Below, in pieces: positions 1 to 26,475 of a stretch of DNA of 26,475 nucleotides. Source of the DNA: a virus; the IMG/VR virus record IMGVR_UViG_3300032246_000414, positions 1 to 26,475 of that record; one strand, written 5' to 3'. The stretch's first letter is position 1, and every line of letters begins with the position of its first letter. A program made the position numbers and the translations under genes. The notes beneath the pieces were generated by a model that ran no database searches, had not been told where the DNA came from, and saw nothing but the letters and a program-made list of their open reading frames with translations.

Positions 1-1046
1 TCTGTAGGTATAATCTTTATTTCAGTTGTAACACCTTTAAATTTAGCTAACATATTAAATACACTTTCTAAATGCATTTGCTTTGCATTTACATAAGTGT
101 TCTTAAATATTTCATAGCCATCACGCATTTCAGTTCTACTGCCTAGCTTACCTGCTTCAGCAATTCCCATAATTGATGGGGTTGTAACCTGATGCCCACT
201 AAATATATTAGTCTGAATTAATTCATCTACTCTGCTAAAATCTTCTTTTGTTAAATCACTTGTACCCAAATCATCTACGACAGGCTTCCTAGATATGTCA
301 TTAACAAATGCAATCATGTATTTTTTACCATCTGCACCGCTATATGTCTTTCTTAATCTATTATCTACATTGCGTTTTTCTTCATCATTAGGCTCACCAT
401 TAGGTAACGTAATAAGTTTACTAGCAGAAAACCCTGTCTGTGCATTTCCTAAAATATGCTTAGATACTTCAATATCTGATTCAATATAATTTAATGCAGC
501 AAAGTAACTAGGTAATCCATAGATGCCAATATTAGGTCTGTACTCTTTTATGTACAGAATTTGTTTTCCTTTTGGCTGCTTAGGATTAAATGCAGCTATA
601 ACATCAGGCTTAATCTTATTATCCTTCCAATCTTCCTTATACCAATATTGTGTATTATCTTTATTGGTTCTTATTTTAGTATAATCACAATGCCATAATT
701 CAGCAAGATTCCCTGCCATATCCCAAATAACTTCTAAATATGCACCACCAAATATTTCGACATCCAAAGATACCTTTCTAGTTAAATCGTTTAATGATTC
801 AACTCTATTAGCTTTGTCTATAAATGCTTGTGCATCAGGTTCACCTGACCAACCATTGCCTGTAATATAATGCACCTTGCTTTTAATGATTGCACTATGC
901 TTAGAAGACTTATTATATAAATCTACTATGTATTCAGGATAATCATTGTTTTCTCCATATTTAATATATCCGCCATCTATGCCTTTCTTTTCTTTAAATT
1001 CAGGCTGCCTAGCTTCAGCGAATGTTAATACTCTTAAATCTATCAT
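1..1046 (-). CDS. Phage portal protein (3' end cut by window edge)
   Basis: An open minus-strand frame begins at the ATG at 1046 and runs off the left edge, giving about 348 residues with no stop. It starts MIDLRVLTFAEARQPEF and contains VSLDVEIFGGAYLEV, ELWHCDYTKIR and YRPNIGIYGLPSYFAALNYI, followed by a long polar helical stretch. This pattern (a wing segment with FGGAYLEV, then a Y..PSY..AL.YI stem helix) is typical of portals that form the dodecameric DNA gate at the capsid vertex. The start overlaps the stop of the upstream 125-residue gene as ATGA, so the two are translationally coupled. Portal genes normally sit beside the large terminase; here the portal is the last structural gene of the run. 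The family call comes from sequence resemblance only. Confidence 0.85.
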   Translation of the reverse strand, partial: MIDLRVLTFAEARQPEFKEKKGIDGGYIKYGENNDYPEYIVDLYNKSSKHSAIIKSKVHYITGNGWSGEPDAQAFIDKANRVESLNDLTRKVSLDVEIFGGAYLEVIWDMAGNLAELWHCDYTKIRTNKDNTQYWYKEDWKDNKIKPDVIAAFNPKQPKGKQILYIKEYRPNIGIYGLPSYFAALNYIESDIEVSKHILGNAQTGFSASKLITLPNGEPNDEEKRNVDNRLRKTYSGADGKKYMIAFVNDISRKPVVDDLGTSDLTKEDFSRVDELIQTNIFSGHQVTTPSIMGIAEAGKLGSRTEMRDGYEIFKNTYVNAKQMHLESVFNMLAKFKGVTTEIKIIPT

Positions 1047-1420
1047 TGTCTAATTGTATAAGTGTCTGTTGTTGTATATTGGTTATAAGTCATAGTAGAA
1101 CCTGAAAGCCACATAATGCCTGTTTCTAGCTTATTTAAGCCTGTTATATTTAAATTGCTACTACTTGCTTGTTCGTATACCTCATAGGTATATTGACCTT
1201 CTAATGCAGAACTAAAGCTAGTATTAGTAACAATGCTAAATTCATTGTATCTATCCTTATATAAACTTAAATCAGATGCGTTTAAAACTACGAATTTGAT
1301 AATATTATTGCTACTTCTATTTGTAAAAACAAATAAATAGTTAGGATTAATCAATAACTGCTTTTCAGTTAAAGTCATTATAATTGTATTGGTTTGCCCC
1401 TTAGTTAAATGTATCATCAA
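1043..1420 (-). CDS. Hypothetical structural-module protein, 125 aa
   Basis: A protein starting MMIHLTKGQTNTIIMTLTEK, rich in Thr, Ser, Asn and Tyr and probably all-beta (FVFTNRSSNNIIKFVVLN; YTYEVYEQ). No catalytic motif, signal peptide or membrane segment is visible. It lies between the capsid-side 172-residue gene and the portal and overlaps the portal start by 4 nt, which suggests a virion or virion-assembly role. The gene is separated from the upstream capsid genes by a strong terminator (1524-1555) and an inverted repeat (1460-1512), so it and the portal may be expressed at a lower level than the capsid protein. Proteins of this type occur in Bacteroidetes phages without assigned function; a neck or connector role is inference only. 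Confidence 0.7.
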   Translation of the reverse strand: MMIHLTKGQTNTIIMTLTEKQLLINPNYLFVFTNRSSNNIIKFVVLNASDLSLYKDRYNEFSIVTNTSFSSALEGQYTYEVYEQASSSNLNITGLNKLETGIMWLSGSTMTYNQYTTTDTYTIRQ

Positions 1421-1459
1421 TTATAAATAGCAATTATATAAATATTTACAAAACAAGTA

Positions 1460-1512
1460 AGTAAAGCTATTATTTGACTTATGTCATAATAAAGTAAGTC
1501 AATAACTTTACT
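1460..1512. repeat. Two-part inverted repeat between terminator and 125-aa gene
   Basis: Outer arms AGTAAAG (1460-1466) and CTTTACT (1506-1512) and inner arms TTGACTTA (1474-1481) and TAAGTCAA (1495-1502) are perfect complements, giving 15 paired bases with an asymmetric internal loop and a 13-nt apical loop. No T-run follows on the minus strand, so it is not an obvious terminator. It could be an operator or an mRNA structure in the leader of the 125-aa/portal transcript. Confidence 0.6.
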
Positions 1513-1523
1513 TTTTGACATAC

Positions 1524-1555
1524 AAAAAACCCCCACCTAGAAAACTAGGCAGGGG
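1524..1555 (-). terminator. Intrinsic terminator downstream of the capsid genes
   Basis: In minus-strand RNA an 11-bp stem (CCCCUGCCUAG with CUAGGUGGGG plus a closing G) encloses a UUUU loop and is followed by six Us. Two of the pairs are G-U wobbles in minus-strand RNA but would be C-A mismatches in plus-strand RNA, so the element is oriented for leftward transcription. It lies 28 nt after the stop of the 172-aa gene and ends or attenuates the capsid transcript before the 125-aa and portal genes. Confidence 0.85.
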
Positions 1556-1583
1556 AACTAACTATGAAAAATCTACAAACTTA

Positions 1584-2102
1584 TTATCCTGCAGTAGTCA
1601 AAGCACTTGCAACAGTAGAATTTACTTCAGGAGAAAGAGCAGGTTCTGCACCTGTAAAGGTTAATGTATAACCACTTCTGTCACCTTCAGCAGTACCACT
1701 TGCAGCACTACCACCTGTTAAATCTAATGCTCTTGTTTTACCTAGATACCAATATTTACCATTGTTATCTTTAGCAACTGCAACAAGTCTATTTTGTGCT
1801 AATAATAAGATTTCGTTTCTTGTATTAGCTTGTAACTTGTTTAAGATTATTGTTAATTCAGGAGTGAAATATAAAGTACCATTTTGTACGTTTGATGCTA
1901 CGTTTTCAGTAAACATTGAAGTACCTTTTGTTAATTCATATTTATAAAACTTCTTACCTGTAGCTTTTACTAAAGCAGTAATTACACCACTAGCTTCTGT
2001 AGTCGAAGTCACATCTGAACTTGCAATAAAATAAACTTCAGTAATTCCACCTAAGGAATCACGACAATCTAGGGTATATCCCTGTGTTAATGCACACGCC
2101 AT
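1584..2102 (-). CDS. Putative virion protein next to the major capsid gene, 172 aa
   Basis: The protein begins MACALTQGYTLDCRDSLGGI and ends in a Thr/Ala/Ser-rich segment. The N-terminal Cys-containing stretch and NKLQANTRNEILLLAQNRL are features I recognise from structural proteins of Bacteroidetes phages, where the function is usually unassigned. The central part (KFYKYELTKG, GTLYFTPELTIIL, LVAVAKDNNGKYWYLG, SGYTLTFTG) looks beta-rich, as in tail-tube or connector proteins. The start is preceded by a very A-rich leader with AAATAAAATAAA, which suggests strong expression. Hairpins flank the gene (2126-2156 and 1524-1555), so its dose may be set apart from the capsid protein. A major tail tube role fits its size and abundance-like context but is inference. 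Confidence 0.8.
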   Translation of the reverse strand: MACALTQGYTLDCRDSLGGITEVYFIASSDVTSTTEASGVITALVKATGKKFYKYELTKGTSMFTENVASNVQNGTLYFTPELTIILNKLQANTRNEILLLAQNRLVAVAKDNNGKYWYLGKTRALDLTGGSAASGTAEGDRSGYTLTFTGAEPALSPEVNSTVASALTTAG

Positions 2103-2125
2103 TTTTATTTATTTTATTTTATTTA

Positions 2126-2156
2126 AAAATGGGGGTTATATTTCAAACCCCATTTT
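2126..2156 (-). terminator. Probable partial terminator after the major capsid gene
   Basis: A 9-bp perfect inverted repeat (AAAATGGGG at 2126-2134, CCCCATTTT at 2148-2156) with a 13-nt loop starts 4 nt beyond the capsid stop. In minus-strand RNA the GGGG/CCCC core is followed by UUUU. It can act as a leaky terminator or as a 3' stabiliser for the capsid message. The repeat is nearly symmetric, so direction rests on context. Confidence 0.6.
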
Positions 2157-2160
2157 ATAA

Positions 2161-3111
2161 TTAGATTGCTACTTTTACGATTTCATCAGGGAATGCAATA
2201 TTCACACCCATTTTGAACTCTGCTGCAAAACGTACTTCATCAGCTTCTTTAGCAAAGAAGATTTCAAATTTTTCTTCTTCGTTCAATAAGTCTGTACCTA
2301 AGAACAAGTTGCTTAAACGCATTGCGTAAATATCATTTGTTCCGTTCAAACCTGCTACTGCTACAACTTTGATTGAAGTAGATGGCAATACAAATTCGCT
2401 ATCAGCTTTACCATCAAAAGAATAGTTAAACATATTAGCATTTTTCAATGCAATAGTATAAGTTCTGAAAGTATCTTGACCTACGAAGATAGTCATATCA
2501 TCAGCAGCTACTACTTTAGCAGGAATTGCTTTGTATACACCATCTAATAAGCTAATTACGTTAGCTGCAGTAATAGAACTTAAAGGAGCACCTGAAACAT
2601 ATCCTGAAACGTTAGCATCTACAACTCCTGAAGCAGCACCAATCAATTTGATTAAACCGTCAAACTTGTTTAAGTTACCGTTAGCAGAAGCAGTATCACC
2701 TTGCCAAATAGCAGTTTCTAATTGAGAAGCAATTGTCTTAGCTTTTCTATCAGAATAATCTTGCTCGAAAGGAATTGAATCATAAGTAGAACCTGTTGGT
2801 AAAGCCTTTTGTAAATACTTAGCTTCTAATGCCTTTGGACATAAAGCCTCTTGTACTTTGATTTTACCTACTGTTACAGTTCTTTGTGTGAAAGAAGTTG
2901 TACCTGATGCGTTCCAACCGCAAGTACCACCTGCTTGGAAGAAAGCATCTGTATCCATAATGTTGATGGTTTCTGCTGATTTAACACCAACCATAACGTT
3001 ACCTGCACTTTTAATTAAAGCTGCAGTTTTTGCTCCTAATACTGAAGAAGATACCAATGATGCTTCGTTCTCCTTAGTATAGTTTGTTAATGAACTTACT
3101 GAAAATGACAT
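2161..3111 (-). CDS. Major capsid protein
   Basis: A 316-residue protein starting MSFSVSSLTNYTKENEASL. It follows the scaffold and protease genes immediately, the usual setting of an HK97-fold capsid protein. Visible features are an N-terminal polar arm, a Gly/Ala-rich centre (QLETAIWQGDTAS, FDGLIKLIGAASGVVDANVSG) and a C-terminal half with FVGQDTFRTYTI, FVLPSTSIKVVAVAGLNG and MRLSNLFLGTDLLNEEEKFE. The last is like the P-domain and spine segments of Bacteroidetes siphophage capsid proteins. The length suits the family without a fused delta domain. The spacing to scaffold is 11 nt and a terminator-like hairpin follows. No single motif proves the fold; the call rests on neighbourhood plus resemblance. 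Confidence 0.85.
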   Translation of the reverse strand: MSFSVSSLTNYTKENEASLVSSSVLGAKTAALIKSAGNVMVGVKSAETINIMDTDAFFQAGGTCGWNASGTTSFTQRTVTVGKIKVQEALCPKALEAKYLQKALPTGSTYDSIPFEQDYSDRKAKTIASQLETAIWQGDTASANGNLNKFDGLIKLIGAASGVVDANVSGYVSGAPLSSITAANVISLLDGVYKAIPAKVVAADDMTIFVGQDTFRTYTIALKNANMFNYSFDGKADSEFVLPSTSIKVVAVAGLNGTNDIYAMRLSNLFLGTDLLNEEEKFEIFFAKEADEVRFAAEFKMGVNIAFPDEIVKVAI

Positions 3112-3122
3112 TTGTTATAAAT

Positions 3123-3737
3123 TTATTTGTTTAAAATTGCGTTTCTATATTTCTCCAATCTTTCGTACTTAGTATCATTACTACTTACATAAGATTGAAA
3201 TGCGTTAGCTGATTTTTGAGTAGGTTCAGCAGTTGGGGTATTTGAAAGTGCTTCTACTAATTCAGCTACTTGTGCAAATCCTTGCTTTACTTTACTTTCT
3301 AATTCAGCAATCTTTGTTTCTAATTGACTTTTTTGTTCTGCGAAATCTGCCTTTAGTTCTGTTACCATTGCAGTTGTATCTTGTGCAGGTGCTACAGGTG
3401 CAGCAGGTGCAACAGGTTCTTCAATAACTACATCTTCTTTAGGAGATGCTATTTCAATGATATAACCTAACTCATCAACTTGGATAGATGTACCATCCAT
3501 TAATTGATGCTCACCTGCAGGAGCAGGAGTACCATCAGCCATTGTTACCATACCACCGATTTTCAATTCTGAAATCATAATCTTAGTACCATCTACTAAA
3601 GAATATTCAGCCATATCAACTTTTGTAACTGCAGGTTCTGCAGGTGCAGTTGGTTCTACAGGTGCAACAGGTTCTACAACTTGTGGCATATCCTCAAACA
3701 ATGCTCTGATTTGTTTTAATGCTTCTTTTGGATTCAT
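3123..3737 (-). CDS. Capsid scaffold / assembly protein
   Basis: A 204-residue acidic protein starting MNPKEALKQIRALFEDMPQV. Two Pro/Ala/Val/Glu-rich linkers (about 20-37 and 106-118) flank a small beta domain (about 43-96) that repeats a DGT motif three times (VDGTK, ADGTP, MDGTS). Residues 122-165 are a heptad-like coiled coil (ELKADFAEQKSQLETKIAEL). The C-terminal basic tail (SANAFQSYVSSN, EKYRNAILNK) could contact capsid protein. The coiled coil, disorder and position between prohead protease and capsid gene are those of phage scaffolds, which are digested by the protease during maturation. The three-DGT domain resembles a beta-roll repeat, but its role is unknown. Confidence 0.8.
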   Translation of the reverse strand: MNPKEALKQIRALFEDMPQVVEPVAPVEPTAPAEPAVTKVDMAEYSLVDGTKIMISELKIGGMVTMADGTPAPAGEHQLMDGTSIQVDELGYIIEIASPKEDVVIEEPVAPAAPVAPAQDTTAMVTELKADFAEQKSQLETKIAELESKVKQGFAQVAELVEALSNTPTAEPTQKSANAFQSYVSSNDTKYERLEKYRNAILNK

Positions 3738-3780
3738 TTTTATTTTTCTTTAAATGTTAATAATTAATAATGTTTATCAC

Positions 3781-4368
3781 TTAGGATTTTATTGAACTAA
3801 GAATATCATATATCCTACTCATCTTAATTTCATCTTGACTTACTTTTGGTGCATAGTTAAAGATGCCTTCTATTGAAAATCCATTAACTTGTCCTGCCTT
3901 TACTTGCTCCCAAACTGCATCATTTTCTACTAGCATAGAAACAAACCAACTGCCATCAGGTGCATCCTCAAATCCTTTCATTGGTTCAATGCCTCTTGAT
4001 TTATCACTAATAAAACTTTCAAACATTGTTACCCCTGTTTCAATTTGATTAGGGTCATGCATCAAGTTCACATTGTTTTGGTATCCTTTTTTAAAATACT
4101 TCTGCACAATCTTAACAATTGTTTCCTTAGAAAAAGCAACATAATAGTCACCAAAGTTAGCATCACTCCTAAAGATAGGAGTATCAGCCAACATAGCACA
4201 ACCGCTAATAATATGCTTATCTTCACTAACAATTTGAAACTTCTGTTCATTTTTAAATGCATTCCAATTCTTTTGAATGGCAGGTCTATCTACTAATGAA
4301 ACGAATTGCACCTCTGCATCATCATTTAAATCATCAGATATTTCCAACATATATAAAGGTAATTCCAT
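3781..4368 (-). CDS. Prohead protease, XkdF-like
   Basis: A 195-residue protein with a pattern like PBSX XkdF and other capsid maturation serine proteases: DYYVAFSKETIVKIVQKYFK (75-94), NVNLMHDPNQ with candidate catalytic His104, GSWFVSMLVENDAVW (139-153) and VNGFSIEGIF with candidate nucleophile Ser165. Proteases of this type cut the scaffold and capsid delta region during head maturation. It is followed by the scaffold and capsid genes and preceded by the tape measure gene after a 26-nt gap. The N-terminal VSLVDRPAIQKNWNAFK is the usual start of the family. The third catalytic residue cannot be fixed by eye. Confidence 0.87.
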   Translation of the reverse strand: MELPLYMLEISDDLNDDAEVQFVSLVDRPAIQKNWNAFKNEQKFQIVSEDKHIISGCAMLADTPIFRSDANFGDYYVAFSKETIVKIVQKYFKKGYQNNVNLMHDPNQIETGVTMFESFISDKSRGIEPMKGFEDAPDGSWFVSMLVENDAVWEQVKAGQVNGFSIEGIFNYAPKVSQDEIKMSRIYDILSSIKS

Positions 4369-4394
4369 AACTATAAATATATTAATTTAAAATA

Positions 4395-6293
4395 TTAACT
4401 AAATCTTGCCCTTTGTCTAATGGCTTCCATTCTTTGTTGACTTCCTGTAACATCACTTTCAATAACGTAAGCCTTTACTGCTTGATTACCTAATTGATTA
4501 ATTGACTGCTGACTAATATTTGTAGTTTGTGCACTTGGAATTGCAGGAGACATTGGAGAAGCCGTATTTAATGATGGTGGACTAACGCTACCACCTACAC
4601 CGCCACCGCCTTTTACTCCGCTTAAAGCATTTTTTGCTTTACTTACTGCTCCAACAACTGCCAAGATTTGAGAAGCGTAAAATATAGGCATTGTAAATGG
4701 TGCTAATGGACCTGTACCTTTTGCTCCTTTTTGTGCAATATCTAATCCTTGTATGTATCCTAATGCAGTATTAATTCCAATTTCAGCAATGGCAGCAGTT
4801 TTACTTGCAACTGTTCCTTGTTCAAAAGCAGAACCTAAATTAGAAATAAATCCTTTTAATGTTTCTATTTGTGCTTTTTTTGCTTCAACTTCTAAATCAT
4901 TTATTCTTCTTTTTGCTGCTAAATTATCTTCATCTTGTTTTTGTTCTGCAACAATTCCTTCTGCTTTAATAGCTAGTAACTTACCTAAGCCATCAGTTTG
5001 CATTTTTTCTGTAAGGTCTTGTGCTTTTTTATCAAAAAAATCCTTTCTTATTGCATCATCTTCTGTCTTCTTTTCTCTTTCTTCATTTGTTAATCCATCA
5101 ACACCAACTGCATTTAAAGCTAGTCTTTTTCTTTGCTCTTGTCTTTTTTCAAATGCATTTAATTCACTTTGTAATAATGCATCTTCTAATGCTTTTTGTT
5201 CAGCTAATTCATCTTCTATTTGTTGTGCTCTTAATTCTTTATTTTTTATATTTGTTTGCTGCTGCCTTTGTAATTTATCTTTATCTCCTTTTTCTTTATC
5301 ATTAGCCTGTTTAGTTAATTTGTCTAATTCTTGTTTATCCATCTCATCATTTAATGCACTTCTTGTTTTCAATACATTTTCTTGTGCAGCATTATATTCT
5401 TGTTGTGTTACATCTTCTTTGTTAGCTAATTCTACAAATAATTCAGATGCTTTATCAAATTCCTCTTGCTTTAATTTAAGCCTTGCTTCTGCTCCTTCTT
5501 TTGTTATTTTAGTTATTTCTTCTTCACTTTTACCTGCTATTTTAGCTTTTAATATATTTTCTTGTGTTGCAACGTCTAATGCTTTACTTAATCCTTGATA
5601 TGCATAACTTTGGTCATTAATTGCTTCTGTTAATTTTTTTTGTGCCTCTTCAGCATTTCCTGTTCCTGAAGTCCATTCTGATATTTTTGAAATTAATGTT
5701 CCTAATCCTACTACTAATAATCCAATTCCTGTTGCAGCGATTGCACCTTTTAATGCTTGAAATCCAATACTTGTTTGATTAACTGCACCTGTAAATGCTT
5801 TTTGAACTGTTGCTGCTATTGCAGTAACTGTATTATTTATTTTTTGAAATGCAGTACTTGCTTGTATAACTGCACCTAATTGTTTAAATGAATCTATGCT
5901 TTCACCAACTGATTGCAACCCTTGTGAAATAGCCATTGCAGATTGAACCTTTAATAATGTCTTTTGTACATTGTCTGATTCAGCACCAAACAATGCCATT
6001 GCACCTTGCACTGCCCCAAACCCACCTGCAACACCTGATAAAGAAGAAGTCAATGCTTTAAACTTTGCATCAGGATTAAATGCATCAGTTAGTGCTTTAG
6101 CATCACCAATTCTATCTTTAAGTTCTGCTGCTTTTTTAGCCGCATTAACTGCTTCTCTTGAAGTTGCACCAAATTTATCTGATAATGCATTAACTTCATT
6201 TTGTGCCTCTCTAAGTTGCTTTTTAAGCGAACCTACCGAAGCATTAGCTTCTGATGTATCTACGTTTACATTTAAATTTAAATTCTCTGCCAT
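4395..6293 (-). CDS. Tail tape measure protein
   Basis: A 632-residue protein. The N-terminus has heptad-rich helices (VGSLKKQLREAQNEVNALSD), followed by Ala-rich and hydrophobic segments around 180-205 (IAATGIGLLVVGLGTLISK). A long Lys/Glu/Gln coiled coil covers about 220-480. Near 500-550 is the hydrophobic stretch NTALGYIQGLDIAQKGAKG, then PFTMPIFYASQILAVVGAV, and the tail is Gly/Ser/Pro-rich, ending AYVIESDVTGSQQR. This matches Bacteroidetes phage tape measures, which set tail length and help DNA entry. At about 1.5 angstrom per residue the tail would be near 95 nm (inference). The start overlaps the stop of the preceding tail gene as TAATG. Confidence 0.9.
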   Translation of the reverse strand: MAENLNLNVNVDTSEANASVGSLKKQLREAQNEVNALSDKFGATSREAVNAAKKAAELKDRIGDAKALTDAFNPDAKFKALTSSLSGVAGGFGAVQGAMALFGAESDNVQKTLLKVQSAMAISQGLQSVGESIDSFKQLGAVIQASTAFQKINNTVTAIAATVQKAFTGAVNQTSIGFQALKGAIAATGIGLLVVGLGTLISKISEWTSGTGNAEEAQKKLTEAINDQSYAYQGLSKALDVATQENILKAKIAGKSEEEITKITKEGAEARLKLKQEEFDKASELFVELANKEDVTQQEYNAAQENVLKTRSALNDEMDKQELDKLTKQANDKEKGDKDKLQRQQQTNIKNKELRAQQIEDELAEQKALEDALLQSELNAFEKRQEQRKRLALNAVGVDGLTNEEREKKTEDDAIRKDFFDKKAQDLTEKMQTDGLGKLLAIKAEGIVAEQKQDEDNLAAKRRINDLEVEAKKAQIETLKGFISNLGSAFEQGTVASKTAAIAEIGINTALGYIQGLDIAQKGAKGTGPLAPFTMPIFYASQILAVVGAVSKAKNALSGVKGGGGVGGSVSPPSLNTASPMSPAIPSAQTTNISQQSINQLGNQAVKAYVIESDVTGSQQRMEAIRQRARFS

Positions 6294-8338
6294 TAGTATG
6301 TTGTTTCAATTACTTTTAATAAACTTATTTTCGTTGTATTATATTCCATTGGGTTATACCCTTCTACCTTATTCAATCTAAATAGTATTCCATCTATCCA
6401 AATGTATTTACTGAAGTCTAAATTAAATATATCTATTGTATTTAATAAAGCTGAACAAGTTAATAATTTGCTATTCTTATCCGTTATTTCTGCTATATAT
6501 TCAGAATGATATGCATTGAATAAATTAGTTGTAGGATAGCTAGAAACAACTATCTGTATTTCTTTAGGTGAACCAAAGTTAATATCATTAGTAGGATTGT
6601 TAGGGTCATCTAAATGCCCTGCATATCCGTATGATGTTAATGTAGTTAAAGTGGTAGCACCGTTTTTAATTGTCCAAGATGCAACACTTGTAATCTTTTT
6701 CTTTTGCATTATTCTAATAACACTATCCATTGCATCCTCTGTAGTATTATTGCTAGATAGCTTATATATTGCAGGATATTTTTTATCCGTACCTGTTGCT
6801 TGAAATAAAACTGATGGTGCAAATATTACTTCAACACTTTCCGTATTTTTACTAAAATCATATGAAGTATCATATACCCTGTCACCATAATTTTCGTTAT
6901 ATTTCTTTTTGTAGTTTTCATTGTAAAAGTCATTGTCCTCTTTAAATTTATAATGGTAATATCTAGCATTAAGTTCACTCATTGGCTTTATGCTTAATGG
7001 CTTAGACCTGTCTATCTTATTGCTCCAATCTAATGCATTAGCACTTGATGCAGAATAGAAATCAATATATGGTTTTATGTGAATTTTTTTATCATCATAA
7101 GTATCATCATATATATATAAATTAAACATCTTAGCAATGCTTAATAAAAAGTCTCTTTGAAATACCCCTTTAGGTATTGTGCTATTTGCTATAATAGTTT
7201 CACCATAACCAATTGGAACTATTTCGCTGCTAGTTGTGGTAAAATCTAAAGTGCCTAATGAAGCAGTAAATTCATAATCACTATCACCAATATGGGCAAT
7301 ATCAAAAGTTACAGATATTGTATTACCTGTTGCAATTGATATCCCTGTTAAATTAATAGTAGCCTCAAAGTCATTACCTACAAATCCTGCACCTACATAG
7401 TAAGTACCAATTATACCACCGTTTTTTCTGATATGTATTGAACCTGCATACCCTAATGTATATGTACCTAATAATGATAAATTGATATTAATTACTTTTG
7501 TAGTCGCACCTGTATATGTAAATAAATAATTACTTGTTAATGTGAAATTACCTAGTAAAGTTGTATTATATTCAATTGGGAAATCAGTACCATAGTCAAT
7601 ATAATCTTTACTTACATTCAATGCAGATAACTGTGTATTACTTGAACTCGTTAATGTCTTTTGGTTATGTGGTATGATTAACCTTTTAAAGAAATCCGTA
7701 TTAAAAAAGTCAGATTCATATGTATAATCAGTAGCATCAAATATTTTATCCATGTATTCTTTAACATAGAATGAAGGTCTAAATGCACTAAACTGAAAAT
7801 CAATTTTATTAGTACTTACATTACCATAGTCAATTAATGGGTAGTAATATCCTGAACCTGCAGATGCATCCCAACTTCCTGTTATATTTCCAACATTATA
7901 TGTATGATTATATGCACTAAAATCTAAGTCTTCTAATCTTGAATTACCTAATGAAGTCATAAATCCACCTAGTTCACCAAATACAGAACATTGATATTCT
8001 ATAGTTTTACCTTCGCTTACTATTTCTAATATTCTTAATGTTCCCTTAAATATCTGCACTTTGTCAATAAAGATTTTACATTGTGCTGCCTTTGATGCAT
8101 TAAAATTATAATTAACATTTGGCAATGTATCATCAGTAAAGTTTGCATTACCCAAATCAAATATAAATCCAAATATTTGGTTATTCCTAGCCGTTCCTGA
8201 TAGTGATATGGTTTTACTAAATGATGTATTTTTTGAACCAAAGTCATTAATATCATCAACTGCATAAGTAAATTCTGTACTTATATCCTGCAATAAATCT
8301 AGCTTATAATCTTCAATATATATTTCAGTACTAATCAT
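6293..8338 (-). CDS. Tail tip / baseplate hub-like protein, 681 aa
   Basis: A large beta-rich protein starting MISTEIYIEDYKLDLLQD. The first ~150 residues include NTSFSKTISLSGTARNNQIF and a KGTLRILEI segment. The middle has Gly/Thr/Ser-rich strands. Then GVFQRDFLLSIAKMFNLYIY and KKIHIKPYIDFY follow, a pattern I associate with tail hub proteins that build a gp27-like ring. The C-terminus ends WIDGILFRLNKVEGYNPMEY and SLLKVIETTY. It sits between the 408-aa tail protein (TAATG coupling at 8338) and the tape measure (TAATG coupling at 6293). Hub and host contact are the likely roles. No peptidase or lysozyme motif is visible. The exact assignment is inference. Confidence 0.65.
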   Translation of the reverse strand: MISTEIYIEDYKLDLLQDISTEFTYAVDDINDFGSKNTSFSKTISLSGTARNNQIFGFIFDLGNANFTDDTLPNVNYNFNASKAAQCKIFIDKVQIFKGTLRILEIVSEGKTIEYQCSVFGELGGFMTSLGNSRLEDLDFSAYNHTYNVGNITGSWDASAGSGYYYPLIDYGNVSTNKIDFQFSAFRPSFYVKEYMDKIFDATDYTYESDFFNTDFFKRLIIPHNQKTLTSSSNTQLSALNVSKDYIDYGTDFPIEYNTTLLGNFTLTSNYLFTYTGATTKVININLSLLGTYTLGYAGSIHIRKNGGIIGTYYVGAGFVGNDFEATINLTGISIATGNTISVTFDIAHIGDSDYEFTASLGTLDFTTTSSEIVPIGYGETIIANSTIPKGVFQRDFLLSIAKMFNLYIYDDTYDDKKIHIKPYIDFYSASSANALDWSNKIDRSKPLSIKPMSELNARYYHYKFKEDNDFYNENYKKKYNENYGDRVYDTSYDFSKNTESVEVIFAPSVLFQATGTDKKYPAIYKLSSNNTTEDAMDSVIRIMQKKKITSVASWTIKNGATTLTTLTSYGYAGHLDDPNNPTNDINFGSPKEIQIVVSSYPTTNLFNAYHSEYIAEITDKNSKLLTCSALLNTIDIFNLDFSKYIWIDGILFRLNKVEGYNPMEYNTTKISLLKVIETTY

Positions 8339-9564
8339 TATCTAAATTGGCTTGTTAAATATTTACCAACTTCAATATCTATTTCAAAATTGAATAGCTT
8401 ATCAGAAGTTTCTAATTTATATTCATAGTTTGTGCTACTAATAGTTACAGGGAAATATGCACCTTGCACTTCCATATATGTAATACTACTTGCAAATAAC
8501 TGTGCTAACCATTCATAGTCTTGTTCGGTAACCCAATCAGATACTAAATGGAACTTATCCTTATGCTGAATAGCATAGTTCAAAGTAGTTTCATTATACT
8601 TATTATATGCATCAATATTAGTCATTGTGTTACCTGATAGCTGCCAATCGTTTCTTCTGTATGATGCTCTTTGTACTTCTGTTGACCTCTTGTTAACCAA
8701 TGCAAATTTCATAGTATCCCAACCGCCAAGTCTATTAAGGAAATGCAGATTATATTGCTTGTATTTAGGATAGCACTTTTGAACGAATTGTAGTTTCCTA
8801 GATATTGCCACTCCTCGTTTTAAATAAACATTATATCCATAGGTATTTTCTGTGATTAATGTTCTACCTGCAAAAGTATTTATATGTCCTGCCTGACAAT
8901 TGAATAGATTCATTTCACCGCTAAATGTTATATTTCCACTTGCAGTATCTAATACTGTACCACCTTCATTAATTACATCTATCCATGCTGAATAAGTACC
9001 TGAAGTTATTTTAAAGTAAGTAGCATAGAAATTATCACCATATTCAATAGTAATCTTTTCAGTATCCCTTTCTGTAATCCAATCATCTGTAAAGTTTTCT
9101 AGTAATAGATTATCATAATAATCAGACAATACTAAAGGTGTATTGTTATTAACAAATAATATATCTGCAAATAATGGGGGATAGTAGTTATAAGAACTTA
9201 AAGCACCTGATACTAAATTAAAATTTGTTATTAGATTGCCACCGCTTACATACTCCTCACCTATCTTGATTGTGCTATCTACTTTAATCTTATTATTTGA
9301 TGCTACCAATATTGAACTACCTGATGGTTCAAAGTAATTAGTAACGTATGACCTTACCATTGGTGAAGCATTGAACACACCATAGCTGCCTTCTGCAGAT
9401 GGTGATGGATATACCTTTGTCCTACTTACCTGACTGCCATTTACATAAACATCATACACAAACTTAAATGCAGTTTGACCTACATTAGTTGAACTTGAAA
9501 CGTACCATAAGTCATCATGCATACTTGAATAAGGTGCAGGGCTACTTTGTATTGTTATTGCCAT
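8338..9564 (-). CDS. Distal tail-like structural protein, 408 aa
   Basis: A 408-residue, beta-strand and aromatic-rich protein starting MAITIQSSPAPYSSMHDDLW. Early segments such as FVYDVYVNGSQVSRTKVYPS and NASPMVRSYVTNYFEPSG are usual for Bacteroidetes phage tail proteins upstream of the hub. The C-terminus has FASSITYMEVQGAYFPVTIS and KLFNFEIDIEVGKYLTSQFR, reminiscent of distal tail (Dit) ring folds. Its start overlaps the end of the preceding gene by 23 nt and its stop overlaps the hub start. No enzymatic motif is visible. A Dit-like role is inferred from position and fold impression, not from a recognisable motif. Confidence 0.6.
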   Translation of the reverse strand: MAITIQSSPAPYSSMHDDLWYVSSSTNVGQTAFKFVYDVYVNGSQVSRTKVYPSPSAEGSYGVFNASPMVRSYVTNYFEPSGSSILVASNNKIKVDSTIKIGEEYVSGGNLITNFNLVSGALSSYNYYPPLFADILFVNNNTPLVLSDYYDNLLLENFTDDWITERDTEKITIEYGDNFYATYFKITSGTYSAWIDVINEGGTVLDTASGNITFSGEMNLFNCQAGHINTFAGRTLITENTYGYNVYLKRGVAISRKLQFVQKCYPKYKQYNLHFLNRLGGWDTMKFALVNKRSTEVQRASYRRNDWQLSGNTMTNIDAYNKYNETTLNYAIQHKDKFHLVSDWVTEQDYEWLAQLFASSITYMEVQGAYFPVTISSTNYEYKLETSDKLFNFEIDIEVGKYLTSQFR

Positions 9565-10210
9565 TTTTTAATTCTTTACCTATTTGTCTAATTTTAATTT
9601 GAATATCTTTTCCTAATGCTGCTTCCATTACTTCATAGAAGTTTTGACCAAATGTTTCTTTTTGGGCATTGTCAAAATAGTGTGTTGACCTAATACCTTT
9701 TCTATGTATTGACCTAGCTACCATATACGCCAATGACTTTTTACCATCTATTGCCTTTGTTTCAATGCCTTTTTTCTTATATGGTTTTATTGAAGTTGCC
9801 TTTAATTTGTTATAACCTAACCATTTTTGGGCAGCAGATATTGGTATTGCCTTCTTACCTGTATTGAATTTATAAGGTGTATTGCCATCTGCCTTCACAT
9901 TCTTAGTACCTTTTACACCCTTGTTTATAAAATCCCAATACTTTGAAGCAGGTTCTGTTTTTGGATAGCCTAATGAAATAGTATATGAAGTAGCAAACTT
10001 TGTGAAATTCATCCTAATATCATCAATAGCACCTGAAGCAATTGACTTATTTTTGTTAAGATTCTTCTGTGCAGCAGTTATAAAATCACCACCAAAGTCT
10101 TTTAATAGCTTTTCAATAACAGGCATTTCTCCTTCCTTCATAGGTTGCTCACCTAATGTATTAAGGAATCCTTCACCAATTGCTTGTGCCTGTGCTTTAC
10201 TAATGCTCAT
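9542..10210 (-). CDS. Tail completion / neck-like protein, 222 aa
   Basis: I place the start at the ATG at 10210 (MSISKAQAQAIGEGFLNTLG), not at the longer frame from 10252, because the extra 14 residues would begin inside the hairpin at 10246-10270 and a promoter-like TACCTTTG lies just upstream. The protein is basic. It has a helical N-terminus, a Lys/Gly-rich middle (FINKGVKGTKN, YKKKGIETKAID) and KSLAYMVARSIHRKGIRSTH near the C-terminus. This resembles small tail completion or HK97 gp10-type proteins that follow the chaperone genes. The 3' end overlaps the 408-aa gene by 23 nt. Function is inferred from context. Confidence 0.6.
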   Translation of the reverse strand: MSISKAQAQAIGEGFLNTLGEQPMKEGEMPVIEKLLKDFGGDFITAAQKNLNKNKSIASGAIDDIRMNFTKFATSYTISLGYPKTEPASKYWDFINKGVKGTKNVKADGNTPYKFNTGKKAIPISAAQKWLGYNKLKATSIKPYKKKGIETKAIDGKKSLAYMVARSIHRKGIRSTHYFDNAQKETFGQNFYEVMEAALGKDIQIKIRQIGKELKNGNNNTK

Positions 10211-10224
10211 ACTAATAAATAGGA

Positions 10225-10232
10225 CAAAGGTA
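10225..10232 (-). promoter_or_regulatory. Promoter-like -7 element TACCTTTG
   Basis: Minus-strand TACCTTTG fits the Bacteroidetes -7 form TAnnTTTG and lies 15 nt before the chosen ATG at 10210, directly after the hairpin at 10246-10270. There is no TTTG at the expected -33 distance, because the hairpin occupies that position, so this is a weak candidate. Confidence 0.3.
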
Positions 10233-10233
10233 C

Positions 10234-10270
10234 AAAAATAACTAACCCCCACCTTTTTTAAGGGCAGGGG
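10234..10270 (-). terminator. Terminator-like hairpin after the tail chaperone frameshift gene
   Basis: The minus-strand RNA folds into CCCCUGCC paired with GGUGGGGG, extended by two U-A pairs. The same stem, with the same two G-U wobbles, is found in the terminator at 1524-1555. It is followed by UUAGUUAUUUUUG, so the U-tract is interrupted and termination may be partial. It separates the frameshifted chaperone gene (stop at 10297) from the next tail gene (start 10210). Confidence 0.6.
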
Positions 10271-10296
10271 TCAGCAAACCAAAAAACCTATATGCA

Positions 10297-11051
10297 CTAT
10301 CTAATCTTTCTTATTTGTTCTCTGTCAAAATCACTCTTAGCTTTTAAGTATGCTAATATATTTAAGCATTCTATTGTGCTAAGTTCATATGCTTCTGTAA
10401 CTGTGCAATTTTCGTACTCGGCAATAAGTTTGGTTGAATATTGCCATCCAAAGTATTGCATAAACTTTGAACCGCCTCTTTCGCTTGTTCCTGTGTCATC
10501 CCTGCTTCCATCATTTTCTTCTCCATATAACCCTGTGAAACTTCTATCCAATTTCTGTATACTTGATAAAAAAAAACAAGCGAATGATAAACATCTACAA
10601 ATCTAGCAGTTAGCATATCATCAGAATATTGCTGATGTTTACTAGCATCATACTTCTCTTTAAACCAAATGCCAAACTTTCTTTTTTGTGGTAGTACCAT
10701 AGTAGCTGCCAACTTATGTAGGTTGCCATATAAATCTTCACTAAATACTTTACTTTCAATATACCTAGCGAATGGCATCTTGCTAACATCATAGTTTAGC
10801 TTATACCTTTTAGTTTTGTTTATCTTTATATATTTAACAGGCTTCCCTTGAATAGGTTCATTTAAAAATGCAATGCTTTTCTTTAGCTTATTGAAATCAT
10901 TTATTGATAAGCTATCTACCTGTGCTTCAGTTATGTTATTAACTATTGAAACTAATTTTGAATCTACTTCTAAATCAGTAGCATAATTATCCTTTGAATT
11001 GTAAAGATTGTATATCTGCTGATATTGCCAAACATTTATTTTCTCCCACAT
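10297..11051 (-). CDS. Tail assembly chaperone, -1 frameshifted fusion (GT-type)
   Basis: Predicted product of a -1 ribosomal slip at the T9 run (10568-10576) in the shorter chaperone frame below. Zero-frame reading GTT TTT TTT TAT becomes TTA TCA AGT after the slip and stays open to a TAG at 10297, adding about 90 residues. The added part begins with a polar Gly/Asp-rich linker (LYGEENDGSRDDTGTSERGG) and ends in a domain with FGWQYSTKLIAEYENC, then ELSTIECLNILAYLKAKSDF, as in Bacteroidetes phage T-frame segments. The downstream frame has no good start of its own, only a TTG. In lambda and relatives such G/GT pairs bind the tape measure and recruit tail tube subunits. Coordinates span both frames. 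Confidence 0.75.
10371..11051 (-). CDS. Tail assembly chaperone, short (G-type) product
   Basis: Unshifted reading ends at 10371 and gives 226 residues from the ATG at 11051 (MWEKINVWQYQQIYNLYNSK). Earlier ATGs at 11069 and 11099 exist, but the 11051 start has the A-rich leader CAAAATCAAAATACT used elsewhere here and matches where such proteins usually begin. The mostly helical sequence includes VNNITEAQVDSLSINDFNKL and YIESKVFSEDLYGNLHKLAA. The slippery run falls at YHSLVFFYQVY. The stretch after the slip in this frame (MEAGMTQEQAKEAVQ, then LPSTKIAQLQKHMNLAQ) is plausible protein, so both products are likely made. It overlaps a small membrane protein gene at its 5' end. Confidence 0.78.
   Translation of the reverse strand: MWEKINVWQYQQIYNLYNSKDNYATDLEVDSKLVSIVNNITEAQVDSLSINDFNKLKKSIAFLNEPIQGKPVKYIKINKTKRYKLNYDVSKMPFARYIESKVFSEDLYGNLHKLAATMVLPQKRKFGIWFKEKYDASKHQQYSDDMLTARFVDVYHSLVFFYQVYRNWIEVSQGYMEKKMMEAGMTQEQAKEAVQSLCNTLDGNIQPNLLPSTKIAQLQKHMNLAQ
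10567..10577 (-). other. T9 slippery sequence for programmed -1 frameshift
   Basis: The minus strand reads G followed by nine Ts, then ATCAAG. With the zero frame GTT TTT TTT TAT, any T TTT TTT heptamer in the run allows both tRNAs to re-pair after slipping back one base. The upstream and downstream frames differ by exactly -1. A run of nine Ts could also support polymerase slippage, which would give the same fusion from an altered mRNA. Confidence 0.78.
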
Positions 11052-11140
11052 AGTATTTTGATTTTGCATAAAGATAATACAATTCCATATAATAAACAAG
11101 CCAATGGTATGCTAATAAGAAAGAACTTTATATACTTCAT
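11036..11140 (-). CDS. Small membrane protein, 34 aa
   Basis: A short frame from the ATG at 11140: MKYIKFFLISIPLACLLYGI, then VLSLCKIKILCGRK. It is a single hydrophobic helix with a basic N-terminus and basic C-terminus and could be an anchored peptide. The start overlaps the stop of the preceding 25-residue frame (ATGA) and its end overlaps the chaperone start by 16 nt, so it fits the dense leftward gene chain. No homologue is recognised. It could be non-coding leader sequence of the chaperone gene. Confidence 0.4.
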   Translation of the reverse strand: MKYIKFFLISIPLACLLYGIVLSLCKIKILCGRK

Positions 11141-11214
11141 AATTGACTTTTGATAATCCTAGCAATAATTTCTTTTACCAATTCCCATATTAATATTATC
11201 ATTATGATACTCAT
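11137..11214 (-). CDS. Very small hydrophobic peptide, 25 aa
   Basis: A frame from the ATG at 11214 encodes MSIIMIILIWELVKEIIARI plus IKSQL and ends in a TGA that overlaps the next ATG. It starts 2 nt after the stop of the 54-residue coiled-coil gene. It is Ile-rich and probably membrane-associated or an amphipathic helix. The support is tight spacing on both sides. Nothing is recognised. Confidence 0.35.
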   Translation of the reverse strand: MSIIMIILIWELVKEIIARIIKSQL

Positions 11215-11216
11215 AT

Positions 11217-11381
11217 CTATTCTTTATAAAAGTCTTGTTGTAATAATATTAATTCTCTAGTTAACTTTTTGATTTCCAATTCTTTAATAGCTAATTGGTG
11301 TTCAAGTTTCTCAATCTTTTCTATTAGACCTTCTATTTCCATCTTATCTAATATGCCTTGTTTTAATTCGTAGTTTGTCAT
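11217..11381 (-). CDS. Small coiled-coil protein, 54 aa
   Basis: From the ATG at 11381 the frame reads MTNYELKQGILDKMEIEGLI, then a heptad pattern EKIEKLEHQLAIKELEIKKL and TRELILLQQDFYKE. It is almost entirely charged/Leu/Ile helix, so a parallel dimeric or trimeric coiled coil is likely. It lies 3 nt downstream of the 82-aa gene and 2 nt upstream of the 25-aa frame. No family is recognised. The coding call rests on the clean amphipathic pattern and the packing. Confidence 0.6.
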   Translation of the reverse strand: MTNYELKQGILDKMEIEGLIEKIEKLEHQLAIKELEIKKLTRELILLQQDFYKE

Positions 11382-11384
11382 TGG

Positions 11385-11633
11385 TTATTTAATTTTATTA
11401 TACATCTTTTCTGCCTTCTTAATTAATGCTATTAATGATTCAAGTGTATCAATATCTAATGTTATATGAGTATAACCCTCTGTATTTATTTGTATATCTT
11501 CTGCTCCATTAAATTTACATTTATATTCATCTAATTCACAGTCTACTATTGTAGTAGTTATTTCATCATCATTAAGTATAAGTTTATTATTATTAGGATA
11601 TAATAAATCTTCAATGTTTTTATTCATAGTCAT
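11385..11633 (-). CDS. Hypothetical protein, 82 aa
   Basis: I use the ATG at 11633 (MTMNKNIEDLLYPNNNKLIL) and not the ATG at 11657, because the latter lies in the 3' arm region of an inverted repeat and gives a leader (MGRDILKT) unlike the rest. The protein is acidic, with ITTTIVDCELDEYKCKFNG, EGYTHITLDIDTLESLIALI and a basic helical end KKAEKMYNKIK. The pattern suggests a small beta sheet followed by one helix. No known motif is seen. It sits in the cluster of small genes between the second regulated promoter and the tail chaperone. Confidence 0.6.
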   Translation of the reverse strand: MTMNKNIEDLLYPNNNKLILNDDEITTTIVDCELDEYKCKFNGAEDIQINTEGYTHITLDIDTLESLIALIKKAEKMYNKIK

Positions 11634-11644
11634 AGTTTTTAAAA

Positions 11645-11716
11645 TATCCCTGCCCATCTAGGAAACTAACCAACATCCCTATTAATTAATTTATTTGATT
11701 GTTTGTTGCAGGGATA
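11645..11716 (-). repeat. Inverted repeat with two alternative partners
   Basis: TATCCCTGC (plus 11645-11653) and GCAGGGATA (11708-11716) are perfect 9-base complements, 54 nt apart. In minus RNA the upstream arm AUCCCU can also pair with an AGGGAU near 11674-11679. The two pairings exclude each other. The element lies between the 29-aa and 82-aa frames, and the distal arm is followed by AUUUUAAAAACUAUG, the leader of the 82-aa gene. It could be an attenuator-like leader; no function is shown. Confidence 0.4.
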
Positions 11717-11722
11717 GTATGT

Positions 11723-11812
11723 TTAATTATTTTGGATATATGCAGTTGCTAAGATAGCGAATATTATAATTATTACTGCTTCGATATTATATTGTCTTTG
11801 CTTATTTTTCAT
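11723..11812 (-). CDS. Small membrane protein, 29 aa
   Basis: A frame from the ATG at 11812 reads MKNKQRQYNIEAVIIIIFAI, then LATAYIQNN. A basic N-terminus is followed by a single hydrophobic helix (about 13-25), so an N-in orientation in the inner membrane is expected. The start lies 9 nt after the hairpin at 11821-11839, which could control its translation. No family is recognised, and the short length limits confidence. Confidence 0.4.
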   Translation of the reverse strand: MKNKQRQYNIEAVIIIIFAILATAYIQNN

Positions 11813-11820
11813 AATAAAAT

Positions 11821-11839
11821 GTGCGTTGGTCAGTCGCAC
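11821..11839 (-). repeat. Leader hairpin with CAGGGGTGCGACTG repeat, copy 1
   Basis: The minus strand reads CAGGGGTGCGACTG (11844-11831) then ACCAACGCAC. GTGCG and CGCAC pair around a 9-nt loop. The same 14-base block recurs at 12127-12114. An alternative hairpin, CGCA-GGGG-TGCG, uses the same GTGCG arm, so two folds compete. It lies just before the 29-aa membrane protein start. Confidence 0.55.
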
Positions 11840-11854
11840 CCCTGCGTGGGTTAG

Positions 11855-12079
11855 TTATATATTTTTCCAAGTAAAATACAAATCGTTATAATGTTCATTA
11901 TTTCTAAATTCCATCAAATGAATATAAGGAATTGACCTATCCATATTATCAATATCCTCAAATGTTTGTTGAAACTTATAGTGAATATGCTCACTATGTG
12001 CTGATTCTAAAGATAAATAAGAACCTAATTCTGTAAACTTTTGTCCGTCATAAAATGTTTTTGTTACTTGAGTTTTCAT
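11855..12079 (-). CDS. Hypothetical protein, 74 aa
   Basis: Begins MKTQVTKTFYDGQKFTELGS and continues with a His/Tyr/Glu-rich region (AHSEHIHYKFQQTFEDIDNM) and a C-terminus IHLMEFRNNEHYNDLYFTW. No metal-binding spacing is evident despite several His. The start is preceded by AAAACCAAAAACACAAACATT, closely matching the leader of the next upstream gene at 12425, and both proteins start MKT. Hairpins of the same type lie on both sides (12106-12122 and 11821-11839). It is probably part of a small accessory cluster under the promoter at 12455-12487. Function unknown. Confidence 0.6.
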   Translation of the reverse strand: MKTQVTKTFYDGQKFTELGSYLSLESAHSEHIHYKFQQTFEDIDNMDRSIPYIHLMEFRNNEHYNDLYFTWKNI

Positions 12080-12105
12080 AATGTTTGTGTTTTTGGTTTT
12101 AAAAT

Positions 12106-12122
12106 TGTGCGTTACAGTCGCA
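12106..12122 (-). repeat. Leader hairpin with CAGGGGTGCGACTG repeat, copy 2
   Basis: The minus strand reads CAGGGGTGCGACTG (12127-12114) then TAACGCAC. GTGCG and CGCAC pair with a 7-nt loop, followed by AATTTTAAAA. The 14-base block is identical to that at 11844-11831, while the loop remainder differs, so the stem and block are conserved and the loop is not. It lies 27 nt before the 74-aa gene. Confidence 0.55.
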
Positions 12123-12134
12123 CCCCTGATTTAT

Positions 12135-12425
12135 TTATGATTGATATAATTCGTAATAAGTTTTTAAATGCGAAGTATCAAATCCATTTAATTCTAATGT
12201 TGCAATTCCTTCACTTGTACAACAAAATGAATACTTATTAAATTGCCAATTTTTACTAAATACATCTCCTTCAAAAGCATCAAATACTAAATCTTTTTTT
12301 ACTAAAGAGCCAATTAATCCTTTTTCCTCATTAGATTCTACCTTATAATTTCCGCAACTATCAGTGTTTTGGTCATTATAAATGTCTTTTAACATTTGTA
12401 ATTCTTTTAGTGTAACTGTTTTCAT
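12135..12425 (-). CDS. Hypothetical protein, 96 aa, first gene of the second regulated operon
   Basis: The open frame extends to 12479, but the promoter at 12455-12487 places the transcript start near 12448, so the usable ATG is at 12425 (MKTVTLKELQMLKDIYNDQN). The 96-residue protein has KGLIGSLVKKDLVFDAFEGD and YSFCCTSEGIATLELNGFDT, resembling a small winged-helix or ligand-binding fold, but no family is certain. Its leader CCAAAAAACCAACGTT is A-rich. As the first gene after a promoter with dedicated upstream boxes, it is a candidate middle- or late-phase accessory protein. Confidence 0.65.
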   Translation of the reverse strand: MKTVTLKELQMLKDIYNDQNTDSCGNYKVESNEEKGLIGSLVKKDLVFDAFEGDVFSKNWQFNKYSFCCTSEGIATLELNGFDTSHLKTYYELYQS

Positions 12426-12454
12426 AACGTTGGTTTTTTGGTTATTTGATAAAT

Positions 12455-12487
12455 CAAAGATAGTACAGGATATATACACATTCCAAA
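12455..12487 (-). promoter_or_regulatory. Bacteroidetes-type promoter for the left (structural) block
   Basis: Minus strand TTTG (12487-12484), a 21-nt spacer and TATCTTTG (12462-12455), matching the -33/-7 consensus of the Bacteroidetes primary sigma factor. The expected transcript start is near 12448, 23 nt before the ATG at 12425. It follows the large terminase gene and so could drive the small genes and the whole tail and head block. Confidence 0.8.
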
Positions 12488-12512
12488 CATTTTGTCAACT
12501 ATTTTTAAACTT

Positions 12513-12548
12513 TGTGATGAACGGTAAATATCAAGGATGAACGGTAAA
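12513..12548 (-). promoter_or_regulatory. Paired TTTACCGTTCATC boxes, operator/activator site 2
   Basis: Two direct copies on the minus strand, TTTACCGTTCATCC (from 12548) and TTTACCGTTCATCACA (from 12528), start 20 bp apart, about two helical turns. The second ends 25 nt before the -33 TTTG. The pair upstream of the promoter at 23173-23203 has the same 20-bp phase and the same 25-nt gap. A position upstream of -33 suggests an activator; the binding protein is unknown. Confidence 0.75.
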
Positions 12549-12557
12549 TCGGCTCAT

Positions 12558-12591
12558 TTATCAATCAAAAATGATTCAATTATCAATCAAA
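12558..12591 (-). repeat. Direct repeat TTTGATTGATAA
   Basis: Two copies of TTTGATTGATAA on the minus strand (from 12591 and from 12569) are 22 bp apart, with TTGAATCA between them. They continue upstream of the TTTACC boxes with similar phasing (starts near 12590, 12568, 12548 and 12528), between the terminase stop and the promoter. They could be further binding sites; a packaging or replication role cannot be excluded. Confidence 0.5.
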
Positions 12592-12602
12592 TGCAGCTCA
12601 TG

Positions 12603-13754
12603 CTATACAAAAGAATACCTACCATTACCCCTTTTTATGCTGAAGTTATTCCAAGCCAAAGCTAATGCCATAACACAGTCATCATGGAATCCTGATGGTG
12701 CAGAGTACTTAACCCCATTTGCAGTGAATTGATATTCAAATACTTGCAATTCATTGGTGATTGCTCCTTCAGGGAATCCTATCCTGCCCTGTTGGATGGC
12801 AGTAGCCAAGCCTTCCATTAGCTGCTGCTTACTAGAACTCGTAAACTTCAATCCTTCAATGGCTATCCCTTCCCTTTGCAAGTCTTCTAGTATAGGGTCA
12901 CCTACACCTGTGCTATCTACTAATATAGGGCATCTAGGCAGTCTCTTTATATTCTCCTTAGTATTATGCCAATCCATTTGATACCTGTCAAAATAAGCCA
13001 CATTGCCACCATTATCAAGACCTATGATTACGGTATGGTCAACTGACTTAGCAAGGTCAATACCAAATGCAACTATAGGTTGGTTGCTAATTGGCTTAAC
13101 ACAATCCTGTATAAACTTATTACCAAATGGGTTCGCACTATTCTCTGATGGGTTAGCCATGTACTCCTGCTCAAATACCACATTGGGTAATTGCATCCTA
13201 GCTTCATCTATTTCCATTGGGTCAATGAAGGGATTGTCATAGCTAGTAAACTTGAATGATGCCCAATCATTTTCCCCTGCCTTCATAAACAAACTATAGA
13301 AATAGTTCTTACCTCTAGGGGTTGAAAGGAATATTGCCTTCCCTTTGTAATCGGTTAGGGTAGGTCTAATACTATTCTGCCATCCTGATTCTAAGTCAGG
13401 TATAAATGATGCCTCATCTATAATAACTAAATGGAACTTTCTACCTCTTAGGTTATCCAATCGTTCCCCTGTAAAAAATTCTACCTGTCCGCCATTGGGA
13501 AAATCTATTTTAAGGTCTGACTTGTTTTTAGGCAGTTCTATGGATTCAGTTAGCTTACTAAAGAAAACCTTAGCCAATCCATAAGTAGGGGTTATATAAG
13601 CCACAGATAGACCTTTAACCGCATATGCAACTGAAAGTATCTGTGATAGTTCTGACTTACCAAATCTACGACCACACATAACAACCCTAAAACGTTTATC
13701 ACATTCTAGTATTTTCTGTTGATTAGTATGTGGGTTAGGTAGAAATATCTGCAT
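12603..13754 (-). CDS. terL: Terminase large subunit
   Basis: The packaging motor. The N-terminal ATPase has Walker A CGRRFGKS (27-34), Walker B LVIIDEAS with D113 and E114, and coupling motif STPRG (144-148). The C-terminal RNase H-like nuclease has acidic residues at GIDLAKSVDHT (D233), ILVDSTGVGD (D280) and HDDCVMALALAW (D358/D359). The 383-residue length is at the short end for the family but contains both domains. The start overlaps the small subunit stop as TAATG. It is the last gene before the regulatory region at 12455-12591, so the structural genes do not simply follow in one tight operon. Confidence 0.95.
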   Translation of the reverse strand: MQIFLPNPHTNQQKILECDKRFRVVMCGRRFGKSELSQILSVAYAVKGLSVAYITPTYGLAKVFFSKLTESIELPKNKSDLKIDFPNGGQVEFFTGERLDNLRGRKFHLVIIDEASFIPDLESGWQNSIRPTLTDYKGKAIFLSTPRGKNYFYSLFMKAGENDWASFKFTSYDNPFIDPMEIDEARMQLPNVVFEQEYMANPSENSANPFGNKFIQDCVKPISNQPIVAFGIDLAKSVDHTVIIGLDNGGNVAYFDRYQMDWHNTKENIKRLPRCPILVDSTGVGDPILEDLQREGIAIEGLKFTSSSKQQLMEGLATAIQQGRIGFPEGAITNELQVFEYQFTANGVKYSAPSGFHDDCVMALALAWNNFSIKRGNGRYSFV

Positions 13755-14131
13755 TATAAAATGGTTTTACCATCTACAAAGATAACTTCTATTTTGTTAT
13801 CTGATTTAATATCCATTTGTTCTTTAGGCTTACCATATACTCTAGTCAATAAAGTATCTAATGAATATAAGCTACCATTGCTCATAGACTTTAAGATTGC
13901 CTTAGCTACTGTCTTTTCCAATACTGTTGCTTTGTCATTTGTGCTAACTGTTCTTAATTCTTCTTCATCCATTGACATTAAAGCCTGAATGCTGTCATTA
14001 ATTTCTGATAGCTTATAGCCTTGTTCTTTTAATAGGCTGACATATTTTCTAGGTCTGCCATTGGGATTCCCTGATTCCCCTGCTTCAAATGGCTTTGCTC
14101 CTTGTGGTGTTACTCCTTTTTCAAATGGCAT
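13754..14131 (-). CDS. terS: Terminase small subunit-like protein
   Basis: A 125-residue protein starting MPFEKGVTPQGAKPFEAGES, followed by GNPNGRPRKYVSLLKEQGYK, a GNPxGRP signature seen in putative small terminase proteins. A helical middle (EINDSIQALMSMDEEELRTV) and LEKTVAKAILKSMSNGSLYS could form an oligomerising region, and the C-terminal beta segment IEVIFVDGKTIL could contact the large subunit. The stop is shared with the large terminase start (TAATG), the strongest support for this role. DNA recognition by the small subunit selects the packaging start; the site is not identified here. Confidence 0.75.
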   Translation of the reverse strand: MPFEKGVTPQGAKPFEAGESGNPNGRPRKYVSLLKEQGYKLSEINDSIQALMSMDEEELRTVSTNDKATVLEKTVAKAILKSMSNGSLYSLDTLLTRVYGKPKEQMDIKSDNKIEVIFVDGKTIL

Positions 14132-14148
14132 TTCTGATGTGTTTCTGT

Positions 14149-14502
14149 TTATTTATCTAATTTAGATTTAAAATGCTCACAAAGTTTATCCATCTTACTA
14201 ATGTAATAAGTCATAAAATCTTTGTAGCCTTCACTATCCTGTTGATAGTTAATATATAAAATAGCCCTTAATCTTTGTGATGGGGTCTTATTTGCTTCTA
14301 GGTCAGTCTTAATACTATCTAGGTTATCAAGTTCATCCTGTTGAAAGGATTCTTCTTTGATAGCTATATAGCAGAATTTCTGATTCAGTTGGAAAACTTG
14401 TGCTGCATCAACAGGTGTCAGTTCCTGTGTACCAAATGTTACTTTGATTGTTTTGTCCTTTCTAGCAGTTAAGCCTTCTATTTGTGCAGGTAGTATTATC
14501 AT
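14149..14502 (-). CDS. Conserved hypothetical protein, 117 aa, upstream of terminase
   Basis: Begins MIILPAQIEGLTARKDKTIK and contains TFGTQELTPVDAAQVFQLNQ, a segment I recognise from Bacteroidetes phage proteins beside terminase genes. The second half is helical (TPSQRLRAILYINYQQDSEG, FMTYYISKMDKLCEHFKSKL). No catalytic signature. The leader GATAAAAACTAAAACT before the ATG is A-rich, and the gap to the terminase small subunit is 17 nt. A role in packaging or in a complex with terminase is suggested only by location. Confidence 0.75.
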   Translation of the reverse strand: MIILPAQIEGLTARKDKTIKVTFGTQELTPVDAAQVFQLNQKFCYIAIKEESFQQDELDNLDSIKTDLEANKTPSQRLRAILYINYQQDSEGYKDFMTYYISKMDKLCEHFKSKLDK

Positions 14503-14513
14503 AGTTTTAGTTT

Positions 14514-14636
14514 TTATCTTCCCTGTCCTCTATATGCTTTAGTCTTAGATGAATGTTTGTTATAAGATTTCTTTGCCTGTCCTCTTTTGCGTTTGCCAAA
14601 TGTTAGCTTTGTTGAATCGTTTTTACCCTTTGCCAT
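14514..14636 (-). CDS. Small basic protein, 40 aa
   Basis: From the ATG at 14636 the frame encodes MAKGKNDSTKLTFGKRKRGQ, then AKKSYNKHSSKTKAYRGQGR. About a third of the residues are Lys or Arg, and there is no hydrophobic core, so it is probably disordered and binds nucleic acid or acidic partners. It overlaps the HNH gene by 14 nt and lies 11 nt before the 117-aa gene. Similar tiny basic proteins sit beside HNH/terminase genes in Bacteroidetes phages. Role unknown. Confidence 0.65.
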   Translation of the reverse strand: MAKGKNDSTKLTFGKRKRGQAKKSYNKHSSKTKAYRGQGR

Positions 14637-14880
14637 CTAATTTTTCTTTATGTTTATTTTTTAAATATTCCATATGTGTTTTAGTATCACCCATAACTGT
14701 ATGACAATATCTGCATAGTGCCATCAGGTTTCCTATTTTGTCCGCTTCTTTGTTTCCCCCCATTCCCCTAGCTTCTATATGGTGAATATCTACTGCCTTT
14801 GCTCCACATGATTCACAAGGTATAAAATCCTCTATTCCATATCCAAAGTAATCCAAATATATCTTAGTATGTTTCTTCAT
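14623..14880 (-). CDS. HNH endonuclease
   Basis: An 85-residue protein with a complete zinc-bound HNH (beta-beta-alpha-metal) layout: C22-x2-C25, catalytic His pair IHH (33-34), Asn51 in GNLMALC, and C56-x2-C59 followed by His60. HNH proteins next to terminase genes assist cutting of packaged DNA in cos-type phages, as with HK97 gp74. That role is likely here because the terminase genes follow within about 500 nt. The N-terminal YLDYFGYGIEDFIPCESC is the common start of the family. Confidence 0.88.
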   Translation of the reverse strand: MKKHTKIYLDYFGYGIEDFIPCESCGAKAVDIHHIEARGMGGNKEADKIGNLMALCRYCHTVMGDTKTHMEYLKNKHKEKLDGKG

Positions 14881-15046
14881 TAAACATTATGAAATTTAAT
14901 GATACAAAGATAAAACCAAAATTCAAACTTTTATGTAACTGATTATGCTCATCTACACTATATCCTAATGATATGCCCAAGTGTATTGTGTTAGTTAATA
15001 TACCTAATGATATTCTAAAGTTGCCAAATTGAATAAACCATTCCAT
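14864..15046 (-). CDS. Hypothetical protein, 60 aa
   Basis: Begins MEWFIQFGNFRISLGILTNT and continues IHLGISLGYSVDEHNQLHKS, then a hydrophobic end GFIFVSLNFIMFN. Alternating hydrophobic and polar residues suggest a small beta barrel or meander. The start shares bases with the stop of the HAD-fusion gene (TAATG), and the stop overlaps the HNH start by 17 nt. That dense coupling argues for a real gene. No function is assigned. Confidence 0.55.
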   Translation of the reverse strand: MEWFIQFGNFRISLGILTNTIHLGISLGYSVDEHNQLHKSLNFGFIFVSLNFIMFNEETY

Positions 15047-15774
15047 TATTTATCTATTTGCTTTAGTTTGTTTATTGCCCATTCAATTCCTGAAGTGCCA
15101 CCCCATGCATCCCACATTAAACCACCGCAACCTTCTGAATAAGGTACATCTTTATTTTGTTGATGTCTTTTAAAAGATGCCATCCTAGCTATTGTATCCC
15201 TTGAAATGTTTTCTTTATTAGCTAATTGATTTGCTCTAGCTTTACCAACTGCAGTTCCACATTCACCCCATCCATTTTCTTCTGCCCACTTTAAAGCCTT
15301 TTTTGCATTATTAGTAGCTGATTCAGGATAATCATTATATGTTATCTCAAATTCAAATTTAACTCCTCTAGCTTTTGGTAATGCATTAACCTGTGCAATT
15401 ACATCAGGATTATTATCTGTATGTATTTCTATTCCTAATGAAGATATCTTTTCAACCTTAGCTTTATTTGAACCTGTTGCATAAACTCTATCTGCAGGTA
15501 TACCTAAATCTTTTGCAGTACCTAGCATTGTTTCTTTGTTATCTCTAGCTGATATTATATAAACTAAATTACCTGCAGCAATATCTCTTTTAGCTTTTTC
15601 TTTTCCTGCATCTGTACTTAATACCCCATCATAGTCATAGCTAACTTTCTTAGCTGCCATTTTACCACCTGCTAAAATTGCTGCCCATACTTTAGCAGCC
15701 TTATCATGAGTATCATAAATACAACTTCCTGTACCTATTCTGTATTTTCCGTTGCTACATTTATATATTGGCAT
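15046..15774 (-). CDS. HAD-like domain fused to a C-terminal phage domain, 242 aa
   Basis: Three parts are visible. Residues 1-38 (YKCSNGKYRIGTGSCIYDTH) look like a small Cys-containing module. Residues 43-130 form a HAD-like fold with motif I SYDYDGVLST (D47, D49), motif II IISARD (S75) and an acidic motif HTDNNPD (D120, D124). Residues 145-242 (YPESATNNAKKALKWAEENG, ANQLANKENISRDTIARMAS, PYSEGCGGLMWDAWGG) are a domain I associate with phage head proteins. HAD enzymes are mostly phosphatases or nucleotidases; the substrate is unknown. The start overlaps the end of the glycosyltransferase gene by 14 nt. Confidence 0.72.
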   Translation of the reverse strand: MPIYKCSNGKYRIGTGSCIYDTHDKAAKVWAAILAGGKMAAKKVSYDYDGVLSTDAGKEKAKRDIAAGNLVYIISARDNKETMLGTAKDLGIPADRVYATGSNKAKVEKISSLGIEIHTDNNPDVIAQVNALPKARGVKFEFEITYNDYPESATNNAKKALKWAEENGWGECGTAVGKARANQLANKENISRDTIARMASFKRHQQNKDVPYSEGCGGLMWDAWGGTSGIEWAINKLKQIDK

Positions 15775-16765
15775 TGCCTATCAATTTATTATAAATAGCA
15801 AATCTTTTGTTATTTATTGTGTGTAGGTTAAAATTAGCATTGCAGTATTCAAATAGCTTTTGTCCATATTCAATCCTAGCTGCTTCATCATTAACTAATA
15901 ATTTAATCCAATAATACCAATCCCTTTGATTATTTATATAGCATACAGGCATATCTTTATATGGATGCACATTGCTAACAATAGCAGGGTTTCTTTTTGA
16001 TGCAGTTTCTAATACTTTTAAATTAGATTTCATTGCACCAAATTTATTATCAACCAAAGGGATAACGCTAATGTCTGAATCAGCATAAGCACCCATATAT
16101 TTTGTTACCTCTGCATAGTCATATATGGTTGGATTAAGTTTTAATCCATTGGTAAATACTCCTATCATTCTATCCCAAAGATGTTTTTCAGCTAGATTAT
16201 AACCTGCAATTACAGTTCTTACAGGGAAATTAATCTTCTTCATTGGATTTCTTAATATATCTAAATCAGGAACATGAGTACCTGAACCTGACCAAAACAA
16301 CCTAACCATATCAGATTCCAATTTATTATCTTGGAATTGCTCCTCACCATATGGTAAAGCATTAGGTAATATTTCTACATTAGTATTATACTTATAAATT
16401 TCATCAGCTAACCTTTCATGAGTACAGGTACAAAGGTCTGCTACTTTTAAATATTCAGTTATAATTTCAGATATATTGGTATCCTGATATCTTTGATACA
16501 AAATATGTGATGGGGGTAAATGCCAATAGTCATCATTATCAACTATTAATTTAAAGTTATATTTCAACTTCATCTTAACTAATAGCTTTGCATCTGTTGA
16601 ATTTAAAAACCTATTAAAAATTACTATATCATAATTATTATCAAATACTAATTCATTAATAGTATCTGTAATCATACAATAGTCTTTTTGCATATTAACT
16701 AATGGCATCATTATTCTATGATAACCAACTCCACTAAATTTGCTTGTTACTGCTAATATTCTCAT
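15761..16765 (-). CDS. Glycosyltransferase, GT-B type
   Basis: A 334-residue protein starting MRILAVTSKFSGVGYHRIMM, the usual N-terminal strand and nucleotide-sugar acceptor loop of GT4-like enzymes. The middle has LIVDNDDYWHLPPSH and ADLCTCTHERLADEI. The C-terminal Rossmann half has LFWSGSGTHVPDLDILRNPM and KFGAMKSNLKVLETASKRNP, the latter equivalent to the E(x7)E donor-binding region (ending VLETA). It should transfer a sugar from an activated donor; donor and acceptor are unknown. It overlaps the GT-A gene by 4 nt, so the two are coupled. Phage enzymes of this kind may decorate virion proteins, DNA or host surface glycans. Confidence 0.82.
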   Translation of the reverse strand: MRILAVTSKFSGVGYHRIMMPLVNMQKDYCMITDTINELVFDNNYDIVIFNRFLNSTDAKLLVKMKLKYNFKLIVDNDDYWHLPPSHILYQRYQDTNISEIITEYLKVADLCTCTHERLADEIYKYNTNVEILPNALPYGEEQFQDNKLESDMVRLFWSGSGTHVPDLDILRNPMKKINFPVRTVIAGYNLAEKHLWDRMIGVFTNGLKLNPTIYDYAEVTKYMGAYADSDISVIPLVDNKFGAMKSNLKVLETASKRNPAIVSNVHPYKDMPVCYINNQRDWYYWIKLLVNDEAARIEYGQKLFEYCNANFNLHTINNKRFAIYNKLIGNANI

Positions 16766-17349
16766 AATGGTATATAATATGCTTTAGTTCCATCAGTATA
16801 TTGTGATACGTTTTTATTGTGTAAATCCCAAGTCTTTTTAACTAACTCCATTTTATTATAACCATATTTATCACTACCGTTCTGTTCTAAGTGTGTAGCT
16901 TTAGTAAATGGTACAAATTTAGTATGCAATCCTGCTGACCTTACTCTTGTGCAGTAATCTAAATCTATTGCTCCGTAAGGGTCTAACTCTTGATTAAATG
17001 CACCTACTCTTTTAATTGCTTCTTTTGTTATTGTAAAGTTCCCAATCAAATCTAATGAATCACCTGAAAAGCCATCTAAAGGAATTGAGCATATACCTAT
17101 TGATTCATCATTTAAAAATTCATTTCTAATTGATAACCAATTATTAGGTTCTAGTATATCATTTCCCAAAATGGTAACATATTCAATATGACTAAAGTCT
17201 ATTTTATTTAACCCTACATTAATTGCATTAGCTATTCCTTTTTCTTTAACTATTACAAGCTGCTCAATATCTGCACCTGCATTAATTAAGTTATGACCTA
17301 ATGTACTAACACTATCGTTTTGATAGTTTAAAAATATTACTGCGTTCAT
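16762..17349 (-). CDS. Glycosyltransferase, GT-A type, short
   Basis: A 195-residue protein starting MNAVIFLNYQNDSVSTLGHN. It has a Rossmann-like start, VTILGNDILEP (a GND variant where DxD is usual for metal and donor binding), and the acceptor motif VGAFNQELDPYGAIDLDYC with a downstream TRVRSAG. This is the core of GT2-like enzymes but shorter than the ~230-300 residue norm, so it may be a minimal catalytic domain. The DxD change could alter metal use. The stop overlaps the GT-B gene (ATGA-type) and its start overlaps the acyltransferase end by 4 nt. Confidence 0.75.
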   Translation of the reverse strand: MNAVIFLNYQNDSVSTLGHNLINAGADIEQLVIVKEKGIANAINVGLNKIDFSHIEYVTILGNDILEPNNWLSIRNEFLNDESIGICSIPLDGFSGDSLDLIGNFTITKEAIKRVGAFNQELDPYGAIDLDYCTRVRSAGLHTKFVPFTKATHLEQNGSDKYGYNKMELVKKTWDLHNKNVSQYTDGTKAYYIPL

Positions 17350-17828
17350 CTTGGTTTGTTTACTCCTATTTTTCTAGCAGGAACACCTGCATACTTTGAA
17401 TATTCTTCTGTCATCCCTTTAATAAATGCACTTGCTCCAATCATACAACCTTCTTCTATTGTAGTGAATTGATGAAGTACTGCATTTAATCCTATGTTTG
17501 AATTTTCTTTAATTATAGAATGACCGCCAATTTTTGCACCACAACTTATAGTTACATTGTTTTGAATTATACAATCATGTCCTATATGTGAATGTTTCAT
17601 TATAAAACAATTGTTTTTAATATATGTGACATCTTGTGTACCTGCATCTATAGTTACCAATCCTGTAATAATATTATTATTCCCAATAATTACTTTTCCT
17701 TTTGGTTCATTCCAATACTTCTTATGTTCTGCAGGGTCACCTATAATACAATAAGCACCTATATAATTGTTATCACCTAATTCAACATTATCACCTATGA
17801 TTGCAGTTGGGTGTATATAATTAGCCAT
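17346..17828 (-). CDS. LpxA-like left-handed beta-helix acyltransferase
   Basis: I set the start at the ATG at 17828 (MANYIHPTAIIGDNVELGDN), as the longer start at 17849 adds only MVANRKL. Hexapeptide repeats ([LIV]-G-x4) recur along the sequence: NYIGAYCIIGD, GKVIIGNNNII, CIIQNNVTISCGAKIG and MIGASAFIKGMT. The HSHIGHDC segment is where LpxA carries its catalytic His, and PARKIGVNKPR closes the helix. The fold adds acyl or acetyl groups to nucleotide sugars. With 160 residues it is shorter than LpxA (about 260) and closer to sugar O- or N-acetyltransferases. It precedes the two glycosyltransferases. Confidence 0.8.
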   Translation of the reverse strand: MANYIHPTAIIGDNVELGDNNYIGAYCIIGDPAEHKKYWNEPKGKVIIGNNNIITGLVTIDAGTQDVTYIKNNCFIMKHSHIGHDCIIQNNVTISCGAKIGGHSIIKENSNIGLNAVLHQFTTIEEGCMIGASAFIKGMTEEYSKYAGVPARKIGVNKPR

Positions 17829-18114
17829 TAGTTTTCGGTTTGCGACCACGCTTTTTTATTTCAACTATTTCAGTTGGGATTAATAAATTATCTTGATTTA
17901 ATACTTTTTCATAATATGCATATAATCTTAGCACCATATCCATTCTGCAATTCCCACACCATATAGTTAATATAAAACCTGCATCAATATATTTCCTATA
18001 AATATGCTCATACATCTTCATTATATTCAAATCTAAATTGCGAAGGAATCCACTCTTTGCAGTTTCATAATTATTATAATGCTCCTTCAAATATTGCCTA
18101 TGTTCTAGTTCCAT
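17821..18114 (-). CDS. Conserved hypothetical protein, 97 aa
   Basis: Begins MELEHRQYLKEHYNNYETAK and is mostly helical and charged. The motif IWCGNCRMDMVLRLYAYYEK holds a CxxC pair that could be redox-active or bind metal, and the C-terminus is strongly basic (EIKKRGRKPKTNG, with an AT-hook-like RGRKP). It overlaps the membrane protein gene by 10 nt and the acyltransferase by 8 nt. I recognise the pattern from Bacteroidetes phages, where it has no assigned function. The RGRKP tail is a hint of DNA binding only. Confidence 0.7.
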   Translation of the reverse strand: MELEHRQYLKEHYNNYETAKSGFLRNLDLNIMKMYEHIYRKYIDAGFILTIWCGNCRMDMVLRLYAYYEKVLNQDNLLIPTEIVEIKKRGRKPKTNG

Positions 18115-18344
18115 ATTTTATAAATTAATGTTTCTGTTATTGCTGCTAAAAATCCTGATATAAATAATACACTTGATATGTTTAAAATCAATTCAGGTGT
18201 GAAATATAATACGACCGCAATCCACGAAGCCAAGCAACTTCCGCAACTGAAAGGCTTGAAATTGATTCCCCATTTACGGTGTAAGTTGTGGATAGTATTA
18301 AAAAATAATGAAGCACATATACTTGTTATAATTATTTGAATCAT
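18105..18344 (-). CDS. Small membrane protein, 79 aa
   Basis: Begins MIQIIITSICASLFFNTIHN. Hydrophobic segments span about 2-17, 40-53 and 57-74, so two or three membrane helices. Between the first two is FSCGSCLASWIAVVL with a CxxC in a loop. The gene overlaps the sigma-like gene by 4 nt and the following gene by 10 nt. Its CxxCxxxW and position are shared by phage proteins of unknown role. There is no transporter or holin signature beyond size. Confidence 0.6.
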   Translation of the reverse strand: MIQIIITSICASLFFNTIHNLHRKWGINFKPFSCGSCLASWIAVVLYFTPELILNISSVLFISGFLAAITETLIYKIWN

Positions 18345-18823
18345 TTCCTTATGTGTTTTTTCAATTCAGTTTTTGTTTGTTTTAGTGTTCTAATAATTGA
18401 CATATATGGAATCCCTGTATGTCTACTTAACTCCTTTGCATTCTTATTAAAATCAAATGCATATAGTTTTAATATTTCCTTTTGATACCAATGAAGATTT
18501 TCTATTCCTTTTTCCATTATACCAATAACACAATTATCTTCTGCTTCAGCTATATCCTTTTCTTTATACTCTGTATGATTCCTATACTTCTTCCAAAATT
18601 GGCTTCTATCAGATTTAATCATGTTAAGCATTGTCCTAACTATATAAAATCTAATTTCATTCCTTTCATACATACCCAATAACTTAGCATCATCCATTTC
18701 TAGCAAAACTAAAAACACTTCTACCTTTAAATCATATTGCAATTCTTCAGGTTGCATCTTTGCAAATGCCTGATTGACTTCTTCGTTAAGCCAATATTGC
18801 TCTATAATTTTATTTTTGTCCAT
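18341..18823 (-). CDS. Sigma-70-family-like RNA polymerase sigma factor
   Basis: A 160-residue protein starting MDKNKIIEQYWLNEEVNQAF. The first half (residues 10-80, RNEIRFYIVRTMLNMIKSDR, then SQFWKKYRN) matches an ECF sigma region 2, with the helix that binds the -10 strand and a basic end. A short linker with an acidic stretch (KEKDIAEAEDN) leads to region 4-like residues 105-157 (NLHWYQKEILKLYAFDFN, then KELSRHTGIPYMSIIRTL), a helix-turn-helix for -35 contact. Such factors redirect host polymerase to phage promoters. Whether it acts on the promoters at 12455-12487 or 23173-23203 is unknown. It overlaps its neighbours by 22 and 4 nt. Confidence 0.7.
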   Translation of the reverse strand: MDKNKIIEQYWLNEEVNQAFAKMQPEELQYDLKVEVFLVLLEMDDAKLLGMYERNEIRFYIVRTMLNMIKSDRSQFWKKYRNHTEYKEKDIAEAEDNCVIGIMEKGIENLHWYQKEILKLYAFDFNKNAKELSRHTGIPYMSIIRTLKQTKTELKKHIRK

Positions 18824-19116
18824 TCAATTAGTACAGGTTGATTATCCTTTTCGGTGCAAATATATACAATTCCTTTACAATTATGAATATCTTGCAATCT
18901 TTCTTTTTGTTCAGGACTTAATTTATCACCAATCTTTTTAACTTCTACTGCAACATAAACACCTTCTGATGTATATCCTTGCAGGTCTGCCCATCCTTTT
19001 TCTATAGTTCCTTTGCGTTTACCAAATGGAATATTATTAACTCTGTTAAGTCTATACCCAATATATTCTAAACTCTTTTTTGCCCACTTTGTTAAATCGT
19101 TTGCTGATATGTCCAT
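18802..19116 (-). CDS. VRR-NUC-like nuclease / Holliday-junction resolvase candidate
   Basis: A 104-residue protein with the PD-(D/E)xK core: GWADLQGY with D44, then VYVAVEVKKIGD with E58 and K60, and SPEQKERLQDIHNCKG giving the helix with Q70 typical of VRR-NUC domains. The N-terminal helix is LTKWAKKSLEYIGYRLNRV. It would cut branched DNA during phage recombination or packaging. It lies at the end of the replication block and overlaps the sigma gene by 22 nt. Confidence 0.82.
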   Translation of the reverse strand: MDISANDLTKWAKKSLEYIGYRLNRVNNIPFGKRKGTIEKGWADLQGYTSEGVYVAVEVKKIGDKLSPEQKERLQDIHNCKGIVYICTEKDNQPVLIEWTKIKL

Positions 19117-19117
19117 A

Positions 19118-19282
19118 TTAAAATGCTATTATTGTATCTTGTTTTCTATTTTTATGTCTTTGCTTTTCAGATTCTCTATGACAATCTGCACATAAAGTTA
19201 AACTGTATCCTGTTAAATTATTCTTTGCAATTTTAAATTCATTATACTTTTTGCTCATTCCGCATTTTTTGCACTTTCTCAT
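19118..19282 (-). CDS. Small zinc-finger protein, 54 aa
   Basis: From the ATG at 19282: MRKCKKCGMSKKYNEFKIAK, then NNLTGYSLTLCADCHRESEK. C4-x2-C7 and C31-x2-C34-H35 form a four-Cys zinc site like the knuckle of HNH/endonuclease VII-type proteins, but the catalytic second half is missing or very short. The gene ends 2 nt before the nuclease gene. It could be a truncated HNH or a stand-alone zinc ribbon binding DNA. Confidence 0.6.
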   Translation of the reverse strand: MRKCKKCGMSKKYNEFKIAKNNLTGYSLTLCADCHRESEKQRHKNRKQDTIIAF

Positions 19283-19418
19283 AAAACTCTTTTTTTTCAG
19301 TTATTAAGTTGGTTTTTGTTTTTACATCCATATAGGATGCATAATAGTTTATAAAATCAGAAGTATACGCATACCTTTTAATTCCCCTAAAATTATACTT
19401 GATTTGATATATTTTCAA
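19242..19418 (-). CDS. Possible small protein with TTG start, 58 aa
   Basis: A frame open from the TTG at 19418 to 19242 reads MKIYQIKYNFRGIKRYAYTS if TTG is the start. It then continues DFINYYASYMDVKTKTN and a charged helical end. It overlaps the end of the 248-aa gene by 26 nt and the zinc-finger gene by 41 nt, and it has plausible amino acid composition. No ATG is available except an internal one. It fills the 110-nt gap otherwise without coding capacity. Confidence 0.35.
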   Translation of the reverse strand: MKIYQIKYNFRGIKRYAYTSDFINYYASYMDVKTKTNLITEKKEFYEKVQKMRNEQKV

Positions 19419-20139
19419 AATATTTTACTAAAGCTAGTTTTTTACATTGTGTATCAATAAAATCATCATCCTTTATACGTTTACTAAATTCTTTTGCATC
19501 TTGTCCATATAACTTATTAAGTTTCAATAGATTATCTTCTCTTACTAGCTTTATTATATTTAACATTTCGCTAGGTTCAAACTTTAATTTTCCCTGTCTT
19601 AGTAAAATTGCGAATACCTTATCTGCATTAAAAACCTTATTAAAGTCATTTTTAGCCGATTCTAGCCACTCTTTTTGAGTAAATGATACTATGTCATCAT
19701 CTGATAATTTAGGTGTCTCTAATTGGCTTAAAATAGGTTTTATCATTTTTCTAACTTCTACTGCCTTTTTTGTATAGGCTGACATTACCTGACCAATAAA
19801 CTTAGGACTAAACTTTTCATAGTGTTCAGTACTGCAATCTAACTTACCCTGCACTGCCATTTTAAAAGCTATCCTAAATTCCTGTACGGTATAAAATGGA
19901 TAACTTGTACGTATAAAGTCTTCAATAATAATCATTTCTTCTTTGTCAGGATATTTTGTAAATCCTAGCAAAGTAAAAATATAAGCTAAGTTTTCTTTTA
20001 AAGTTACAGTTGAAAGCAAATTAAGTTTATCACCTTTAAAGGCTTCAGCTATTTCATTATCAGCTATTAACCCACTCTTTAAGGGAAGCCATTCGTTCTT
20101 TACTTGTGGCAGTTGGTTTAAATGTTTTTGTATTTCCAT
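19393..20139 (-). CDS. Replication accessory protein candidate, 248 aa
   Basis: A protein starting MEIQKHLNQLPQVKNEWLPL. A helical middle region LKENLAYIFTLLGFTKYPDK, EDFIRTSYPFYTVQEFRIAF, then KFSPKFIGQVMSAYTKKAVE, is one I recognise in Bacteroidetes phage proteins directly after DnaD/DUF1376-type initiators. There is no Walker motif, so it is not a DnaC-type ATPase. A loader or primosome-partner role is inferred from gene order. Its start overlaps the replication protein end by 80 nt in a different frame, an unusually long coding overlap, and is preceded by AAAAAACAAACTACGTT. Function is uncertain. Confidence 0.6.
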   Translation of the reverse strand: MEIQKHLNQLPQVKNEWLPLKSGLIADNEIAEAFKGDKLNLLSTVTLKENLAYIFTLLGFTKYPDKEEMIIIEDFIRTSYPFYTVQEFRIAFKMAVQGKLDCSTEHYEKFSPKFIGQVMSAYTKKAVEVRKMIKPILSQLETPKLSDDDIVSFTQKEWLESAKNDFNKVFNADKVFAILLRQGKLKFEPSEMLNIIKLVREDNLLKLNKLYGQDAKEFSKRIKDDDFIDTQCKKLALVKYFENISNQV

Positions 20140-20935
20140 AACGTAGTTTGTTTTTTATCCAAGTATTTATTCTGCGTTTAACATCAAAAAACTTTTCAAG
20201 TTCATAACGCAATTTACCATTTTTATCTGATTCACACCAATATTCTAAAAATTCATTATACGATTCACCTAATAGTTCTTTATATTCTTCTATACTATTT
20301 ATAAATAAATCTTTATTATTTACATTTATATTTACATTTTCCATATGTTTTAACATATGTTTATTCATATGATTTGTAATATAATCAATTACTTCTTGTT
20401 CATTTATATTAAACCAATCACCATTTATATGATATTCTTCAAACTTTTTATGTATATTTTTTTCATCACCTAAAGTACAATTTTCAAAATAACATATAAA
20501 TAATAATCTTTTATTTTCTCTGCTTTTTATTGTACTAAGCCTATTTTTGGGGTTAATACTAGCACCTATTTTTATATAACCACTATCTAAATCCTTAAAT
20601 AAATAAATACAAGTTATATTATTATCAGATTCTAATGTCTTTTGATTTATACCACTTCTATTGTTTCGCCTTGATTCTGTAAAATTTGCTCTCTTTTCTT
20701 TTTCTTGTTCAAGCCTTTCATTAAAAAATAATCCTTTTTCATCTTGCTTAAATTTATCTTTAATGTTTTTCCAATTTTCTCCAACGGTTCGTTCAATCAT
20801 ATGTATGTTCATATGTCCTCTATTGAATTGCAACATTAGCAGTTCCATATATGCACCTTTTTCTTCAAAGGTCATACCCATTGTACCCCCAATGTAATCA
20901 TTAGGATAAAATAAAAATGCAGGGTCTTTTGACAT
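20060..20935 (-). CDS. DUF1376-type replication protein with inserted GIY-YIG-like domain
   Basis: I use the ATG at 20935 (MSKDPAFLFYPNDYIGGTMG); the longer frame to 21064 adds residues unlike the family and overlaps the DnaA-like gene. Residues 1-90 (MTFEEKGAYMELLMLQFNRG, WKNIKDKFKQDEKGLFFNER) match the DUF1376 domain of phage replication initiators. Then ANFTESRRNNRSG enters the usual linker, but residues about 107-187 are IYLFKDLDSGYIKIGASINP, NRLSTIKSR and IHKKFEEYHINGDWFNI, a T5orf172/MUG113-type GIY-YIG-like domain. After it the typical linker resumes (MNKHMLKHMENVNINVNN), and a C-terminal helical part (residues ~210-291) follows. The inserted domain has Arg and a Lys-Ile-Gly core; whether it cuts DNA is unknown. 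Confidence 0.78.
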   Translation of the reverse strand: MSKDPAFLFYPNDYIGGTMGMTFEEKGAYMELLMLQFNRGHMNIHMIERTVGENWKNIKDKFKQDEKGLFFNERLEQEKEKRANFTESRRNNRSGINQKTLESDNNITCIYLFKDLDSGYIKIGASINPKNRLSTIKSRENKRLLFICYFENCTLGDEKNIHKKFEEYHINGDWFNINEQEVIDYITNHMNKHMLKHMENVNINVNNKDLFINSIEEYKELLGESYNEFLEYWCESDKNGKLRYELEKFFDVKRRINTWIKNKLRYGNTKTFKPTATSKERMASLKEWVNS

Positions 20936-20961
20936 AAAATAAAAAATGGGGTTCAGATTCC

Positions 20962-21026
20962 CTGCTAGTCGCATTAGCAGTTCATCATCCCCCCAATATT
21001 GTTTTGTAAGATATATGCGACATATC
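20962..21026 (-). promoter_or_regulatory. Replication gene leader with two hairpins whose loops are complementary
   Basis: Minus-strand hairpins are GATAT-GTCGCAT-ATATC (21026-21010) and CTGCTA-ATGCGAC-TAGCAG (20980-20962). The 7-base loops GTCGCAT and ATGCGAC are exact complements, so a kissing or alternative pairing is possible. The region lies 27 to 91 nt before the replication protein start at 20935. A TATATTTG element occurs at 21052-21045 but lacks a -33 TTTG. Regulation of replication gene expression is inference. Confidence 0.5.
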
Positions 21027-21032
21027 TTTGTT

Positions 21033-21461
21033 TTAATTAGAAGACAAATATAAATTATATTCATCTAATTCAGTACATATCTGAAGTATTTTTTCTTTAA
21101 ACCATTCTTCAGTTTCCATTATATTACTACAATTTTTAATAGAATACAAAGTTGTGGAATGATGATTTACTCCAATATAAGGTGCTATTTCAGATAGACT
21201 TAATTTAGTATATAATCTTAATATATAAGCTGCTGCTTGTCTACCATGAATGGTAGATTGTTTTCTATTTTTAGCTTTAATATCAGTATCAAAAACTTCT
21301 TCAACTAATTGTACAATCTTATTAGGTTTTATACTTTTATTAGATATTGTTACTGCTATATCATCAAGTATAATGCCTTCCCTTGTCATTAGTTTATGTA
21401 GGAAATTAAAGCTATCTTTTTGCATTTTATATGCATCATGTATTTGTTTTTGTATTGACAT
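21033..21461 (-). CDS. Stand-alone DnaA domain IV-like DNA-binding protein
   Basis: A 142-residue protein. Residues 61-130 (KNRKQSTIHGRQAAAYILRL, LSLSEIAPYIGVNHHSTTLY, SIKNCSNIMETEEWFKEKIL) match the C-terminal DNA-binding domain of DnaA, including the helix-turn-helix and the NHHSTTLYS version of the DnaA signature. The AAA+ ATPase and the N-terminal DnaB-interaction domain are absent. The N-terminus (about 1-60) is helical and unfamiliar. The gene lies directly before the replication protein. It could bind phage origin boxes or displace host DnaA. No perfect TTATCCACA box was seen in the gaps. Confidence 0.85.
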   Translation of the reverse strand: MSIQKQIHDAYKMQKDSFNFLHKLMTREGIILDDIAVTISNKSIKPNKIVQLVEEVFDTDIKAKNRKQSTIHGRQAAAYILRLYTKLSLSEIAPYIGVNHHSTTLYSIKNCSNIMETEEWFKEKILQICTELDEYNLYLSSN

Positions 21462-21463
21462 AG

Positions 21464-21667
21464 TTAAAATGGTAAATCTTTTGATTCTTTTTGCATTACA
21501 TAATGGTCTTCATAAATTTGGTAGTCAGGATGTTTTGATTCTGTCTTGTAAGTGTTAACCCACATAGAATACTTTTTACCTTCTATAGTAAAATTAATTA
21601 CTTCTCCTTTAGATGTTGCTTTTTTCCAAGCACCATATTTCTTTTTAACTAATTCGTTATTTTCCAT
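21464..21667 (-). CDS. Conserved hypothetical protein, 67 aa
   Basis: Begins MENNELVKKKYGAWKKATSK and continues GEVINFTIEGKKYSMWVNTY, then an acidic/aromatic end DYQIYEDHYVMQKESKD. The compact beta pattern with Tyr/Trp suggests a small OB- or RNA/DNA-binding fold, but no motif confirms it. It lies 2 nt from the DnaA-like gene and overlaps the winged-helix gene by 11 nt. The leader AAAAAACAAAACAA is A-rich. Similar proteins are found in Bacteroidetes phages without assigned function. Confidence 0.65.
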   Translation of the reverse strand: MENNELVKKKYGAWKKATSKGEVINFTIEGKKYSMWVNTYKTESKHPDYQIYEDHYVMQKESKDLPF

Positions 21668-21878
21668 TTGTTTTGTTTTTTAAAAGTGAATACTGTGCTA
21701 CTGTTTTAGGCTTGTTTTTAGTTCCAACATTAACCATATTAGTTTTAATGTTATATCCTTCATCACGAAGGTTAAATACTAATGCTGCTAATCTTAATGT
21801 ACCATACTTTCTTAATGCCACTAATGGTGTAAGCGGTTCTTTTTTAAGGTGATTAAGCACCTGCGTTTGTTGTGTCAT
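21657..21878 (-). CDS. Small winged-helix DNA-binding protein
   Basis: A 73-residue protein: MTQQTQVLNHLKKEPLTPLV, ALRKYGTLRLAALVFNLRDE and GYNIKTNMVNVGTKNKPKTV. Helix 1, a short helix 2, the recognition helix RLAALVFNLRDEGY and a beta wing make a winged helix-turn-helix, as in phage proteins of the MTQxxxVLxxLK type. It is a candidate regulator for the TTTACC boxes or a DNA-structuring protein. The start is preceded by TTAAAAACAAACAAC, and it overlaps both neighbours. Confidence 0.75.
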   Translation of the reverse strand: MTQQTQVLNHLKKEPLTPLVALRKYGTLRLAALVFNLRDEGYNIKTNMVNVGTKNKPKTVAQYSLLKNKTNGK

Positions 21879-22053
21879 GTTGTTTGTTTTTAATTTTAGA
21901 AAAATTATATTGACTGTTTAAAAAATGTTCGTTATTGGTAGTATTACTACGGTAATTGCTAGATACATTTAATGCCCTTACCCAATCATTAAAACTTAGT
22001 TTTTCTTTAGGCAAAGCTATTCTACTAACTTTTATTCCCCAAATATTTTCCAT
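21853..22053 (-). CDS. Hypothetical protein, 66 aa
   Basis: Begins MENIWGIKVSRIALPKEKLS and has FNDWVRALNVSSNYRSNTTN and a polar Asn-rich C-terminus without hydrophobic core. No family is recognised. It lies 2 nt after the recombination gene and overlaps the winged-helix start by 26 nt. The Asn/Thr-rich tail may be disordered. Confidence 0.5.
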   Translation of the reverse strand: MENIWGIKVSRIALPKEKLSFNDWVRALNVSSNYRSNTTNNEHFLNSQYNFSKIKNKQHDTTNAGA

Positions 22054-22055
22054 AA

Positions 22056-22601
22056 TTATTTTATTTGATTTTCAGTAATAGATTTATATGCTTTATTATA
22101 TTGCTCCTTAGTAGTATATTGACTAATCTTATTTGCAATAGAATCCTTTGTAGTGCTATCCCAAATTGTATTTTCTAATAATACTATTAACTCCATTCTT
22201 TTGTCTTCACCAACTTCATCTTTATGGTCATTTGTTGCATCACTATCCTTTGTATCATCAATGGCAAATAAGCCATTCAAAGCATACTTTCTAGCATATG
22301 AACTAGCACTTCCTGTTATCTGTGCTGCATCCATGCCTTTTTTAACTTCTTCTTCTCTTGCCCAACCATGAACAGATACAATATTATTTTCATCTAGTAT
22401 CAATGTTGCAGTAGCTTTTACATATATTCTTTCACCTACCTGAACCATTTCATCACTAATTAATAATGCAGCATCATACTTGAAAAGTATTGGCTTGGCT
22501 GCTTCTACAATGTCTTCAGCACTCCTGTATTTATATTTACCAAATGCATTAGTTTGGTTTTTGGGTGCTTTTAATTCTGTTTGGATTTTTACTAATTTCA
22601 T
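22056..22601 (-). CDS. erf: ERF-family single-strand annealing protein
   Basis: I place the start at the ATG at 22601 (MKLVKIQTELKAPKNQTNAF), as the longer frame from 22640 begins inside the previous gene; the AAAAAACAAACT leader also sits there. The conserved ERF core is visible: FGKYKYRSAEDIVEAAKPIL, AALLISDEMVQVGERIYVKA and AAQITGSASSYARKYALNGL. The C-terminal third is variable and acidic (TKDSDATNDHKDEVGEDKRM). ERF proteins anneal complementary strands during phage recombination. With the exonuclease (23989-24723) it could form an exonuclease-annealase pair. No separate SSB gene was seen. Confidence 0.9.
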   Translation of the reverse strand: MKLVKIQTELKAPKNQTNAFGKYKYRSAEDIVEAAKPILFKYDAALLISDEMVQVGERIYVKATATLILDENNIVSVHGWAREEEVKKGMDAAQITGSASSYARKYALNGLFAIDDTKDSDATNDHKDEVGEDKRMELIVLLENTIWDSTTKDSIANKISQYTTKEQYNKAYKSITENQIK

Positions 22602-22620
22602 AGTTTGTTTTTTATAGTTT

Positions 22621-22893
22621 TTAAATTTCAGCCATTTCATTATATTTCAACTCTGCCTGATGTTGCATCCATTGTCCGAATGTAAAATCATCATCTTCGT
22701 AATCATAACCTGCAAATAATTGTGGTTTCTTATGATAAAATTTAAAGTAATCTTCAACTGAAACTAATTTATTATTTACATTGATATTACCATTGTGTTC
22801 TATTTGCCAATATACAAAACTATCTAAATGGTCAATAGTTTCTTTGCCATAAGTTAAGCATAAATTTTCATAAGTGTGTAATAGATTTTCCAT
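22621..22893 (-). CDS. Hypothetical acidic protein, 90 aa
   Basis: Begins MENLLHTYENLCLTYGKETI and has HLDSFVYWQIEHNGNINVNN and a strongly acidic DYEDDDFTFGQWMQHQAE. It could be a small helical/beta protein. It lies 4 nt from the first gene of the operon and 19 nt before ERF. An inhibitor-like or DNA-mimic role could be imagined from its acidity, but nothing shows it. Confidence 0.55.
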   Translation of the reverse strand: MENLLHTYENLCLTYGKETIDHLDSFVYWQIEHNGNINVNNKLVSVEDYFKFYHKKPQLFAGYDYEDDDFTFGQWMQHQAELKYNEMAEI

Positions 22894-22897
22894 TTTG

Positions 22898-23134
22898 TTA
22901 GATATTATTTTGATTAAAATTTAATAATTTTTTACCTAAGTTTTGCAACAATACCTTTTCTTCTGAATACTTAATAATAAATGATTCAGAATCATTGCTA
23001 GGAAATTCCTGCCAATTTTTAATTAGGTTTTCAATTCTTTCAATACGAGTAAGTGTTGCCATATACAAAGCATCAAATTCTTTGTAGTTCAATGACAATT
23101 TAGTAAATTCTACTGTTTCTAATAAATTTTCCAT
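22898..23134 (-). CDS. First gene of the right-hand operon, 78 aa
   Basis: The open frame runs to 23194, but the promoter -7 element ends at 23173, so the transcript starts near 23167 and the ATG at 23134 (MENLLETVEFTKLSLNYKEF) is the usable start; the leader CAAAAAAACAAATT is A-rich. The 78 residues are helical (DALYATLTRIERIENLIK-like pattern, then a Lys/Leu/Asn-rich end). No motif is recognised. It is the first gene under the boxed promoter, so an early regulator or small host-takeover protein is possible. Confidence 0.65.
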   Translation of the reverse strand: MENLLETVEFTKLSLNYKEFDALYMATLTRIERIENLIKNWQEFPSNDSESFIIKYSEEKVLLQNLGKKLLNFNQNNI

Positions 23135-23172
23135 AATTTGTTTTTTTGCTTGTTTATCAATTAATGACATAG

Positions 23173-23203
23173 CAAATATACAACTTATGAACATACTATC
23201 AAA
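23173..23203 (-). promoter_or_regulatory. Bacteroidetes-type promoter for the right (replication) operon
   Basis: Minus strand TTTG (23203-23200), a 19-nt spacer and TATATTTG (23180-23173) followed by C, matching TTTG-N19-TAnnTTTG. The expected start is near 23167, about 33 nt before the ATG at 23134. It should drive the annealing, DnaA-like, replication and nuclease genes leftward. Confidence 0.82.
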
Positions 23204-23228
23204 ACAATATGCACTTATTTTTTATAAA

Positions 23229-23264
23229 TGTGATGAACGGTAAAATATAGGGATAAGTGGTAAA
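23229..23264 (-). promoter_or_regulatory. Paired TTTACC boxes, operator/activator site 1
   Basis: Minus-strand boxes TTTACCACTTATCCC (from 23264) and TTTACCGTTCATCACA (from 23244) start 20 bp apart. The second ends 25 nt before the -33 TTTG, the same as at 12513-12548. The downstream box is identical over 16 bases at the two sites, while the upstream box diverges here. The stretch 23265-23281 is otherwise AT-rich with no feature seen. Confidence 0.75.
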
Positions 23265-23281
23265 TGATATATAATTATATA

Positions 23282-23551
23282 TTATTTACTGCCATCCTGT
23301 AGGGGTAAATGTTTGCTATTGTCTACTTGTCTATAGCCTAGATTCCATAGCATCTTAGTTAGTGTAACACTCTTTTCAATGATTTCTTCTTCTGTATCTT
23401 CAGGATTTAATATATGAAATATTTCATGTATATATATTTCTAGCTTTTTCCTGCCCTTTAATCTAGGGTCTATATAGATAACACCATCACTTTCAGCAAT
23501 GCCATGTGCCTGTTCTCTACCTAGCTTCTTATATACTATCTTTATTTTCAC
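23282..23551 (-). CDS. Small HExxH metalloprotease-like protein
   Basis: An 89-residue protein with IHEIFHILNPEDTEEEIIEK: HEIFH at 42-46 is a zinc-binding HExxH, and the acidic stretch after it could supply the third ligand. The N-terminus (KIKIVYKKLGREQAHGIAES, GVIYIDPRLKG) gives a small beta sheet, as in phage/plasmid ImmA- or SprT-type mini-proteases. It ends the transcript leading into the regulatory region, and its start overlaps the preceding stop by 4 nt. The substrate is unknown; loss of the zinc site is not evident. Confidence 0.72.
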   Translation of the reverse strand: MKIKIVYKKLGREQAHGIAESDGVIYIDPRLKGRKKLEIYIHEIFHILNPEDTEEEIIEKSVTLTKMLWNLGYRQVDNSKHLPLQDGSK

Positions 23552-23733
23552 AACTTTAATAATGCTTCATCAGGTCTATCTACTTCTTTAACTTCAAACT
23601 TTGTGCCACCTCTAACCCTAGCTAATGCTTGTTTAATATTATTTTCCATATCATACAATTCTGATAACTTTTTTACTAACCAAGTTTCCTGTTCTGCTAA
23701 ACTCATTTTATTCCAATTTTTAGGGTAACGCAT
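23548..23733 (-). CDS. Hypothetical protein, 61 aa
   Basis: Begins MRYPKNWNKMSLAEQETWLV, then KKLSELYDMENNIKQALARV, and ends with charged residues (KEVDRPDEALLKL). Mostly one helical hairpin. The starting RYPKNWNxMS is a recognised start of small Bacteroidetes phage proteins. It overlaps its downstream neighbour by 4 nt and is 1 nt from the upstream one. Function unknown. Confidence 0.6.
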   Translation of the reverse strand: MRYPKNWNKMSLAEQETWLVKKLSELYDMENNIKQALARVRGGTKFEVKEVDRPDEALLKL

Positions 23734-23734
23734 A

Positions 23735-23989
23735 TTAATAAATTTTATCTTTATTGCCTTCGCTTTGTATCAATTCTAATTTTTTTAAATAAAGAATAGC
23801 ATCCATTAGTTCTTCTCTCATATGTAATAACCATTGGTTAGTTGATAAATCATTCCTATCCATTGTTGTACCATATTTTATTTTACCTATATCCTCACGT
23901 TTACGCATATCTTCTATAACTAAACTTAGGATATTTGAATCCCTTTTTTCATAATCTAAATAGACTTCTTGACTTTCTAACTCTTTCAT
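23735..23989 (-). CDS. MazG-like small protein, 84 aa
   Basis: The C-terminal half GKIKYGTTMDRNDLSTNQWL, then LHMREELMDAILYLKKLELI resembles phage proteins with the EExxDxxxY helix of MazG-type nucleotide pyrophosphohydrolases (EELMDAILY). Only one helix pair of the fold is present, so activity may need a dimer. It may help cleanse nucleotides or sense dNTPs. The start overlaps the exonuclease stop as TAATG. Confidence 0.55.
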   Translation of the reverse strand: MKELESQEVYLDYEKRDSNILSLVIEDMRKREDIGKIKYGTTMDRNDLSTNQWLLHMREELMDAILYLKKLELIQSEGNKDKIY

Positions 23990-24723
23990 TATTTGTCAGT
24001 TTTAGAATGATACTTATGGCAGGTATTGCATTTATATTGAATCCTAGTTAATCCTGTTGCAGTAATTACTTTGTTATTTCTTATTAAATCATCACTACCA
24101 CATTCAGGACAAGTACCCCTATCATGTCCAAATACAACACCATAATGGGTCTTAGCAGGTATATGATTATTTAATTCTTTGTGAACTTTTTCTAATAACA
24201 CTACATCTTGAATACAATAATCAATCATTGTATTCATTGCCTTTTTGCAATTCTTTAGCATTATGTCTTTCCATAAATCAAAGTTGGTATGATTCTTTTG
24301 ACCTAAGCCTAAGAACTTACCAATGTAATCAAGCCTATTAGAATTAAATCTAAACTTTGACCTTGCAACCTTTAATGTATCTATTGTAGTATATGTAGGG
24401 AACATTTCTATTCTATGAAATAAGCATCTTGTTCTAATCCATGCTAAGTCAAACTTATCACCATTATGTCCTACTAATTCATCAGCCTGATTTGCTACAC
24501 TAACAAATTCCTGCAATAGTTTTTTATCACATTGTTTGCTATCCCATTGCAAATAATAGACATCTTTGTCATCTTCCCACTTGTAACAAATGCATATGAC
24601 TGCTCTTTCTTTTATAATATTCTCTGTACCTATTTGCAGTTTATATCCTGACTGCCAAAATAAACCTACGTTTGCACTTACTTCTATATCAAAGTAAAGC
24701 CTTCTTCGTTTGGTTTTTAGCAT
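23989..24723 (-). CDS. DnaQ-like 3'-5' exonuclease with C-terminal zinc ribbon
   Basis: A 244-residue protein. The DEDDy exonuclease motifs are visible: ExoI YFDIEVS (D12, E14), ExoII GHNGDKFDLAWI (D92 with N87) and ExoIII YCIQDVVLLE (Y169, D173). A C-terminal four-Cys zinc ribbon (C205-x2-C208 and C232-x2-C235) follows. This is a YprB/RNase H-like arrangement seen in phage proteins near recombination genes. It could supply single-strand ends for ERF or proofread, but no polymerase gene was found here. The 5-nt gap to the endolysin gene and coupling to the MazG-like gene place it in the right-hand operon. Confidence 0.83.
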   Translation of the reverse strand: MLKTKRRRLYFDIEVSANVGLFWQSGYKLQIGTENIIKERAVICICYKWEDDKDVYYLQWDSKQCDKKLLQEFVSVANQADELVGHNGDKFDLAWIRTRCLFHRIEMFPTYTTIDTLKVARSKFRFNSNRLDYIGKFLGLGQKNHTNFDLWKDIMLKNCKKAMNTMIDYCIQDVVLLEKVHKELNNHIPAKTHYGVVFGHDRGTCPECGSDDLIRNNKVITATGLTRIQYKCNTCHKYHSKTDK

Positions 24724-24728
24724 AAAGT

Positions 24729-25235
24729 TTAAATTAGTACAAAGCCGTTTTTATCAACTTTGTTGTTTGTATGTAGTGTTAGTAATTCATTAATTGATTT
24801 GCCAAATGTTTTTTGAAAGTGTGGAGTGTCTTTGAAATGCCAATCCCCACCCCATTCAAACCCATGTCTTTTAAATATAGATACAATTTCCATCCAATCA
24901 GAAGTTTTATCACCATCAAAGTCTTCATTGGTTTCCCAAGTTGCAGTTTCAAAACTACCATTTTTATCCTTGTCTACCAATAAAACAATATCAATAGCTA
25001 ATCCGTAATTATGATATGACTGCCCACCTTTAGCATTTGTAACCTTAGCACCTGCCTTTGTTCTACCTTGTGCATATAATGCATCCTGTTCAGCAAAGGT
25101 TCTTAAAGTATATGCAAAACGACAAATAGCTGAACCATTAAGTGCAGCTACTATTTCATCATATATATTTAAAACTTCATCTTTTAACTTAGGATGCAAT
25201 AATTTTATCCTATCTAATGTTACTTGGTCTTTCAT
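24729..25235 (-). CDS. Endolysin, M15 peptidoglycan endopeptidase
   Basis: A 168-residue enzyme. Zinc ligands fit SYHNYGLAID (H75, D82, spacing 7) and DTPHF (H139), with D136 as catalytic base, the same layout as the T5 L-alanyl-D-glutamate peptidase (H66, D73, D130, H133). The N-terminal helix (MKDQVTLDRIKLLHPKLKDE) and YTLRTFAEQDALYAQGRTKA complete the M15C pattern. It would cut the L-Ala-D-Glu peptide bond in the host wall. No signal peptide, so release depends on the holin-like proteins upstream. Its start overlaps the spanin stop (ATGA). Confidence 0.93.
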   Translation of the reverse strand: MKDQVTLDRIKLLHPKLKDEVLNIYDEIVAALNGSAICRFAYTLRTFAEQDALYAQGRTKAGAKVTNAKGGQSYHNYGLAIDIVLLVDKDKNGSFETATWETNEDFDGDKTSDWMEIVSIFKRHGFEWGGDWHFKDTPHFQKTFGKSINELLTLHTNNKVDKNGFVLI

Positions 25236-25744
25236 TTTAAAGTCTTTAATAGCTTATATAAAAATACGATAATTATTATAAATCCAATTAAACCCAATAA
25301 TAAGTTCCAAAATCTGTTTTTCCACTTTTTTGTAGTATCTATACTATATGCCAAAGAAACCTTATAAAAACGCACAGAATCAGCCATTAAATCCAATCTA
25401 CGATTATCTACTACAAACGCAGTTTTGGTTTCAGTTATTGTCTTAGTCTTATAAATTATTTTGCCCTTCTCTGTCAATGTTATAACATTGTTTATTGTAT
25501 CGCTTTTATAATCTATAGCAGTATCTGTTTTATAAACTGTATCTGAAACAGTTATAACCGTTGTATCATTAGCACATGGTCTTGTTTTTTCTAATTCCCT
25601 GAATACCCTTTCACTACTTTCTTTGTCATTTAAAACTGTTCTTTCTGCCTTCTTTATAGTATTGCATCCTGATATTATTATCAGAAATAAACATATTAAA
25701 TAAATAATAAATAACTTAGTTTTATTTCCCATATCTAGTATCAT
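25232..25744 (-). CDS. Unimolecular spanin candidate (lipoprotein plus C-terminal membrane helix)
   Basis: The N-terminus has a signal peptide (about residues 11-26) ending in lipobox IISGC with Cys27, so the mature protein would be lipidated and held in the outer membrane. Residues 60-115 are Thr/Val-rich and beta-like. A second hydrophobic helix (about 146-163, FWNLLLGLIGFIIIIVFLY) is followed by a basic tail, anchoring it in the inner membrane. This two-anchor layout is that of one-gene spanins such as T1 gp11. It sits between a holin-like gene (23-nt overlap at 25744) and the endolysin (4-nt overlap). A start at the ATG at 25732 (MGNKTKL) is also possible. Confidence 0.78.
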   Translation of the reverse strand: MILDMGNKTKLFIIYLICLFLIIISGCNTIKKAERTVLNDKESSERVFRELEKTRPCANDTTVITVSDTVYKTDTAIDYKSDTINNVITLTEKGKIIYKTKTITETKTAFVVDNRRLDLMADSVRFYKVSLAYSIDTTKKWKNRFWNLLLGLIGFIIIIVFLYKLLKTLK

Positions 25745-25913
25745 GTGGATTTATGAAATTTATGACTATAGGTAATATTGAAATGATACCTGCATTGATA
25801 CAATCCTTTAATGTTACTGAATAAATATCACCTTTGCTTATTACCATTGCAAGTATTGCAGATAGGAATATCTTAACCCATGAACCATACATAGTATTTA
25901 AAAATTTCATCAT
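25722..25913 (-). CDS. Holin-like membrane protein, 63 aa
   Basis: Starts MMKFLNTMYGSWVKIFLSAI; hydrophobic stretches at about 13-27 and 41-53 suggest two membrane helices joined by KGDIYSVTLKDCINAG, and a short polar C-terminus (NPHDTRYGK). Size and place in a lysis cassette suggest a class II-like holin or its antiholin. Its start overlaps the previous stop by one base (TAATG). Holins share no firm motif, so the call rests on context. Confidence 0.62.
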   Translation of the reverse strand: MMKFLNTMYGSWVKIFLSAILAMVISKGDIYSVTLKDCINAGIISILPIVINFINPHDTRYGK

Positions 25914-26086
25914 TACTTTAACTTTTTAATAGCTTTGTAATAATATCTAATTGCAAATAAACCTGAAACAATAGCGACCAAACTAGCCATTAATGTAACT
26001 ATTGGTTGAATACTTGTTATTGAAATAACTGCACCTAAGATGCTTGTAAGTGTTGATAGGTCTGCTCGGTCGCTATGTGGTGTCAT
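25913..26086 (-). CDS. Small membrane protein, 57 aa
   Basis: Reads MTPHSDRADLSTLTSILGAV, then ISITSIQPIVTLMASLVAIV and SGLFAIRYYYKAIKKLK: two hydrophobic segments (about 12-27 and 30-46) and a basic C-terminus. The start is coupled to the preceding stop (TAATG), and its stop to the next start (TAATG). It is another candidate holin or antiholin in the lysis group. Too short to be a shadow of another gene on this strand. Confidence 0.6.
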   Translation of the reverse strand: MTPHSDRADLSTLTSILGAVISITSIQPIVTLMASLVAIVSGLFAIRYYYKAIKKLK

Positions 26087-26226
26087 TAGTCTGCTTTTAC
26101 TTCCTCTTTAGGTTGGGCATCTTGGCTTACCTTTTGGAAAAATTGAATTAATTGCACTCCGTATAATGTAGGAATTGCATTGATAATGTTTTGTAGTTCC
26201 TGTAGTTGTTGTTCGTTAAGTGTCAT
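26086..26226 (-). CDS. Small Gln-rich protein, 46 aa
   Basis: Reads MTLNEQQLQELQNIINAIPT, then LYGVQLIQFFQKVSQDAQPK and ends with acidic residues (EEVKAD). It looks like one amphipathic helical hairpin. It is coupled to the membrane protein gene by TAATG and follows a promoter-like element at 26242-26249. No motif is recognised. It may be a soluble partner in lysis timing, but this is only position. Confidence 0.55.
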   Translation of the reverse strand: MTLNEQQLQELQNIINAIPTLYGVQLIQFFQKVSQDAQPKEEVKAD

Positions 26227-26241
26227 AATATTTATTTTTTA

Positions 26242-26249
26242 CAAATATA
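26242..26249 (-). promoter_or_regulatory. Candidate -7 element for the lysis cassette
   Basis: Minus-strand TATATTTG (26249-26242) lies 15 nt before the ATG at 26226 in the gap after the partial gene stop. A CTTG occurs 22 nt upstream in place of TTTG, so the -33 match is weak. The -7 sequence equals that of the promoter at 23173-23203. Confidence 0.4.
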
Positions 26250-26252
26250 TAA

Positions 26253-26475
26253 TTAATTATTTGTATTACCCCAAGGCAAAGGCAAAACAATAATTGGCGG
26301 ATTTATAATATTCTCAATTTGAGCATCTAATCCTAAGTCTATAGTTGGTACATCTAATCCTGCATCAAGCCAAGATTCTACTTGCTCCTGTGTCAAATCA
26401 GGATAAGCAGTAAAGTCAGTTGAACTTGGTGTTGTACAACCCATTGTGCCATAACAAGAAACTAAGATAGGTTCA
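26253..26475 (-). CDS. Partial DUF7936-like protein (5' end cut by window edge)
   Basis: The frame is open to the right edge. Visible residues are EPILVSCYGTMGCTTPSSTD, then FTAYPDLTQEQVESWLDAGL, DVPTIDLGLDAQI and a hydrophobic NPPIIVLPLPWGN end. The pattern (SxYGTxGL, PDLTEEQVxxW, xxQIxxxxNPxxxxxxLPW) matches a small family of phage proteins of unknown function. The internal ATG at 26444 is probably not the start, since the family pattern begins further upstream. It ends just before the lysis cassette. Confidence 0.6.
   Translation of the reverse strand, partial: EPILVSCYGTMGCTTPSSTDFTAYPDLTQEQVESWLDAGLDVPTIDLGLDAQIENIINPPIIVLPLPWGNTNN

Follow-up and report, generated by a model that had tools for sequence, protein, structure and literature searches.

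Phages have been found to join a T5orf172 domain to the DNA-binding domain of RepA_N-type replication initiators (PMC8263062; PMC10448857). The closest of these to the protein described here is Odn of phage ICP1, in which cutting is abolished by loss of E180 and also requires iterons (PMC8263062). In phage lambda, the origin and its iterons lie within the gene of the initiator O itself (PMC3985674). A literature search found no paper on the combination of a DUF1376 domain with a T5orf172 domain, which is not proof of its absence.

The window analysed here, the whole 26,475-nucleotide stretch of IMG/VR record IMGVR_UViG_3300032246_000414, is a tailed-phage record encoding a terminase, a portal and an ERF annealing protein. 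Probable surface-modification genes form a block at 15046-17849, with one gene for a glycosyltransferase (phrog_7162, E 2.7e-60) and one for a hexapeptide-acyltransferase-like protein. A single DUF1376 initiator was found in the window, with no second copy there, and it carries a GIY-YIG-like domain directly ahead of a repeat array that is probably the phage origin. The features of the locus are as follows, all on the minus strand.

19393..20139 (-): downstream gene of 248 aa, overlapping the 3' end of the initiator gene, in the same arrangement as in the relative L002
20060..20935 (-): chimeric initiator gene of 291 aa, an intact reading frame with its start ATG at 20935
20063..20323 (-): C-terminal domain, residues 205-291 (homologues)
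20310..20341 (-): AT-rich repeats GAAAATGTAAATATAAATGTAAATAAT adjoining the iterons, a candidate unwinding element
20342..20371 (-): linker iterons, three CATATG at 12-bp spacing (20366, 20354, 20342), coding for HMNKHMLKHM
about 20372..20623 (-): inserted T5orf172/MUG113 (GIY-YIG) domain, residues ~105-188 (Pfam, AlphaFold, alignments)
20660..20935 (-): DUF1376-type N-terminal domain, residues 1-92, with TESRRNN as its last motif (Pfam, PHROG, pLDDT)
20798..20815 (-): two further CATATG at 12-bp spacing within the N-domain coding sequence (codons 41-46)
21033..21461 (-): upstream gene with a DnaA C-terminal DNA-binding domain (Bac_DnaA_C, E 3.5e-12)

The protein appears to be a replication initiator. 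Its DUF1376 match at residues 9-41 (E 6e-5) scores 23.7, below the Pfam gathering threshold of 30.1, as the scores of its clear relatives also are, and in PHROGs its N-terminus matches a primosomal protein (E 9e-7). The AlphaFold model of the full protein gives the N-domain a pLDDT of 82-96 across most of its length. An alternative in-frame start lies upstream at 21064; the homologues nevertheless begin, like the window protein, at MxKDPA (MSKDPAFLF). The C-domain has no Pfam match and finds homologues only at the same locus, where it is common to insert-free phages and to initiators with another N-domain; the Clostridium sequence L094 and its sibling L109 have a DnaB_2 C-domain (PF07261) instead. 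Both matches of the inserted domain exceed their gathering thresholds: MUG113 at residues 122-186 (E 2.5e-10, 41.2 bits against 22.3) and T5orf172 at residues 109-186 (E 7.6e-7, 30 bits against 20). NCBIfam profiles gave no match, and neither did PADLOC for known defence systems.

That the domain is an insert between conserved flanks is well supported by comparison with relatives that lack it. L002 (84% identity), whose neighbouring genes match those of the window gene, and L014 (80%) encode 211-aa forms of the protein whose alignments span both flanks and lack exactly the domain block; further insert-free relatives with both flanks are L019, L082 and L084-L092. In the window the left boundary falls directly after TESRRNNRSGINQKTLESDN and the right boundary at the first CATATG (HM) codon pair, residue 188/189, the N-side flank in most relatives being TESRRNN and the C-side flank HMxxHMEN. 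Occupied and empty alleles thus exist at one site, both for the window against L002 and L014 and for L094 against L109. The region has no Rfam match, which rules out an RNA intron or other Rfam element, and an assembly artefact is rejected because the architecture recurs on independent contigs with the reading frame kept. The domain is rare, being present in 5 of the 205 DUF1376 genes parsed (a set that includes some duplicate rows) and absent from about 200; one homologue search found it in none of 80 loci. A scan with the single domain sequence and the A2 scan found nothing, and a DNA pattern for the linker-plus-insert spacing gave only chance matches in viral contigs.

The isolated domain is modelled with a pLDDT of 91 and a pTM of 0.80 in the beta-beta-alpha-beta-alpha order of GIY-YIG proteins, and within the full protein it retains a pLDDT of ~86-95, the input to AlphaFold being an alignment built from the loci of this analysis. 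When the full-length model was compared with a viral structure library, it matched MUG113, T5orf172 and GIY-YIG proteins (E ~1e-6 to 1e-4). The same model gave no informative match in a PDB fold search; the domain alone gave matches that were all weak (E 0.2 or worse), with 1ywl and 1zg2 as the top two and I-TevI (1mk0) at rank 15. The first two are small proteins of the GIY-YIG superfamily. The predicted fold of the domain is GIY-YIG-like, with high model confidence. Eight columns are invariant among 15 aligned domains (Y111, K122, G124, R132, E158, H162, W174 and F175). K122-I-G124 forms part of the motif set of the domain together with Y111, R132, E158 and H162; the second Tyr of YIG is a Lys in the window, as it also is in the other aligned T5orf172/MUG113 domains. 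E158 aligns with E180 of ICP1 Odn. From its sequence, the window domain is predicted to cut or nick DNA.

A preliminary description of this DNA had proposed a DUF1376-type initiator with about 80 residues of a T5orf172/MUG113 block placed before the linker; the Pfam matches and the insert-free relatives confirm the block and its placement. Its coordinates, 20060-20935, are those of the whole gene, the domain itself occupying about 20372-20623. Domain capture, as it suggested, agrees with the conserved flanks and with L002 and L014, which lack the block. Neither of the conditions that it named for its own refutation holds: close homologues without the domain do align along both flanks, and AlphaFold does predict a GIY-YIG-like fold. 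The catalytic Arg and Glu, R132 and E158, are indeed conserved in all 15 domains. The nicking, recognition or homing activity that it raised is still an inference.

The linker was there called flexible. The capture does lie in it; what was missed is that it holds iteron-like repeats. These repeats within the gene are under selection at the DNA level. Across 98 non-redundant genes the linkers contain 185 CATATG, against 122.8±4.5 in synonymous-codon shuffles, with an excess in all three frames (126/47/12 against 107/13/2), and CAT encodes the His of all 126 linker HM pairs, the ratio elsewhere being 206 CAT to 117 CAC. Some of the loci were retrieved through the HM peptide pattern, which is not the source of the signal because neither codon choice nor an out-of-frame excess can come from it. 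The spacing of CATATG in the linkers is 11 or 12 bp, and the iterons are followed by GAAAATG-type AT-rich repeats. A second CATATG cluster, in N-domain codons 39-60, is likewise conserved at the DNA level in the family (111 against 72±3 in shuffles). By analogy with lambda O and its ori, the CATATG linker is probably the phage origin. Only two genes among the 98, L301 (2061-2086) and L389 (1792-1816), both insert-bearing, have CGTACG palindromes in place of CATATG in the same layout, possibly a change of origin specificity; CGTACG-type iterons were sought in about 700 genomes and none were found.

Nor did the preliminary description note that other phages have this insertion too. Four more carriers, making five known in all, have a MUG113/T5orf172 domain at the same junction, directly after [TS]ESRRN[NS]: L094, a Clostridium MAG; L294, a viral contig with a C-domain of another type; and the viral contigs L301 and L389. 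L109 has the N- and C-domains of L094 without the domain. On the N-domain tree the five carriers require five changes, at least three of which are forced by well-supported branches, and a single clade of all five is rejected (p-AU 6e-4). On this tree a single ancient insertion with vertical descent is thereby rejected, and the insert was gained or transferred repeatedly. The tree of the 80-aa domain itself is compatible with one clade (p 0.216) and fits both several captures and a single spread, so that a domain that arose once and then moved horizontally would also agree with the sequences. Nearest to the window's domain on this tree, without strong support, are L376 and L140, which are Bacteroidota-associated and lie outside DUF1376 genes. 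Between L094 and L294 dN/dS is 0.38 for the domain, which is therefore under constraint, and 0.12 for the N-domain. Their synonymous distance is 0.45 in the domain against 0.92 in the N-domain, which, at only ~45 sites, is suggestive of a separate transfer of the domain.

Every carrier has 12-18 codons from the WF motif of the domain to the end of the domain, which coincides with the first iteron or lies close to it. The iterons of both Clostridia carriers are of a 12-bp, in-frame kind, whereas those of nine insert-free Clostridia siblings that resemble them in the N-domain are 11-bp iterons distributed over three frames; insert and array therefore appear to have moved together, which suggests transfer as one tract in this group. 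The window and L002 form a mosaic with one edge at the iterons. From 21.9 to 23.2 kb they share 90-99% of their DNA positions (mostly 95-99%, as at 21.9-22.7 kb and at 22.9-23.2 kb). On the N-side of the insert identity drops to 75-84% at 21.0-21.4 kb and to 61% at 20.7-20.8 kb, with 97% over 20.9-21.0 kb at the gene start, and it is back at 94-95% directly past the iterons. L003, L007, L008 and L009 carry the window-type C-domain behind another N-domain (the KNKSYYFSHDYNA type) and no insert. Their homology to the window sets in where the iterons end on the 3' side (window 20341/20329), which shows that initiator modules have been swapped at this point; since these insert-free swaps have the same edge, the edge alone is no proof of homing. 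Elsewhere in these genomes, L002 has ~1.6 kb of extra DNA (5581-7189) between the 248-aa gene and a VRR-NUC gene (compare window position 19115), and L009 has a cytosine methyltransferase-like gene at the corresponding position.

The explanation that we tentatively prefer, at somewhat less than even confidence, is that the protein is both the phage's own initiator and an iteron-targeted nuclease that acts on the origins of insert-free relatives, in homing or exclusion. The initiator would consist of a DUF1376 DNA-binding N-domain, origin iterons in its own linker and a replisome-recruiting C-terminal domain, with a T5orf172-type GIY-YIG domain captured immediately ahead of the iterons. Binding of the N-domain to CATATG iterons would place the nuclease on the origin, where it may cut or nick beside the iterons of related insert-free phages co-infecting the same cell. 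Either the insert would then spread via repair, homing into the origin, or the competitor would be disabled in the manner of ICP1 Odn. The chimeric protein would still act as initiator for its own phage, whose own site would be spared or sparingly used. Such sparing might arise because the insert parts the N-side sequence from the iterons; it is left unexplained by the iterons themselves, since those of the carrier are intact. Also weighing against this explanation are the Lys in place of the second Tyr of YIG, the N-domain swaps of insert-free phages at the iteron edge and the small number of carriers, five in all. A more specific proposal, possible but doubtful, is a homing origin, in which the GIY-YIG domain and the neighbouring iteron array form a single mobile cassette in initiator genes, aimed at the iterons of rivals by the initiator's DNA-binding domain and spreading by repair of the cut origins, so that the replication protein would at the same time be an origin-specific weapon or replicator.

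Several other roles have been weighed against an initiator that cuts rival origins. The domain could be inactive in cutting and provide only additional DNA binding or spacing, which would stabilise the initiator at the origin. The names of the structure-library matches show that T5orf172 domains are often labelled DNA-binding, and iterons lie close behind the insert in all carriers. This role is nevertheless unlikely, since the active-site Y, R, E and H are invariant in the carriers and in other family members, and the homologous domain of Odn is a proven nuclease (PMC8263062). Kept catalytic residues, and a location beside the iterons within the one DUF1376 initiator that the window was found to hold, would equally suit a domain that nicks the phage's own origin and thereby aids opening, or a switch of replication mode, in normal initiation; yet about 200 insert-free relatives manage without it, and the GIY-YIG nucleases whose biology is known are homing, repair or restriction enzymes, which makes this role quite unlikely.

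A homing-type domain might also sit in a tolerant linker as a neutral or transient passenger of no use to the phage, as its rarity (5 of about 205 genes) and its very AT-rich composition (GC 0.20, GC3 0.08) could indicate. However, the domain is under purifying selection in the two Clostridia sequences (dN/dS 0.38) and recurs at one junction in differing backgrounds, which renders this improbable. Finally, the protein could be an Odn-like dedicated anti-competitor nuclease, with the real initiator encoded elsewhere in the genome. The record spans 26.5 kb against the 32.7-kb contig of a near relative, and part of the genome may therefore be unseen. But the gene lies where L002 has its initiator, has lost neither the iterons nor the overlap with the downstream gene, and has a C-domain of ~95% DNA identity to that of L002, with no second copy in the window; a dedicated nuclease is thus very improbable.

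With Odn it became clear that a phage can make a nuclease out of the DNA-binding domain of an initiator. In the window, a nuclease-type domain lies inside an apparently working initiator, beside an apparent origin, and the combination has arisen or spread more than once, which suggests an origin-cutting module that is mobile or has been weaponised. If active, it would tie homing directly to origin incompatibility and to competition between phages, and recombination boundaries at phage origins would become easier to explain. Furthermore, the CATATG arrays with 11-12 bp spacing provide a testable origin motif for the very large and little-studied DUF1376 phage group of Bacteroidota and Clostridia.

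Compared with known systems, the insert-free DUF1376 initiators L002, L014 and L109 share the N-domain, the iteron-bearing linker and the C-domain, and differ by the absence of the GIY-YIG domain. A free-standing T5orf172 protein of 108 aa from Leeuwenhoekiella phage Arctus_1 (L140) is ~38-42% identical to the insert, but is a gene on its own. Acinetobacter phage phi1_092006 (L138, 2656-3270) and L139 encode an annotated DnaD-like helicase loader with a C-terminal T5orf172 domain, 0.7 kb before an O-like initiator, possibly an Odn-like protein. Lambda O resembles the window gene in holding origin and iterons within the initiator gene, but its 19 bp iterons are unrelated and it has no nuclease domain (PMC3985674). 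The coliphage RepA_N-T5orf172 nucleases Inny, Muut and Mt1B1_P17 show that fusions of an initiator DNA-binding domain to T5orf172 arise repeatedly (PMC10448857); these are, however, dedicated nuclease genes with another DNA-binding domain and not the phage's own initiator. ICP1 Odn (gp88) likewise fuses a T5orf172 domain to an initiator-type DNA-binding domain, with its catalytic Glu aligned (E180/E158), but its N-domain is of the RepA_N type (Pfam DUF6945), it has neither a replisome-recruiting C-domain nor embedded iterons, and its target is the origin of a satellite (PMC8263062). The window protein is a DUF1376 protein in which the whole initiator is kept and, because it retains both the C-domain and the embedded iterons, is not simply an Odn.
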